A DNA stretch of 64,000 nucleotides from Streptomyces flavochromogenes (GTDB taxonomy: Bacteria; Actinomycetota; Actinomycetes; Streptomycetales; Streptomycetaceae). The translations under genes and the position numbers were made by a program. The DNA lies in the NCBI RefSeq assembly GCF_000717595.1, contig NZ_JNZO01000041.1:9479-73478 (forward strand), in the 5' to 3' direction. Positions 1 through 64,000 of the stretch are shown here, one piece after another (position 1 is the first letter of the stretch; each line of letters opens with the position of its first letter). The notes under the pieces were generated by a model that made no database searches, had not been told where the DNA came from, and was given only the letters and a program-made list of their open reading frames with translations.

Positions 1-516
1 CCGGCGCGGGTTGGCGACCTGGTAGTCGCTGACCGGGCGGCTGTTGGAGAGCGGACCCGCGGAGAGGTCACGCTCGGACTGGAGGGCCTGCGCGAGGTCG
101 GTGGCCTCTCGGGTCAGCTTGGTCAGCAGCTGCATGTGGTCGAGCTGCTCCATGTCCTGGAGCGACTCGCTGATGCGGATGCCGCCCAGGGTGGTCGCGG
201 CGACCACGGGGAGGGTGAGGAGCGCGACCAGGCGCGTGGAGATGCGCCAGTTGCGCAGGGCTATTCGAGGACCGACCTCGTTCTCGGCCCGGACCTTGGG
301 GGGTGCGTCGGACGGCGCGTCGGACGCGGCCGCGGCGCTCGTGCGCCTGCCGCCGTCACCGCCCTCGCCGGACGGACCCTGACCCTGGTTCGGGGTGTGC
401 GAGGCCGAGGGACCGCGGTCGGTCCCGGCACGCGGTTCCTGCTCCGCCGGAGCATCCGCTCGGCCCTGACGGGCCTGGGGAGACCCCGAGCCATCCCTCT
501 TGAAACGTCCCTGCAC
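1..516 (-). CDS. Sensor histidine kinase N-terminus with putative nitrate/nitrite-sensing domain (partial)
   Basis: Only the first 172 codons are present; the gene runs off the left edge. A GTG start at 516 opens MQGRFKRDGSG, followed by a long hydrophilic Gly/Pro/Ala-rich cytoplasmic stretch to about residue 110. The sequence LRNWRISTRLVALLTLPVVA then begins a transmembrane helix at about residue 118, followed by an extracellular region with ESLQDMEQLDHMQLLTKL and ATDLAQALQSERDLSAG. That arrangement is typical of the NIT-domain kinases that head actinobacterial conservons (CvnA type). The kinase core and the expected cvnB-C-D partners would lie outside the window. The family call rests on the TM helix plus the QSERDLSAG-like stretch. 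Confidence 0.75.
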   Translation of the reverse strand, partial: MQGRFKRDGSGSPQARQGRADAPAEQEPRAGTDRGPSASHTPNQGQGPSGEGGDGGRRTSAAAASDAPSDAPPKVRAENEVGPRIALRNWRISTRLVALLTLPVVAATTLGGIRISESLQDMEQLDHMQLLTKLTREATDLAQALQSERDLSAGPLSNSRPVSDYQVANPRR

Positions 517-1012
517 TAGCGTCGCAACCTCTGGACCAGGCGTCCTTCCGGATGAACGGAGAGGACGGTGTCGGCGTCAATCGGGGTGCGTGGAGGGCAC
601 CCCAGGTGGTCGTCGGTGACCGGCGCAGTTCCCCCTTCCCCGCCACTAGGCCGGCGCTGCGTTGCGCCCCCTGCGCGCCGGCTTGAAACCCGCGGCGGTG
701 CGTGGAATTCCAGCACAGTGCCGGACCTCCAACAAGGGCCGCGTGTCGCGCCGGGAGGGTCATGACAACCCGTGCGCACAGCGTCACCCCATGTAGAAGA
801 TGATCACGGAGGATTCGGACTTTTCCTCTCCAATGGCTGCGCGTACCCGTGTGTCCCAGTCGCCATGATCAGGAGCGGAATAGAGCATTCAGTGGCGGAA
901 TGTCCCTTTCCGTGGCGACAGGCGACGGTCCGTAATGCCCGGAATATGTCGCCCTTGGTGAGCAAACTCACACGATGATCGATGTCTTAGCCATGCATTC
1001 GAAGGGAATCGC
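517..1012. other. Intergenic region between divergent genes, no gene seen
   Basis: About 500 bases between the divergent sensor kinase and the small protein at 1013. Open frames here lack start signals and family resemblance. A small perfect inverted repeat (GTGAG 958-962, CTCAC 967-971) lies about 45 bases before the 1013 start. It presumably holds the promoters of both genes, but I cannot place them with confidence. Confidence 0.5.
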
Positions 1013-1291
1013 ATGTTTAGCCTGACGCTTTACACCCCCTCGCGCCCGAACGCGGCGCCCGTTCCGGAACAAGGTCAGATCACCGCGATGAAGACGACGA
1101 CGCCCGGCACCACGGCCAACCCCCGCCGTTCCACCCTCGTCCACCTCTCGGACGCCGCAGAGCTCGGCCGGGTCGCCCTGCCCGAGTACGCGGTCGAGCT
1201 GCCGGCGAAGACGGCCAACCCGCGCCGCACCGTCCTCATGCAGCCCCCGGCCCCGTACCAGCCCCAGCCCTACGCCTCCGCGTCCCGCTGA
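1013..1291 (+). CDS. Small uncharacterised protein with a duplicated TANPRR motif
   Basis: This encodes 92 residues of unknown function. The ATG at 1013 is chosen because a strong ribosome site (GAAGGGA, 1001-1007) sits 5 bases upstream. A second ATG at 1088 would give 67 residues but has only AAGG at 1071. The notable feature is an imperfect internal repeat: TANPRRSTL at residues 34-42 and TANPRRTVL at 67-75. Between them is an acidic, leucine-rich segment, and the tail is Pro/Gln/Tyr-rich. There are no cysteines, no signal peptide and no membrane segment. It stands alone between a divergent kinase gene and a metabolic gene. Confidence 0.65.
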   Translation: MFSLTLYTPSRPNAAPVPEQGQITAMKTTTPGTTANPRRSTLVHLSDAAELGRVALPEYAVELPAKTANPRRTVLMQPPAPYQPQPYASASR

Positions 1292-1441
1292 CGCCACCCC
1301 CGGAGCCACCCGCGTCAGCACCCGGGGACCCGCCCGCCCTCCCGGTCATCGACCCGGTGACATCGCCGGTCCGCCGCCCCGCGCCGCGTTAGCCTGGAGC
1401 GTCAGACTCCAGCCAGCACCAAGTGAGGGGCGACAGCACTC

Positions 1442-2236
1442 GTGCGCATCGCCAGATTCTCCATCGACGGCAATGTGGCCTTCGGCGCCGTCGAGGGCGA
1501 GGGAACCGTCGAGTCCGGCGGCCTCGTCCTCGACATCATCAAGGGCATCCCGTACACCGACTTCGAGCTCAGCGGCACCAAGGTCCCGCTGAGCAAGGTA
1601 CGGCTCCTGCCGCCGGTGCTCCCCAACAAGATCGTGGCCATCGGCCGCAACTACGCGGAGCACGCCGCCGAACTCGGCAACGAGGTCCCCGACGTCCCCG
1701 TCGCCTTCTTCAAGCCCACCACCTCGGTGATCGGCCCCGGCGACGCCATCGAGTACCCCTCCTTCTCCAACGAGCTGCACCACGAGGCCGAACTGGCCGT
1801 GGTCATCGGCCGTATGTGCCGCGAGGTGCCCCGTGAGCGCGTGAAGGACGTCGTCTTCGGCTACACCTGCGCCAATGACGTCACCGCCCGCGACGCCCAG
1901 CAGCGCGAGAAGCAGTGGGCCCGTGCCAAGGGCTTCGACACCTCCTGCCCGCTGGGACCCTGGGTCGAGACGGACCTGAGCATCGCTGACGCGAGCGACC
2001 TGACCATCCAGGCCACGGTCAACGGCGAACAGCGCCAGCTGGGTCGGACGAGCGACATGATCCGCTCCATCGAGGACCTGGTCGTCCACATCACCGAGGC
2101 CATGACGCTGCTCCCCGGAGACGTCATCCTCACCGGCACCCCCGCCGGGGTCGGCCCCCTCAACGTCGGCGACGAGGTCGCCGTCACCATCGAAGGCATC
2201 GGCACTCTCACCAATAGGGTGATCAAGCGTGGCTAA
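1442..2236 (+). CDS. Fumarylacetoacetate hydrolase (FAH) family protein
   Basis: A 264-residue protein from a GTG start with GAGGGG about 10 bases upstream. The FAH fold is recognisable: NYAEHAAELG, the segment KPTTSVIGPGDAI, metal-site acids in HHEAELAVVIG, ANDVTARD, and the conserved TGTPAGVGPL near the C-terminus. Members hydrolyse or decarboxylate acylpyruvate-type or catechol-degradation intermediates using Mg2+ or Mn2+; the exact substrate cannot be read from sequence. The stop codon overlaps the gltX start by 8 bases, so the two are probably translationally coupled. Confidence 0.88.
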   Translation: MRIARFSIDGNVAFGAVEGEGTVESGGLVLDIIKGIPYTDFELSGTKVPLSKVRLLPPVLPNKIVAIGRNYAEHAAELGNEVPDVPVAFFKPTTSVIGPGDAIEYPSFSNELHHEAELAVVIGRMCREVPRERVKDVVFGYTCANDVTARDAQQREKQWARAKGFDTSCPLGPWVETDLSIADASDLTIQATVNGEQRQLGRTSDMIRSIEDLVVHITEAMTLLPGDVILTGTPAGVGPLNVGDEVAVTIEGIGTLTNRVIKRG

Positions 2237-3704
2237 CGCGAACATCCGCGTCCGTTTCTGTCCCTCGCCGACCGGCAACCCCCACGTGGGTCTGGTCCGC
2301 ACCGCTCTCTTCAACTGGGCCTTCGCCCGGCACAACGAGGGCACCATGGTCTTCCGCATCGAGGACACCGACGCTGCGCGCGACTCCGAGGAGTCGTACG
2401 ACCAGCTGCTCGACTCGCTGCGCTGGCTCGGCCTCGACTGGGACGAGGGCCCGGAGATCGGCGGCCCGCACGCGCCGTACCGCCAGTCGCAGCGGATGGA
2501 CATCTACAAGGACGTCGCCGACAAGCTGCTCGCCGGCGGATACGCGTACCACTGCTTCTGCACCGCCGTGGAGCTGGAAGCCCGTCGTGACGCCGCTCGC
2601 CTGGCCGGCAAGCCGTCCGGCTACGACGGCACCTGCCGCAACCTGAGCGCCGAGCGCATCGAGCGCTACCGCGCCGAGGGCCGCGACTCCATCGTCCGCT
2701 TCCGGATGCCCGACGAGCCGATCACCTTCACGGACCTGGTCCGCGGCGAGCTCACCTTCACCCCGGACAACGTCCCGGACTACGGCATCGTGCGCGCCAA
2801 CGGCGCCCCGCTGTACACGCTGGTGAACCCGGTCGACGACGCCCTGATGGAGATCACCCACGTCCTGCGCGGTGAGGACCTGCTGTCCTCCACCCCGCGG
2901 CAGATCGCGCTCTACAAGGCGCTGATCGAGCTGGGCGTCGCCAAGGAGATCCCGTCCTTCGGCCACCTGCCGTACGTGATGGGCGAGGGCAACAAGAAGC
3001 TCTCCAAGCGCGACCCCGAGGCCTCCCTCAACCTCTACCGGGAGCGCGGCTTCCTCCGCGAGGGCCTGCTGAACTACCTGTCGCTCCTCGGCTGGTCGTT
3101 CTCGGCGGACCAGGACATCTTCACCATCGAGCAGATGGTGTCGAAGTTCGACATCGCCGACGTCAACGCCAACCCGGCGCGCTTCGACCTCAAGAAGGCC
3201 GAGTCGATCAACGCCGACCACATCCGCCTGCTGGACGTGAAGGCGTTCGCCGAGGCCTGCGAGCCCTGGCTGCGGGCCCCCTTCGCCAACTGGGCGCCCG
3301 AGGACTTCGACCGGACCGCCTGGGAGGCCATCGCGCCGCACGCCCAGACCCGCGTCACCGTCCTCTCGGACATCACGGCCAACGTGGACTTCCTCTTCCT
3401 GTCGGAGCCGGTCTTCGACCAGCCCTCGTGGGACAAGGCGATGAAGGGCGAGCCCGCGGCCCTCCTCACCACCGCCCGCGAGAAGCTCGAAGGCGCCGAC
3501 TGGAGCGACCCCGAGTCCCTCAAGAACGCCGTGCTGGCCGCCGGCGAGGCCCACGGCCTCAAGCTGGGCAAGGCGCAGGCCCCGGTCCGCGTGGCCGTCA
3601 CCGGCCGCACGGTCGGCCTGCCCCTCTTCGAGTCCCTGGAGATCCTGGGCAAGGAGAAGACCCTGACCCGCATCGACGCGGCTCTGGCGAAGCTCGCCGC
3701 CTGA
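2229..3704 (+). CDS. gltX: Glutamyl-tRNA synthetase
   Basis: This class I synthetase (491 residues, GTG start) attaches glutamate to tRNA. Near the N-terminus, PSPTGNPHVGLVRTALFNWA contains the HIGH-equivalent (HVGL). The KMSKS-equivalent appears as NKKLSKRDPEASL, about residue 256. Actinobacteria typically lack GlnRS, so this enzyme is expected to be non-discriminating and also charge tRNA-Gln, with later amidation by GatCAB. The tRNA cluster downstream contains only tRNA-Gln and tRNA-Glu, its expected substrates. The gene overlaps the preceding FAH gene by 8 bases. Confidence 0.96.
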   Translation: MANANIRVRFCPSPTGNPHVGLVRTALFNWAFARHNEGTMVFRIEDTDAARDSEESYDQLLDSLRWLGLDWDEGPEIGGPHAPYRQSQRMDIYKDVADKLLAGGYAYHCFCTAVELEARRDAARLAGKPSGYDGTCRNLSAERIERYRAEGRDSIVRFRMPDEPITFTDLVRGELTFTPDNVPDYGIVRANGAPLYTLVNPVDDALMEITHVLRGEDLLSSTPRQIALYKALIELGVAKEIPSFGHLPYVMGEGNKKLSKRDPEASLNLYRERGFLREGLLNYLSLLGWSFSADQDIFTIEQMVSKFDIADVNANPARFDLKKAESINADHIRLLDVKAFAEACEPWLRAPFANWAPEDFDRTAWEAIAPHAQTRVTVLSDITANVDFLFLSEPVFDQPSWDKAMKGEPAALLTTAREKLEGADWSDPESLKNAVLAAGEAHGLKLGKAQAPVRVAVTGRTVGLPLFESLEILGKEKTLTRIDAALAKLAA

Positions 3705-3730
3705 CCCCTCCCGCGCGGTACGGTCGGGCC

Positions 3731-4453
3731 ATGACCATCCGCGCGGTGCTGTGGGACGTCGACGACACGATCTTCGACTACGCCCGCGCCGACCACGTCG
3801 GCATGAGCGCGCACCTGACGGCCGAGGGCCTGGTGGACGGATACGCATCCGTCGACCAGGCCCTCCGTCGCTGGCGGGAGCTGACCGTGCTCCACTGGCG
3901 CCGTTTCGAGGCCGGCGGGGTCGATTTCCAGGAGCAGCGGCGGGAGCGCGTCCGGGACTTCCTGGCGGAGCCCGGCATGACCGCCGCGGAGGCCGACGGC
4001 TGGTTCGAGCGGTACGTCTCCCACTACGAGGCGGCCTGGGAACTCTTCCCCGACGCCCTCCCTGTCCTGGACCTGCTGGCCGATGACTATCGTCACGGGA
4101 TTCTGTCCAACTCCAGCCTCCACAACCAGGACCGGAAGCTCCGGGTCCTCGGCGTACGCGACCGCTTCGAGGCCGTCCTGTGCGCGGCGGAGCTCGGGGT
4201 GGCCAAGCCGGCCGCCGAGGCCTTCCACGCCGCCTGTACCGCCCTTGACCTGCGCCCGAGCGAGGTGGCGTACGTGGGGGACCAGCCGGACATCGACGCC
4301 AGGGGCGCCGTGGAGGCGGGGCTGCGGGGCATCTGGCTGGACCGCGCGGACACCGGCGGCCGCCCCGAGCTGAAGCGGATCACAAGCCTCCGCGAGCTTC
4401 CGGCCCTGCTCGGAGGGCATACCCGTTTTGGAGCACCGTCCACCTTCGGGTAA
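3731..4453 (+). CDS. HAD-superfamily hydrolase
   Basis: A 240-residue haloacid-dehalogenase-type phosphatase. Motif I is DVDDTIFDY at the N-terminus (nucleophile and acid Asp), motif II is GILSNSS, motif III is the Lys in GVAKPAAEAF, and motif IV is VGDQPDIDARGA. A helical cap lies between motifs I and II. The ATG at 3731 follows the gltX stop by 26 bases; upstream in-frame starts would run into gltX. The substrate is unknown. The end of this gene carries the tRNA promoter: its TAA stop is part of the -10 hexamer. Confidence 0.9.
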   Translation: MTIRAVLWDVDDTIFDYARADHVGMSAHLTAEGLVDGYASVDQALRRWRELTVLHWRRFEAGGVDFQEQRRERVRDFLAEPGMTAAEADGWFERYVSHYEAAWELFPDALPVLDLLADDYRHGILSNSSLHNQDRKLRVLGVRDRFEAVLCAAELGVAKPAAEAFHAACTALDLRPSEVAYVGDQPDIDARGAVEAGLRGIWLDRADTGGRPELKRITSLRELPALLGGHTRFGAPSTFG

Positions 4454-4456
4454 TGT
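4428..4456 (+). promoter_or_regulatory. Predicted promoter of the tRNA cluster
   Basis: A -35 element TTGGAG (4428-4433), a 17-base spacer and a -10 element TAATGT (4451-4456) form a good housekeeping-type promoter about 90 bases before the first tRNA. It lies inside the last codons of the HAD gene, and the first three bases of the -10 are that gene's TAA stop. The position fits the tRNA block. Activity is inferred. Confidence 0.6.
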
Positions 4457-4546
4457 TCTTCCTGCGCCGAGGGGAACAAGCCGAAAGGCAAGAACCCGGA
4501 AAGCGCAAGCCGAGCAAGATCCTCCCTGGTGGGGAAGTTGCCCCGG

Positions 4547-4618
4547 TGGCCTATGGTGTAATTGGCAGCACGACGGTTTCTGGTTCCGTTAGTCTTGGTT
4601 CGAGTCCAGGTAGGCCAG
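4547..4618 (+). tRNA. tRNA-Gln (CUG), copy 1
   Basis: A 72-nt cloverleaf with acceptor stem TGGCCTA/TAGGCCA, T-loop GGTTCGAGTCC and anticodon CTG. CCA is not encoded. The closing anticodon-stem pair (positions 31/39) is T-T here, whereas copy 2 has T-A, so this copy has a weakened anticodon stem. Confidence 0.96.
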
Positions 4619-4660
4619 CTCGCAGAGCTTTATCTGCAACCCGTGGATGGCATCCACAAA

Positions 4661-4733
4661 GCCCCCGTTGTGTAGCGGCCTAGCACGCCGCCCTCTCAAG
4701 GCGGTAGCGCCGGTTCGAATCCGGTCGGGGGTA
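4661..4733 (+). tRNA. tRNA-Glu (CUC), copy 1
   Basis: A 73-nt cloverleaf with acceptor GCCCCCG/CGGGGGT, anticodon loop CTCTCAA (anticodon CTC) and T-arm GGTTCGAATCC. CCA is not encoded. The three Glu copies in the cluster are identical. Charged tRNA-Glu also feeds tetrapyrrole synthesis. Confidence 0.96.
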
Positions 4734-4817
4734 CAGATCCATCCTGTAGGTCACTTGGGTAGCTCCCGGTGGATCTACGGTGACATCACCCGGTCTCGAC
4801 CGGGTGGGATCGCTAGG

Positions 4818-4890
4818 GCCCCCGTTGTGTAGCGGCCTAGCACGCCGCCCTCTCAAGGCGGTAGCGCCGGTTCGAATCCGGTCGGGGGTA
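4818..4890 (+). tRNA. tRNA-Glu (CUC), copy 2
   Basis: Identical in sequence to copies 1 and 3. The 84-base spacer before it contains an 8-bp hairpin (CACCCGGT/ACCGGGTG), probably part of processing of a polycistronic precursor. Confidence 0.96.
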
Positions 4891-4904
4891 CGGTGTAACC
4901 ACCA

Positions 4905-4976
4905 TGGCCTATGGTGTAATTGGCAACACTACGGTTTCTGGTACCGTCATTCTTGGTTCGAGTCCAGGTAGGCCAG
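4905..4976 (+). tRNA. tRNA-Gln (CUG), copy 2
   Basis: Differs from copy 1 at several positions in the D-arm, anticodon stem and variable region. It keeps the same anticodon and has a fully paired anticodon stem. It starts 14 bases after the preceding tRNA-Glu. CCA is not encoded. Confidence 0.96.
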
Positions 4977-5015
4977 CTCGCAGAGCTCATCTGCACCGCG
5001 GATCTGATCCGCAAG

Positions 5016-5088
5016 GCCCCCGTTGTGTAGCGGCCTAGCACGCCGCCCTCTCAAGGCGGTAGCGCCGGTTCGAATCCGGTCGGGGGTA
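5016..5088 (+). tRNA. tRNA-Glu (CUC), copy 3
   Basis: The last tRNA of the cluster, identical to copies 1 and 2, followed 9 bases later by a terminator hairpin. The spacer before it repeats the two-hairpin architecture of the spacer between Gln copy 1 and Glu copy 1. Confidence 0.96.
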
Positions 5089-5097
5089 CAGAACGAG

Positions 5098-5125
5098 GAA
5101 GCCCTTCCCTTCGGGGGAGGGCTTC
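5098..5125 (+). terminator. Intrinsic terminator of the tRNA cluster
   Basis: A 12-bp stem with one G-T pair (arms 5098-5109 and 5114-5125) around a TTCG-type loop, followed by TTCGCTGT. It directly follows the last tRNA. Confidence 0.8.
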
Positions 5126-5218
5126 TTCGCTGTCCGGTGCCGTACGCAGGGACAACTCCGGCCCACCGCTGCGGCGTTGGAGCGGTGGGCCGGGACGAAC
5201 AGAAGGCGGGCGGGAAGG

Positions 5219-5935
5219 TCAGCCGGTACGGCGGAGCGCCTCGGAGAGACGGGCCGCGGCGTCGATGACGGCCTGGGCGTGCATACGGCCCGGGTGGCGC
5301 GTCAGGCGTTCGATCGGACCGGAGACCGAGACGGCGGCCACCACGCGGTTCGACGGGCCGCGTACGGGCGCGGAGACGGACGCGACGCCCGGCTCCCGCT
5401 CACCGATCGACTGGGCCCAGCCGCGGCGCCGTACGCCCGACAGGGCCGTCGCCGTGAAGCGGGCGCCCTGGAGGCCGCGGTGCAGCCGCTCGGGCTCCTC
5501 CCAGGCCATCAGGATCTGCGCCGAGGAGCCGGCCTTCATCGTCAGCGTCGAGCCGACCGGGACGGTGTCCCGCAGGCCCGAGAGCCGCTCGGCGGCCGCC
5601 ACGCAGATGCGCATGTCGCCCTGCCGGCGGTAGAGCTGGGCGCTCTCGCCGGTGACATCGCGCAGATGCGTCAGAACCGGGCCCGCGGTCGCGAGCAGGC
5701 GGTCCTCGCCGGCCGCGGCGGCGAGCTCCGCGAGACGCGGTCCGAGGATGAACCGGCCCTGCATGTCACGCGCCACCATCCGGTGGTGTTCCAGTGCCAC
5801 GGCCAGTCGGTGTGCCGTGGGTCGTGCGAGTCCCGTCGCCGCGACCAGTCCTGCGAGGGTGGCCGGACCGGACTCCAGGGCGCTCAGGACAAGGGCTGCC
5901 TTGTCGAGAACGCCTACGCCGCTAGAGTTGTCCAT
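5219..5935 (-). CDS. ndgR: IclR-family regulator of amino-acid metabolism (NdgR-like)
   Basis: A 238-residue IclR-family transcription factor. The start is the ATG at 5935 (MDNSSGVGVLDKAALVLSAL), matching the family N-terminus; an in-frame extension to 5956 would run into the palindromes of the control region. An N-terminal winged helix-turn-helix (ATLAGLVAATGLARPTAHRL) is followed by the effector-binding domain with SVSAPVRG and AAVSVSGP. NdgR/AreB proteins are known to control leucine biosynthesis and nitrogen-linked metabolism in Streptomyces. Here it faces leuCD across 140 bases, the conserved arrangement. Two palindromes in that gap suggest autoregulation and control of leuC. Confidence 0.93.
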   Translation of the reverse strand: MDNSSGVGVLDKAALVLSALESGPATLAGLVAATGLARPTAHRLAVALEHHRMVARDMQGRFILGPRLAELAAAAGEDRLLATAGPVLTHLRDVTGESAQLYRRQGDMRICVAAAERLSGLRDTVPVGSTLTMKAGSSAQILMAWEEPERLHRGLQGARFTATALSGVRRRGWAQSIGEREPGVASVSAPVRGPSNRVVAAVSVSGPIERLTRHPGRMHAQAVIDAAARLSEALRRTG

Positions 5936-5947
5936 GCAACGATATTC

Positions 5948-6004
5948 GCGTCTCACTCTGTGAAACGCAAGTTCAATTTCCTGCGGAACTTGTCACTCTG
6001 GTGA
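5948..6004. promoter_or_regulatory. Candidate NdgR operator region between ndgR and leuC
   Basis: Two abutting inverted repeats lie in the divergent gap. The first is GCGTCTCAC-TCT-GTGAAACGC (5948-5968, one mismatched pair). The second is CAAGTTC (5968-5974) with GAACTTG (5986-5992). The core TCACTCTG(G)TGA also occurs twice, at 5953-5963 and 5993-6004. Binding by NdgR is inferred from position. Confidence 0.5.
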
Positions 6005-6075
6005 GGCGGCCGCACAACGGCCCGCGAAACGGGTCTCTAGTTGTGCCGGCGTAGACGTCGGCCGGAGGGAAAGCG

Positions 6076-7500
6076 ATGGGTAGGACACTCGCGGAGAAGG
6101 TCTGGGACGACCACGTCGTCCGGCGCGCCGAGGGCGAGCCCGACCTCCTCTTCATCGATCTGCACCTGCTGCACGAGGTGACCAGCCCCCAGGCCTTCGA
6201 CGGCCTGCGCCAGAACGGCCGGCAGGTGCGGCGCCTCGACCTCACCATCGCCACCGAGGACCACAACACCCCGACCCTCGACATCGACAAGCCGATCGCC
6301 GACCCGGTCTCCCGCGCTCAGCTGGAGACCCTCCGGAAGAACTGTGCCGAGTTCGGCGTCCGCCTGCACCCGCTGGGCGACGTCGAGCAGGGCGTCGTCC
6401 ACGTGGTGGGACCGCAGCTGGGTCTGACCCAGCCCGGCACCACCGTCGTCTGCGGCGACTCGCACACCTCCACGCACGGCGCCTTCGGCGCGCTGGCGTT
6501 CGGCATCGGCACCAGCCAGGTCGAGCACGTGCTCGCCACCCAGACGCTGCCGCTGGCCCGCCCCCGGACGATGGCCATCACGGTCGACGGCGAGCTGCCC
6601 GAGGACGTCACCGCGAAGGACCTGATCCTGGCGATCATCGCCAAGATCGGCACCGGCGGCGGCCAGGGCTACATCCTGGAGTACCGCGGCTCCGCCATCG
6701 AGAAGCTCTCGATGGAGGCCCGGATGACCATCTGCAACATGTCGATCGAGGCCGGCGCGCGCGCGGGCATGATCGCTCCCGACGAGACCACCTTCGCCTA
6801 TCTGAAGGGCCGCGCCCACGCCCCCGAGGGCGAGGACTGGGACGCCGCCGTCGCGTACTGGAAGACCCTGAGGTCCGACGAGGACGCGGTATTCGACGCC
6901 GAGGTCGTCATCGACGCCGCCTCCCTGGCGCCGTTCGTCACCTGGGGCACCAACCCGGGCCAGGGCGCGCCGCTTTCGGCGAACGTCCCCGACCCGGCTT
7001 CGTACGAAGACGCTTCGGAGCGCCTGGCCGCCGAAAAGGCCCTGGAGTACATGGGGTTGACCGCCGGACAGCCGCTGCGCGACATCAAGGTCGACACCGT
7101 CTTCGTAGGCTCGTGCACCAACGGCCGCATCGAGGACCTGCGCAACGCCGCCGCCCTGCTGGAGGGCCGCAAGGTCGCCGACGGCGTCCGCATGCTGGTC
7201 GTTCCCGGCTCGGTGCGCGTCGCCCTGCAGGCCGTCGAGGAGGGCCTGGACAAGGTCTTCAAGGAGTCCGGCGCCGAATGGCGGCACGCGGGCTGCTCGA
7301 TGTGTCTGGGCATGAACCCCGACCAACTGGCTCCCGGTGAGCGCTCCGCGTCCACCTCGAACCGCAACTTCGAGGGTCGGCAGGGCAAGGGCGGCCGGAC
7401 CCACCTGGTCTCGCCCCAGGTCGCCGCCGCCACCGCCGTCCTGGGCCATCTGGCCTCCCCGGCCGATCTGTCCGACGTCGCCACCACCGCGGGGGTCTGA
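6076..7500 (+). CDS. leuC: 3-isopropylmalate dehydratase large subunit
   Basis: A 474-residue aconitase-family protein with start ATG after GGAGGGAAAGCG. With LeuD it isomerises 2- and 3-isopropylmalate in leucine synthesis. The [4Fe-4S] ligands are visible in FVGSCTNGR and [10 protein letters not shown]; the early signatures [14 protein letters not shown] and [12 protein letters not shown] are intact. leuD follows after a 6-base gap, with its ribosome site overlapping the leuC stop. The divergent ndgR is the likely regulator. Confidence 0.97.
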
Positions 7501-7506
7501 GGAACC

Positions 7507-8100
7507 ATGGAAGCTTTCACCACGCACACCGGCCGGGCCGTCCCGCTGCGCCGCAGCAACGTCGACACCGACCAGATCATCCCGGCGCACTGGCTGAAGA
7601 AGGTCACCCGCGACGGCTTCGAGGACGGTCTCTTCGAGGCCTGGCGCAAGGACGAGCAGTTCGTGCTCAACCGCCCGGAGCGGCAGGGCGCCTCGGTCCT
7701 GGTCGCCGGCCCCGACTTCGGCACCGGCTCCTCCCGTGAGCACGCCGTCTGGGCGCTCCAGAACTACGGCTTCCAGACCGTGATCTCCTCCCGCTTCGCC
7801 GACATCTTCCGCGGCAACTCGCTGAAGAACGGCCTGCTCACGGTGGTCCTGCCGCAGGAGACGGTCGACGCGCTCTGGGAGCTGACCGAGGCCGACCCGA
7901 CCGCCGAGGTCACCGTCGACCTGGAGCGTCGCAAGGTCCTGGCGGCCGGGATCGACGCCGACTTCGAGCTCGACGAGAACGCCCGCTGGCGGCTGCTGAA
8001 CGGTCTCGACGACATCAGCCTCACCCTTCAGAACGAAGCCGACATCGCGGCGTACGAGACGTCACGACCGGCCTTCAAGCCCCGTACAATTACGGTCTGA
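7507..8100 (+). CDS. leuD: 3-isopropylmalate dehydratase small subunit
   Basis: A 197-residue swivel-domain partner of LeuC. Typical motifs are [13 protein letters not shown] near the N-terminus, [17 protein letters not shown] and the segment [19 protein letters not shown]. It is translated from an ATG whose ribosome site (TGAGGA) overlaps the leuC stop, indicating coupled expression. A strong hairpin follows 15 bases after the stop. Confidence 0.97.
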
Positions 8101-8115
8101 GCAGCGCTTTTCCAA

Positions 8116-8151
8116 GACTGCGCCCCCCACCGACCGGTGGGGGGCGCAGTC
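8116..8151 (+). terminator. Terminator after leuCD
   Basis: A perfect 16-bp G+C-rich stem (8116-8131 with 8136-8151) and a 4-base loop, followed by GCTTGTTG. It has no long T-run, as is common for Streptomyces terminators. Confidence 0.75.
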
Positions 8152-8204
8152 GCTTGTTGAGACCCTGTCGGGCGACAACTCGCCCTAGATGGCACAATCG
8201 GTGC

Positions 8205-8432
8205 ATGGAACGCGACAGCCAACTCGAGCTCTACGAGTCAGTCGCCGCCCGATTGAAGGAAGCGCACACAAGAGTGCGCTCACTGCAAGTCCCGGAGGGC
8301 GTAAGGATGGCGCTGTCCCGGAAGCTGCTGGTCGTGACGGCAGCGGCGAAGCACGATCTCAAGGACGCGGCAACGCGTCTGGACCGGTTGATGAAGGACC
8401 TCGACGAGGGCCGATTCCCAGAGGACGACTGA
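8205..8432 (+). CDS. Small conserved-type hypothetical protein
   Basis: 75 residues, starting MERDSQLELYESVAARLKEA. It is predicted all-alpha and highly charged, with amphipathic helices (VAARLKEAHTRVRSL, KHDLKDAATRLDRLMKDL) and an acidic C-terminus. It has no signal peptide, membrane segment or known motif. An upstream in-frame start at 8154 would lie in the terminator region and give an atypical N-terminus. The ribosome site is weak. It lies between leuD and hupS; function unknown. Confidence 0.75.
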   Translation: MERDSQLELYESVAARLKEAHTRVRSLQVPEGVRMALSRKLLVVTAAAKHDLKDAATRLDRLMKDLDEGRFPEDD

Positions 8433-8495
8433 CACCAAGAACTCCGTAGCGGATCTTCCGCGTTGCGGCACTAGGGTGATTAGCCCGTTTCGTGT

Positions 8496-8524
8496 TTGAT
8501 TTGCGGTATATACATGCCTAACGT
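8496..8524 (+). promoter_or_regulatory. Predicted hupS promoter
   Basis: TTGATT (8496-8501), a 17-base spacer and TAACGT (8519-8524) resemble a housekeeping promoter, with a short 5' leader of about 45 bases before the GTG start. The stretch is AT-rich for this genome. Inferred only. Confidence 0.4.
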
Positions 8525-8575
8525 GCGAAAAAGCTTGAACACTTTCGTTCTGGCAATGTCTCCGAAGGGGAAGAC

Positions 8576-9277
8576 GTGAACAAGGCGCAGCTCGTAGAAG
8601 CGATTGCCGACAAGATGGGCGGTCGCCAGCAGGCCGCCGAAGCCGTCGACCACGTGCTCGACGCCATCGTGCGTGCCGTGGTGGGTGGCGACCGGGTCTC
8701 GGTGACGGGTTTCGGCTCGTTCGAGAAGGTCGACCGTCCGGCCCGCTACGCCCGTAACCCGCAGACGGGTGAGCGGGTGCGGGTCAAGAAGACCTCGGTC
8801 CCGCGCTTCCGTGCCGGTCAGGGCTTCAAGGACCTGGTCAGCGGCTCGAAGAAGCTCCCCAAGGGCGGCGAGGTCTCCGTCAAGAAGGCCCCCAAGGGCA
8901 GCCTGAGCGGTGGCGCCTCCGCCACCGTGAAGAAGGCCGCCGCCAAGAGGGCGACCACCGCCAAGAAGGCCGCCGCGAAGAAGGCGACCCCGGCGAAGAA
9001 GGTCACGGCGGCCGCCGCGAAGAAGGCGACCCCCGCGAAGAAGACCACCACGGCCGCCGCCAAGAAGGCGACCCCGGCCAAGAAGGCCACCACGGCCGCG
9101 GCGAAGAAGACCTCCGCCGCCGCCAAGAAGACCACCACGGCCGCCGCGAAGAAGGCGACCAAGGCCACGGTGAAGAAGACCGCGCCGGCCGCGAAGAAGG
9201 CCACGGCGACGAAGGCGCCCGCCAAGAAGACGACGGCGCGCAAGACGACCGCCAAGAAGGCCGCCGCCAAGAAGTAG
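8576..9277 (+). CDS. hupS: HU-type nucleoid protein with histone H1-like tail (HupS)
   Basis: 233 residues, GTG start after GAAGGGGAAGAC. Residues 1-94 are a complete HU domain: MNKAQLVEAIADKMG, the GFGSFEKVDRPARYARNPQTG DNA-binding arm region, and VPRFRAGQGFKDLV. From about residue 95 to the end is a low-complexity Lys/Ala/Thr tail with many KKA(A/T)PAKK and TTAAAKK units, like eukaryotic H1 and mycobacterial HupB. This form compacts the nucleoid in Streptomyces spores. The repeated codons make the tail prone to length variation. Confidence 0.95.
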   Translation: MNKAQLVEAIADKMGGRQQAAEAVDHVLDAIVRAVVGGDRVSVTGFGSFEKVDRPARYARNPQTGERVRVKKTSVPRFRAGQGFKDLVSGSKKLPKGGEVSVKKAPKGSLSGGASATVKKAAAKRATTAKKAAAKKATPAKKVTAAAAKKATPAKKTTTAAAKKATPAKKATTAAAKKTSAAAKKTTTAAAKKATKATVKKTAPAAKKATATKAPAKKTTARKTTAKKAAAKK

Positions 9278-9297
9278 GACGAGCGGTAGACACCCGC

Positions 9298-9329
9298 CGG
9301 GCCGGGCTCCCCCCAGGGAGCCCGGCCCG
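9298..9329. terminator. Bidirectional terminator between hupS and the minus-strand pair
   Basis: A perfect 14-bp stem (9298-9311 with 9316-9329) and a 4-base loop sit between two converging transcription units. Confidence 0.75.
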
Positions 9330-9367
9330 CGGCGCGTCCGGGGCCCCGTCGGCGGGGACCGGGCGCG

Positions 9368-9577
9368 TCAGAACGTCTGGAGCGTCACCAGGGTGATCCG
9401 CAGGCCGGCCCCCGAGGTGCCCGGCTCCGCCTCGATCCGGACCCGCTGCCCGGGCCGCAGCAGCCGCAGCCCGCCCGCCTCGAAGGCCTCCGCCCCGAAC
9501 TCCACGGGGGTGCCGTCGTCGAGCAGCACACTGCCGCTGTGGGTCTCGGAGTCGTACGTGAACGCGGTCGCCTGCAT
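9368..9577 (-). CDS. Cold-shock-like small protein
   Basis: 69 residues from ATG at 9577. The pattern SGSVLLDDGTPVEFGAEAFE, followed by GGLRLLRPGQRVRIE, matches an OB-fold cold-shock-type layout. The family's aromatic RNA-binding motifs (KGFGFI, VFVH) are absent, so nucleic-acid binding is uncertain. The start lies 10 bases after the end of the guanylyltransferase gene on the same strand, so the two form an operon. Confidence 0.75.
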   Translation of the reverse strand: MQATAFTYDSETHSGSVLLDDGTPVEFGAEAFEAGGLRLLRPGQRVRIEAEPGTSGAGLRITLVTLQTF

Positions 9578-9587
9578 GGACCGCAGC

Positions 9588-10235
9588 CTATCCGGCCGCC
9601 GGCAGCCACCGGGCGGCCGTCCGCGGGCCGAGCCCCAGCGCCCGGGCCTCCGCCAGATCCTCACCGGTGTCCACGTCCCGGCGCACCGAATCCACCCCCG
9701 TCAGCAGGATTTCCACCGCGCCCGAAGACAAATGCCGGAGTCGCGACGCACCTCCGAATGCCGGTTCCAATTCCACCCCAGGAGCCGCCGAGAGGAATGT
9801 CGTACCTATTTCGGCGGCATCAGCGAGAAAAGCCCTCGGAAATTTCCTGGCCACATCCAGGACCCGGGCCAGCTCCTCGGGCCGCAGCGCCGGCAGATCC
9901 GCGTTGAGCGCCGCCACCCGCGCGGCCGGCCGCCGGGTCCGTACGGCACGGACCCCGTGCGCGAGCGCCGCGTTGAGCCCAGCCGCCGGGGCGTCCGGGA
10001 CGATCCGCGCGCCCAGGGCGGCGAGCGCCTCGCCGGCCGCCGGATCGTCCGTGACGACCACCACATCCCGTACCCGCAGGCAGTTCAGCACCGCCCCCAC
10101 GGTGTCCTCGGCGAACGCGAGCGCCAGCCGCGGGCGCAGCCGGGACCCGGCCGCCGCGGCCAGTCTGCTCTTCGCCAGGGCAAGGGGCTTCAGAGGTACG
10201 ACCAGGGACCAGCCGTCGTCCGCATGCGTGTTCAT
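9588..10235 (-). CDS. cofC: 2-phospho-L-lactate / phosphoenolpyruvate guanylyltransferase (F420 biosynthesis)
   Basis: 215 residues (MNTHADDGWSLVVPLKPLAL). This is a MobA-like nucleotidyltransferase with the CofC/FbiD N-terminus VVPLKPLALAKSRLA, the acceptor-site VVVVTDDP and AALNADLPAL. In actinobacteria the enzyme (FbiD) guanylates phosphoenolpyruvate in coenzyme F420 synthesis. Its position near hup, gpsA and ddl is shared with mycobacteria. It is divergent from plsC. In-frame sequence upstream of 10235 is antisense to plsC and is not coding. Confidence 0.9.
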   Translation of the reverse strand: MNTHADDGWSLVVPLKPLALAKSRLAAAAGSRLRPRLALAFAEDTVGAVLNCLRVRDVVVVTDDPAAGEALAALGARIVPDAPAAGLNAALAHGVRAVRTRRPAARVAALNADLPALRPEELARVLDVARKFPRAFLADAAEIGTTFLSAAPGVELEPAFGGASRLRHLSSGAVEILLTGVDSVRRDVDTGEDLAEARALGLGPRTAARWLPAAG

Positions 10236-10362
10236 CGGGGCCCATTCTGTCCCGCCCACGCGGTCCCCAGGAGGGCCCGGGGCGTACGGTGTCACTCGAC
10301 AGAGCAGGAGCATGGGGCGACACTTGACCCCCTGCCAGCCAGTCCCGGAGAAAGGTGTACGA

Positions 10363-11115
10363 GTGCCCCGCCGCAGAATCGGCTTCTGGTACCGCCTCGC
10401 GGCGGTCATCGCCAAGCCCCCCCTGGTGGTTCTGTTCAAGCGGGACTGGCGCGGTATGGAGCACATTCCGGCCGACGGCGGTTTCATCACCGCGGTCAAC
10501 CACAACTCCTACCTGGACCCGCTGTCCTACGCGCACTACCAGTACAACACCGGCCGGGTCCCGCGCCTCCTCGCCAAGGCGGGCCTCTTCAAGGCCCCCT
10601 TCGTCGGGATGATGCTGCGCGGCACCGGACAGATCCCCGTCTACCGGGAGACGACCAACGCGCTCGACGCGTTCCGCGCCGCCGTCGACGCCATCGAGCG
10701 CGGCGAGTGCGTCGCCTTCTACCCCGAGGGGACCCTCACCCGGGACCCCGACATGTGGCCCATGGCGGGCAAGACCGGTGCCGCGCGCGTCGCGCTGCTC
10801 ACCCGGGCCCCCGTCATCCCGGTGGCCCAGTGGGGCGCCAACCTGGCGATGCCGCCGTACGCCAAGGAGAACAAGCTCAGCCTGTTCCCCCGCAAGACGC
10901 TGACCGTGCAGGCCGGTCCGCCCGTCGACCTCTCCCGCTTCTACGGACTCGAGCCCACGCCCGAGGTGCTCCGCGAGGCGACCGAGGTCATCATGGCGGC
11001 CGTCACCGCGCTCCTGGAGCAGATCCGCGGCGAGCAGGCGCCCGCCGAACCGTACGACCACCGCAAGGCGCGCCTGGAGCAGCGGCGCAGGGCCGCCGAA
11101 GGGGGCACCAAGTGA
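10363..11115 (+). CDS. plsC: 1-acyl-glycerol-3-phosphate acyltransferase (PlsC family)
   Basis: 250 residues from GTG at 10363, preceded by GGAGAAAGG with a 7-base gap. An in-frame ATG at 10312 has poorer spacing. Acyltransferase motifs are visible: NHNSYLDPL (the H-X4-D catalytic pair) and FYPEGTLTRD (EGT motif), with a membrane-associated N-terminus (IGFWYRLAAVIAKPPLVVLF). It makes phosphatidic acid for phospholipids. The stop overlaps the gpsA start (GTGA), coupling it to supply of glycerol-3-phosphate. Confidence 0.92.
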   Translation: MPRRRIGFWYRLAAVIAKPPLVVLFKRDWRGMEHIPADGGFITAVNHNSYLDPLSYAHYQYNTGRVPRLLAKAGLFKAPFVGMMLRGTGQIPVYRETTNALDAFRAAVDAIERGECVAFYPEGTLTRDPDMWPMAGKTGAARVALLTRAPVIPVAQWGANLAMPPYAKENKLSLFPRKTLTVQAGPPVDLSRFYGLEPTPEVLREATEVIMAAVTALLEQIRGEQAPAEPYDHRKARLEQRRRAAEGGTK

Positions 11116-12113
11116 CCAAGGCAGCCGTCTTCGGAAACGGATCCTGGGGTACCGCGTTCGCGATGGTGCTCGCCGACGCGGGCTGCGAGGTGAGCCTCTG
11201 GGGCCGCCGCGCCGAACTCGCCAAGGAGATCAACGCCTCCCGGGTCAACCCGGACTACCTGCCGGGCGTCGAACTCCCCGCGGCCGTCACGGCCACCGCC
11301 GACCCGGCCGAGGCGGCCCACGACGCCGACTTCACCGTCCTCGTCGTCCCCTCCCAGACCCTCCGCGGCAACCTCGCCGCCTGGGCGCCGGTGCTGGCGC
11401 CCGACACCGTCCTCGTCTCCCTCATGAAGGGTGTCGAACTCGGCACCGCCAAGCGGATGAGCGAGGTCATCACCGAGGTCGCCGACGTGCCCGCCGAGCG
11501 CGTGGCCGTCCTCACCGGCCCCAACCTGGCCAAGGAGATCGCCGCCCGGCAGCCCGCCGCCGCCGTCGTCGCCTGCGTCGACGAGACGGTCGCCCAGCGC
11601 CTCCAGACCGCCTGCATCACCCCGTACTTCCGCCCGTACACCAACACCGACGTGGTGGGCTGCGAGCTCGGCGGAGCCGTGAAGAACGTCATCGGCCTCG
11701 CCGTCGGCATCGCCAACGGCATGGGCCTCGGCGACAACTCCAAGGCCACGCTCATCACCCGCGGCCTCGCCGAGACCACCCGCCTCGGCCTCGCCATGGG
11801 AGCCGACCCGCTCACCTTCTCGGGCCTCGCGGGCCTCGGCGACCTCGTCGCCACCTGCTCCTCGCCGCTCTCCCGGAACAACACCTTCGGCACCAACCTC
11901 GGCCGCGGGATGACCCTCCAGGAGACCATCGCGGCCACCAAGCAGACCGCCGAGGGCGTCAAGTCCTGCGAGTCGGTGCTCGATCTGGGCCGCCGCCACG
12001 GCGTCGACATGCCCATCACCGAGACGGTCGTGTCGATCGTCCACGACGGCAAGCCGCCGGTCGTCGCGCTCAAGGAGCTGATGTCGCGCAGCGCGAAGGC
12101 CGAGCGCCGGTAG
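11112..12113 (+). CDS. gpsA: Glycerol-3-phosphate dehydrogenase (NAD(P)+)
   Basis: 333 residues, GTG start overlapping the plsC stop by 4 bases. The N-terminal Rossmann motif is GNGSWGTAFAMVLADAG. LTGPNLAKEIA and CELGGAVKNVIGLAVG (catalytic Lys) follow in the middle. The C-terminus has SGLAGLGDLVATCSSPLSRN. It reduces dihydroxyacetone phosphate to glycerol-3-phosphate, the backbone used by plsC immediately upstream. Confidence 0.96.
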   Translation: MTKAAVFGNGSWGTAFAMVLADAGCEVSLWGRRAELAKEINASRVNPDYLPGVELPAAVTATADPAEAAHDADFTVLVVPSQTLRGNLAAWAPVLAPDTVLVSLMKGVELGTAKRMSEVITEVADVPAERVAVLTGPNLAKEIAARQPAAAVVACVDETVAQRLQTACITPYFRPYTNTDVVGCELGGAVKNVIGLAVGIANGMGLGDNSKATLITRGLAETTRLGLAMGADPLTFSGLAGLGDLVATCSSPLSRNNTFGTNLGRGMTLQETIAATKQTAEGVKSCESVLDLGRRHGVDMPITETVVSIVHDGKPPVVALKELMSRSAKAERR

Positions 12114-12234
12114 CCGCCACCGGCCGGTGCCGTCCCGGGCCCCCGCGCGACGCCGAGCCGCACTGCGCCGGACGCGCGCGAGGGGACCGGGGCCGCAAGG
12201 TCGTTCGGGACGCGCAAGGTACGCTCATCGCGAT

Positions 12235-13374
<1,140 letters not shown>

Positions 13375-13380
13375 CCCCTT

Positions 13381-13399
13381 GGGCCTGTCCGACAGGCCC
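13381..13399. repeat. Perfect 19-base palindrome after ddl
   Basis: GGGCCTGTC-C-GACAGGCCC starts 7 bases after the ddl stop. The loop is too short for a normal hairpin, so it could be a protein site or a cruciform-type element. It precedes a separate strong terminator. Confidence 0.6.
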
Positions 13400-13408
13400 C
13401 GGCACCCC

Positions 13409-13454
13409 GGAAGACCGTGCCGCCGCCCTCAGAGGCTGGGCGGCACGGTCTTCC
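13409..13454. terminator. Bidirectional terminator between ddl and the DUF3515 gene
   Basis: A perfect 16-bp inverted repeat (13409-13424 with 13439-13454) and a 14-base loop lie between converging genes. The right arm is inside the last codons of the minus-strand DUF3515 gene, whose stop (13429-13431) is in the loop. Confidence 0.75.
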
Positions 13455-13911
13455 GTACGGGATCGGCGAGATCCGCCAGCGGCGTCATGTCGTGCGTGTA
13501 CTGCTCGCCGAGCGTGACCTCGACGTACGTCTTCCGGTACGTCGAGGTGAAACGGGGCCCGCTGCCCTCGGGACGCTCCAGCATCCAGTTGACGCCGTTC
13601 GCCTCGACGCCCTGCGCCTGGGGATCGCTCATCTTTTCGGGCCGGGGCACCCCGCAGCGCAGTACGATCGCACCGTCACCCCAGCCGGCGGTCAACTCGG
13701 AGCCGGGCTCCGGGTCACTCCGTTCCAGCCCCGCCACGGTGCCGGGAAGCTCCCTCGCCAGGTCCTGGCAGAGGGCGGCCTCCGCCGCCGGGGGGCTGGG
13801 AACCACGACGGACGCCGCGGCGTCCGGCGAGGAACAGCCGGCGGCGGCCAGCAGCAGTACGGCTGCCGTGACGGCGGCGGGCAGGCCGAGGGGCCGGTGG
13901 GAAGACTTCAC
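13429..13911 (-). CDS. DUF3515-family lipoprotein
   Basis: 160 residues, GTG at 13911. A lipoprotein signal peptide is clear: basic start VKSSHRP, hydrophobic core, and lipobox LAAAGC with the lipidated Cys at residue 25. The mature part has paired Cys (LCQDLARELPGTV, AIVLRCGVPRP), the family pattern WMLERPE and a C-terminus DMTPLADLADPVRKTVPP. Function is unknown. Neighbouring ddl and the RAM protein are the conserved actinobacterial context. Confidence 0.88.
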   Translation of the reverse strand: MKSSHRPLGLPAAVTAAVLLLAAAGCSSPDAAASVVVPSPPAAEAALCQDLARELPGTVAGLERSDPEPGSELTAGWGDGAIVLRCGVPRPEKMSDPQAQGVEANGVNWMLERPEGSGPRFTSTYRKTYVEVTLGEQYTHDMTPLADLADPVRKTVPPSL

Positions 13912-13931
13912 CGGCCAAGCGTAGACGGGGG

Positions 13932-14165
13932 CTACAGATGAACGACCGGGCAGGTGAGGGTGCGCGTGATGCCGTCCACTTGCTGGACCTTCGCGACCAC
14001 CATACGGCCGAGCTCGTCGACCGTGTCGGCCTGCGCGCGCACGATGACGTCGTACGGACCGGTCACGTCTTCCGCCTGGAGCACCCCCGGGATCTTGGAG
14101 ATGGTGTCGGCGACGGTCGACGCCTTGCCCACCTCGGTCTGGATGAGGATGTACGCCTGAACCAC
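13932..14165 (-). CDS. Stand-alone Lrp/AsnC ligand-binding (RAM) domain protein
   Basis: 77 residues, GTG at 14165 with GGAGG 5-6 bases upstream. The whole protein is one RAM domain (MVQAYILIQTEVGKA ... PGVLQAEDVTGPYDVIVRAQA ... GITRTLTCPVVHL). The N-terminal helix-turn-helix of Lrp proteins is absent, not truncated by mutation. Such proteins form oligomers that bind amino acids. It may modulate a full-length Lrp elsewhere. It is transcribed toward the DUF3515 gene and away from thiL. Confidence 0.88.
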   Translation of the reverse strand: MVQAYILIQTEVGKASTVADTISKIPGVLQAEDVTGPYDVIVRAQADTVDELGRMVVAKVQQVDGITRTLTCPVVHL

Positions 14166-14398
14166 GGAACCTCCAGGGCGACCACGAGGATCTTGTGGGA
14201 GAAAGGGACGCCACGGTACCGCGTCGCCGCGGGCCGCGGGGAGACCTGCGTGTCCCGAGGCGCTCGCGGGGTGGCGTACGCAGGACAGAAGTTGACGGTC
14301 TACTTGACGGTACCCAGCACGGTGACGGCCCGCGACCCGCGGCGCGAACAGACGCGCCCCCGCCCGCCGGCCGACACGAAGACACGAGGTGAGGCGCG

Positions 14399-15357
14399 GT
14401 GAAGGGCACAGTCGGAGAGCTGGGCGAGTTCGGGCTCATCAAGGAGCTCACGTCCCGGCTCACCTCCACCCCGGCGGTACGGATCGGGCCGGGCGACGAC
14501 GCCGCGGTCGTCTCCGCGCCCGACCGGCGCGTGGTGGCCAGCACGGACATCCTTCTCGAAGGACGTCACTTCCGCCGCGACTGGTCGACGGCGTACGACG
14601 TCGGCCGCAAGGCCGCCGCACAGAACCTCGCCGACATCGCCGCCATGGGCGCGGTCCCCACCGCGCTCCTCCTCGGCCTGGTCGTCCCCGCCGAACTCCC
14701 CGTCACCTGGCCCACCGAACTCATGGACGGACTGCGCGACGAATGTCAGGTCGCGGGCGCCGCGGTGGTCGGCGGCGACGTCGTCCGGGGCGACACGATC
14801 ATGGTCTCCATCACCGCGCTCGGCGATCTGCGCAACCACGACCCGGTCACCCGGGGCGGCGCCCAGCCCGGCGACGTCGTCGCCTACACGGGCTGGCTCG
14901 GCTGGTCCGCCGCCGGCTACGCGGTCCTCTCCCGGGGCTTCCGGTCGCCGCGCGCCTTCGTCGAGGCCCACCGCAGGCCCGAACCGCCGTACCACGCGGG
15001 CCCCGCGGCCGCCGGCCTCGGCGCCACCGCCATGTGCGACGTCAGCGACGGCCTCATCGCCGACCTCGGCCACATCGCCGAGGCCAGCAAGGTCCGCATC
15101 GACCTGCGCTCCGGGCTCATCGACATCCCGACCCAGATGAACGACATCGGCCAGGCCGTCGGCGTCGACCCCATGCAGTGGGTGCTCACCGGGGGAGAGG
15201 ACCACGCCATCGTCGCCACCTTCCCGCCCGACGTGAAACTGCCCGCCCGCTGGAAGGTCATCGGCGAGGTCCTCAACCCCTCCGCACTTCCGCAGGTCAC
15301 CGTGGACGGCGCGCCCTGGCACAGCGCGGGCGGCTGGGACCACTTCGGGGAGACCGA

Positions 15358-15361
<4 letters not shown>
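14399..15361 (+). CDS. thiL: Thiamine-monophosphate kinase
   Basis: 320 residues, GTG start with GAGGTGAGG upstream. It phosphorylates thiamine monophosphate to the active cofactor. Visible motifs: [31 protein letters not shown] (metal-binding Asp), [20 protein letters not shown] and [13 protein letters not shown]. thiD follows with a GTGA overlap. No TPP riboswitch core (CUGAGA) was seen upstream. A direct repeat TTGACGGT (14292-14299 and 14304-14311) lies in the leader. Confidence 0.95.
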
Positions 15362-16158
<797 letters not shown>

Positions 16159-16208
16159 GCGCCCCGCCGGTGCCCACACCGGCGGCCCTTCCGCACCCGG
16201 GCAAGGCA

Positions 16209-16240
16209 AAAGGCCGGTTCACCTGGGTGAACCGGCCTTT
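16209..16240. terminator. Bidirectional terminator between thiD and rpmB
   Basis: A perfect 14-bp stem (16209-16222 with 16227-16240), loop CTGG, with AAA on one side and TTT on the other. It fits terminating both converging units. Confidence 0.85.
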
Positions 16241-16283
16241 CAAGGCAACCGCAGGGGCTGCGCTACGACAGAACACGCCGCAA

Positions 16284-16469
16284 TTAGCGCGAGACCTTGC
16301 CGGCCTTGATGCACGAGGTGCAGACGTTGAGCCGCTTCGGCGTCCGACCGACCACGGCACGCACACGCTGGATGTTCGGGTTCCAGCGACGGGGCGTACG
16401 GCGGTGCGAGTGCGAAATGTTGTTGCCGAAGCCCGGCCCCTTGCCACAGACGTCGCAGTTGGCAGCCAC
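16284..16469 (-). CDS. rpmB: 50S ribosomal protein L28, zinc-binding form
   Basis: 61 residues, [20 protein letters not shown]. Two CXXC pairs (C5/C8 and C50/C53, in [12 protein letters not shown]) make this the C+ form expected to bind zinc; C- paralogues in other loci lack the cysteines. It is a single gene on the minus strand with an independent upstream region of 277 bases shared with the FakA-like gene. Confidence 0.95.
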
Positions 16470-16745
16470 GGGTCACTCCAAAGACTTCAGAATTACAGTG
16501 AAATCCGGCGCACCGGAATCAGGAGTCTGAAGTGGCTTGCCGGGGGATGGCCCGGTGTGAACCAGGCAACCGAAGCAGCATACAACGGCTGGCTCGGTGG
16601 AACGAAACTAGCATGGACTCGGCGGACCTCGCCCCGGGCCCAGGTCACCGGAGGGTCCTCCCTGCCCGAGCGAAGCCGGGAGCTTGGGGGAGGGACACCT
16701 CGGGTCTACCCTGCGGTGAGCTCACCGCCGAAGGAGGACCCCCCG

Positions 16746-18362
16746 TTGTCGCGAGCCCTTCACCCCTTCGAGGAGCTCGTCGAGCTCGACGCCGAAGCGG
16801 TCAGGTCCTGGTGCGCGCGGTCGCTGGACGCGCTCGGCCGGGAACGCGAGGAGATCGACGCGATCAACGTCTATCCCGTGGCCGACGGGGACACCGGCAC
16901 CAACCTGTACCTGACGGCGGAGGCCGCCCACCAGGCCGTCGAGGCCGTCTTCGCCGTCTCGGCGCCCGCACCCGACACCGCCGAGACCGTACGGGCCATG
17001 GCGCACGGCGCGCTCCTCGGAGCCCGCGGGAACTCCGGCACCATCCTGTCCCAGCTCCTCCGCGGCATGGCGGGCGTCCTCGCCGACGGCTGTGACGGTG
17101 ATCACCTCGCCCGCGCCCTCGGCGAGGCCGCGAGCGCGGCCCGCCGGGCCGTCGCCCACCCCGTGGAGGGCACCATCCTCACCGTCGCGAGCGCCGCGGC
17201 CGGAGCCTGCGCCGCAGGCGGCGGGCTCGTCGAGGTGGCCAGGAACGCACACGACGGGGCCAGGACCGCTCTCGCCGCCACCTCGGGGCAGCTCGACGTC
17301 CTCGAACGCGCCGGAGTCGTCGACGCGGGCGGCAGAGGCCTCGTGACGGTCCTCGGCGCCCTCCTCGAGACCGTGACCGGACAGACCCCGCCGCCGGTGC
17401 CCGAGGCGCGGATCACGCCCGCACCGCCGGAGGACTGCCCCGCCGAGGACGGGCCCGCCTTCGAGGTGATCTACCTCCTGGAGGCCGGGGACGAGGCCGT
17501 GGAGCTGCTCAGGTCCCGGCTGGACGCGCTGGGGGAGTCCCTCGTCGTCGTCGGCGGGGACGGACTGTGGAACGTCCATGTGCACGTCGACGACGCGGGC
17601 GCCGCCGTCGAGGCCGGTGTCGAGGCCGGACGGCCGCACCGCATCCGGATCACCCACTTCGCCGCCGACTCGGCCGCCGCCTCCGCGCGCGGGGAGCGCG
17701 CCCAGCGCGCGGTCGTCGCCGTCGTCCCCGGCGAGGGCCTCGCCGGGCTCTGCGCCGAGGCGGGCGCCACCACCGTACGGACCCTGCCCGGCGAACAGCC
17801 CGCCGCCGACGAACTCCTCGACGCGATCCGGCGGGCCCACGCACGCGAAGTGGTCCTCCTGCCCAACGACAGCGACCTGCGGCAGACCGCGACGGCCGCC
17901 GCCGAAAGCGCCCGGGCCGAGGGCATTCGCGTCGCCCTCATCCCCACCCGGGCCGCCGTCCAGGGCATCGCCGCCCTCGCCGTCCACGAACCCGACCGGC
18001 GCTTCGACGAGGACGTCGTCGCCATGACGGCCGCCGCCGGAGCCACCCGCTACGCCGAACTCGCCGTCGCCGAACGGCAGTCCTTCACCTCGGCGGGCGT
18101 CTGCCAGGCCGGCGACATCCTCGGCCTCATCGAGGGCGACGTCGCCGTCATCGGCACCGACCTCACCGAGACCGCCCGCACCGTCCTGGACCGGATGCTC
18201 TCGGCCGGCGGCGAACTCGTCACCCTCGTCGTCGCCGACGACACCCCGACCGGGCTCGCCCCCGACCTGGAGGCCCACGTCCGGCGCGGCTACCTCGCCG
18301 TCGACACCACCACGTACCACGCGGGCGCGGGCGCTCCGCCGCTGCTCATCGGGGTGGAATAG
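16746..18362 (+). CDS. DAK2-domain fatty acid kinase-like protein (FakA/YloV family)
   Basis: 538 residues from TTG at 16746, chosen because AAGGAGG (16731-16737) sits 8 bases upstream; an in-frame GTG at 16716 precedes that site. The N-terminal DhaL-like kinase domain shows NVYPVADGDTGTNLYLT (metal/ATP Asp) and GARGNSGTILSQLLRG. After a linker, the C-terminal half (FEVIYLLEAGDEAVELL onward) is the DegV-associated YloV-type region. Family members phosphorylate fatty acids bound to a FakB partner; no FakB-like gene is visible here, so the substrate is inferred. Confidence 0.85.
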   Translation: MSRALHPFEELVELDAEAVRSWCARSLDALGREREEIDAINVYPVADGDTGTNLYLTAEAAHQAVEAVFAVSAPAPDTAETVRAMAHGALLGARGNSGTILSQLLRGMAGVLADGCDGDHLARALGEAASAARRAVAHPVEGTILTVASAAAGACAAGGGLVEVARNAHDGARTALAATSGQLDVLERAGVVDAGGRGLVTVLGALLETVTGQTPPPVPEARITPAPPEDCPAEDGPAFEVIYLLEAGDEAVELLRSRLDALGESLVVVGGDGLWNVHVHVDDAGAAVEAGVEAGRPHRIRITHFAADSAAASARGERAQRAVVAVVPGEGLAGLCAEAGATTVRTLPGEQPAADELLDAIRRAHAREVVLLPNDSDLRQTATAAAESARAEGIRVALIPTRAAVQGIAALAVHEPDRRFDEDVVAMTAAAGATRYAELAVAERQSFTSAGVCQAGDILGLIEGDVAVIGTDLTETARTVLDRMLSAGGELVTLVVADDTPTGLAPDLEAHVRRGYLAVDTTTYHAGAGAPPLLIGVE

Positions 18363-18378
18363 GAGTTTTTCCCGGCGG

Positions 18379-18387
18379 TTGTCCACA
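18379..18387 (+). promoter_or_regulatory. Single perfect Streptomyces-type DnaA box
   Basis: TTGTCCACA, the preferred Streptomyces DnaA box, occurs 35 bases before the recG start. It is isolated, so it is not an origin. It could titrate DnaA or regulate recG, or be chance. Confidence 0.35.
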
Positions 18388-18421
18388 GCCTCCGGGACGA
18401 CTGTCGGTCGCGTGGTGTGCA

Positions 18422-20614
18422 ATGGAACGCGTGCCCGCGCTCGACGAACCACTCAAGAAGTCCCTCGGCCCCGCCACCGCCAAGGTCATGGCCGAGGCAC
18501 TCGACCTGCACACGGTCGGTGACCTGCTCCACCACTACCCCCGCCGGTACGCCGAGCGGGGGGAGCTGACGACCCTCGCCGACCTGCCGCTCGACGAGCA
18601 CGTCACGGTGGTCGCACAGGTCGCCGACGCCCGTGTGCACACCTTCAACGGCTCCAAGGGGCGCGGCCAGCGCCTCGAAGTGACCATCACCGACGGCAGC
18701 GGCCGCCTCCAGCTGGTCTTCTTCGGCAAGGGCGTGCACAAGCCGCACCACGACCTGCTGCCCGGCACCCGCGCGATGTTCGCCGGCAAGGTCTCGCTCT
18801 TCAACCGGCGCCTCCAGCTCGCCCACCCCTCGTACGAACTCCTCCGCGGCGACGGCGAGGAGGCCGTGGACGTCTGGGCCGGCGCCCTCATCCCGATCTA
18901 CCCGGCCACCACCAAGCTGGAGTCCTGGAAGATCGCCAAGGCCGTCGACGCCGTCCTGCCCGGCGCCGTCGACGCCGTCGACCCGCTCCCCGACGCCCTG
19001 CGCGAGGGCCGCGGTCTCGCCGAGCTCCCCGACGCCCTCCGGCTCATCCACCGGCCCCGCACGAAGGCCGACATCGCCACCGCGCGCGAACGCCTCAAGT
19101 GGGACGAGGCCTTCGTCCTCCAGGTCGCCCTCGCCCGCCGCCGGCACGCCGACACCCAACTCCCCGCCGTCGCCCGCCGGCCCGTCCCCGGGGGCATCCT
19201 CGACGCCTTCGACGCCAAGCTCCCCTTCACCCTCACCGACGGTCAGCGGAAGGTCTCCAAGGAGATCTTCGACGACCTCGCCACCGAACACCCCATGCAC
19301 CGCCTCCTCCAGGGGGAAGTCGGATCGGGCAAGACCATGGTCGCGCTGCGCGCCATGCTCGCCGTCGTCGACTCCGGGGGACAGGCCGCCATGCTCGCCC
19401 CCACGGAGGTCCTCGCCCAGCAGCACCACCGCTCCGTCACCGAGATGATGGGCGAGCTCGCCGAGGGAGGGATGCTCGGCGGCGCCGACCGGGCCACCAA
19501 GGTCGTCCTGCTCACCGGCTCCATGGGCACCGCGGCCCGCCGCCAGGCCCTCCTCGACCTGGTCACGGGCGAGGCCGGCGTCGTCATCGGCACCCACGCG
19601 CTGATCGAGGACAAGGTCCAGTTCCACGACCTGGGCCTGGTCGTCGTCGACGAGCAGCACCGCTTCGGCGTCGAGCAGCGCGACGCCCTCCGCGGCAAGG
19701 GGAAACAGCCCCCGCACCTCCTCGTGATGACCGCCACCCCCATCCCGCGCACCGTCGCCATGACCGTCTTCGGCGACCTGGAGACCTCCGTCCTCGACCA
19801 GCTGCCCGCCGGACGCTCCCCGATCGCCACCCATGTCGTGCCCGCCGCCGACAAGCCGCACTTCCTCACGCGCGCGTGGGAGCGGGTCCGCGAGGAGGTC
19901 GAGAAGGGCCACCAGGCGTACGTGGTCTGTCCCCGCATCGGCGACGAGGAGGACCAGAAGAAGAAGGCGAAGGCGTCCGCCGAGGACGAGGCCGAGAAGC
20001 GCCCGCCGCTCGCCGTCCTCGACGTCGCCGAGAAGCTCCGCACCGGGCCCCTCACCGGACTCCGGATCGCCGTCCTGCACGGCCGCATGCACCCCGACGA
20101 CAAGGACGACGTCATGCGCCGCTTCGCCGCGGGCGAGCTCGACGTCCTCGTCGCCACCACCGTCATCGAGGTCGGGGTCAACGTCCCCAACGCCACCGCC
20201 ATGGTGATCATGGACGCCGACCGCTTCGGCGTCTCCCAGCTCCACCAGCTCCGCGGCCGCGTCGGCCGGGGCTCCGCACCCGGCCTCTGCCTCCTCGTCA
20301 GCGAGATGCCCGAGGCCACCCCCGCCCGCCAGCGCCTCGCCGCCGTCGCCGCCACCCTCGACGGCTTCGAGCTCTCCCGCATCGACCTCGAACAGCGACG
20401 TGAGGGCGACGTCCTCGGCCAGGCCCAGTCCGGGGTCCGCTCCTCCCTGCGGGTGCTCACCGTCATCGACGACGAGGAGGTCATCGCCGCCGCCCGCGAG
20501 GAGGCCACCGCCCTCGTCCTCGCCGACCCGGACCTCGCCGCCCACCCCGGCCTGCGCACCGCGCTCGACGCCCTGCTCGACAAGGACCGGGAGGAGTACC
20601 TGGAGAAGGGCTGA
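18422..20614 (+). CDS. recG: ATP-dependent DNA helicase RecG
   Basis: 730 residues, ATG at 18422 (MERVPALDEPLKKSLG). It reverses stalled replication forks and processes Holliday junctions. An N-terminal wedge/OB domain (about residues 60-150, VTVVAQVADARVH) precedes helicase motifs I GEVGSGKTMVAL, II VVVDEQHRFG, III TATPIPRTVAMTVFG, and the C-terminal VIEVGVNVPNATAMVIMDAD, HQLRGRVGRG. There is no clear ribosome site; GTG at 18431 is an alternative. A charged insert (EEDQKKKAKASAEDEAEKRP) sits in the second helicase domain. Confidence 0.95.
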   Translation: MERVPALDEPLKKSLGPATAKVMAEALDLHTVGDLLHHYPRRYAERGELTTLADLPLDEHVTVVAQVADARVHTFNGSKGRGQRLEVTITDGSGRLQLVFFGKGVHKPHHDLLPGTRAMFAGKVSLFNRRLQLAHPSYELLRGDGEEAVDVWAGALIPIYPATTKLESWKIAKAVDAVLPGAVDAVDPLPDALREGRGLAELPDALRLIHRPRTKADIATARERLKWDEAFVLQVALARRRHADTQLPAVARRPVPGGILDAFDAKLPFTLTDGQRKVSKEIFDDLATEHPMHRLLQGEVGSGKTMVALRAMLAVVDSGGQAAMLAPTEVLAQQHHRSVTEMMGELAEGGMLGGADRATKVVLLTGSMGTAARRQALLDLVTGEAGVVIGTHALIEDKVQFHDLGLVVVDEQHRFGVEQRDALRGKGKQPPHLLVMTATPIPRTVAMTVFGDLETSVLDQLPAGRSPIATHVVPAADKPHFLTRAWERVREEVEKGHQAYVVCPRIGDEEDQKKKAKASAEDEAEKRPPLAVLDVAEKLRTGPLTGLRIAVLHGRMHPDDKDDVMRRFAAGELDVLVATTVIEVGVNVPNATAMVIMDADRFGVSQLHQLRGRVGRGSAPGLCLLVSEMPEATPARQRLAAVAATLDGFELSRIDLEQRREGDVLGQAQSGVRSSLRVLTVIDDEEVIAAAREEATALVLADPDLAAHPGLRTALDALLDKDREEYLEKG

Positions 20615-20681
20615 CCGCGCGGTGTGGACCGCGGTCATATCCTGAGACGTACGCACTGGACGACGCAGGACGAGGACACCG

Positions 20682-21266
20682 ATGACTCGCGTGATCGCCG
20701 GCACCGCCGGCGGGCGCCGCCTGGCCGTGCCGCCCGGCAACGGAACCCGCCCCACCTCCGACCGGGCGCGCGAAGGCCTCTTCTCCACCTGGGGGGCGTT
20801 CCTCGGCACCCTCGACGGGGCCAGGGTCGCCGACCTGTACGCCGGCTCCGGCGCCGTCGGCCTCGAAGCGCTCTCCCGGGGAGCCGCCCACGCCCTCCTC
20901 GTCGAGGCCGAGCCGCGCGCCGCTCGGACCATCCGCGAGAACATCTCCTCGCTCGGTCTGCCCGGCGCCGAACTCCGCACCGGCAAAGCGGAGCAGATCG
21001 TGACGGGACCGGCGCCCTCCGACCCGTACGACCTGGTCTTTCTCGACCCGCCGTACGCCGTCACCGACGAGGATCTTCGCGAGATTCTCCTCACACTCCG
21101 CTCGGGGGGCTGGCTCGCGGACGACGCCCTCGTCACCGTGGAGCGCAGCACCAGAGGCGGAGAGTTCGGCTGGCCGGCCGGTTTCGAACCACTGCGGGCC
21201 CGTCGTTACGGCGAGGGAACGTTTTGGTACGGTCGCGCCGCCTCTACGTGCGAAGACGCACGATGA
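20682..21266 (+). CDS. rsmD: 16S rRNA (guanine(966)-N(2))-methyltransferase
   Basis: 194 residues, ATG after GGACGAGGACACC. N-terminal [22 protein letters not shown]-binding [20 protein letters not shown], and the DPPY-type catalytic motif VFLDPPYAV identify the RsmD family. The end overlaps the ATG of the longer coaD start option, the conserved rsmD-coaD pair. Confidence 0.94.
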
Positions 21267-21292
21267 CCGGACCGGAGAGCGAGGGACCCAAG

Positions 21293-21772
21293 TTGCGCCG
21301 CGCCGTCTGTCCGGGGTCATTCGACCCCATCACCAACGGACACCTCGACATCATCGCCCGCGCCTCCAAGCTGTACGACGTCGTACATGTCGCGGTGATG
21401 ATCAACCAGTCGAAGAAGGGCCTGTTCACGGTCGACGAGCGGATCGAGCTGATCCGCGAGGTGACCGCCGACTTCGGCAACGTCGAGGTGGAGTCCTTCC
21501 ACGGACTGCTCGTCGACTTCTGCAAGCAGCGCGACATCCCCGCGATCGTCAAGGGACTGCGCGCGGTCAGCGATTTCGACTACGAGCTGCAGATGGCCCA
21601 GATGAACAACGGCCTCACGGGTGTGGAGACCCTCTTCGTCCCCACCAACCCGACCTACAGCTTCCTGTCGTCCTCGCTGGTCAAGGAGGTCGCGGCCTGG
21701 GGCGGCGACGTCTCCCACCTGGTCCCGCCGACGGTCCTGCCCCGGCTGACCGAGCGCCTGGCGCAGAAGTGA
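21293..21772 (+). CDS. coaD: Phosphopantetheine adenylyltransferase
   Basis: 159 residues from TTG at 21293 ([20 protein letters not shown]), preceded by GAGGGA with 6 bases of spacing. An ATG at 21263 overlapping the rsmD stop would add ten residues ([10 protein letters not shown]) but has no clear ribosome site. It catalyses the penultimate step of CoA synthesis. The nucleotidyltransferase T/HXGH motif is TNGH and the second signature is [14 protein letters not shown]. Confidence 0.93.
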
Positions 21773-21882
21773 CGCGCGGCCACCGCCGCTGACGCTCCGT
21801 CACCCGGTGTCGGACGGGCGCCGACTGCCCTTACAGTCGTCCCGTCCGTCTCCATCCAGCTGTAGAGAGTGGCGAGCACCCG

Positions 21883-22941
21883 GTGGACGTACAGAAGAAG
21901 CTCGACGAGATCGTCGCGACCGTGCAGGGCGCCCGCTCCATGCCCATGTCGGCATCCTGCGTGGTCAATCGCGCCGAGCTGCTCGCCCTGCTCGAAGAGG
22001 TACGGGAGGCCCTGCCCGGCTCCCTCGCGCAGGCCCAGGAGCTGATCGGCGGCCGCGAGCACATGGTCGAGCAGGCCCGCCAGGAGGCGGAGCGGATCAT
22101 CGAGGCGGCCCACGCGGAGCGCGGCTCGATCGTCTCCGACACGCAGGTCGCCCGGCTCTCGCAGGAGGAGGCCGACCGCATCCTCTCCGAGGCCCGCCGC
22201 GAGGCCGAGGAGGTCCGCGCCGAGGCCGACGACTACGTCGACTCCAAGCTGGCGAACTTCGAGGTCGTCCTCAACAAGACGATCGGCTCCGTCGACCGGG
22301 GCCGCGAGAAGCTCCTCGGCCGGGGCCCGGGCCTCGACCAGAACGGCTACGCGGACGAGGACGCCCCCGAGTACAGCGCCGACCCGCAGACCCTGATCCA
22401 CCGGGCCGACGAGTACGTCGACGCCAAGCTCGGCGCCTTCGAGGCGGTGCTCAGCAAGACCCTGGAGGCCGTCGGACGGGGACGGCAGAAGCTGCACGGC
22501 AGGATCGCCACCGACGCGCTGGGCGAGCACATGGCCGCCCAGGAGGGTCTCGGCGGCTCCGTGCACACCAGTGACTCCGACTATCTGGCCGGGCTCGCGG
22601 AGCTCTCGGACCCGGAACCGGTCCAGATCCCCGCCCAGCAGCAGTCCCAGCCCCAGCCCGACCCGTACGCGGCGTACCAGCAGGTGCAGCAGCCCGACCC
22701 GTACGCCGGCTATCAGCAGGTCCAGCAGCAGCCCGATCCGTACGCGTACCAGCAGCAGCCGCAGCACGCCGACCCGTACGGCTACCAGCAGCAGGACCCG
22801 TACGCGTACCAGCAGCCCGTCCAGCAGCAGGTCCATCCGCAGGGGCACCAGCAGCAGGGCGCGGCGCTCGACGAGACGAGCTTCTTCGACACGGGCATGA
22901 TCGACCTGGAGCAGCTCCGCCGCTACGAACAGGGGCAGTAG
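21883..22941 (+). CDS. Coiled-coil cell-division/growth protein, SepIVA/DivIVA-like
   Basis: 352 residues, GTG start. Residues 30-115 are a coiled coil rich in Glu, Ala and Arg (QARQEAERIIEAAHAERG). A 33-residue unit is then duplicated exactly 60 residues apart (115-147 and 175-207; 21 of 33 identical), each ending RGR(E/Q)KLxGR. Residues 245-325 are a Gln/Pro/Tyr-rich tail with five DPY(A/G)-type repeats. The C-terminal ETSFFDTGMIDLEQLRRYE is a likely interaction motif. It resembles actinobacterial SepIVA, a septation factor; placement before yceD-rpmF is typical. Confidence 0.8.
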   Translation: MDVQKKLDEIVATVQGARSMPMSASCVVNRAELLALLEEVREALPGSLAQAQELIGGREHMVEQARQEAERIIEAAHAERGSIVSDTQVARLSQEEADRILSEARREAEEVRAEADDYVDSKLANFEVVLNKTIGSVDRGREKLLGRGPGLDQNGYADEDAPEYSADPQTLIHRADEYVDAKLGAFEAVLSKTLEAVGRGRQKLHGRIATDALGEHMAAQEGLGGSVHTSDSDYLAGLAELSDPEPVQIPAQQQSQPQPDPYAAYQQVQQPDPYAGYQQVQQQPDPYAYQQQPQHADPYGYQQQDPYAYQQPVQQQVHPQGHQQQGAALDETSFFDTGMIDLEQLRRYEQGQ

Positions 22942-23091
22942 CGCGGGGTCGGTACGACCCCAAGGCCCGGATTGGGCCCTGAGCGAAGCGTCCAGTATCC
23001 TGGCTCTTCGGTCGCGCGTATCTCCGCGATCCATGCTGCCCACGTCTGGCAGCCTCCTCGACGCAGCACGATTTCGAAAGCAGGAAGAGCC

Positions 23092-23745
23092 CTGAGCACG
23101 CGCCTCGACCACCGCAACCCCCTCGTGTTCGACACGCACGAGCTGGGGCGGCGTCCTGGTGCCCTCCAGCGGCTCTCGCGTTCGATCGAGGCCCCCAGGG
23201 ACCTGGGCGTCGAAGGAGTGATCGGAGTGCCCGAGGGCGCTCCGGTGGAAATCGATCTCCGTCTTGAGTCGGTCATGGAAGGGGTGCTTGTCACAGGCAC
23301 CGCCCGTGCATCGGCCGAGGGGGAGTGCGTAAGGTGTCTGGAGCCCGTCGAGCTGGAGCTCGATGTGGACTTCCAGGAGATGTTCTCGTACCCCGACTCC
23401 GACGACCGGGGCCGCTCCAAGGCGGCCGCGGACGACGAAGCCGAGGCAGACGAGGACATGATCCCCCTCGAGGACGGCATGTTCGACCTCGAACCCGTGC
23501 TGCGTGATGCGGTGGTGCTCGCACTGCCGATGCAGCCGGTGTGCCGGGAGGACTGTGCAGGCCTGTGTTCCGAGTGTGGAACCAACCTGAACGAGAACCC
23601 GGACCACCACCATGACGCCGTCGACGTTCGTTGGGCGGCACTGCAGGGACTCGCCGGTTCGCTGGGAACCGATGAGAAGGACAACATGAGCGGCAAAGCC
23701 TCTGACGGGGACGTCCGAAGCGCCGCCGAGAAGCAGGAGAAGTAG
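23092..23745 (+). CDS. YceD-family protein (DUF177)
   Basis: 217 residues if translation begins at CTG 23092 ([20 protein letters not shown]), 4 bases after AGGAAG. No ATG, GTG or TTG lies near that point in frame, and the open frame upstream (from TTG 22972) does not look coding. A metal-binding pattern is visible: [14 protein letters not shown] and [17 protein letters not shown]. The family precedes rpmF in most bacteria and is linked to 23S rRNA accumulation. rpmF starts 2 bases after the stop. The rare start codon may limit expression. Confidence 0.88.
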
Positions 23746-23747
23746 CC

Positions 23748-23921
23748 GTGGCTGTTCCGAAGCGGAAGATGTCGCGCAGCAACACGCGCCACCGCCGGTC
23801 GCAGTGGAAGGCTGCGGTCCCCACCCTGGTTTCGTGTGAGCGTTGCCAGGAGCCGAAGCTGCAGCACATCGCGTGCCCGAGCTGCGGCACCTACAACAAG
23901 CGCCAGGTCCTCTCGGTCTGA
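23748..23921 (+). CDS. rpmF: 50S ribosomal protein L32
   Basis: 57 residues, GTG start ([20 protein letters not shown]). It ends with a zinc-ribbon: SCERCQ and [14 protein letters not shown], so it is the C+ form. It sits 2 bases after yceD and 20 bases before rnc, an operon of translation and RNA-processing genes. Confidence 0.96.
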
Positions 23922-23941
23922 TTGGGCTGGTGAGAGGCGCA

Positions 23942-24754
23942 ATGTCTGAGTCCCGCAAGACGGACGACAAGACGGACCATGCCTCGTCCCACACGCTTCT
24001 GGAAGGGCGGCTCGGCTATCAGCTCGAGTCCGCCCTTCTGGTGCGTGCGCTGACCCACCGTTCGTACGCGTACGAGAACGGCGGTCTGCCCACCAACGAG
24101 CGGCTGGAGTTCCTCGGGGACTCCGTGCTCGGCCTGGTGGTCACGGACACGCTGTACCGGACCCACCCCGACCTGCCGGAAGGCCAGCTGGCCAAACTGC
24201 GGGCCGCGGTGGTCAACTCGCGTGCGCTGGCGGACGGGGGACGCGAACTCGAACTCGGCTCCTTCATCCGGCTCGGCCGGGGCGAAGAGGGCACGGGTGG
24301 CCGGGACAAGGCGTCCATCCTCGCCGACACCCTTGAAGCGGTGATCGGCGCGGTCTATCTCGACCAGGGCCTCGACGCGGCGTCCGAGCTGGTGCACCGG
24401 CTCTTCGACCCGCTGATCGAGAAGTCCTCGAACCTCGGTGCCGGCCTGGACTGGAAGACCAGTCTCCAGGAGCTCACCGCGGCCGAGGGTCTGGGCGTTC
24501 CGGAGTACCTCGTCTCCGAAGAGGGCCCGGACCACGAGAAGACCTTTACTGCTGCCGCCCGCGTCGGTGGTGTCTCGTACGGCACCGGCACCGGCCGCAG
24601 CAAGAAGGAAGCGGAACAGCAGGCGGCGGAGTCCGCGTGGCGCGCGATCCGCGCGGCCGCGGACGAGCGCGCGGCGGCGGCGAAGGCCGCGGCCGAGGCG
24701 GGAACGGGAGAGGTCGCCGACCCCTCTCCGACCGCCCACCGGGCGTCGGCCTGA
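23942..24754 (+). CDS. rnc: Ribonuclease III
   Basis: 270 residues, ATG after GTGAGAGG. The endonuclease domain has the signature [15 protein letters not shown] and the catalytic acids in [19 protein letters not shown]. The C-terminal dsRNA-binding domain ([36 protein letters not shown]) is followed by an Ala/Glu-rich tail. It processes rRNA. In Streptomyces this gene (absB) is also required for normal antibiotic production. Confidence 0.96.
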
Positions 24755-24773
24755 CGGCCGCACCCCCGCTTCC

Positions 24774-24803
24774 CGAGAACCCCGCCCCAGGGCGGGGTTC
24801 TCG
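24774..24803 (+). terminator. Terminator after rnc
   Basis: A perfect 14-bp stem (24774-24787 with 24790-24803) with a 2-base loop, followed by TCTTTTC. Confidence 0.8.
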
Positions 24804-24892
24804 TCTTTTCCCGTCCTCTTCTCCGTCCTCCTCGCGGGTCGGCCCCCGGTAGGGTTGAACCGCTGTCGAAGACGTACGTCCGGAGGAGTCCC

Positions 24893-25777
24893 GTGCCCGA
24901 GCTGCCCGAGGTCGAGGTCGTACGGCGGGGTCTGGAGCGCTGGGTCGCCGGGCGGACCGTGACCGAGGTCGAGGTGCTGCACCCCAGGGCCGTACGGCGT
25001 CATCCCGCGGGCGGCGCGGACTTCGCGGCCCGGCTGAAGGGGCAGCGGTTCGAGGTGGCGCGCCGACGCGGCAAGTACCTGTGGCTGCCGCTCGCCGAGA
25101 CCGGCACCTCCGTCCTCGGGCACCTCGGCATGAGCGGGCAGCTGCTCGTCCAGCCGGAGGACGCCGCGGACGAGAAGCACCTCCGCATCCGGATCCGCTT
25201 CGCGGCATCCGACAGCGACTCCGTCACGGGCGCGGCCGGCACCGAGCTCCGTTTCGTGGACCAGCGCACCTTCGGCGGACTCTCGCTCCACGACCAGACC
25301 CCCGACGGACTGCCGGACGTCATCGGGCACATCGCCCGCGACCCGCTGGACCCCGAGTTCGACGACGCCGCCTTCCAGAGCGCGTTGCGGCTGCGCCGTA
25401 CGACGGTCAAGCGGGCGCTGCTCGACCAGTCGCTGATCAGCGGCGTCGGGAACATCTACGCCGACGAGGCGCTCTGGCGGTCCCGGCTCCACTACGACCG
25501 GCCGACCGCCACCCTCACGCGCCCGCGCTCCGCCGAACTCCTCGGGCACGTCCGGGACGTGATGAACGCGGCCCTCGATGTCGGCGGCACCAGCTTCGAC
25601 AGCCTGTACGTGAACGTCAACGGCGAGTCCGGCTACTTCGACCGCTCGCTCGACGCCTACGGGCGCGAGGACGAGCCCTGCCACCGCTGCGGTACGCCGA
25701 TGCGGCGCCGCGCGTGGATGAACCGTTCCAGCTACTTCTGTCCGCGCTGCCAGCGACCGCCGCGCGCGAGCGCCTGA
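24893..25777 (+). CDS. mutM: Formamidopyrimidine-DNA glycosylase
   Basis: 294 residues, GTG start after CGGAGGAG. The mature N-terminus [14 protein letters not shown] supplies the catalytic proline and glutamate. [29 protein letters not shown] (helix-two-turns-helix) and the C-terminal zinc finger (CHRCGTPM ... CPRCQRPP) are intact. It excises 8-oxoguanine. The nearby RNase III gene is a conserved neighbour. Confidence 0.95.
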
Positions 25778-25830
25778 CGACGCGATCGCCCGGGGGCGCA
25801 CGCCCTCGACGCCGCCGGCGGGTCTCAGGA

Positions 25831-26226
25831 TCAGGCGCCGACCGGGGCTCCGCGCTCCGCGTCGTAACGCTCGCGGGCCGCCTCGACCTGGGGCATCCGG
25901 CCCTCGACCAGCTGGATCAGGCCGATCAGCCGCTCCGCGATCTCGCGGCCGAGCGGGGTGAGCCGGTAGTCGACCCGCGGCGGATTCGTCGGCTGCGCCT
26001 CGCGATGGACGAGTCCGTCGCGCTCCAGCGCGTGCAGGGTCTGCGACAGCATCTTCTCGCTCACGCCGTCGACCCGGCGCCGCAGTTCGTTGAACCGGAA
26101 CGTCCCGTCGTACAGGGCGCCGAGGGTCAGGCTGCCCCAACGGCCCGTCACATGCTCCAGCGTGCCGCGCGAGGGGCAGGCGCGCGCGAACACGTCGTAG
26201 GCGAGGTCGTCAGTCATGCCCTCCAC
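25831..26226 (-). CDS. HxlR-family transcriptional regulator
   Basis: 131 residues from GTG at 26226 (GGGAG 4 bases upstream); ATG at 26217 (MTDDLAYDV) is a close alternative. Winged-helix pattern FNELRRRVDGVSEKMLSQTL, then DGLVHREAQPTNPPRVDYRL. The conserved N-terminal Cys of redox-sensing HxlR/YodB/QorR proteins is present (ARACPSRGTLEHVTGRW). The family usually has GGKW where this has TGRW. It is divergent from a WrbA-like flavoprotein, its probable target. Confidence 0.9.
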   Translation of the reverse strand: MEGMTDDLAYDVFARACPSRGTLEHVTGRWGSLTLGALYDGTFRFNELRRRVDGVSEKMLSQTLHALERDGLVHREAQPTNPPRVDYRLTPLGREIAERLIGLIQLVEGRMPQVEAARERYDAERGAPVGA

Positions 26227-26317
26227 CGTACTCCCGCACAGCGCTCACCGCCAGGTGTGCGCTCACTCATGGGTTGCGCTATCAAAAAGTTAGTGCTCTA
26301 CTTCTGGACGTCCCCAC

Positions 26318-26341
26318 AGACCTGTTCTCAGACCTGTTCTC
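26318..26341 (+). repeat. Tandem 12-base repeat upstream of the flavoprotein gene
   Basis: AGACCTGTTCTC occurs twice in perfect tandem (26318-26329, 26330-26341), 17 bases before the GTG start. It lies in the leader or promoter of the divergent pair and could be an operator or only a slippage duplication. Confidence 0.6.
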
Positions 26342-26357
26342 GTTCGAGGAGCCTCTT

Positions 26358-26942
26358 GTGACCACCCCCGTCGTCTCCATCGCCTACCACTCCGGCTACG
26401 GCCACACCGCCGTCCTGGCCGAGGCCGTCCGCGACGGTGCCGCCGAGACGGGCGCCACCGTCCACCTGATCAAGGTCGACGGGATCACCGAGGCCGAGTG
26501 GGAGCTGCTCGACGCCTCCGACGCGATCGTCTTCGGCTCCCCGACCTACATGGGCACGGCCTCCGGCGCCTTCCACCGGTTCGCCGAGGACTCCTCGAAG
26601 CGCTGGTTCGCCGACGCGTGGCTGGACAAGCTCGCCGCCGGCTTCACCAACTCCGGCTCCAAGAGCGGCGACAAGCTGCACACCCTGCAGTACTTCCAGA
26701 TCCTCGCCGGCCAGCACGGCATGAACTGGATCAACCTCGGCCTCAAGCCCGGCTGGAACACCAGCGAGGCCTCCGAGAACGACATCAACCGCCTCGGCTT
26801 CTTCTCCGGCGCCGCCGGCCAGACCCCGGCCGACCTGGGCCCCGAGGGCGTCCACAAGGCCGACGTCGCCACCGCCGAACACCTCGGCCGCCGCGTCGCC
26901 CTGACGGCCCGCACCTTCGTGGCGGGCAAGGCCGCCGCCTGA
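26358..26942 (+). CDS. WrbA/flavodoxin-family NAD(P)H:quinone oxidoreductase
   Basis: 194 residues from GTG 26358 with GAGGAG upstream. The flavodoxin-like FMN loop is AYHSGYGHTAVLAEAVRDGA, with GSPTYMGTASGAFHRF and TNSGSKSGDKLHTLQY further on. Likely a two-electron quinone reductase that avoids semiquinone formation. The divergent HxlR protein suggests induction by quinones or electrophiles. Longer in-frame translation from 26274 would cover the promoter region. Confidence 0.88.
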   Translation: MTTPVVSIAYHSGYGHTAVLAEAVRDGAAETGATVHLIKVDGITEAEWELLDASDAIVFGSPTYMGTASGAFHRFAEDSSKRWFADAWLDKLAAGFTNSGSKSGDKLHTLQYFQILAGQHGMNWINLGLKPGWNTSEASENDINRLGFFSGAAGQTPADLGPEGVHKADVATAEHLGRRVALTARTFVAGKAAA

Positions 26943-26963
26943 GGATCCCGGACGTGACGACGC

Positions 26964-27000
26964 GAAAGGGCCCGCCACCGGGAAGGTGACGGGCCCTTTC
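26964..27000. terminator. Bidirectional terminator after the flavoprotein gene
   Basis: GAAAGGGCCCG (26964-26974) pairs with CGGGCCCTTTC (26990-27000), with an inner CACC/GGTG stem. It separates converging genes. Confidence 0.8.
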
Positions 27001-27028
27001 ACACAGGGGAAGCGCGAGGACGGCCGGC

Positions 27029-27982
27029 TCAGTAGCCGAAGTCCTGGGTCCACCAGGGGCCGCCGTCGGCGAAGTGGACGCCCACGCCCAGGGTGGTGAA
27101 GTCGCAGTTCAGGATGTTGGCGCGGTGACCGTCGCTGTTCATCCAGGACTCCATGACGGCCGCCGCGTCGGCCTGGCCGCGGGCGATGTTCTCGCCGCCG
27201 AGGCCCGAGATGCCCGCCTTCTCGGCGCGCGCCCACGGGGTGGCCCCGTCCGGGTCCGTGTGGTCGAAGAAGCCGCGGGCCGCCATGTCCGAGCTGAACG
27301 CCCCGGCCAGTGCCGCGAGCCGGGCGTCCGCGCTCACCGGCGAGCAGCCCACCTTGGCGCGTTCGACGTTGACCAGCCGGACGACCTCCGCCTCGGCGGC
27401 CACGCCGCGGTCGGCGGTGGAGGGGGCCGCGGTCGTCTCGACCGGAGCCTCGGTCGTCGGGTCGGGTTTCGGCTCCGGCTTCGGCGCGGGGGCCTTGGTG
27501 GAGGGGGCGGCCGTGGTCCTCTTCGGGGCGGCCGGCTTGGCCGGGGCCTTCGTGGGGGCCTTGGCCGGCGCCTTCGTCGGGGTCGGCGTCGCCTTCGGGG
27601 TCGGCTTCGCGGACGGGGTCGCCGACGGCGAGGCCGCCTTGCCCTTGTCCGTACCCGCGCTCGCCTTCGCGCTCGTGCGGGCGCTGCCCGAGTCGCCGGT
27701 CGGGGTCTGCGTGGACCCGCCCTGCGTCGTCAGCTCCGGCGCCTGCCGGGACTGGCTCGGGCGCTCGCTCGTGCCCGCGCTGCCGACGTCGAAGGTGTCC
27801 CCGCCGGGCAGCAGGCCCGAGGCGACGGCGATGGCGCCCACCGCGACGGCGGCGGAGGCTCCGAGCAGGCCGGTGCGCACCGGGGCGCGCCGCTTGCGGC
27901 GGGTACCCCGGTGACTGCGGTCCGAGCCGTCCGCGTAGTCTTCTGCGGCGGGTGCGGCTCCGGCGCGACGGTGGCGTCCCAT
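27029..27982 (-). CDS. Secreted or anchored SCP/CAP-domain protein
   Basis: 317 residues from ATG 27982 (MGRHRRAGAAPAAEDYADGS), with GAGGAAGG 8 bases upstream; the in-frame extension to 28156 lacks support. An Arg-rich stretch precedes one hydrophobic segment (TGLLGASAAVAVGAIAVASG), a signal anchor or uncleaved signal. Residues about 70-185 are a Lys/Pro/Thr-rich linker (KPTPKATPTPTKAPAK). The C-terminal SCP domain has FDHTDPDGATPW, GENIARG and DGHRANILNC. Family members act extracellularly; the role here is unknown. Confidence 0.88.
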   Translation of the reverse strand: MGRHRRAGAAPAAEDYADGSDRSHRGTRRKRRAPVRTGLLGASAAVAVGAIAVASGLLPGGDTFDVGSAGTSERPSQSRQAPELTTQGGSTQTPTGDSGSARTSAKASAGTDKGKAASPSATPSAKPTPKATPTPTKAPAKAPTKAPAKPAAPKRTTAAPSTKAPAPKPEPKPDPTTEAPVETTAAPSTADRGVAAEAEVVRLVNVERAKVGCSPVSADARLAALAGAFSSDMAARGFFDHTDPDGATPWARAEKAGISGLGGENIARGQADAAAVMESWMNSDGHRANILNCDFTTLGVGVHFADGGPWWTQDFGY

Positions 27983-28184
27983 CTGGTCTGCCTTCCTCTT
28001 GCTGGTCCTGCTGTGGTCCTGTGCCGGCCCTGTGGCCTTTGCTGATCTTTGCTCTCGGTACCGTTTCGGACCGCCGATCGAACAGGGCGGGCCCGAATGG
28101 GTGAGGCGTGTTCGGTCGGGACTGTAGTCCATGCGGACCGGGGGCGATGTGCTCATCTGGCAATCCGCCCGCTAGCGTGCAGGC

Positions 28185-28466
28185 ATGAGTGACGACGTGC
28201 GGATGACCGCGTGGGTACGCGGCCGGGTACAGGGAGTGGGCTTCCGCTGGTTCACCAGGGCAAACGCTTTGGAGATCGGCGGCCTGGTGGGCTTCGCCCT
28301 GAACCTCGACGACGGCCGCGTGCAGGTGGTGGCCGAAGGGGCGCGTGAGAATTGCCACCGTCTGCTCGCCTGGCTCCACTCCGCCGACACACCCGGGCGC
28401 GTGGACGGCGTCACTGAGATCTGGGCCACCCCGCGCGGTGGCTACGACGGCTTCGCCATCCGCTGA
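28185..28466 (+). CDS. acyP: Acylphosphatase
   Basis: 93 residues, start [20 protein letters not shown]. The phosphate-binding loop GRVQGVGFR supplies the catalytic Arg, and [13 protein letters not shown] supplies the catalytic Asn, with FALNL where the usual form is WVRNL. It hydrolyses acyl phosphates. It is a small single-domain protein of normal family length. Confidence 0.92.
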
Positions 28467-28856
28467 CGATCACTCTCCGACACCCTTTCCGGTGACCGAG
28501 AGAGGCCTCGAAAGGACGCGCGGTAACAGCCGGGTGGAGGGGAAACGGCCTGGTGGTTGCCAAGGCGCGCCCGTCGTGGAAGGCTGCCGGGTAAGGATGA
28601 TCGCGACGCCCTGAGGCACCGAGTTCATGAGGCCCCGCCGCCCGCTGAGCGGCCCGGGACTCCTCGGTCGCCCCTTCAAACGGGGCGTGATCGTGTTGAC
28701 CGTCAAACTTTTTGGTGAGACTCTGGAAGCCCCGCGCACCTTAGCTGTTTGGCAGTGGAACCGGCACGACAAGCAGTACTGCCGAGCACCGCGGGTGCGA
28801 AATCCCTCACGACCCAACCGCTTCGGTCGGTCACTCATTGTGGAGGACCATCCATC
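28467..28856 (+). other. Intergenic region before the small coiled-coil gene
   Basis: About 390 bases with no convincing gene. A TTGACC hexamer occurs at about 28696 followed by an AT-rich stretch (CAAACTTTTTGG), plausible as the promoter region of the gene at 28857, but I could not pick a -10. Confidence 0.4.
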
Positions 28857-29075
28857 ATGGCAAAGGCGCTTCTCGGTTACGTCGGCGGCTCCGACCCGCG
28901 ACTCCTCGCCGAGATGCGACGGCTTCAGCAGCGCGTCCAGGACCTGGAATCCGAGCTGGTACGGATCCAGTCCGAGAACGACTCGCTTGCCGCTGCCGCC
29001 GCTCAGCACCAGGGAGAGTCACTGCTGAACAGCATCGACCTCGACGTACCCCAGGCGGAGCCTGCGCTCACCTGA
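28857..29075 (+). CDS. Small coiled-coil protein upstream of smc
   Basis: 72 residues, ATG at 28857 with TGGAGGACC 8 bases upstream. After MAKALLGYVGGSDPRLLAEM comes a short amphipathic helix or coiled coil (RRLQQRVQDLESELVRIQSE) and a Ser/Ala tail. No catalytic motif. Placed 232 bases before smc in the same direction; a structural or adaptor role is possible but not shown. Confidence 0.8.
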   Translation: MAKALLGYVGGSDPRLLAEMRRLQQRVQDLESELVRIQSENDSLAAAAAQHQGESLLNSIDLDVPQAEPALT

Positions 29076-29104
29076 CAACCCAGCCCCGAGGGGCCAGGTG
29101 GGAA

Positions 29105-29170
29105 ACACTCACGCCGGCACAGCCGCATGGACACTCATGTCGGCAGCCATCTGAACACTCATGTCGGCAG
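29105..29170 (+). repeat. Triple direct repeat upstream of smc
   Basis: ACACTCATGTCGGCAG occurs at 29131-29146 and 29155-29170, and a variant ACACTCACGCCGGCA at 29105-29119. Start-to-start spacing is 26 and 24 bases. It lies between the small coiled-coil gene and smc. A 10-base inverted pair TTTCACCCGC (29209-29218) / GCGGGTGAAA (29271-29280) follows. Confidence 0.7.
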
Positions 29171-29307
29171 AGCAGACATGCAAGGGGCGCTTCGGCGTCC
29201 CTTCTTTCTTTCACCCGCCGTTCCCCTCCCGTCCCACCCCTCCTCACCCGAGGATCTGCCCTACACCTTCGCGGGTGAAACGCACGAGCCCCGGTAGAGT
29301 CCCGGGC

Positions 29308-32300
29308 GTGCACCTCAAGGCCCTGACCCTCCGCGGATTCAAGTCGTTCGCCTCGGCCACCACGCTGCGGTTCGAACCGGGAATCACCTGCGTCGTGGGC
29401 CCCAACGGATCGGGCAAGTCCAATGTCGTGGACGCCCTGTCCTGGGTCATGGGCGAGCAGGGCGCCAAGTCGCTGCGCGGCGGCAAGATGGAGGACGTCA
29501 TCTTCGCCGGCACGACCGGGCGCCCTCCGCTCGGCCGTGCCGAGGTGTCCCTCACCATCGACAACTCCGACGGCGCGCTGCCCATCGACTACGCCGAGGT
29601 CACCCTCACCCGCATCATGTTCCGCGGCGGCAGCAGCGAGTACCAGATCAACGGCGACACCTGCCGGCTGCTCGACTTCCAGGACCTGCTCTCCGACTCC
29701 GGCATCGGACGCGAGATGCACGTCATCGTCGGCCAGGGGCAGCTCGACTCCGTGCTGCACGCCGACCCGATGGGCCGCCGCGCCTTCATCGAGGAGGCCG
29801 CGGGAGTCCTCAAGCACCGCAAGCGCAAGGAGAAGGCGCTGCGGAAGCTCGACGCGATGCAGGCCAACCTCGCGCGCGTGCAGGACCTCACCGACGAACT
29901 GCGCCGCCAGCTCAAACCCCTCGGCCGGCAGGCCGCCGTCGCACGCCGCGCCGTCGTCATCCAGGCCGACCTGCGCGACGCCCGGCTCCGCCTCCTCGCC
30001 GACGACCTCGTCCACCTCCAGCGGGCCCTCACCGCCGAGGTCGCCGACGAAGCGGCCCTGCTCGCCCGCAAGGAAGCCACCGAGACCGAACTGCGGGCCG
30101 CGCTCGCCCGCGAGGCCGCCCTCGAGGCCGAGGCACGCGCGCTCGTGCCCCGACTCGAGAGGGCCCAGCAGAACTGGTACGCCCTCTCCCAGCTCGCCGA
30201 ACGCGTCCGCGGCACGGCCTCCCTGGCCGACGCGCGGGTGAAGAGCGCCACCGCGGCACCCGCCGAGGAACGCCGCGGCCGCGACCCGGAGGACCTGGAG
30301 CGCGAGGCTGCCCGCGTCCGCGAGCAGGAGGCGGAGCTGGAAGCCGCCCTGGAGGCGGCCGAGCGCGCCCTGGAGGACACCGTCGCCCACCGCGCCGAGC
30401 TCGAACAGGCGCTGGCGTCCGAGGAGCGCCGGCTCAAGGACCTGGCCCGCGCCCTCGCCGACCGGCGCGAGGGCCTCGCCCGCCTCCACGGCCAGGTCAA
30501 CGCGGCCCGCTCGCGCGCCGCCTCCGCCCAGGCCGAGATCGACCGGCTCGCCGCCGCCCGTGACGAGGCCGGAGAACGGGCGGTCACCGCCCAGGAGGAG
30601 TACGAGCAGCTCAAGACCGAGGTCGACGGCCTCGACGCCGCGGACACCGAACACGGCGAGCGGTACGAGGCCGCCCGCCGCGAACTGGCCGAGGCGGAGG
30701 CCGCCCTCGGCACCGCCCGCGAGGCGGCCGCCACCGCCGAACGCCGCCGCGCCGCGACCCAGGCCCGGCACGAGACCCTCGCCCTCGGACTGCGCCGGAA
30801 GGACGGCACGGGCGCCCTGCTGACCGCGGGACTCAGCGGACTCCTCGGTCCTGCCGCCGAACTCCTCACCGTCACCCCCGGATACGAGATCCCCGTCGCC
30901 GCCGCCCTCGGCGCGGCCGCCGACGCGGTCGCCGCCACCGGCCCCTCCGCCGCAGCCGAAGCCCTCCGCCTGCTGCGCAAGCAGGACGCCGGCCGCGCGG
31001 CCCTGCTCCTGACCGGGGCCCCCGAACCGGACCGCTCCGGAGAGACCGCGGTCCCGGCGCCCGAGGGGCACCCGTACGCCGCCGACCTCGTCCGCGGCCC
31101 CGACGAGCTCATGGGAGCCGTCCGCCGGCTGCTCGCCGGAATGGTCGTCGTCGACGACCTGGAGCAGGCCGCCGACCTCGTCAGGTCGCGGCCCGCGTCG
31201 ACCGCCGTCACCCTCGAAGGAGACCTGCTCGGCGCGCACTTCGCCCAAGGCGGCTCCGCGGGCGCTCCCAGCCTCCTCGAAGTCCAGGCCTCGGTCGCCG
31301 AGGCCGCCGCCGAGCTCGACGAACTCGTCGTACGCTGCGAGGAGTTGGCCGCCGCCAAGGGCCAGGCCGACGAGCGGCGCCGTACCGCCGCCGCACTCGT
31401 CGAGGAACTCGACACCCTTCGACGTACCGCCGAACGGGAGAAGTCCGCCGTCGCCCAGCAGCTCGGCCGGCTCGCCGGCCAGGCCAGGGGAGCGGCCGGG
31501 GAGGCCGAACGGACCGCGGCCGCCGCCGCCCGCGCGCAGGAGGCCCTGGAGAAGGCGACCGCCGAGGCGGAGGAACTCGCCGAACGGCTCCTTGTGGCCC
31601 AGGAGGCCGCGGCGTTCGGGGAGGGCGGGGACGAGGAACCCGACACCGCCACCCGCGACCGGCTCGCGATCGACGGATCCAACGCGCGCCAGACCGAGAT
31701 GGAGGCACGCCTCCAGGTCCGTACTCACGAGGAGCGGGTCAGGGGGCTCGCAGGGCGGGCCGACTCGCTCGACCGGGCCGCCCGTGCCGAACGGGAGGCA
31801 CGCGCGCGCGCCGAGCAGCGCCGCGCCCGGCTGCGCCACGAGGAGCGGGTCGGGGGCGCGGTCGCCGCCGGCGCCCGGAGCCTCCTGGCCCACATCGACG
31901 TGTCGCTCGTCCGCGCCGAGCGGGAGCGGGTGGTGGCGCAGGCGGCGCGGGCCGATCGCGAGGAGGGCCTGACGGCAGCCCGGACCCGGGGCCGCGAGCT
32001 CAAGGCGGAACTCGACAAGCTGACCGACTCGGTGCACCGCGGCGAGGTGCTCGGCGCGGAGAAGCGACTGCGGATCGAGCAGCTGGAGTCGAAGGCCCTG
32101 GAGGAGTTCGGCGTGGAGGCGACCGCGCTGGTCGCCGAGTACGGACCGGACCAGCCCGTACCGCCGTCGCCGGCCGTCGGGGGAGCGGAGGGCGTGGACT
32201 CCCCGGAGGGTACGGACTCTCCGGAGGCCGACGAGTCGCGCCCCTTCATCCGTTCGGAGCAGGAGAAGCGTCTCAAGGCCGCCGAACGGGCGTACCACCA

Positions 32301-32895
32301 GCTCGGCAAGGTCAACCCGCTGGCCCTTGAGGAGTTCGCGGCGCTGGAGGAGCGGCACCGCTTCCTCTCCGAGCAGCTGGAGGACCTCAGGAAGACCCGG
32401 ACCGACCTGCTTCAGGTCGTGAAGGAGGTCGACCTGCGGGTCGAGCAGGTCTTCACCGAGGCCTACCGGGACACGGCCCGTGAGTTCGAGGGCGTCTTCT
32501 CGCGGCTCTTCCCGGGCGGCGAGGGCCGGCTCGTCCTCACGGACCCCGACAACATGCTCACCACCGGCGTCGAGGTGGAGGCCCGCCCGCCCGGCAAGAA
32601 GGTCAAGCGGCTCTCGCTGCTCTCCGGCGGCGAGCGCTCGCTGACGGCCGTGGCGCTGCTGGTCTCGATCTTCAAGGCCCGGCCCAGCCCGTTCTACGTG
32701 ATGGACGAGGTCGAGGCGGCGCTCGACGACACCAACCTCCAGCGGCTGATCCGGATCATGCAGGAGCTCCAGGAGTCCTCGCAGCTGATCGTGATCACCC
32801 ACCAGAAGCGGACCATGGAGGTCGCGGACGCGCTGTACGGCGTGTCCATGCAGGGTGACGGCGTCTCGAAGGTGATCAGCCAGCGGCTGCGATGA
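29308..32895 (+). CDS. smc: Chromosome segregation ATPase SMC
   Basis: 1195 residues, GTG at 29308 (VHLKALTLRGFKSFASATTL). Walker A is GPNGSGKSN (about residue 31). Two long coiled coils flank a hinge (about 505-680, GLLGPAAELLTVTPGYEIPV). The C-terminal head has the signature LSGGERSLTAVALL and Walker B FYVMDEVEAALDD. It condenses and segregates chromosomes with ScpAB, important at sporulation. The coiled-coil DNA is so G+C-rich that long antisense frames result. Confidence 0.97.
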   Translation: MHLKALTLRGFKSFASATTLRFEPGITCVVGPNGSGKSNVVDALSWVMGEQGAKSLRGGKMEDVIFAGTTGRPPLGRAEVSLTIDNSDGALPIDYAEVTLTRIMFRGGSSEYQINGDTCRLLDFQDLLSDSGIGREMHVIVGQGQLDSVLHADPMGRRAFIEEAAGVLKHRKRKEKALRKLDAMQANLARVQDLTDELRRQLKPLGRQAAVARRAVVIQADLRDARLRLLADDLVHLQRALTAEVADEAALLARKEATETELRAALAREAALEAEARALVPRLERAQQNWYALSQLAERVRGTASLADARVKSATAAPAEERRGRDPEDLEREAARVREQEAELEAALEAAERALEDTVAHRAELEQALASEERRLKDLARALADRREGLARLHGQVNAARSRAASAQAEIDRLAAARDEAGERAVTAQEEYEQLKTEVDGLDAADTEHGERYEAARRELAEAEAALGTAREAAATAERRRAATQARHETLALGLRRKDGTGALLTAGLSGLLGPAAELLTVTPGYEIPVAAALGAAADAVAATGPSAAAEALRLLRKQDAGRAALLLTGAPEPDRSGETAVPAPEGHPYAADLVRGPDELMGAVRRLLAGMVVVDDLEQAADLVRSRPASTAVTLEGDLLGAHFAQGGSAGAPSLLEVQASVAEAAAELDELVVRCEELAAAKGQADERRRTAAALVEELDTLRRTAEREKSAVAQQLGRLAGQARGAAGEAERTAAAAARAQEALEKATAEAEELAERLLVAQEAAAFGEGGDEEPDTATRDRLAIDGSNARQTEMEARLQVRTHEERVRGLAGRADSLDRAARAEREARARAEQRRARLRHEERVGGAVAAGARSLLAHIDVSLVRAERERVVAQAARADREEGLTAARTRGRELKAELDKLTDSVHRGEVLGAEKRLRIEQLESKALEEFGVEATALVAEYGPDQPVPPSPAVGGAEGVDSPEGTDSPEADESRPFIRSEQEKRLKAAERAYHQLGKVNPLALEEFAALEERHRFLSEQLEDLRKTRTDLLQVVKEVDLRVEQVFTEAYRDTAREFEGVFSRLFPGGEGRLVLTDPDNMLTTGVEVEARPPGKKVKRLSLLSGGERSLTAVALLVSIFKARPSPFYVMDEVEAALDDTNLQRLIRIMQELQESSQLIVITHQKRTMEVADALYGVSMQGDGVSKVISQRLR

Positions 32896-32950
32896 GCTCG
32901 ACAGCGCCATTTCTTCAAGTGTTGAACTCAAGCCACCTTGCAGTGCAGAT

Positions 32951-32999
32951 TAAGTCACACGACATCACCTATTGACTTAGAAACTTGAAGGCATAGTCT
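32951..32999 (+). promoter_or_regulatory. Promoter with palindromic operator before the glucose permease gene
   Basis: TTGACT (32972-32977), a 16-base spacer and TAGTCT (32994-32999) form a promoter in an AT-rich island. A perfect inverted repeat TAAGTCA (32951-32957) / TGACTTA (32973-32979) covers the -35 element, the expected place for a repressor site. Confidence 0.5.
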
Positions 33000-33084
33000 C
33001 TGCAACGTTGCTTTTACCTTCACGTGGTGGGCGGCGTGAAGTTGTGCGCCACTGGAAGGGCTTGCCCCCCACCGAGGAGTCCAT

Positions 33085-34518
33085 GTGCCCCACACCGCGC
33101 AGGCGCCCACGCCGCCGCCTTCCGAAGGCCGAGCCGCCCACCCGGACCACCTCGGCCACGTCATCTTCATCACGGCCTCCGCCGCGATGGGCGGTTTCCT
33201 CTTCGGATACGACAGCTCCGTCATCAACGGCGCCGTCGAGGCGATCCGCGACCGCTACGACATCGGCTCCGGCACCCTGGCCCAGGTCATCGCCATCGCC
33301 CTGATCGGCTGCGCCATCGGCGCCGCCACCGCCGGCCGGATCGCCGACCGCATCGGCCGCATCCGCTGCATGCAGATCTCCGCGGTGCTCTTCGCGGTCA
33401 GCGCCGTGGGCTCCGCGCTCCCCTTCGCCCTCTGGGACCTCGCCCTCTGGCGGATCGTCGGCGGCTTCGCCATCGGCATGGCCTCCGTCATCGGCCCCGC
33501 GTACATCGCCGAGGTCGCCCCCGCCGCCTACCGCGGCCGCCTCGGCTCCTTCCAGCAGGCCGCGATCGTCATCGGCATCGCCATCTCCCAGCTGGTCAAC
33601 TACGGCATCCTCCAGCTCGCCGACGGCGACCAGCGCGGCGAGATCGGCGGCCTGGAGGCCTGGCAGTGGATGCTCGGCGTCATGGTCGTGCCCGCCCTCC
33701 TCTACGGCATGCTCTCCTTCGCGATCCCCGAGTCCCCCCGCTTCCTCATCTCCGTCGGCAGGATCGACCGGGCGAAGGAGGTCCTCGCCGAGGTCGAGGG
33801 CAAGGGTGTCGACCTCGACCACCGCGTCGCCGAGATCGACCGGGCCATGCGCAGCGAGCACAAGTCCACCTTCAAGGACCTCCTCGTCATCGGCTCCCGC
33901 TTCAAGCTGCTGCCCATCGTCTGGGTCGGCATCGGCCTCTCGGTCTTCCAGCAGCTCGTCGGCATCAACGTCGCGTTCTACTACTCCGCGACCCTCTGGC
34001 AGTCCGTCGGCATCGACCCGTCGAGCTCGTTCTTCTACTCGTTCACCACGTCGATCATCAACATCATCGGCACCGTGATCGCGATGGTCCTGGTCGACCG
34101 TGTCGGCCGCAAGCCGCTCGCCCTCGTCGGCTCCGTCGGCATGGCGATCGCCCTCGCCGTCGAGGCCTGGGCCTTCTCCGCCGACCTCGTCGACGGCAAA
34201 CTCCCCGAGACGCAGGGCGTCGTGGCACTGGTCGCCGCCCATGTCTTCGTGCTCTTCTTCGCCCTCTCGTGGGGCGTGGTGGTCTGGGTCTTCCTCGGCG
34301 AGATGTTCCCCAACCGGATCCGCGCCGCCGCACTCGGTGTCGCCGCCTCCGCCCAGTGGATCGCCAACTGGGCCATCACGGCCAGCTTCCCGTCCCTCGC
34401 GGACTGGAACCTCTCCGGCACCTACATCATCTACACGGTCTTCGCCGTGCTCTCGATCCCCTTCGTGCTCCGGTACGTCAAGGAGACCAAGGGCAAGGCG
34501 TTGGAGGAGATGGGCTAA
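33085..34518 (+). CDS. glcP: MFS sugar:proton symporter, GlcP-like glucose permease
   Basis: 477 residues, GTG start. Twelve-helix major-facilitator transporter: SAAMGGFLFGYDSSVINGAV in helix 1, GRIADRIGRIRCM (loop 2-3 motif), AYRGRLGSFQQ, PESPRFLISVGR mid-loop, FQQLVGINVAFYYSATLW (helix 7 sugar site), VDRVGRKPLALVG and PNRIRAAALGVA. It ends RYVKETKGKALEEMG. It closely fits Streptomyces GlcP, which imports glucose; sugar choice is inferred from family and the smc-ftsY neighbourhood. Confidence 0.85.
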   Translation: MPHTAQAPTPPPSEGRAAHPDHLGHVIFITASAAMGGFLFGYDSSVINGAVEAIRDRYDIGSGTLAQVIAIALIGCAIGAATAGRIADRIGRIRCMQISAVLFAVSAVGSALPFALWDLALWRIVGGFAIGMASVIGPAYIAEVAPAAYRGRLGSFQQAAIVIGIAISQLVNYGILQLADGDQRGEIGGLEAWQWMLGVMVVPALLYGMLSFAIPESPRFLISVGRIDRAKEVLAEVEGKGVDLDHRVAEIDRAMRSEHKSTFKDLLVIGSRFKLLPIVWVGIGLSVFQQLVGINVAFYYSATLWQSVGIDPSSSFFYSFTTSIINIIGTVIAMVLVDRVGRKPLALVGSVGMAIALAVEAWAFSADLVDGKLPETQGVVALVAAHVFVLFFALSWGVVVWVFLGEMFPNRIRAAALGVAASAQWIANWAITASFPSLADWNLSGTYIIYTVFAVLSIPFVLRYVKETKGKALEEMG

Positions 34519-34549
34519 TCCCCGCTGCCCCTCTCCTCACCCACGGAAC

Positions 34550-34586
34550 TGCCCCGGCCCGAGGCCTCACGCCTCGGACCGGGGCA
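34550..34586. terminator. Terminator after the permease gene
   Basis: A 16-bp stem with one mismatch (34550-34565 with 34571-34586) and a 5-base loop, placed between converging genes. Confidence 0.7.
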
Positions 34587-34600
34587 GTACGTCACGGCCC

Positions 34601-34723
34601 TCCGCGCTCAGGCCGCGAGCCGGGGCGGGACGGTGTCGTCCTCCGCGCTCAGGCCGCGAGCCGGGGCGGGACGGTGTCGTCCTCCGCGCTCAGGCCGCGA
34701 GCCGGGGCACGACGGCGTCGCAG
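34601..34723. repeat. 41-base tandem triplication of the LLM gene 3' end
   Basis: Units begin at 34601, 34642 and 34683. The first two are near-identical. The third, which contains the real end of the minus-strand gene, differs at a few positions after base 25. Each unit carries the codons for the terminal RLAA and a TGA; since 41 is not divisible by 3, each copy is in a different frame. Confidence 0.9.
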
Positions 34724-35715
34724 AACAGCCGCACGCTCCGCCACCCCTCCTCCACCGGCATCCCGCCGCACAGCGGATGCAGCACGAGGCTCTCCAGGCC
34801 GAGCGCAAGGCACTCCTCCGGAGTGAGGACCCGGTAGACCCCCTCCGCACGCAGCTCCGCCACCGTCGCCGCCGTCGACCGCACCGCCGAGCGGATGTCC
34901 TTGGACTGCCACGAGGCGTACGTCCGCGCCTCGTGCAGGAAGTGCTCCCCGTACTCCGCCCAGGTCCGGTCCGGGTCCTCCGACAGATGCAGCAGCGGCG
35001 TCACCTCGGCCGGCATCATCGTCCAGCCCTCCGTGCCGTACTCCGCGCAGCGCTCCTGGTAGTACTCCTCCAGCTCCGGCAGGTGCGCGCTCGGGAAGAA
35101 CGGAAGCCCGAGCCGGGCCGCCCGCCGCGCCGCCGCCCGCGACGACCCCCCGACCAGAAGCATCGGATGCGGCTGGGTGAAGGGCCTCGGGGTGACCCGT
35201 ACCTTACGGCCCTGATACGTGAACGGCTCCCCGGTCCAGGCCGTGAGCAGGGTCTCCAGGAGCAGGTCCTGGAGCTTGCCGCGCCGCCCCCAGTCGACCC
35301 CGCGCTCCTCGTACTCCTCCGGGCGGTAGCCGATCCCCGCCACCGTCACCAGGCGTCCCTCGCTCAGCAGGTCGAGGACGGCGATCTCCTCGGCGAGCCG
35401 CAGCGGGTCGTGCAGCGGCCCGATGATCGCGGAGACGGTGACGGCGATCCGCCCACCCGTCTCCCGGCCACCACCCCCCGGCGAGGCGCTGTGCGCCGCC
35501 CCTCCCATCGTCGCGCCGAAGACCGCCCCGGCGAAGGCGAAGGGGGACGGCAGCCAGTTGTTGTCGACCCCGTGGTGCTCCTCGGTCTGCACGGTGTCGA
35601 CCCCGTGGGCGTCGGCGTACGCGGCCATCTCGACGGCGGCCCGGTAGCGGGCGGAGAGGGATTCGGGGGTCGCGCGGGGATCGACGAGGTTGAACCGTAT
35701 GACGCTGATCGGCAT
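34690..35715 (-). CDS. LLM-class flavin-dependent monooxygenase or reductase
   Basis: 341 residues from ATG 35715, with GGAGGGGG 7 bases upstream. Bacterial luciferase-like fold: SVIRFNLVDPRATPESL, VDTVQTEEHHGVDNNWL, IAVTVSAIIGPLHDPLRLAE, LSEGRLVTVAGIGYRPEE and PHPMLLVGGSSRAAARR. Cofactor may be FMN or F420. It is followed on the minus strand by the triplicated end and preceded by an NCS1 permease 58 bases away. The pairing suggests uptake and oxidation of a nitrogen heterocycle; substrate unknown. Confidence 0.88.
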   Translation of the reverse strand: MPISVIRFNLVDPRATPESLSARYRAAVEMAAYADAHGVDTVQTEEHHGVDNNWLPSPFAFAGAVFGATMGGAAHSASPGGGGRETGGRIAVTVSAIIGPLHDPLRLAEEIAVLDLLSEGRLVTVAGIGYRPEEYEERGVDWGRRGKLQDLLLETLLTAWTGEPFTYQGRKVRVTPRPFTQPHPMLLVGGSSRAAARRAARLGLPFFPSAHLPELEEYYQERCAEYGTEGWTMMPAEVTPLLHLSEDPDRTWAEYGEHFLHEARTYASWQSKDIRSAVRSTAATVAELRAEGVYRVLTPEECLALGLESLVLHPLCGGMPVEEGWRSVRLFCDAVVPRLAA

Positions 35716-35760
35716 GGGAAGTCCCCCTCCGCTGGTGGGATACCGGCGAAGGGGGACGTT

Positions 35761-35779
35761 ATCTGACGTAGCGTCAGAT
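35761..35779 (-). promoter_or_regulatory. Perfect hairpin at the NCS1-LLM junction
   Basis: ATCTGACG-TAG-CGTCAGAT overlaps the end of the permease gene (stop at 35774-35776) and lies about 45 bases before the LLM start. It has no T-run. It could attenuate or stabilise the transcript between the two genes. Confidence 0.45.
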
Positions 35780-37231
35780 GGAAACGGTCTCGCGCACTCC
35801 GGCGGGCTCCGCCGGAACCTTCTCGGGCGCACGCGGCAGCACGGCGTACAGCACGCCCGCCACCACGATGGTCGCCGCCCAGCCCAGGCCGTTCTCGCCG
35901 ATCCAGGACGAGGCGAGCGGACCGGAGAACCAGTCGACCTTGGTGAAGAGGAGACCCGCCAGCAGCGCGACCGCCCAGGCCGTCATCGCCTGCCAGGCGA
36001 AACCGCCCCGGTACCAGTACGCACTGGTGCGGGTGGTGTCCATGAGGGCCACCGCGTCGTACGACCGGCGCCGCAGCATGTCCACGCCGAAGACGCCGAT
36101 CCAGGCCGAGAACGCCACCGCGAGCAGGGTCAGGAAGGAGATGAACGAGCCGATGAAGCTGGTCGCGACCACCATGAGCAGGAAGCCGAAGATCAGGCTG
36201 ATCAGCGCGTTGACGCTGACCGCCGCCGCGCGCGAGACCTTGATGCCCAGGGTCTGCGCGGTGAACCCGGCCGAGTACATCGACATCGAGTTGATCAGCA
36301 GCATCCCGAGCAGGGCGATCACCAGGTACGGCACCGAGATCCACATCGGAAGCAGCTCGCCGATGAAGGAGACCGGGTCCTGCGCCGAGGCCAGGTCCGG
36401 CGTCGACACCGCCATGACAGCGCCCATCAGGACCATCGGCAGCACGACGATGCCGGCGCCGCCCACCGTCGAGCCGACCATCGCCTTCGACGAGGCCGTA
36501 CGGGGCAGGTAGCGGGTGAAGTCGGGACCCGAGGGGACCCAGCTGATGCCGCCGGCCGCGATCGTGCCGATGCCCGCGATCATCATCGCAGTCGAACCGG
36601 CCGGCTTGTCGAAGACCGCCGACCAGTCGGTGTTCGCCACCAGATAGACCAGGACGAGCACCGAGAAGGCGCCGAACAGGTAGGTGGACCACTTGCTGCA
36701 CACCCGCAGCGCGTTGATCCCGAGCCCCGAGACGAGGAAGGTGCAGGTGACGAAGAGGAGCAGCGTCACGACGATGAGGAAGGTGTTCGACTTCACGCCG
36801 AAGAGCAGGTCGAGCACGGTCAGCACCGCGTAGGCGCCGGTGACCGCGTTGATGGTCTCCCAGCCCCACCGGGCCACCCAGATCAGCGCGCCGGGAAAAA
36901 GGTTTCCGCGCTGACCGAACACCGCGCGCGACAGCGCCATCCCGGGGGCCCCGCCCCGCTTGCCCGCGATCGAGATCAGGCCGACGATCCCGTACGAGAG
37001 GACCGGCGCGGCGACCGCCACCGCCAGGACCTGCCAGAAGTTCAGGCCGTTGAAGACGATCAGGCCCGCGCCCATCGTGAGCAGCAGCACACTGATGTTG
37101 GCCGCGACCCAGGTCGGGAACAGCTCGCGGACCCGGCCGGTCCGCTCGGCGTCGGGGACGGGCTCGAGACCGCGGGTCTCCATCGCGCCGTCGTGCGTCG
37201 CGCCTGCGGCTTCGGAGGCGTCGTGGGGCAT
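35774..37231 (-). CDS. NCS1-family nucleobase/hydantoin/cytosine permease
   Basis: 485 residues, ATG at 37231 with GGAG 8 bases upstream. About 12 membrane segments: TWVAANISVLLLTMGAGLIV, then WVARWGWETINAVTGAYAVL (the family's helix 3 pattern) and GGISWVPSGPDFTRYLPRTA, a recognised NCS1 stretch. Members import cytosine, purines, allantoin or hydantoins with Na+ or H+. Downstream gene is an LLM oxygenase in the same direction. No regulator is adjacent. Confidence 0.88.
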   Translation of the reverse strand: MPHDASEAAGATHDGAMETRGLEPVPDAERTGRVRELFPTWVAANISVLLLTMGAGLIVFNGLNFWQVLAVAVAAPVLSYGIVGLISIAGKRGGAPGMALSRAVFGQRGNLFPGALIWVARWGWETINAVTGAYAVLTVLDLLFGVKSNTFLIVVTLLLFVTCTFLVSGLGINALRVCSKWSTYLFGAFSVLVLVYLVANTDWSAVFDKPAGSTAMMIAGIGTIAAGGISWVPSGPDFTRYLPRTASSKAMVGSTVGGAGIVVLPMVLMGAVMAVSTPDLASAQDPVSFIGELLPMWISVPYLVIALLGMLLINSMSMYSAGFTAQTLGIKVSRAAAVSVNALISLIFGFLLMVVATSFIGSFISFLTLLAVAFSAWIGVFGVDMLRRRSYDAVALMDTTRTSAYWYRGGFAWQAMTAWAVALLAGLLFTKVDWFSGPLASSWIGENGLGWAATIVVAGVLYAVLPRAPEKVPAEPAGVRETVSI

Positions 37232-37266
37232 GGGGGTACTCCGTACGAAGGTGTGGGGGTCGGAAC

Positions 37267-37294
37267 ATCGTACATTCGCGCCCTAACGAGCAAA
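37267..37294 (-). promoter_or_regulatory. Predicted promoter of the permease-LLM operon
   Basis: On the minus strand TTTGCT (37294-37289), a 16-base spacer and TACGAT (37272-37267) resemble a housekeeping promoter 36 bases before the ATG. Inferred. Confidence 0.35.
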
Positions 37295-37517
37295 GGGTGC
37301 GTCAGCCCATAGAAGGGGCCTCAGCACCCTCCGGGCGCGCCTCGCGCGCCGAGGCCTCGCTCACCGGCACCGGACCGACACCGGCCGGTCGTGTCTCCGC
37401 CCCGAGGGGCTTCCCGTCGGCGTGCGGCCGAACGGCGGACCGGCCGGGCCCGGAGGGGCATGCCCCCGCCGGGAGAGCGAGGGGACGCGGGCGAGGTCAC
37501 GCCATACTGGTCGAGTT

Positions 37518-38741
37518 ATGGAACTCATCCTTGCTGTAGTCATCGCTCTGGTCGTCGCGGTCGCCGTGACGAGCGGGCTCGTGATCAGCGGTCGCAAGAA
37601 GAAGCAGCTGCCGCCGGCCGAGCCGCCGTCCACCACGCCGACCATCACCGCTCCGCCCGCCGAACCGCATGTCGGCGAGGAGGCGGAGACGCCGCGGGAG
37701 GAACCACGCCGCACGGTCGAGGAGGTCGAACTCCCCGCCGAGGAGGCCGTCGAGACGCCGGCCGCCGTCGAGGACCCCGTCGTCGCCGCGCCCGCCGCTC
37801 CCGAGATCGAGATCCCGGAGCCCACCGCCGGCCGCCTCGTCCGGCTCCGGGCCCGGCTCGCCCGCTCGCAGAACTCGCTCGGCAAGGGGCTGCTCACGCT
37901 CCTGTCCCGCGAGCACCTCGACGAGGACACCTGGGAGGAGATCGAGGAGACCCTTCTCACGGCCGATGTCGGCGTCGCTCCCACCCAGGAGCTCGTCGAG
38001 CGGCTGCGCGAGCGGGTCCGGGTGCTCGGCACCCGTACCCCGGAGGAGCTGCGCGCGCTGCTCCGCGAGGAGCTCGTCACCCTGCTCGGACCCGACCTCG
38101 ACCGCACGGTGCACACCGAGAGCCCCTCGGACGTGCCGGGCGTCGTCATGGTCGTCGGTGTCAACGGCACCGGCAAGACCACCACCACCGGCAAGCTGGC
38201 CCGTGTCCTCGTCGCCGACGGCAAGTCCGTCGTCCTCGGCGCGGCCGACACCTTCCGTGCCGCCGCCGCCGACCAGCTCCAGACCTGGGGCGAGCGCGTC
38301 GGCGCCCGGACCGTCCGCGGCCCGGAGGGCGGCGACCCGGCGTCGATCGCCTTCGACGCGGTCAAGGAGGGCATCGCGGAGGGCGCCGACGTCGTCCTCA
38401 TCGACACCGCCGGCCGCCTCCACACCAAGACCGGCCTCATGGACGAGCTCGGCAAGGTCAAGCGCGTCGTCGAGAAGCACGGTCCGCTCGACGAGATCCT
38501 GCTCGTCCTCGACGCCACCACCGGCCAGAACGGTCTGATCCAGGCCCGTGTCTTCGCCGAGGTGGTCGACATCACCGGCATCGTGCTCACCAAGCTCGAC
38601 GGCACCGCCAAGGGCGGCATCGTCGTGGCCGTCCAGCGCGAGCTGGGCGTCCCCGTCAAGCTGATCGGCCTGGGCGAGGGCCCGGACGACCTGGCGCCCT
38701 TCGAGCCGGGCGCCTTCGTCGACGCCCTGATCGGCGACTGA
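37518..38741 (+). CDS. ftsY: Signal recognition particle receptor FtsY
   Basis: 407 residues from ATG 37518. It starts with a true membrane helix (MELILAVVIALVVAVAVTSG), then an acidic Pro/Glu-rich A-domain to about 120, and the NG GTPase: VMVVGVNGTGKTTTTGKLA (G1), DTFRAAAADQL, VLIDTAGRLHTKTGLMDEL, TKLDGTAKGGI, and GLGEGPDDLAPF. With Ffh (encoded at 46 kb) it docks ribosomes at the membrane. The N-terminal anchor is typical of actinobacteria. Confidence 0.96.
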   Translation: MELILAVVIALVVAVAVTSGLVISGRKKKQLPPAEPPSTTPTITAPPAEPHVGEEAETPREEPRRTVEEVELPAEEAVETPAAVEDPVVAAPAAPEIEIPEPTAGRLVRLRARLARSQNSLGKGLLTLLSREHLDEDTWEEIEETLLTADVGVAPTQELVERLRERVRVLGTRTPEELRALLREELVTLLGPDLDRTVHTESPSDVPGVVMVVGVNGTGKTTTTGKLARVLVADGKSVVLGAADTFRAAAADQLQTWGERVGARTVRGPEGGDPASIAFDAVKEGIAEGADVVLIDTAGRLHTKTGLMDELGKVKRVVEKHGPLDEILLVLDATTGQNGLIQARVFAEVVDITGIVLTKLDGTAKGGIVVAVQRELGVPVKLIGLGEGPDDLAPFEPGAFVDALIGD

Positions 38742-38750
38742 CGCCCGTAC

Positions 38751-38798
38751 GGCACGCGGAAGGGCCCTCGCCACCCGGCGAGGGCCCTTCCGCGTGCC
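38751..38798. terminator. Long perfect terminator between ftsY and the prim-pol gene
   Basis: A perfect 22-bp stem (38751-38772 with 38777-38798) and a 4-base loop separate converging genes. It is the longest uninterrupted stem I found in the window. Confidence 0.85.
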
Positions 38799-38803
38799 GG
38801 GGC

Positions 38804-39457
38804 TCAGAAGTGGGTGCGGTGGCAGATGTACGCCAGCGTGCCGAGCAGCAGCCGTGCCTGCGGCGGCGCGCCCGCCGTGTCCAGCGTCGGGGGCCGCAGC
38901 CAGCGCACCGGACCGAGCCCGCCCAGGTCCGACGGGGGAGCGGTGACGTAGGTGCCGGGCCCCAGGCAGTGCAGATCCAGATCGGCGTCGTCCCAGCCCA
39001 TCCGGTAGAGCAGCTGCGGAAGCTCCGCCGCCGCTCCGGGCGCCACGAAGAACCGCGCCCGGCCGGTCGGCGTCGCGCACACCGGGCCCAGCGGGAGCCC
39101 CATGCGTTCGAGCCGGACGAGCGCCCGGCGGCCCGCGGCCTCGGCGACCTCGATCACGTCGAACGCCCGGCCCACCGGGAGCAGCAGTGCCGCGCCGGGG
39201 TACTCCGACCATGCCTTGGTCGCGTCGTCGAGGCCGGCGCCGGCCGGGACCGGTTCCGCGAAGGAGAGGGGGTGCGCGCCCGGGGCCGTACACGCCGGAT
39301 CCCCGCAGGAGCACTGGCCGGAGACGGCCCGCGCTCCGGGCACCACGTCCCAGCCCCACAGTCCTGTGTACTCGGCCACCGCAGTGCACTCCGTGGTGCG
39401 AACGCGGCGGCGTGCGCCGGACCGCATCTCACGAATGCCGCCGATCGTGAAACCCAT
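38804..39457 (-). CDS. Small prim-pol-like protein with cysteine cluster
   Basis: 217 residues, ATG 39457 with GGAGGGG upstream. It looks like the short actinobacterial proteins related to the N-terminal bifunctional DNA primase/polymerase domain: LWGWDVVPGARAV, GQCSCGDPACTAPGAHP (Cys/His cluster, probable zinc site), FDVIEVAEAAGRRALVRLER and LGPGTYVTAPPS. No helicase part. The expected acidic pair near residue 100 reads D-V-I-E, so catalysis is doubtful. It is divergent from nsdA. Confidence 0.75.
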   Translation of the reverse strand: MGFTIGGIREMRSGARRRVRTTECTAVAEYTGLWGWDVVPGARAVSGQCSCGDPACTAPGAHPLSFAEPVPAGAGLDDATKAWSEYPGAALLLPVGRAFDVIEVAEAAGRRALVRLERMGLPLGPVCATPTGRARFFVAPGAAAELPQLLYRMGWDDADLDLHCLGPGTYVTAPPSDLGGLGPVRWLRPPTLDTAGAPPQARLLLGTLAYICHRTHF

Positions 39458-39850
39458 GTCCCCTCCAACGGGTCGAGCGCGCCGGTGGTTACGACCCGGA
39501 GCACCGTCGTCACCCTTCGTCACGTTCCGTCGCCGAGGGTGGCGTGCGGTCGTGGGCGGGGTGGTGCGGGCCGGTGCGCGCGCCTCTCCGCGCATCCGTC
39601 CGCCGACTCCGGTTCGTCGCATGTCAAGTGAATCGCGATCCGCGGGCGGCGAGTTCATTCGAAGGGGTGGCGAATGGTGGCGTTTCTTGAATCGCCCTCG
39701 TGGACGGGTGATCGTAGGATTACTTTCGGTACTCGAACCCCCGGGGTCGCTTGCGCACGCGGGTATGCCGGAGGCAACCCGGTTTCCAGTTCGAAGGAGC
39801 GCGAACGCCGGACGGGTGCCGCGAGACGCGGCATTCTGGTAGGGGTTCAC
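39458..39850. other. Divergent intergenic region before nsdA
   Basis: 393 bases between the prim-pol-like gene and nsdA. It includes a more AT-rich part (about 39645-39730) and GTTCGAAGGAG at about 39790. nsdA's own ribosome site is GGTAGGGG just before 39851. No gene seen; probably holds regulated promoters. Confidence 0.4.
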
Positions 39851-41359
39851 ATGACAGGTATTCAGGTGGATGGGGGCGTTCCTGTGGGCGGCAACGGCGC
39901 AGACGGTACGACTGCCGGCAAGCGCCCGAACGAGCAGCTGGGTTCGTGGTTCGTCCGCAGCGGCTGGTCGAAGGGCGAACTCGCGCGCCAGGTGAACCGC
40001 CGGGCGCGCCAGATGGGCGCACACCACATCTCCACCGACACCTCGCGCGTCCGTCGCTGGCTCGACGGCGAGCAGCCGCGCGAGCCCATCCCGCGGATCC
40101 TCTCCGAGCTGTTCTCCGAGCGCTTCGGCTCCGTCGTCGCCATCGAGGACCTCGGCCTGCGCACCGCCCACCAGTCGCCCTCCGTCTCCGGCGTCGACCT
40201 GCCCTGGGCCGGACCGCAGACGGTCGCACTGCTCGGCGAGTTCTCCCGCAGCGACCTCATGCTCGCCCGCCGCGGCTTCCTCGGCTCGTCCCTGTCGCTC
40301 GCCGCCGGACCCGCCCTCATCGAACCGATGCAGCGCTGGCTCGTCCCCACCCCCGCGGGCGACCTCGAGCGCCCCGACCCGCTCGCCGACGCCCGCCGCC
40401 CCAACCGGCTCTCCGAGATCGAACTCGACCTCCTCGAATCCACCACCGCCATGTTCCGCAAATGGGACGCCCAGTGCGGCGGGGGACTGCGCCGCAAGGC
40501 CGTGGTCGGCCAGCTCCACGAGGTCACCGACCTCCTCCAGGAGCCCCAGCCGGCCGCCACCGCCAAGCGCCTCTTCACCTGCGCCGCCGAACTCGCCGAA
40601 CTCGCCGGCTGGATGAGCTACGACGTGGGCCTCCAGCCCACCGCCCAGAAGTACTTCGTGCTCGCCCTGCACGCCGCCAAGGAGGCAGGCGACAAGCCCC
40701 TCGGCTCGTACATCCTGTCCTCGATGAGCCGCCAGATGATCCACCTGGGCCGGCCCGACGACGCCCTCGAACTCATCCATCTCGCCCAGTACGGCAGTCG
40801 GGACTGCGCCACCGCGCGCACCCAGGCCATGCTGTATGCGATGGAGGCCCGCGCCTACGCCAACATGGGGCAGCCCTCCAAGTGCAAGCGGGCCGTCCGG
40901 ATGGCCGAGGACACCTTCGCCGACGTCGGCCTCGACGGCGAGCCCGAGCCCGACTGGATCGGCTTCTTCTCCGAGGCCGAACTCAACGGCGAGAACAGCC
41001 ACTCCTACCGCGATCTCGCCTACGTCGCCGGACGCTCCCCGACCTACGCCTCGCTCGCCGAACCCGTGATGGAGCGGGCCGTCGAGCTCTTCGAGAAGGA
41101 CCCCGACCACCAGCGGTCGTACGCGCTGAACCTCATCGGCATGGCCACCGTCCACCTCCTCAAGCGCGAGCCCGAGCAGTCCGTCGTCCTCGCCGAGAAG
41201 GCCCTCGGAGTCGCCCGCAGCATCCGCTCCGAGCGGGTCAACACCCGACTCCGCAAGACCGTCGACCACGCCGCACGCAACTACAGCGACGTCGCCGAGG
41301 TCGTCCACCTCACCGACCGGCTCACCCAGCTGCTCCCCGAGGCCGCCGAAGCGGTCTGA
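39851..41359 (+). CDS. nsdA: Negative regulator of development and antibiotic production NsdA
   Basis: 502 residues, ATG 39851 (MTGIQVDGGVPVGGNGADG). The N-terminus has a DNA-binding-like segment (PNEQLGSWFVRSGWSKGELA, then RQVNRRARQMGAHHISTDTS, RVRRWLDGEQPREPIPRIL). The middle and C-terminus are helical TPR-type repeats (GWMSYDVGLQPTAQKYFVLA, MLYAMEARAYANMGQPSKCK, SYALNLIGMATVHLLKREPE). In S. coelicolor NsdA represses sporulation and antibiotics. A hydrophobic segment FLGSSLSLAAGPALIEP follows the N-terminal domain. Confidence 0.93.
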   Translation: MTGIQVDGGVPVGGNGADGTTAGKRPNEQLGSWFVRSGWSKGELARQVNRRARQMGAHHISTDTSRVRRWLDGEQPREPIPRILSELFSERFGSVVAIEDLGLRTAHQSPSVSGVDLPWAGPQTVALLGEFSRSDLMLARRGFLGSSLSLAAGPALIEPMQRWLVPTPAGDLERPDPLADARRPNRLSEIELDLLESTTAMFRKWDAQCGGGLRRKAVVGQLHEVTDLLQEPQPAATAKRLFTCAAELAELAGWMSYDVGLQPTAQKYFVLALHAAKEAGDKPLGSYILSSMSRQMIHLGRPDDALELIHLAQYGSRDCATARTQAMLYAMEARAYANMGQPSKCKRAVRMAEDTFADVGLDGEPEPDWIGFFSEAELNGENSHSYRDLAYVAGRSPTYASLAEPVMERAVELFEKDPDHQRSYALNLIGMATVHLLKREPEQSVVLAEKALGVARSIRSERVNTRLRKTVDHAARNYSDVAEVVHLTDRLTQLLPEAAEAV

Positions 41360-41500
41360 CCCACCCGGCGCCCCCGGCGCCACCCGTACTCCGGCCGCGC
41401 CGGACGTCCCGTAATGCCCGACTCGGCTCCCCCGCCGCAAGGTCACACGGACGCCAGGCGCGGCCGGTTCTCGTGTGCCGCGGGCACGGCTCCCCGGCCC

Positions 41501-41632
41501 CGTCTTCCGCGTGCCGGTACACCGCTTCGGGCTCGTCTTCCGTGTGCCGTACACGGTTCCGGCCCCGTCTTCCGCGTGCCGCGTACACCGTTCCGGCCCC
41601 GTCTCCGGCGTGCCGCGTACACCGTTCCAGGC
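41501..41632. repeat. Imperfect minisatellite of about 33 bases between nsdA and amtB
   Basis: Four units begin at 41501, 41534, 41566 and 41600, each like CGTCTTCCGCGTGCCG followed by a CGTACACCGTTCCGGCCC-type half. Lengths are 32-34 bases. A more degenerate unit precedes from about 41470. Not CRISPR: there are no unique spacers. The whole 41360-41856 gap has no gene. Confidence 0.85.
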
Positions 41633-41675
41633 CTGTTTCCCGTGGGCGGAGGATACGGGCGTTACCTCGCTGTGA

Positions 41676-43538
<1,863 letters not shown>

Positions 43539-43580
43539 ACAGCGGTCCGGACGCACCGTAAGCAACGAAGGAGCCGCCGG

Positions 43581-46034
43581 GTGACGAGCCTCGAAGTCAG
43601 CGAAGAGACCGAAGATTCGGGACCCGGCGGTTACGCGGCGGCCCGGCTGCTCCTCCTCCACGAGAAGGAGCGGTCCGGGCCGCCGCGCCGCGCCGCCCTC
43701 GCCCGGCTCACCGACGACTGGCTGGCCGGGCTCTTCGCGGCCGCCGCACCACCCCACGGGGTCGCCCTCGTCGCCGTCGGCGGCTACGGCCGCGCCGAGC
43801 TCTCCCCGCGCAGCGACCTCGACCTCCTCCTGCTCCACGACGGCACCGCCGACAAGGCCGCGATCGCCGCTCTCGCCGACCGCATCTGGTACCCCGTCTG
43901 GGACCTCGGGCTCGCCCTCGACCACTCCGTCCGCACCGCCGCCGAGGCCCGCGCCACCGCCGCCGACGACCTCAAGGTCCACCTCGGCCTCCTCGACGCC
44001 CGGCCCCTCGCCGGCGACCACGGACTCGTCGCCGCCCTGCGCACCACCGTCCTCGCCGACTGGCGCAACCAGGCACCCGTACGCCTCCCCGAACTCGACG
44101 CACTCTGCCGCGAACGCGCCGAACGCATGGGCGAGCTGCAATTCCTCCTCGAACCCGACCTCAAGGAGGCCAGGGGCGGCCTCCGCGACGCCCAGGCCCT
44201 CCGCGCCGTCGCCGCCTCCTGGCTCGCCGACGCCCCCCGTGAAGGCCTCGACAGCGCCCGCCGCCGCCTCCTCGACGCCCGTGACGCCCTCCACCTCACC
44301 ACCGGCCGCGCCACCGACCGGCTCGCCCTCCAGGAACAGGACGCCGTCGCCGCCGAACTCGGCCTCCTCGACGCCGACACCCTGCTCCGCGAGGTGTACG
44401 AGGCCGCCCGGACCATCTCGTACGCCACCGACGTCACCTGGCGCGAGGTCAACCGCGTCCTCAAGGCCCGCTCCGCCCGGCCCCGCCTGCGCGCCCTCCT
44501 CGGCGGCCGGACCGGTACCGGGAAACCGCCCGTCGAGCGCACCCCGCTCGCCGAAGGCGTCGTCGAGATGGACGGCGAGGTCGTCCTCGCCCGCACCGCC
44601 CGGCCCGAACGCGACCCCGTCCTGCCCCTGCGGGCCGCCGCCGCGGCCGCCCAGTCCGCCCTGCCGATCTCCCTGCACGCGGTACGCCGCCTCGCCGCCA
44701 CCGCCACCCCGCTGCCCGTGCCCTGGCCCGCCGAGGCCCGTGAGGAACTCGTCACCCTGCTCGGCGCCGGCGAGGCCACCGTCCCCGTCTGGGAAGCCCT
44801 CGAAGCCGAGGGGATCGTCACCCGGCTGCTGCCCGACTGGGAACGCGTCCGCTGCCGCCCCCAGCGCAACCCCGTCCACACCTGGACCGTCGACCGCCAC
44901 CTCGTCGAGACCGCCGTCCGCGCCTCCTCGCTCACCCGCCGCGTCGGCCGCCCCGACCTCCTCCTCGTCGCCGCCCTCCTCCACGACATCGGCAAGGGCT
45001 GGCCCGGCGACCACTCCGTCGCCGGCGAGACCATCGCCCGCGACCTCGCCACCCGCATCGGATTCGACCGCACGGACGTCGCCACCATCGCCACCGCCGT
45101 CCGCCACCACCTGCTCCTCGTCGAGACCGCCACCCGCCGCGACCTCGACGACCCCGCCACCGTCCGTGCCGTCGCGACCGCCGTCGGCACCGTCGGCACC
45201 CTGGAACTCCTGCACGCCCTCACCGAGGCCGACGCCCTCGCCACCGGACCCGCCGCCTGGTCCGCCTGGCGCGCCTCGCTCGTCGCCGACCTGGTCAAAC
45301 GGGTCGCCGGCGTCCTGGCGGGGGAGACCCCGCCCGACCCCGAGGCCGCCGCCCCCAGCGCCGAACAGGAACGGCTCGCCATCGAGGCCCTGCGCACCGG
45401 CGAACCCGTCCTCGCCCTCCACACCGAACCGGTCGTGGCGGAACCGGAGGAACCCGAACCGGTCGGCGTCGAACTCGTCATCGCCCTACCCGACCAGCCA
45501 GGCGTCCTGCCCGCCGTCGCCGGCGTCCTCGCCCTGCACCGGCTCACCGTCCGCGCCGCCGACCTCCGCGCCGTCGAGCTCCCGCTCGACCTCGGCGCCG
45601 GCTCGGGACCCGTCCTCGTCCTCGACTGGCGGGTCGCCGCCGAGTACGGCTCCCTGCCCGAGGCCGCCCGGCTCCGCGCCGACCTCGTCCGCGCGCTCGA
45701 CGGCTCCCTGGACATCCGCGCCCGGCTGGCCGAGCGCGAGGCCGCCTACCCCCGCCGGCGGGGCCTCACCGCCCCGCCGCCCCGCGTCACCGTCGCCGCC
45801 GCGGACTCCCGCCTCGCCACCGTCATCGAGGTCCGCGCCCAGGACGCGCCCGGCCTCCTCCACCGCATCGGCCGGGCCCTGGAGGGCGCGGCGGTACGGG
45901 TCCGGAGCGCGCATGTGTCGACGCTCGGCGCCAACGCCGTCGACACCCTGTACGTGACCCGCCCCGACGGCTCCCTGCTGCCCGACGAGGAGGCGATCGA
46001 CCTGGCGCGTGCGCTGGAGTCGGCGCTCCGCTGA
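43581..46034 (+). CDS. glnD: PII nucleotidyltransferase GlnD
   Basis: 817 residues, GTG after AAGGAG. Domains: nucleotidyltransferase with VGGYGRAELSPRSDLDLLLL (about 70-90), the helical GlnE-like domain, the HD hydrolase (LLVAALLHDIGKGWPGDHS, about 475), and two C-terminal ACT domains (VIALPDQPGVLPAVAGVL and VIEVRAQDAPGLLHRIGRAL) that sense glutamine. All key motifs are intact. It modifies and de-modifies the PII protein encoded just upstream. Confidence 0.95.
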   Translation: MTSLEVSEETEDSGPGGYAAARLLLLHEKERSGPPRRAALARLTDDWLAGLFAAAAPPHGVALVAVGGYGRAELSPRSDLDLLLLHDGTADKAAIAALADRIWYPVWDLGLALDHSVRTAAEARATAADDLKVHLGLLDARPLAGDHGLVAALRTTVLADWRNQAPVRLPELDALCRERAERMGELQFLLEPDLKEARGGLRDAQALRAVAASWLADAPREGLDSARRRLLDARDALHLTTGRATDRLALQEQDAVAAELGLLDADTLLREVYEAARTISYATDVTWREVNRVLKARSARPRLRALLGGRTGTGKPPVERTPLAEGVVEMDGEVVLARTARPERDPVLPLRAAAAAAQSALPISLHAVRRLAATATPLPVPWPAEAREELVTLLGAGEATVPVWEALEAEGIVTRLLPDWERVRCRPQRNPVHTWTVDRHLVETAVRASSLTRRVGRPDLLLVAALLHDIGKGWPGDHSVAGETIARDLATRIGFDRTDVATIATAVRHHLLLVETATRRDLDDPATVRAVATAVGTVGTLELLHALTEADALATGPAAWSAWRASLVADLVKRVAGVLAGETPPDPEAAAPSAEQERLAIEALRTGEPVLALHTEPVVAEPEEPEPVGVELVIALPDQPGVLPAVAGVLALHRLTVRAADLRAVELPLDLGAGSGPVLVLDWRVAAEYGSLPEAARLRADLVRALDGSLDIRARLAEREAAYPRRRGLTAPPPRVTVAAADSRLATVIEVRAQDAPGLLHRIGRALEGAAVRVRSAHVSTLGANAVDTLYVTRPDGSLLPDEEAIDLARALESALR

Positions 46035-46152
46035 CCCCCGGCCCCCACCGCCCCCGCGCGCCGGATTCGGCGGGCGGGGGCACACACTTCGAGCGGCCCG
46101 ATACCCTGGAGGGCAATCCGACCGCCCCCGACACCGAGGATCCGCGACCGCC

Positions 46153-47706
46153 GTGTTCGATACCCTCTCCGACCGCCTTGCAGCGACCTTCAAGAACCTC
46201 CGCGGCAAGGGCCGTCTGTCCGAGGCGGACATCGACGCCACCGCGCGCGAAATCCGTATCGCGCTGCTCGAAGCGGATGTCGCCCTGCCGGTCGTCCGGT
46301 CCTTCATCAAGCAGGTCAAGGAGCGCGCCCTCGGCATCGAGGTCTCGCAGGCCCTCAACCCTGCCCAGCAGGTCATCAAGATCGTCAACGAGGAGCTCAT
46401 CGGCATCCTCGGCGGCGAGACCCGGCGTCTGCGGTTCGCCAAGACCGCGCCCACCGTGATCATGCTCGCCGGCCTCCAGGGTGCCGGTAAGACCACCCTC
46501 GCCGGAAAGCTCGGCCTCTGGCTCAAGGGCCAGGGCCACTCCCCGCTGCTCGTCGCCTGCGACCTCCAGCGCCCCAACGCCGTCACCCAGCTCGGCGTCG
46601 TCGCCGAGCGCGCGGGCGTGGCCTTCTACGGCCCGCAGCCGGGCAACGGCGTCGGTGACCCGGTCCAGGTCGCGAAGGACTCGATCGAGTTCGCGCGGAC
46701 CAAGATGTACGACGTCGTCATCGTCGACACCGCCGGCCGCCTCGGCATCGACCAGGAGCTGATGCAGCAGGCCGCGGACATCCGCGACGCCGTCAGCCCC
46801 GACGAGGTCCTCTTCGTCGTCGACGCCATGATCGGTCAGGACGCGGTCAACACCGCCGAGGCCTTCCGCGACGGCGTCGGCTTCGACGGTGTCGTGCTCT
46901 CCAAGCTCGACGGCGACGCCCGCGGTGGTGCCGCGCTCTCCATCGCGCACGTCACCGGCAAGCAGATCATGTTCGCCTCCAACGGCGAGAAGCTGGACGA
47001 GTTCGACGCGTTCCACCCGGACCGCATGGCGTCCCGCATCCTCGGCATGGGCGACATGCTCTCCCTCATCGAGAAGGCGCAGCAGACCTTCGACGAGGAA
47101 GAGGCCGCCAAGATGGCCTCGAAGCTCGCGTCGAAGAAGGGCCAGGAGTTCACGCTCGACGACTTCCTGGCGCAGATGGAGCAGGTCCGCAAGATGGGCT
47201 CCATCTCGAAGCTCCTCGGCATGCTCCCGGGCATGGGCCAGATGAAGGAGCAGATCGCCAACATCGACGAGAAGGATGTCGACCGCACGGCCGCCATCAT
47301 CAAGTCGATGACCCCCGGCGAGCGCCACGACCCGACCATCATCAACGGCTCGCGCCGCGCCCGTATCGCCAAGGGCTCCGGCGTCGAGGTCAGCGCGGTC
47401 AAGGGCCTCGTCGAGCGGTTCTTCGAGGCCCGCAAGATGATGTCCCGCATGGCCCAGGGCGGCGGCCTCCCCGGCATGCCCGGCATGCCGGGCATGGGCG
47501 GCGGCCCCGGCCGGCAGAAGAAGCAGGTCAAGCAGGCCAAGGGCAAGCGCAAGAGCGGCAACCCGATGAAGCGGAAGGCCGAGGAGCAGGCCGCCGCCGA
47601 GCGCCGCGACCAGGCGCAGCAGGGCGGGGCCTTCGGTCTCCCGGCGCCGGGGCAGGCCCCGAAGGACTTCGAGCTGCCCGACGAGTTCAAGAAGTTCATG
47701 AGCTGA
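46153..47706 (+). CDS. ffh: Signal recognition particle protein Ffh
   Basis: 517 residues, GTG 46153. NG GTPase: GLQGAGKTTLAGKLG, ACDLQRPNAV, IVDTAGRLGIDQELM, SKLDGDARGGAAL, FASNGEKLDEFDAF. The Met-rich M domain (MMSRMAQGGGLPGMPGMPGM) binds 4.5S RNA and signal peptides, followed by a Lys-rich tail and ...LPDEFKKFMS. Partner of FtsY at 37.5 kb. Confidence 0.96.
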   Translation: MFDTLSDRLAATFKNLRGKGRLSEADIDATAREIRIALLEADVALPVVRSFIKQVKERALGIEVSQALNPAQQVIKIVNEELIGILGGETRRLRFAKTAPTVIMLAGLQGAGKTTLAGKLGLWLKGQGHSPLLVACDLQRPNAVTQLGVVAERAGVAFYGPQPGNGVGDPVQVAKDSIEFARTKMYDVVIVDTAGRLGIDQELMQQAADIRDAVSPDEVLFVVDAMIGQDAVNTAEAFRDGVGFDGVVLSKLDGDARGGAALSIAHVTGKQIMFASNGEKLDEFDAFHPDRMASRILGMGDMLSLIEKAQQTFDEEEAAKMASKLASKKGQEFTLDDFLAQMEQVRKMGSISKLLGMLPGMGQMKEQIANIDEKDVDRTAAIIKSMTPGERHDPTIINGSRRARIAKGSGVEVSAVKGLVERFFEARKMMSRMAQGGGLPGMPGMPGMGGGPGRQKKQVKQAKGKRKSGNPMKRKAEEQAAAERRDQAQQGGAFGLPAPGQAPKDFELPDEFKKFMS

Positions 47707-47741
47707 TGAGCTGACCGGGCCGTGCGCCCGAGGACGGCGTG

Positions 47742-47778
47742 AGGGGCCCGGAGCGGTACGAAACCGCACCGGGCCCCT
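47742..47778 (+). terminator. Terminator after ffh
   Basis: AGGGGCCCGG (47742-47751) pairs with CCGGGCCCCT (47769-47778), continued by an inner GCGGT/ACCGC stem across an A-A mismatch, followed by TTTTC. Confidence 0.85.
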
Positions 47779-47860
47779 TTTCATCCCTCCGGACCGTCCG
47801 CGATGCCGCGTTCGTCCCGCTCTTCGATACTGGGGCCACAGACGCCCCGAGGAGAGCCAC

Positions 47861-49786
<1,926 letters not shown>

Positions 49787-49825
49787 GCCGGCGTACGGGC
49801 CACCGGCGTCCGGGGGCCGCGGACG

Positions 49826-50551
49826 TCACGCCACCCGGGCGACGACGTAGCGGAAGACGTTCGGCATCCACACCGTGCCGTCCGCGCGCACGTGCGGGGC
49901 GAGCGCCTCCTCGATCTCCTTCTCGACCTGGGAGAGCTCCGTCGCCCGCACGGCCTCGTCGAAGGCGCCCGTCGACAGCAGCCCGCGCACGGCGCTGCCC
50001 TCGTCGGCGTACCCGAACGGACAGGCCACCCGCCCCGAACCGGCCGGCCGCAGCCCCGCCCCGGCCACCAGCCCCTCCAGGTCCGTCCGGAGGGCCGGCC
50101 GGCGGTCCGCGAGCCGGGCCGCGACCCGCAGCACCGCCTCCGTGGAGCACCGCTCCGGCGGCCCCCAGCCGGCGAGCACGACCGTCGCGCCCGGTTGGGC
50201 CGTACGGGTGAGGGCCGCCAGCTCCGGCAGGAGCGCGTCCGTCGTGTGGAAGGCCGTGATCACGTCGTACGTGTCGCCCTCGGGGGGCTCCTCCGTGACC
50301 GTCACGTCCTCGGGGAGCCGCTCCCTCGCCAGCTCCACGCGCGCGTGGTCCCGGTCCGCGCCGGCCACCCGGGCGCCCCGCGCCGCCGCCATGAGAAGCG
50401 CCAGGCCGGAGCCGCAGCGGAGGCCCAGGACCCGGGTCCCGGCGCCCACGCCGAGGCGGTCGTACACCGCCTCGTAGAGCGGGACGAGCATCCGTTCCTG
50501 GATCTCGGCCCAGTCGCGCGCGGGGTGGTGCGGGACGAGCGTAGGTGTCAT
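49826..50551 (-). CDS. SAM-dependent methyltransferase
   Basis: 241 residues, ATG 50551 (MTPTLVPHHPARDWAEIQER). Class I methyltransferase: VGAGTRVLGLRCGSGLALLM (motif I, LRCGSG in place of the usual DXGXG acid), VAGADRDHARVELARERL (post I), YDVITAFHTTDALLPELAAL and the C-terminal VWMPNVFRYVVARVA. The missing acid in motif I is unusual. Substrate unknown. It converges on ftsH with only a 39-base gap. Confidence 0.85.
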   Translation of the reverse strand: MTPTLVPHHPARDWAEIQERMLVPLYEAVYDRLGVGAGTRVLGLRCGSGLALLMAAARGARVAGADRDHARVELARERLPEDVTVTEEPPEGDTYDVITAFHTTDALLPELAALTRTAQPGATVVLAGWGPPERCSTEAVLRVAARLADRRPALRTDLEGLVAGAGLRPAGSGRVACPFGYADEGSAVRGLLSTGAFDEAVRATELSQVEKEIEEALAPHVRADGTVWMPNVFRYVVARVA

Positions 50552-50849
50552 GGAAAAGTGCCCCAATCCGTGCTCGGACGACGACCCCCCGTAGCCAGGG
50601 AACTGCGCATCCCGTGCCGCGTCCAGTGCTCGCACCGCACCGATTCGTCCGGGAGAGAGGCGAACCGGTAATGTCCCTGTCACGCTTCCCGGTCCGCCCG
50701 GGAAGTCGTTCCCCAAGGGGCGCGCGCACCACGGCTGCACGCCGGGGCGTATGCGCTACTACGCACCAGCTTGACGCCCGCTGCGTGGCTTCTCCGCAGA
50801 TCGGCGCACTGGCCCTCGTCGCGACACATCAACGGCAACTGACGGGTAC
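50552..50849. other. Intergenic region, nothing identified
   Basis: About 300 bases between divergent genes with only short, unconvincing frames. Promoters for both genes are expected here but none was clear. Confidence 0.3.
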
Positions 50850-51506
50850 GTGCAAAATATTTGGGATGCCCCGGAATGGAACCCGGGGGCACTTCGGCTC
50901 GTTGTACGCGACGTGAGCACGACACCACCTGTTCTCGCCGCAGAGCTGGCACAGGCGTGGGCCGACATTCAGCGGCACCACCCCGAGCTGCCCGATCTTG
51001 CCGCGCCCGAGTCCCTGATCGGAGAGTCCTCGTCCGCCTGCGGCGCCGAACTCTCCTTCGAACGACTGCTGCACGAGGCAGTCCACGGCATCGCCGCCGC
51101 CCGGGGTGTCCGCGACACCTCCCGCGCCGGCCGGTATCACAACCGCAGATTCCTCGCGATCGCCGAGGAGATGGGCCTCGACCACCCCGAGGAGCCGCAC
51201 GCCAGCAGCGGCTTCTCCCTGGTCACGCTCAACCCCGAGGCGAGGCGGCGCTACCGCCCCACCATCGAGCGGCTCCAGCGCGCCCTCAAGGCCCACACGG
51301 TCGCCACGGCGGCCGACACCAAGCGCTCCTTCCGCGGACCGGCCGCCCGGCACGGCTCCTCGGGCGGAGGCGTCCGCGTCAAGGCCGTCTGCGACTGCGG
51401 GCGCAACGTGCGCGTGGTGCCTTCGGTGCTCGCCCAGGCCCCGATCGTCTGCGGCGGCTGCGGCAAGCCCTTCCGTATCCCGGAGACCGTGGGCGCCGCG
51501 AGCTGA
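50850..51506 (+). CDS. SprT-like zinc protein
   Basis: 218 residues from GTG 50850; GTG 50913 ([16 protein letters not shown]) is a shorter alternative that better matches a normal N-terminus. The zinc motif is in [17 protein letters not shown] (HEXXH) with [15 protein letters not shown] supplying the third ligand, as in SprT/SPRTN peptidase-like domains. The C-terminus carries a zinc ribbon: [14 protein letters not shown] and [11 protein letters not shown]. Possibly involved in DNA-protein crosslink repair; function unproven. Confidence 0.8.
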
Positions 51507-51661
51507 CCTCGCGGTGTGTGGCACAATGGCTAGCTGTACTCGACAGTCGCACAGGACCCCTCTCTCCTCCGGCTGACGCGTCCATCGGGCATCCGAGTAC
51601 CGCAACCCCACGTGGCATCTCAAAGTGCCCAACCACGTCAAGACCAGGAGACACCACTTCA

Positions 51662-52105
51662 GTGGCAGTCAAGATCAAGCTCAAGCGCCTCGGTAAGATC
51701 CGCCAGCCGCACTACCGCATCGTCGTCGCCGACTCGCGCACCCGCCGCGACGGTCGCGCGATCGAGGAGATCGGCCTCTACCACCCGACGTACAACCCGT
51801 CGCGTATCGAGGTCGACTCCGAGCGTGCGCAGTACTGGCTGTCCGTCGGCGCCCAGCCGACCGAGCCGGTTCTCGCCATCCTGAAGCTCACGGGCGACTG
51901 GCAGAAGCACAAGGGCCTCCCGGCCCCCGAGAAGGCTCTGCTCGTCCCCGCGACGAAGGAGGCCAAGCGCGCTTCGTTCGACGAGTTCGCGAAGGCCCTC
52001 GAGGGCGGCGACGACAAGGGTGAGGCCATCACCCCGAAGGCCAAGAAGGCCGACAAGAAGGCTGACGAGGCCGAGGCCGCGTCCACCGAGTCGACCGAGG
52101 CCTGA
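51662..52105 (+). CDS. rpsP: 30S ribosomal protein S16
   Basis: 147 residues, GTG 51662 ([20 protein letters not shown]). Core S16 to about residue 90 ([35 protein letters not shown]) followed by an actinobacterial Lys/Ala/Glu-rich extension. First gene of the rpsP-khpA-rimM-trmD-rplS ribosome maturation cluster; khpA starts 2 bases after its stop. Confidence 0.97.
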
Positions 52106-52107
52106 TC

Positions 52108-52347
52108 ATGCTCGAGGAGGCTCTCGAGCACCTCGTGAAGGGCATCGTCGACAACCCCGACGACGTGCAGGTCGCCTCGCGCACCCTGCGCCGCGGCCGC
52201 GTGCTGGAGGTCCGGGTCCACCCGGACGATCTCGGCAAGGTGATCGGCCGCAACGGCCGCACCGCTCGCGCGCTGCGTACCGTCGTGGGCGCCATCGGCG
52301 GCCGTGGCATCCGGGTCGACCTCGTCGACGTGGACCAGGTCCGCTGA
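52108..52347 (+). CDS. khpA: RNA-binding KH-domain protein KhpA
   Basis: 79 residues, starting MLEEALEHLVKGIVDNPDDV. The KH GXXG loop is KVIGRNGRTARALRTVVG. Binds RNA, often with KhpB; affects translation and cell shape in other bacteria. Immediately follows rpsP. Confidence 0.95.
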   Translation: MLEEALEHLVKGIVDNPDDVQVASRTLRRGRVLEVRVHPDDLGKVIGRNGRTARALRTVVGAIGGRGIRVDLVDVDQVR

Positions 52348-52380
52348 GCAGGCCGGCAGCATCACCTTAGTTGTGCCGGC

Positions 52381-52418
52381 ACGGGCCGGGGAGGGCTTAC
52401 GAGCCCACCCCGGCCCGT
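52381..52418 (+). terminator. Strong hairpin between khpA and rimM
   Basis: ACGGGCCGGGG (52381-52391) pairs with CCCCGGCCCGT (52408-52418); an inner GGGCT/AGCCC stem extends it. It splits the rpsP-khpA part from rimM-trmD and may act as a partial terminator. Confidence 0.7.
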
Positions 52419-52463
52419 TGTCGTTCGCGTCGTACGAGCTGTGTGACAGGAGAGTGTGGAGCA

Positions 52464-53045
52464 GTGCAGTTGGTAGTCGCGCGGATCGGCCGCGCCCACG
52501 GGATCAAGGGCGAGGTCACCGTCGAGGTACGCACGGACGAGCCCGAACTCAGGCTCGGCCCCGGTGCCGTACTGCTCACCGACCCGGCCTCCGCCGGGCC
52601 GCTGACCATCGAGACCGGCCGGGTGCACAGCGGCCGGCTGTTGCTGCGCTTCGAGGGCGTCCGCGACCGCAACGGCGCCGAGGCCCTGCGCAACATCCTC
52701 CTCATCGCCGAGGTCGACCCCACGGAGATGCCCGAGGAGGAGGACGAGTACTACGACCACCAGCTCATGGACCTGGACGTGGTGCTCGCCGACGGCACCG
52801 AGATCGGCCGCATCACCGAGATCTCGCACCTGCCGTCCCAGGACCTCTTCATCGTCGAGCGTCCCGACGGCACCGAGCTGATGATCCCGTTCGTCGAGTC
52901 GATCGTCATCGAGATCGACCTGGAGGAGCAGCGGGCCGTCATCGACCCGCCGCCCGGCCTGATCGACGACCGCGCCGAGATCGTCTCCTCGCGCGACGAG
53001 TCCGACGAGACGTCCGACGACGAGTCCGGTGAGGGCCAGGCATGA
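52464..53045 (+). CDS. rimM: Ribosome maturation factor RimM
   Basis: 193 residues, GTG 52464 ([20 protein letters not shown]). PRC-barrel in the C-terminal half ([46 protein letters not shown]) plus an acidic tail. It helps 30S subunit head assembly. Its stop overlaps trmD (ATGA). Confidence 0.95.
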
Positions 53046-53863
53046 GGCTCGACGTCGTCACGATCTTCCCCGAGTACCTCGAGCCGCTGAACGTCTCCCT
53101 CGTCGGCAAGGCCCGCGCGCGCGGACAGCTCGACGTCCACGTCCACGACCTGCGGGACTGGACGTACGACCGGCACAACACCGTCGACGACACCCCGTAC
53201 GGCGGCGGCCCCGGCATGGTCATGAAGACCGACCCCTGGGGTGACGCGCTCGACCAGACGCTCGCCGACGGCTACGAGGGCGGCGCCCACGGCCCCGTCA
53301 TCGTCGTCCCGACCCCCAGCGGTCGACCCTTCACCCAGGAGCTCGCCGTCGAGCTCTCCGAGCGGCCCTGGCTGATCTTCACCCCGGCCCGCTACGAGGG
53401 CATCGACCGCCGCGTCATGGACGAGTACGCGACCCGGATGCCCGTCTACGAGGTCTCCATCGGCGACTACGTCCTGGCCGGCGGAGAGGCGGCCGTCCTC
53501 GTCGTCACCGAGGCCGTCGCCCGGCTCCTGCCCGGCGTCCTCGGCAACGCCGAGTCCCACCGGGACGACTCCTTCGCCCCCGGCGCCATGGCCAACCTCC
53601 TCGAAGGCCCCGTCTACACCAAGCCCCCCGAGTGGCGCGGCCGGGGCATCCCCGACGTCCTCCTCAGCGGGCACCACGGCAAGATCGCCCGCTGGCGGCG
53701 TGACGAGGCCTTCCGCCGCACCGCCGCCAACCGCCCCGATCTCATCGAGCGCTGCGACCCGGCCGCCTTCGACAAGAAGGACCGCGAGATCCTCTCGATG
53801 ATGGGCTGGGCGCCCGAGCCCGGCGGCCGATTTTGGCGCAAGCTCGACGACGTGGAACAATAG
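53042..53863 (+). CDS. trmD: tRNA (guanine37-N1)-methyltransferase
   Basis: 273 residues, ATG overlapping the rimM stop. SPOUT-fold enzyme: [33 protein letters not shown] and [17 protein letters not shown] (trefoil-knot SAM site), ending with [17 protein letters not shown]. It makes m1G37 to prevent frameshifting. Confidence 0.96.
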
Positions 53864-53952
53864 GCCGCTGTCGTCCGTCCGGCGCGCGCCCCTGCCACAG
53901 GGGGAACGACGCCGCCAGGAACGGACGATCTTCCGAATCACTTCGAACGTAC

Positions 53953-53976
53953 CGCTGATGACCTGTGGCATCAGCG
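53953..53976 (+). promoter_or_regulatory. Hairpin in the rplS leader
   Basis: CGCTGATG (53953-53960) pairs perfectly with CATCAGCG (53969-53976), ending just before the ribosome site of rplS. It could be a ribosomal-protein leader element. Inferred. Confidence 0.45.
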
Positions 53977-53991
53977 AGGAAAGAGACCTCC

Positions 53992-54342
53992 ATGGCCTCC
54001 CTGCTCGACCAGGTCAACGCGGGTTCGCTCCGCTCCGACCTCCCCGCCTTCCGCCCCGGCGACACCGTGAACGTCCACGTGCGCGTCATCGAAGGCAACC
54101 GCTCGCGTATCCAGCAGTTCAAGGGCGTCGTCATCCGCCGCCAGGGTTCGGGCGTCAGCGAGACCTTCACGGTCCGCAAGGTCTCGTTCTCCGTCGGCGT
54201 CGAGCGCACCTTCCCGGTGAACAGCCCGATCTTCGAGAAGATCGAGCTCGTGACCCGCGGTGACGTCCGTCGCGCCAAGCTCTACTACCTGCGTGAGCTG
54301 CGCGGCAAGGCTGCCAAGATCAAGGAGAAGCGCGACCGCTGA
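53992..54342 (+). CDS. rplS: 50S ribosomal protein L19
   Basis: 116 residues, ATG 53992 ([20 protein letters not shown]). [20 protein letters not shown], then [15 protein letters not shown] and [18 protein letters not shown] are typical. An in-frame start 9 codons earlier is excluded because GAGGAAAGAGACC precedes 53992. It closes the ribosome cluster before the signal peptidases. Confidence 0.97.
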
Positions 54343-54411
54343 GCTCACGCTCCCGGCACGCTCGACGCTTCCGAGCCCTCGCACAGGCAGTCCCGATAGG
54401 CTCTGCCACCG

Positions 54412-55233
54412 ATGGACACCGAAGCACAGCACACGGAGCGCGACCCCTCTTCCGGAATGGAGGACGGGTCGCGCTCCGCGCGCGTTTCCGAGGACACGAA
54501 CGACGCGAGGGACGCGGAGGACACGGCAGGCGCCGGGAGTGCGAGGCGCACCTCCTCCTGGCGGCGCACGGCCTTCGTGGGCGGCGCCTGTGTGACCTTC
54601 CTGCTGCTCCTGAGCCACTTCGTGATGCAGCCCTTCCTGATCCCCAGCCGCTCCATGGAACCGACCCTCCAGGTCGGCGACCGGATCCTGGTCAACAAGC
54701 TGGCGTACCGTTTCGGCAGTGAGCCGGGCCGGGGCGACGTCGTCGTCTTCGACGGCACCGGATCCTTCGTACGCGAACAGCCCCGGGGCAATCCCGTCAC
54801 CGGTCTCCTGCACGACGGGGCGGCGGCCCTCGGGCTCGCCGAACCCGACGAGACCGACTTCGTGAAGCGGGTCGTCGGCATCGGCGGCGACCGGGTCGTC
54901 TGCTGCGACAAGAACGGCCGGCTCACCGTCAACGGCGTCCCCGTCGAGGAGCGCTACGTGATGTTCGGCGACCAGCCGTCCAGCGTGCCCTTCGACATCG
55001 TCGTCCCGCAGGACAGGCTCTGGGTCATGGGCGACCACCGCAGCCAGTCCAGCGACTCCCGCGACCACCTCGGCAACCCCGGCGGCGGCATGGTCCCCGT
55101 CGACAAGGTCGTCGGCCGCGCCGACTGGATCGCCTGGCCCTTCGGCCGCTGGTCCACGGTCCAGGGGACCGACGCCTTCGACGCCGTACCCGCGGCACCG
55201 GCCGGCGGGCACGGGACGGCACCCCATGGGTAG
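54412..55233 (+). CDS. sipW: Type I signal peptidase (SipW-like)
   Basis: 273 residues. A 50-residue acidic/Ser-rich N-terminus precedes one membrane helix (FVGGACVTFLLLLSHFVMQP). Catalytic Ser81 lies in IPSRSMEPTL and the general-base Lys152 in DFVKRVVGIGGDRV; GDHRSQSSDSR is box E. The order rplS-sipW-X-Y-Z follows the S. lividans cluster. The end overlaps sipX by 8 bases. Confidence 0.92.
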   Translation: MDTEAQHTERDPSSGMEDGSRSARVSEDTNDARDAEDTAGAGSARRTSSWRRTAFVGGACVTFLLLLSHFVMQPFLIPSRSMEPTLQVGDRILVNKLAYRFGSEPGRGDVVVFDGTGSFVREQPRGNPVTGLLHDGAAALGLAEPDETDFVKRVVGIGGDRVVCCDKNGRLTVNGVPVEERYVMFGDQPSSVPFDIVVPQDRLWVMGDHRSQSSDSRDHLGNPGGGMVPVDKVVGRADWIAWPFGRWSTVQGTDAFDAVPAAPAGGHGTAPHG

Positions 55234-56221
55234 CCGGGGACGACCGCCGGGCGGCGCCGGGCGCACCCCCGACCGGGGACCCGAGCAGGCCGCACCCCTG
55301 CCGGGCCGGGCGGAGCGGCGCAGGCTCGCCCGCAAGGTCAAGCGGCGCAGGCAGCGCTCCGCGATCCGCGAGATCCCCATCCTGATCACGGTGGCCGTCC
55401 TCATCGCGCTCGTCCTGAAGACCTTCCTGGTCCAGGCGTTCGTCATTCCCTCCGGCTCGATGGAACAGACGATCCGCATCTCCGACCGGGTCCTCGTCGA
55501 CAAGCTCACGCCCTGGTTCGGCTCCCGCCCGCAGCGCGGCGACGTCGTCGTCTTCAAGGACCCCGGCAACTGGCTCCAGCAGGAGGCCACGCCGCCCGCC
55601 GACGACCCGGTCGGCATCAAGCAGGCCAAGCAGGCCCTCACCTTCATCGGGCTGCTGCCCTCCGCCGACGACCGGGACCTCATCAAGCGGGTCGTCGCCG
55701 TCGGGGGAGACACCGTCCGCTGCTGCGGCAAGGACGGGCGGCTCACCGTCAACGGCGTACCGCTCGACGAGCCGTATCTGCACCCGGGCAACGAGCCGTC
55801 GACCATCCCCTTCGAGGTGAAGGTCCCGCAGGGCCGGATCTTCGTCCTCGGCGACCACCGCTCCGACTCGGCCGACTCCCGCTACCACCTCGACGAGAAG
55901 GACCACGGCACCGTCTCGGAGGACCAGGTCGTGGGCCGTGCCGTGGTGATCGCCTGGCCCGTCGCGCACTGGCGCGGCCTGGAGGAACGCGGCACCTTCG
56001 CCGCCGTACCGGACGCCCGTGCGGGTTCCGAGTCCGCGCTCGGTCCGTCGCATACTGTGTCCCAGCGGAATCTCAACGGATTCCCCGGGCTCCCGACCCC
56101 TGCGGAACTTCTGCTCGTTATGGGAGTGGTGGGCCTGTCCCTGTTCCGGGGCAGGCGATCGCACGGACTGAGGAGTGGATGTGGGGGATTTGGCCGTCGG
56201 CGCACGATCCGGACACGATGA
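55226..56221 (+). CDS. sipX: Type I signal peptidase (SipX-like)
   Basis: 331 residues. Very basic N-terminus (ERRRLARKVKRRRQRSAIRE) then TM helix ILITVAVLIALVLKTFLV, catalytic Ser78 in IPSGSMEQTI, Lys in DLIKRVVAVGGDT and box E GDHRSDSADSR. It has a second hydrophobic stretch near the C-terminus (PAELLLVMGVVGLSLF), so a two-TM topology is likely. It overlaps sipW at the start and sipY at the end. Confidence 0.92.
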   Translation: MGSRGRPPGGAGRTPDRGPEQAAPLPGRAERRRLARKVKRRRQRSAIREIPILITVAVLIALVLKTFLVQAFVIPSGSMEQTIRISDRVLVDKLTPWFGSRPQRGDVVVFKDPGNWLQQEATPPADDPVGIKQAKQALTFIGLLPSADDRDLIKRVVAVGGDTVRCCGKDGRLTVNGVPLDEPYLHPGNEPSTIPFEVKVPQGRIFVLGDHRSDSADSRYHLDEKDHGTVSEDQVVGRAVVIAWPVAHWRGLEERGTFAAVPDARAGSESALGPSHTVSQRNLNGFPGLPTPAELLLVMGVVGLSLFRGRRSHGLRSGCGGFGRRRTIRTR

Positions 56222-57137
56222 GCCCGACAAGAGGGCCGGCGGGGCCTTCGGCGATGACACGACGGGTGACGACGTGACGGATGACGGGCAGGCGCAGCCG
56301 CCGAGCGGCGGGGCACCGGACGGCGGGACGCCGGACGACGGCGACGAGACGGCAGGCGGCTCCGGCCGGGGCCCCAAGAAGCCGCGTTCCTTCTGGAAGG
56401 AACTGCCCCTTCTCGTCGGCATCGCGCTCGTCCTCGCCCTGCTGATCAAGACCTTCCTGGTGCAGGCGTTCTCGATCCCCTCGGAATCGATGATGAACAC
56501 CCTCCAGCGGGGCGACCGGGTTCTCGTCGACAAGCTGACCCCCTGGTTCGGCTCCGAGCCCGAGCGCGGCGAGGTCGTCGTCTTCCACGACCCGGGCGGC
56601 TGGCTCGAGGGCCAGGAGACGCCCACGCCCAACGTGGTGCAGAAGTTCCTCAGCTTCATCGGCCTCATGCCGTCCGCCGAGGAGAAGGACCTCATCAAGC
56701 GGGTCATCGCCGTCGGCGGCGACACCGTGTCCTGCAAGGAGGGCGGCAAGGTCATCCTCAACGGCGTGGCGCTGGACGAGACCTCGTACCTCTACCCCGG
56801 CTCCGTCCCCTGCCAGGACTCCTTCGGCCCGATCAAGGTCCCCGAGAACCGCATCTGGGTCATGGGCGACAACCGCCAGAACTCCCTCGACTCCCGCTTC
56901 CACCAGCAGCTCCCCGGTGGCGGCACCGTCTCCAACGACGAGGTCGTGGGCCGCGCGGTCGTCATCGCCTGGCCCGTCACCCGCTGGGCCACCCTCCCGG
57001 TGCCCGACATCTTCGACAACCCCGCGCTCAACCAGGCCCTGAGCGCCGCCCCCCTCGGCGCGGCCGGCCTCGCCGGAGCGCTCCCGCTGGTCCTGTGGCG
57101 CCGGAAGAAGGTCGCCGCACGGCATACCGCCGAGTAG
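56181..57137 (+). CDS. sipY: Type I signal peptidase (SipY-like)
   Basis: 318 residues from GTG 56181, preferred because AGGAG (56171-56175) ends 5 bases before it; GTG 56175 overlaps that site. A long acidic N-terminal tail (DEPDKRAGGAFGDDTTGDDV) precedes the TM helix LLVGIALVLALLIKTFLV, Ser in IPSESMMNTL, Lys in DLIKRVIAVGGDTV and GDNRQNSLDSR. A C-terminal hydrophobic segment (LGAAGLAGALPLVLW) is present. The 41-base overlap with sipX implies coupled translation. Confidence 0.9.
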   Translation: MGDLAVGARSGHDEPDKRAGGAFGDDTTGDDVTDDGQAQPPSGGAPDGGTPDDGDETAGGSGRGPKKPRSFWKELPLLVGIALVLALLIKTFLVQAFSIPSESMMNTLQRGDRVLVDKLTPWFGSEPERGEVVVFHDPGGWLEGQETPTPNVVQKFLSFIGLMPSAEEKDLIKRVIAVGGDTVSCKEGGKVILNGVALDETSYLYPGSVPCQDSFGPIKVPENRIWVMGDNRQNSLDSRFHQQLPGGGTVSNDEVVGRAVVIAWPVTRWATLPVPDIFDNPALNQALSAAPLGAAGLAGALPLVLWRRKKVAARHTAE

Positions 57138-57211
57138 TGACCCGCGGGTAGGGTGCCGTCCCGGACCGTCGACAGACCAACGGTCCGCCGACAGACCTGC
57201 GGGGTGCGCAC

Positions 57212-57988
57212 ATGAGCGGAAACATACGGACCAAGGGCGGCCACGGCCGCCTCGGCAGCGCGCTGTCGGGGCTGGCCGTGGCCGTCGGCTGTGTGCTCTT
57301 CCTCGGCGGCTTCGTCTGGGGAGCCCTGCTCTACCAGCCGTACTCCGTCCCCACCGACTCCATGACCCCCACCCTCGACGTCGGATCCAAGATCCTCGCC
57401 CAGCGCGTCGACGGCGACGAGGTGCGGCGCGGAGACGTCGTCGTCTTCAAGGACCCCCTCTGGGGCGACGCACCCATGGTCAAGCGCGTCGCCGCGGTCG
57501 GCGGCGACACCGTCGCCTGCTGCGACGCGGACGGCCGCCTCACCGTCAACGGCAAGCCCGTCGACGAGCCCTATCTGAGGCCCGGACCGGGCGGCAGGAC
57601 CATCGCGTCCGGCACCGAGTTCTCCGTCACCGTCCCGGCCGGCAACCTCTTCCTCCTCGGCGACGACCGCCACACCTCGCTCGACTCCCGTACGCACATG
57701 GAGGAGGCCGGACAGGGCTCCGTGCCCCGCTCCTCCGTGGTCGCCAGGGTCGACGCCGTGGTCTGGCCCGCCAAGGGCCTCCTGGACCGCCCGACGGGCT
57801 TCGCCGGCCTTCCCGGCGGGATCTCGGAGCCCGGCCCCGTCATGCCCCTCCTGGGCGCGATCGCGGCCGGAGCCGTGCTGGTGCTGGCCGGGGGAGCGTA
57901 CGGGCCGGTGGTACGGCGCGTGGGCCGGCTCACGAAGCGCCGGCCGGCGGGCACCGCTCCCGGGGCACGCGAGAAGGTGGGTACATGA
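57212..57988 (+). CDS. sipZ: Type I signal peptidase (SipZ-like)
   Basis: 258 residues. TM helix ALSGLAVAVGCVLFLGGFVW, catalytic Ser in SVPTDSMTPTL, Lys in PMVKRVAAVGGDTV, box E LGDDRHTSLDSR, and a C-terminal hydrophobic segment (LLGAIAAGAVLVLAGGAYG). It lacks the long charged N-terminal tail of its neighbours. It is followed by a Nudix gene with an ATGA overlap. Confidence 0.9.
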   Translation: MSGNIRTKGGHGRLGSALSGLAVAVGCVLFLGGFVWGALLYQPYSVPTDSMTPTLDVGSKILAQRVDGDEVRRGDVVVFKDPLWGDAPMVKRVAAVGGDTVACCDADGRLTVNGKPVDEPYLRPGPGGRTIASGTEFSVTVPAGNLFLLGDDRHTSLDSRTHMEEAGQGSVPRSSVVARVDAVVWPAKGLLDRPTGFAGLPGGISEPGPVMPLLGAIAAGAVLVLAGGAYGPVVRRVGRLTKRRPAGTAPGAREKVGT

Positions 57989-58572
57989 CGGACTCCACGG
58001 CACGGCAGACGCAGGGGCCCGGTGCCGAAACGCGCGGCGAGCCCGGCACCGCGCAGGGCGCCGCCCCGGCCGCCGGACCGCACGTGGAGGTCCGGCGGGT
58101 CGCGCGGGTCGTCCTGCTCGACCCCGACGACCGCATCCTCCTCATGCACGGCTACGAGCCCGACCACCCCGACCAGACCTGGTGGTTCACACCCGGCGGC
58201 GGCCTGGAGGGCGACGAGACCCGGCAGGAGGCGGCCCTCCGCGAGCTCGCCGAGGAGACCGGCATCACCGACATCGACCTCGGGCCCGTGCTCTGGACGC
58301 GGTACTGCTCGTTCCCCTTCGACGGGCGCCGCTGGGAGCAGGACGAGTGGTACTACCTCGCCCGCACCCGGAGGACCGAGGCCGCACCCCGGCCGCAGGC
58401 CCTCACCGAGCTGGAGAACCGCAGCCTCGCGGGCCTCAGATGGTGGACCTCCGCCGAACTGTCGGCGGCCCGTGAGACGGTGTACCCGACCAGACTCGCC
58501 GAGCTGCTGCGCACGCTGCTCGACGAGGGACCTCCGCGTGCACCGGTGGTTCTCGCCCCGGAAATCGTTTAG
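57985..58572 (+). CDS. Nudix hydrolase
   Basis: 195 residues, overlapping sipZ by 4 bases. The Nudix box is GGLEGDETRQEAALRELAEE followed by TGI, with catalytic glutamates intact. A disordered Ala/Gly-rich N-terminus of about 30 residues precedes it. The substrate could be an oxidised nucleotide or a nucleoside diphosphate sugar. Position after the signal peptidases is known in Streptomyces. Confidence 0.9.
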   Translation: MTDSTARQTQGPGAETRGEPGTAQGAAPAAGPHVEVRRVARVVLLDPDDRILLMHGYEPDHPDQTWWFTPGGGLEGDETRQEAALRELAEETGITDIDLGPVLWTRYCSFPFDGRRWEQDEWYYLARTRRTEAAPRPQALTELENRSLAGLRWWTSAELSAARETVYPTRLAELLRTLLDEGPPRAPVVLAPEIV

Positions 58573-58627
58573 GGGCGCGTCCGCCTGGCGCACAATAGGG
58601 GGACGCACGGCTGAAGGGGAACATGCC

Positions 58628-58936
58628 ATGAGCGCCGAGGACCTCGAGAAGTACGAGACCGAGATGGAGCTGAAGCTCTACCGGGAGTACCGCGATGTCG
58701 TCGGGCTGTTCAAATACGTGATCGAGACCGAGCGGCGCTTCTACCTCACCAACGACTACGAGATGCAGGTGCACTCGGTCCAGGGCGAGGTCTTCTTCGA
58801 GGTCAGCATGGCCGACGCCTGGGTCTGGGACATGTACAGACCGGCCAGGTTCGTCAAGCAGGTCCGTGTCCTCACCTTCAAGGACGTGAACATCGAGGAG
58901 CTCAACAAGAGCGACCTCGAACTCCCCGGCAGCTGA
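58628..58936 (+). CDS. DUF2469-family protein
   Basis: 102 residues, ATG after GAAGGGGA. Highly charged: MSAEDLEKYETEMELKLYRE, then RRFYLTNDYEMQVHSVQGEV and YRPARFVKQVRVLTFKDVNI. This actinobacterial family is near-invariant next to yraN and the comM-dprA genes but has no assigned function. Confidence 0.92.
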   Translation: MSAEDLEKYETEMELKLYREYRDVVGLFKYVIETERRFYLTNDYEMQVHSVQGEVFFEVSMADAWVWDMYRPARFVKQVRVLTFKDVNIEELNKSDLELPGS

Positions 58937-58964
58937 ACCGCCCCCGCCCGCAAGGGTGAGCCGG

Positions 58965-58991
58965 TTCTCCACAGGTCCCCCGCCGTCCACA
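58965..58991 (+). promoter_or_regulatory. Two near-consensus DnaA boxes
   Basis: TTCTCCACA (58965-58973) and CCGTCCACA (58983-58991), 18 bases apart in the same orientation, resemble the Streptomyces box TTGTCCACA. They lie between DUF2469 and the yraN hairpin. Confidence 0.35.
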
Positions 58992-59008
58992 GCGCCACAC
59001 GCGATCCC

Positions 59009-59041
59009 ACCACCTCCGTCACAGTCGGCGACGGAGGTGGT
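59009..59041 (+). promoter_or_regulatory. Hairpin burying the yraN ribosome site
   Basis: A perfect 12-bp inverted repeat: arms 59009-59020 and 59030-59041 with a 9-base loop. The right arm contains GGAGG (59033-59037), the Shine-Dalgarno sequence 9 bases before the yraN ATG at 59047. The structure would block ribosome access when folded. Confidence 0.75.
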
Positions 59042-59046
59042 ACCGC

Positions 59047-59412
59047 ATGAACAGGACCCAAGCACTCGGACGGTACGGAGAAGAGCTGGCCACCCGCCGG
59101 CTCACCGCGACCGGCATGCACATCCTCGCCCGCAACTGGCGCTGCGGCCGGACCGGCGAGATCGACATCGTCGCCCGCCACGGCGACACCCTCGTCATCT
59201 GCGAGGTCAAGACCCGGCGCGACGGCGCGTACGAACACCCCATGGCCGCCGTCACACCCCGCAAGGCGGACCGGCTCCGGCGCCTCGCCGCCTGCTGGCT
59301 CGACCGCAGCGGCACCCCCGCCCCTCCCGGCGGCGTCCGCATCGACCTCATCGGCATCGTCCTGCCCCGCCGCGGCGCCCCGCTCCTCACCCACGCCGAA
59401 GGGGTGGCCTGA
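59047..59412 (+). CDS. YraN-family (UPF0102) nuclease-like protein
   Basis: 121 residues, [20 protein letters not shown]. Endonuclease-like core: [20 protein letters not shown] has the D...E-X-K acids of the PD-(D/E)XK fold; [10 protein letters not shown] and [14 protein letters not shown] are family signatures. Function unproven, probably nucleic-acid related. It is 1 base ahead of comM. Confidence 0.92.
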
Positions 59413-59413
59413 C

Positions 59414-61036
59414 ATGGGATTCGCCCGCACCTGCTCCGTCGCCCTCGTCGGCGTCGAAGGCGTCGTCGTCGAGGTCCAGGCCGACCTCGAACCCGGCGTC
59501 GCCGCCTTCACCCTCGTCGGCCTCCCCGACAAGAGCCTCACCGAGAGCCGAGACCGGGTCCGCGCCGCCGTCGTCAACTCCGGCGCCGAATGGCCCCAGA
59601 AGAAACTCACCGTCGGGCTCAGCCCCGCATCCGTACCGAAAGGCGGATCGGGTTTCGACCTCGCCGTGGCGGCGGCGGTTCTCGGCGCCGCCGAGCGCAT
59701 CGACCCCCGTGCCATCGCCGACCTCGTCCTCATCGGCGAACTCGGCCTCGACGGACGCGTCCGGCCCGTCCGCGGCATCCTCCCCGCCGTCCTCGCCGCC
59801 GCCGACGCCGGCTACCGCCAGGTCGTCGTCCCCGAACAGACCGCCGGCGAGGCCGCCCTCGTCCCCGGGGTGTCCGTCCTCGGCGTCCGCAGCCTCCGCC
59901 AGCTCATCGCCGTCCTCACCGACGAACCCGTCCCCGAGGAGGAACCCACCGAGGCCGGCCGACCCGACGCCATGCTCGCCGGACTCCTCGTCCCCGGCGC
60001 CGGCCTCGGCACCGGACTCGCACCCGACCCCACCGACCCCTCCGAAGGCCCCGACCTCGCCGACGTCGCCGGCCAGCACCGAGCCCGCCGCGCCCTCGAA
60101 GTCGCCGCCGCGGGCAGCCACCACCTCCTGCTCTCCGGACCGCCCGGCGCAGGGAAGACCATGCTGGCCGAGCGCCTCCCCGGCATCCTCCCGCCCCTCA
60201 CCCGGCAGGAATCCCTCGAAGTCACCGCCGTCCACTCCGTCGCCGGCATCCTCCCGCCCGGCGAACCCCTCGTCCGCCGCGCCCCCTACTGCGCGCCCCA
60301 TCACTCCGCCACCATGCAGTCCCTCGTCGGCGGCGGAAACGGCCTCCCCAGGCCCGGCGCCGTCTCCCTCGCCCACCGGGGCATCCTCTTCCTCGACGAA
60401 GCCCCGGAGTTCTCCGGAAAGGCCCTCGACGCCCTCCGTCAACCCCTCGAATCCGGGCACGTCGTCATCGCCCGCGCCGCCGGAGTCGTCCGCCTCCCCG
60501 CCCGCTTCCTCCTCGCCCTCGCCGCGAACCCCTGCCCCTGCGGACGCCACACCCTGCACGGCGCCGGCTGCGAATGCCCCGCCGCACTCGTCCGCCGCTA
60601 CCAGGCGCGCCTCTCCGGACCCCTCCTCGACCGTGTCGACCTTCGTGTCGAGGCCGAACCGGTCACCCGCTCCGACCTCCTGGGCCAAGGAGGGCGCGGC
60701 GAGAGCACCGAGACCGTCGCCGAACGCGTCCGCGAAGCCCGCCACCGCGCCGCCGCACGCCTCGCCGACACCCCCTGGAACGTCAACAGCGAGATCCCCG
60801 GACACGAACTCCGCACCCGCTTCCAGGCCGCCCCCGGAGCCCTCGCCACCGCCGAACGCGACATCGAACGCGGACTGCTCACCGCCCGCGGCCTCGACCG
60901 GGTCCTCCGCGTCGCCTGGACCGTCGCCGACCTCGCCGGACACGACCGCCCCGACAGCGAGGACATCGCCCTCGCCCTCGAACTGCGCACCGGCATCGCC
61001 CGCGGCGTGCCCGTCGGAGCGGAGGGCCGGGCATGA
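59414..61036 (+). CDS. Mg-chelatase-like ATPase, ComM/YifB family
   Basis: 540 residues. N-terminal Lon-like domain (VEGVVVEVQADLEPGVAAFT, VGLPDKSLTESRDRVRAA), then the AAA+ part with Walker A LSGPPGAGKTMLAERLPG, Walker B GILFLDEAPEFSGKALDALR and a zinc-type CPCGRHTLHGAGCECP. In gamma-proteobacteria ComM is a branch-migration helicase for natural transformation. The next gene dprA overlaps by 4 bases. Confidence 0.93.
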   Translation: MGFARTCSVALVGVEGVVVEVQADLEPGVAAFTLVGLPDKSLTESRDRVRAAVVNSGAEWPQKKLTVGLSPASVPKGGSGFDLAVAAAVLGAAERIDPRAIADLVLIGELGLDGRVRPVRGILPAVLAAADAGYRQVVVPEQTAGEAALVPGVSVLGVRSLRQLIAVLTDEPVPEEEPTEAGRPDAMLAGLLVPGAGLGTGLAPDPTDPSEGPDLADVAGQHRARRALEVAAAGSHHLLLSGPPGAGKTMLAERLPGILPPLTRQESLEVTAVHSVAGILPPGEPLVRRAPYCAPHHSATMQSLVGGGNGLPRPGAVSLAHRGILFLDEAPEFSGKALDALRQPLESGHVVIARAAGVVRLPARFLLALAANPCPCGRHTLHGAGCECPAALVRRYQARLSGPLLDRVDLRVEAEPVTRSDLLGQGGRGESTETVAERVREARHRAAARLADTPWNVNSEIPGHELRTRFQAAPGALATAERDIERGLLTARGLDRVLRVAWTVADLAGHDRPDSEDIALALELRTGIARGVPVGAEGRA

Positions 61037-62244
61037 CCACTCCCGACCCCCGCCCCGGCACCCCAGGCTCCGCGCCCATGGACGAGCGACGGGCACGGGC
61101 CACGCTCAGCCGCGCCGTCGAACCAGGCGACGAACACGCCGGCCGCTGGCTCCAGCGCTACGGAGCCACCGGCTTCCTCGACCGCCTCCTCGACACCACG
61201 CCCCATCCCCGGGGAGGAACCGACGCCGACCCCTTCCCCGGCACCGGAGCGAAACGCGTCGCCTCCTGGCGGCTGCGCGCCACCGCCGCCGACCCCGCCC
61301 GCGACCTCGCCACCATCCACGACCTCGACGGACGCTTCCTCGTCCCCGGCGACACCGAATGGCCCCGACAGCTCGACGACCTCGCGGACGCCCGCCCCCT
61401 CGGCCTCTGGGTCCGGGGCCCCGCCGACCTGCGCACCTGGGCCCTCCGCTCCGTCGCCCTCGTCGGCGCCCGCGCCTGCACCCCGTACGGCGCCCACACC
61501 GCCGCAGACCTCGCCACCGACCTCGCACGCAAAGGCTGGGTCGTCGTCTCCGGAGCCGCCTACGGCATCGACGGCGCCGCCCACCGCGGCGCCCTCGCCG
61601 CGGGCGGAGCCACCGTCGCCGTCCTGGCCTGCGGCGTCGACACCCCGTACCCCCGCGGCCACGACCAACTCATTCGCCGCATCGCCGAACAAGGCCTCGT
61701 GGTAGGGGAGTTGCCGCCAGAGAGTCACCCCACCCCCAGCCGCTTCATCCTCCGCAACCGGGTCATCGCCGCCCTCACCCGAGGCACCGTCGTCATCGAG
61801 GCCCAGCACCGCAGCGGTTCGCTCGTCACCGCCCGCGCCGCAGCCCGCCTCGGCCGCCACACGATGGGCATCCCCGGCCCCGTGACCAGCGCACTCTCCG
61901 CCGGCGTCCATGAACTCCTCCGCGGCGACGCCGCCCTCGTCACCGACGCCGACGAGATCGTCGAACTCGTCGGCGACATGGGTCAGCTCGCCCCGGCGCG
62001 CCGAGGGCCCGTCCTCCCACGCGACCTCCTCGCCCCGGCCGCGGCGCACATCCTCGAAGCGATCCCCGCCCGCGGCCCCACCCCCGCCACCGTCATCGCC
62101 CGTCGCGCCGGAACCACCCCCGACGACACCCTCGCCAGGCTGTACGAACTCCACTCCCTCGGCTTCGTCGAACGACACGGAGAAGGCTGGCAGTTGACGA
62201 ACACGACAACACCCGCGTCGAACGTGCGGCGAGGCGGTACTTGA
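61033..62244 (+). CDS. dprA: DNA-processing protein DprA/Smf
   Basis: 403 residues, ATG overlapping the comM stop. Rossmann core: LVGARACTPYGAHTAADLAT, VVSGAAYGIDGAAHRGALA, LACGVDTPYPRGHDQLI, then SRFILRNRVIAALTRGTVVI and the GSLVTARAAARLGRHTMGIP signature. A winged-helix-like domain lies at the C-terminus (ARRAGTTPDDTLARLYELHS). It loads RecA on single-stranded DNA. An ATG at 61078 (MDERRARATLSRAV) is an alternative start. Confidence 0.94.
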   Translation: MTTPDPRPGTPGSAPMDERRARATLSRAVEPGDEHAGRWLQRYGATGFLDRLLDTTPHPRGGTDADPFPGTGAKRVASWRLRATAADPARDLATIHDLDGRFLVPGDTEWPRQLDDLADARPLGLWVRGPADLRTWALRSVALVGARACTPYGAHTAADLATDLARKGWVVVSGAAYGIDGAAHRGALAAGGATVAVLACGVDTPYPRGHDQLIRRIAEQGLVVGELPPESHPTPSRFILRNRVIAALTRGTVVIEAQHRSGSLVTARAAARLGRHTMGIPGPVTSALSAGVHELLRGDAALVTDADEIVELVGDMGQLAPARRGPVLPRDLLAPAAAHILEAIPARGPTPATVIARRAGTTPDDTLARLYELHSLGFVERHGEGWQLTNTTTPASNVRRGGT

Positions 62245-62484
62245 CCTGGAGCATTCGGGTGAAAGGGTGAAGGGCGATGAACAATCGAGTTCTCTCGGCC
62301 GCACCCGAGGGGCCGACACGCGCCACGGCCCGGGTTCGAAGATGTGGCCGACGGCGTCCACCCGGAGCGGCGCGATCCGCCGATGTTCGCGCACCGCGAC
62401 CGCGCACTCACGCTACGCTCACCAGGATTCCGTCCAGGACACCCACACCGACACACCCGACAGCAGAACGGCTCAAGGCAACGC

Positions 62485-63321
62485 ATGCCCCAGCACACCT
62501 CCGGGTCTGACCGCGCTGCGGTGCCCCCAGCAGCCCGGGGCACCGTGCGACCACCCGCACCGACCTCCCTCGACGAACTGTGGCGGTCGTACAAGGACAC
62601 GGGAGACGAGCGACTGCGGGAGCAGCTGATCCTGCACTACTCGCCCCTCGTCAAATACGTCGCGGGGCGAGTCAGCGTCGGGCTGCCGTCCAACGTGGAA
62701 CAGGCCGACTTCGTCTCCTCCGGCGTCTTCGGCCTCATCGACGCCATCGAGAAGTTCGACGTCGAGCGCGCGATCAAGTTCGAGACGTACGCGATCACCC
62801 GCATCCGCGGCGCCATGATCGACGAACTCCGCGCCCTCGACTGGATCCCGCGCTCCGTCCGCCAAAAGGCCCGCAACGTCGAGCGCGCGTACGCCACCCT
62901 CGAGGCCCAGCTCCGCCGCACCCCCTCGGAGACCGAGGTCGCCGCGGAGATGGACGTCACGCTGGAGGAACTGCACGCGGTTTTCAGCCAGTTGTCCCTG
63001 GCGAACGTCGTCGCCCTCGAAGAGCTGCTACACGTCGGCGGCGAGGGCGGCGACCGGCTCTCCCTGATGGACACCCTCGAGGACACCGCCGCCGACAATC
63101 CCGTCGAGGTCGCCGAGGACCGCGAGCTGCGCCGACTGCTCGCCCGCGCCATCAACACGCTCCCCGAGCGGGAGAAGACCGTCGTCACGCTCTACTACTA
63201 CGAGGGCCTCACCCTCGCCGAGATCGGCCACGTCCTCGGCGTCACCGAGAGCCGCGTGAGCCAGATCCACACCAAGTCCGTCCTCCAGCTCCGGGCCAAG
63301 CTGGCCGACGTCGGACGCTGA
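62485..63321 (+). CDS. whiG: Sporulation sigma factor WhiG
   Basis: 278 residues, ATG 62485 ([20 protein letters not shown]) with AAGG 7 bases upstream. Region 2: [60 protein letters not shown]. Region 4: [40 protein letters not shown]. FliA/SigD family; in Streptomyces it starts aerial hyphae sporulation and directs whiH and whiI. The start region leaves 240 bases after dprA for its own promoter. Confidence 0.96.
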
Positions 63322-63351
63322 CCCGGCGCGAGCCGGTCGTACAGTGGAGCC

Positions 63352-63942
63352 GTGCCCAGGATTCGAGCGGCCTCGGTGGCCGAGCACCGGACGATGCAGC
63401 GCGGCGCCCTCCTGGACGCCGCGCGCGCCCTGCTGTCCGAGGGCGGTACGGAGGCGCTGACCTTCCCCGCACTCGCCGAGCGCACGGGCCTCGCCCGTTC
63501 CTCGGTGTACGAGTACTTCCGATCGCGCGCGGCCGTCGTCGAAGAGCTGTGCGCCGTCGACTTCCCCGTCTGGGCGGCCGAGGTCGAGGTCGCCATGGAC
63601 GGCGCGGACACCCCGCAGGGCAAGGTCGAGGCCTACGTCCGCAAACAGCTGGAGCTCGTCGGCGACCGCCGGCACCGCGCGGTCGTCGCCATCTCGGCGA
63701 GCGAGCTCGACGACGGCGCCCGCGAGAAGATCCGCGCGGCCCACGGCGGACTGGTCGCCATGATCGTCGAAGCCCTCGCAGCCCTGGGCCAGCCCCAGCC
63801 CCGCCTGGGCGCCATGCTCCTCCAGGGCGTCGTCGACGCCGCGGTCCGCCGCATCGAGCTCGGCGCGGCCGAGAACCCCGCGGAGATCGCCGAGGCGGCG
63901 GTCACGATGGCCCTCCACGGGGTCAACGGCACCCGGGCCTGA
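63352..63942 (+). CDS. TetR-family transcriptional regulator
   Basis: 196 residues, GTG 63352. N-terminal helix-turn-helix GALLDAARALLSEGGTEALT, FPALAERTGLARSSVYEYFR, then the ligand domain (GKVEAYVRKQLELVGDRRHR, LLQGVVDAAVRRIELGAAEN). Begins 30 bases after whiG in the same direction, so may be co-transcribed. Target and ligand unknown. Confidence 0.93.
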   Translation: MPRIRAASVAEHRTMQRGALLDAARALLSEGGTEALTFPALAERTGLARSSVYEYFRSRAAVVEELCAVDFPVWAAEVEVAMDGADTPQGKVEAYVRKQLELVGDRRHRAVVAISASELDDGAREKIRAAHGGLVAMIVEALAALGQPQPRLGAMLLQGVVDAAVRRIELGAAENPAEIAEAAVTMALHGVNGTRA

Positions 63943-64000
63943 CCGCTCGGGGGTCGGCTCACTGCCGTGTCCCCCCCCGGCCTCCCCCCCACCCTCCCCC

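Follow-up and report, generated by a model that had tools for sequence, protein, structure and literature searches.

Our analysis showed that the Shine-Dalgarno (SD) sequence of yraN lies in the 3′ arm of a perfect, GC-rich hairpin in the window, by which we mean the whole 64 kb stretch of DNA analysed. The SD-covering arm, a −10-like core in the loop and a pair of DnaA-box-like 9-mers upstream fit one arrangement, a putative promoter inside a hairpin loop. The hairpin is very probably real and under selection in the family. We give about an even chance to the view that it would act as a read-through lock, like the hairpin proposed for sigG of B. subtilis; this fits the data better than a switch acting on the operon's own mRNA and is the more likely of the two.

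The gene yraN (UPF0102; 59047..59412, plus strand) is followed on the same strand by comM, of the yifB family of Mg-chelatase-like AAA ATPases (59414..61036), and by dprA (61033..62244; TIGR00732, E = 1.9e-64; PF02481), with whiG further downstream. This agrees with the earlier note on this DNA, which had described the three genes as nearly contiguous. The same note had attached functions of DNA uptake to them, and the bacteria in question are not known to take up DNA. Of 295 genomes of the genus, 293 had YraN by our search, as did 114 of 118 genomes of the class. These counts are for YraN only; such near-universal presence fits a general role and leaves the uptake reading weak. The nearest named relative among those listed was Streptomyces aureus NRRL B-2808 (L034), with YraN at 98%. 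In some relatives (L050-L054, L079, L081 and L083-L085) the yraN reading frame is extended at its N-terminus, to varying degrees, ahead of the conserved domain. In the open-access literature, SCO5601-5604 were found only in PMC4255298, where they appear for the DUF2469 linkage.

The hairpin consists of the 5′ arm ACCACCTCCGTC (anti-SD; 59009..59020, plus strand), the loop ACAGTCGGC (59021..59029, plus strand) and the 3′ arm GACGGAGGTGGT (59030..59041, plus strand), the last including the SD GGAGG at 59033-59037. The perfect 12 bp inverted repeat, its 9-base loop and the position of the SD were all as the earlier note had reported, except that the stem ends 5 bases (59042-59046), not 6, before the yraN ATG at 59047. 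The window has 22 matches to a perfect 12 bp stem with a loop of 3–12 bases, spread over 8 separate places, while dinucleotide shuffles of the window gave a mean of 0.35 matches and a maximum of 2 in 20 shuffles. The yraN hairpin is therefore beyond chance, yet not unique in the window. The RNA of 58997-59060 folded at −27.2 kcal/mol (z −3.44; none of 200 shuffles equal), and a longer RNA, 58960-59100, had a z of −2.10 (7 of 200 shuffles equal). SD accessibility was taken as P(unpaired) in the −60..+30 RNA, with the upstream part shuffled as the control. By this measure the 14 SD genes of the window, yraN among them, stood at 0.330 versus 0.361 shuffled, and three of the 14, one of them yraN, fell below 0.05. 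At another gene start, position 35715 on the minus strand, GGAGG lies in a GC stem, with a P(unpaired) of 0.00 versus 0.29 shuffled. An Rfam search of the whole window at gathering scores returned five tRNAs only and no match to a riboswitch or thermometer family, and a terminator consensus scan of 58500-59200 was negative, with no run of T following the stem.

The comparison across relatives used two samples. From 236 family loci, L001-L003 were left out, giving 233 yraN leaders; we then dropped L127, which lies too close to the edge of its locus, and L208, whose SD is weak, and duplicate removal reduced the remaining 231 to 216 unique leaders. These fall into group A (the window's clade, 35 leaders), group B (bulk Streptomyces, 126) and group C (55). 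Group C joins 54 leaders from the family's other genera with L086, a divergent Streptomyces that was placed there by identity and counted neither in the genus permutation nor among the 54 other-genera leaders. The second sample was a class-wide draw of 83 loci. L239, from the genome that also supplied L205, and 29 loci lacking a strong SD did not enter the profile and fold counts. This kept 53 class leaders, and group D (other families of the class) consists of the 52 among them that have a strong GGAGG. Bins of YraN identity differ from these genus groups, since the set below 66% (48 leaders) holds three Streptomyces (L086, L089 and L205) and the 66–79% set (134 leaders) holds nine leaders of other genera.

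Masking of the SD was strong in the closest relatives of the window and again in distant ones. At YraN identities of 85–100%, mean P(unpaired) of the SD was 0.049 versus 0.325 shuffled and was lower in 26 of 26 leaders; at 79–85% it was 0.277 versus 0.392 (lower in 6 of 8), at 66–79% 0.643 versus 0.466 (36 of 134), and below 66% 0.073 versus 0.340 (46 of 48). Counted by group, the SD was masked (P(unpaired) <0.1) in 24 of 35 leaders of group A, and group B was mostly open, with 10 of 126 masked and a mean of 0.682 over the 126 leaders. Among the other genera, 52 of 54 leaders were below the shuffled control and 42 of 54 were masked. Masked leaders occur in 13 of the 15 genera; each of the remaining two is represented by a single leader, and one genus has 2 of 8 masked. 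Group D showed modest masking (0.304 versus 0.402 shuffled; 37 of 52 lower, 10 of 52 below 0.1). The claim that the hairpin covers the yraN SD is thus upheld, and the masking recurs beyond the window's clade, where the arms differ in sequence and still match each other.

How far the arms match was seen when 5′ arms were exchanged between leaders. In group C the cognate arms were stronger in 43 of 55 leaders (−22.2 versus −17.5), and in group D there was a slight gain (−17.7 versus −16.4; cognate stronger in 34 of 52). Group B was unchanged (−14.5 versus −14.6), with the cognate arm stronger in 51 of 126. Since the 3′ arm is almost invariant inside group A, the exchange had little effect there (−22.2 versus −21.8; cognate stronger in 18 of 35). 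When each genus was represented by a single leader (clade A and 15 genera), cognate arms gave −23.4 kcal/mol and permuted arms −19.1 kcal/mol, and none of 15,000 genus-level permutations (30 × 500) was as strong as the cognate arms; related leaders are not independent, and a genus-level test lessens the effect of kinship but does not remove it. Stems of 13 to 18 pairs with different sequences are formed on the same SD in L213, L185, L233, L223 and L217.

Cell by cell, group C leaders in the window's fixed register paired in 61.8% of cells, versus 34–42% in slid registers. Their 35 double-change cells were not in excess of the slid versions (22–35), as the stems differ in register. Group A had one double-change cell only, and its outermost pairs are rarely kept, with 8 A-T at −24/+8 and 5 A-T at −21/+5 among the 35 leaders. 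The co-variation that the earlier note had proposed to look for across Streptomyces was thus absent within the window's clade and within bulk Streptomyces and clear between genera, where none of the 15,000 permutations equalled the cognate arms and pairing is kept by selection; inside the clade there is no sign of this. Energy-based tests of this kind read alike for RNA pairing and for a DNA palindrome; that the arm sequences change between genera argues against a sequence-specific operator.

The loop of the hairpin holds the core of a −10-like hexamer, CACAGT (59020..59025, plus strand; ANNNT core at 59021-59025), whose predicted start is at about 59032-59033. The A at −12 and the T at −8 of GGAGG had frequencies of 1.00/1.00 in group A, 0.94/0.94 in B, 0.87/0.84 in C and 0.54/0.52 in D, and are among the most constant bases of leaders that are otherwise poor in A and T. 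ANNNT with its T 7–9 nt before GGAGG was present in 35/35, 121/126, 52/55 and 47/52 leaders of groups A to D, where chance would give 1.8, 13.2, 5.1 and 3.4. The hexamer is kept also in group B without the hairpin, so the hairpin does not account for its conservation. As described in the available parts of two papers, the −10 core is TANNNT in S. avermitilis, with a BTGTCV −35 element at a 12-nt spacer (PMC8780764), and ANNNT in S. griseus (PMC8914203). In the window there is no TANNNT anywhere in 58571-59050 and no second ANNNT in 58954-59050; a sigma-70 consensus scan of 58500-59200 returned no promoter, and no BTGTCV −35 was seen by eye at a 12-nt spacer upstream of the hexamer. With C, not T, at its first position and no good −35 seen, CACAGT would be a weak promoter needing help. 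Its conservation and position suggest that it is probably the promoter of the operon.

The spacing of this −10 predicts a start within about one base of GGAGG, so that the operon's own mRNA would be without the 5′ arm. In a predicted transcript from one base before GGAGG, P(unpaired) of the window's SD rises from 0.0001 to 0.43. Such a start opens the SD further in 33/35 leaders of group A, 54/55 of C and 48/52 of D, and in only 60/126 of B, where the SD is mostly open already. A second ANNNT (CAAGAT), its T 37 nt before GGAGG, occurs in 108 of 126 leaders of group B and may be another promoter of bulk Streptomyces. Part of group C has an upstream ANNNT with T at 34, 35, 37 or 38 (9–13 of 55 leaders each). 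The upstream ANNNT is all but missing from the window's clade (1/35 at offset 37, 2/35 at 38), and in group D its offset is not a common one. The only other intergenic candidate for the start of a native mRNA in the window, the upstream ANNNT in 58952-58957 (AAGGGT), was rejected, its offset being common to just 8 of the 35 clade members.

Two DnaA-box-like 9-mers, TTCTCCACA (58965..58973, plus strand) and CCGTCCACA (58983..58991, plus strand), lie upstream of the hairpin, 18 nt apart from start to start. The available parts of previous reports give TTGTCCACA for high-affinity DnaA boxes of S. coelicolor and M. tuberculosis (PMC4285127) and [TC][TC][GA]TCCAC[AC] for Streptomyces oriC boxes (PMC3583192). 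Box 2 fits the latter pattern, and box 1 has one mismatch, a C at position 3. TCCAC[AC] was found at −85 to −45 of GGAGG in 35/35, 126/126, 53/55 and 40/52 leaders of groups A to D, with chance expectations of 1.5, 2.4, 1.6 and 1.1. When class leaders of any SD strength were counted, 65 of 82 had at least one box at −110..−50 of the start, as did 18 of the 29 with a weak SD. Of the 216 family leaders, 131 keep the exact spacing of 18 nt. In Streptomyces the usual 9-mer starts are −68 and −50; other genera and families have them at about −61 and −78 to −91, which displaces them by roughly one helical turn with respect to the predicted start.

The host genome (8.9 Mb) has TTNTCCACA 82 times, versus 34 for the reversed word. 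It has TNTCCACA-N12-TCCACA twice, before yraN and at L237 (G000 C23, about 554-579), where by eye the site lies between M23-peptidase-like and RpsB-like frames. TTNTCCACA-N12-TCCAC occurred 0–9 times per genome and at least once in 53 of 55 family genomes; the reversed pattern had 5 matches in all. Six genomes gave 40 paired sites, of which 30 were examined, sites before yraN among them, and by coordinates the yraN site was among the 40 in five of the six. In other Streptomyces (L270, L273, L280, L286, L272, L277, L279 and L288), paired TTNTCCACA sites stand before various genes. An SSB paralogue is among the downstream neighbours (Pfam on 59 residues), and further neighbours, all judged by eye, were ParA-like, unknown-type and response-regulator-like frames. 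The paired TTNTCCACA sites possibly form a small DnaA regulon. Judged by motif alone, the boxes at 58965 and 58983 are fairly likely to bind DnaA, and the operon promoter may answer to it. DnaA boxes at promoters, including those of DNA repair genes in E. coli, have been reviewed (PMC8203912), and the boxes here likewise stand at a putative promoter; the term dprA is absent from the available part of that review. In the open-access literature we found no paper joining Streptomyces, DnaA box and dprA. Among the matches listed, none on Streptomyces, dprA and transformation appears to treat this operon, and we came across no account there of a two-box DnaA site before it or of the arrangement as a whole.

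The gene before yraN, encoding a DUF2469 protein (58628..58936, plus strand; PF10611, E = 1e-52), runs in the same direction, and its stop is 110 bases from the yraN ATG in the window; group medians of this distance are typically 120–160 bases. DUF2469 is co-directional upstream of yraN in 35/35 leaders of group A, 125/126 of B, 53/55 of C and 43/52 of D, and is the probable source of mRNA reading through into yraN. With this gene nearly always there, a test of whether masking depends on a co-directional gene upstream had no power. Just upstream of box 1 lies a small inverted repeat, CCCGCAAGGG (58947..58956, no strand assigned), of the form CACYC..GRGTG in relatives, which was present in 25/35, 39/119 and 10/52 of the leaders examined in groups A, B and C. 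It is weak in the window itself (fold z −0.57) and may mark where the upstream transcript ends.

As a read-through lock, the hairpin would work as follows. RNA polymerase starting from the −10 in the loop would begin at or just before GGAGG, and the operon's own mRNA, being without the 5′ arm, would have a more open SD. An mRNA coming from DUF2469 and the genes before it would carry both arms, fold and stay untranslated. The operon would then be made only when its own promoter, perhaps responsive to DnaA, fires. Counted against this lock, bulk Streptomyces keep the boxes and the hexamer and mostly not the masking (10 of 126 leaders).

Similar arrangements are known. In B. subtilis, according to the available part of PMC5942855, a large hairpin has been proposed to cover the ribosome binding site (RBS) of sigG in read-through transcripts of the upstream operon, and it cannot form in transcripts from sigG's own promoter. 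The yraN leader resembles sigG, so far as that text describes it, in that a stable hairpin takes up the SD in its 3′ arm and a co-directional gene lies upstream. It differs in phylum and gene, in arms that turn over between genera with the pairing kept, in the DnaA-box-like pair upstream, and in that the yraN start is predicted from sequence only. Long transcripts also fold over the RBS in the Tn10/IS10 transposase gene (protection from outside promoters) and in the T4 lysozyme gene e, and there the proper promoter starts inside the repeat. Unlike these genes of a mobile element and a phage, yraN belongs to a chromosomal operon of many genera. No open-access paper matching the Tn10 or T4 precedents was found.

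The earlier note had proposed a switch, in which the operon is transcribed from an upstream start, its own mRNA includes the hairpin, and a protein, a ligand or a change of temperature opens it. An SD hidden in a 5′ stem is indeed what RNA thermometers and riboswitches have; masking is strong in the window's clade and recurs in other genera, and the second upstream ANNNT of group B (108 of 126) and part of group C could start a hairpin-bearing mRNA. However, hardly any leader of the window's clade has that ANNNT, it has no common offset in other families, and where it is best kept, in bulk Streptomyces, the SD is mostly open. The sole conserved −10 candidate of the clade lies in the loop, which would probably place the 5′ arm outside the own mRNA. 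There is also no Rfam match, and a very stable, perfect, GC-rich stem, at −27.2 kcal/mol at 37 °C (58997-59060), would make a poor thermometer. The switch thus does not hold up well, and we consider it unlikely. Chance drift of the 5′ arm into complementarity with the invariant SD of the window's clade would explain why so few of the 35 leaders keep the outermost pairs (8 and 5 A-T) and why the arms do not co-vary inside the clade. It does not explain why the SD is less accessible than in shuffles in 26 of 26 close relatives, or why other genera mask the SD likewise with other arms, and it is very improbable.

Strong GC hairpins downstream of a last gene may also be terminators or attenuators, and Streptomyces terminators without a U tract exist. 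On this reading the hairpin would end DUF2469 read-through, its overlap with the SD being secondary. No T run follows the stem, and a terminator would not need to mask the SD, so the masked SD in 42 of 54 other-genera leaders argues against it; we regard it as improbable. The symmetry around the −10-like hexamer could also suit a dimeric regulator of, for example, the MtrA type, bound to the palindrome over the −10 as a DNA-level operator. The GTCACAG kept in the window's clade resembles the M. tuberculosis MtrA motif GTCACAGCG as given in the available part of PMC4285127. The arm sequences nevertheless differ between genera with the pairing kept, which makes such an operator highly improbable. 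An MtrA-type operator was rejected, as the word is not kept whole in bulk Streptomyces or elsewhere outside the clade.

Returning to the read-through lock, a wider and more tentative possibility is that the whole actinomycete class shares one ancient control module for the operon. In it, a pair of DnaA boxes would be phased to a promoter that starts at the SD, so that DNA-processing proteins would be made in step with the replication initiator, and in many lineages a rapidly evolving hairpin would enclose this promoter and keep all other transcripts of the operon from being translated. The hairpin also carries a warning for annotation: an SD hidden in a hairpin need not belong to the operon's own mRNA. 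If true, the lock would add a chromosomal case, found in many genera, of a promoter inside an RBS hairpin, where only the correctly started mRNA is translated. If true, the arrangement would also tie DprA and ComM, usually seen as DNA-uptake proteins, to the replication initiator, and would offer a testable clue to their role.
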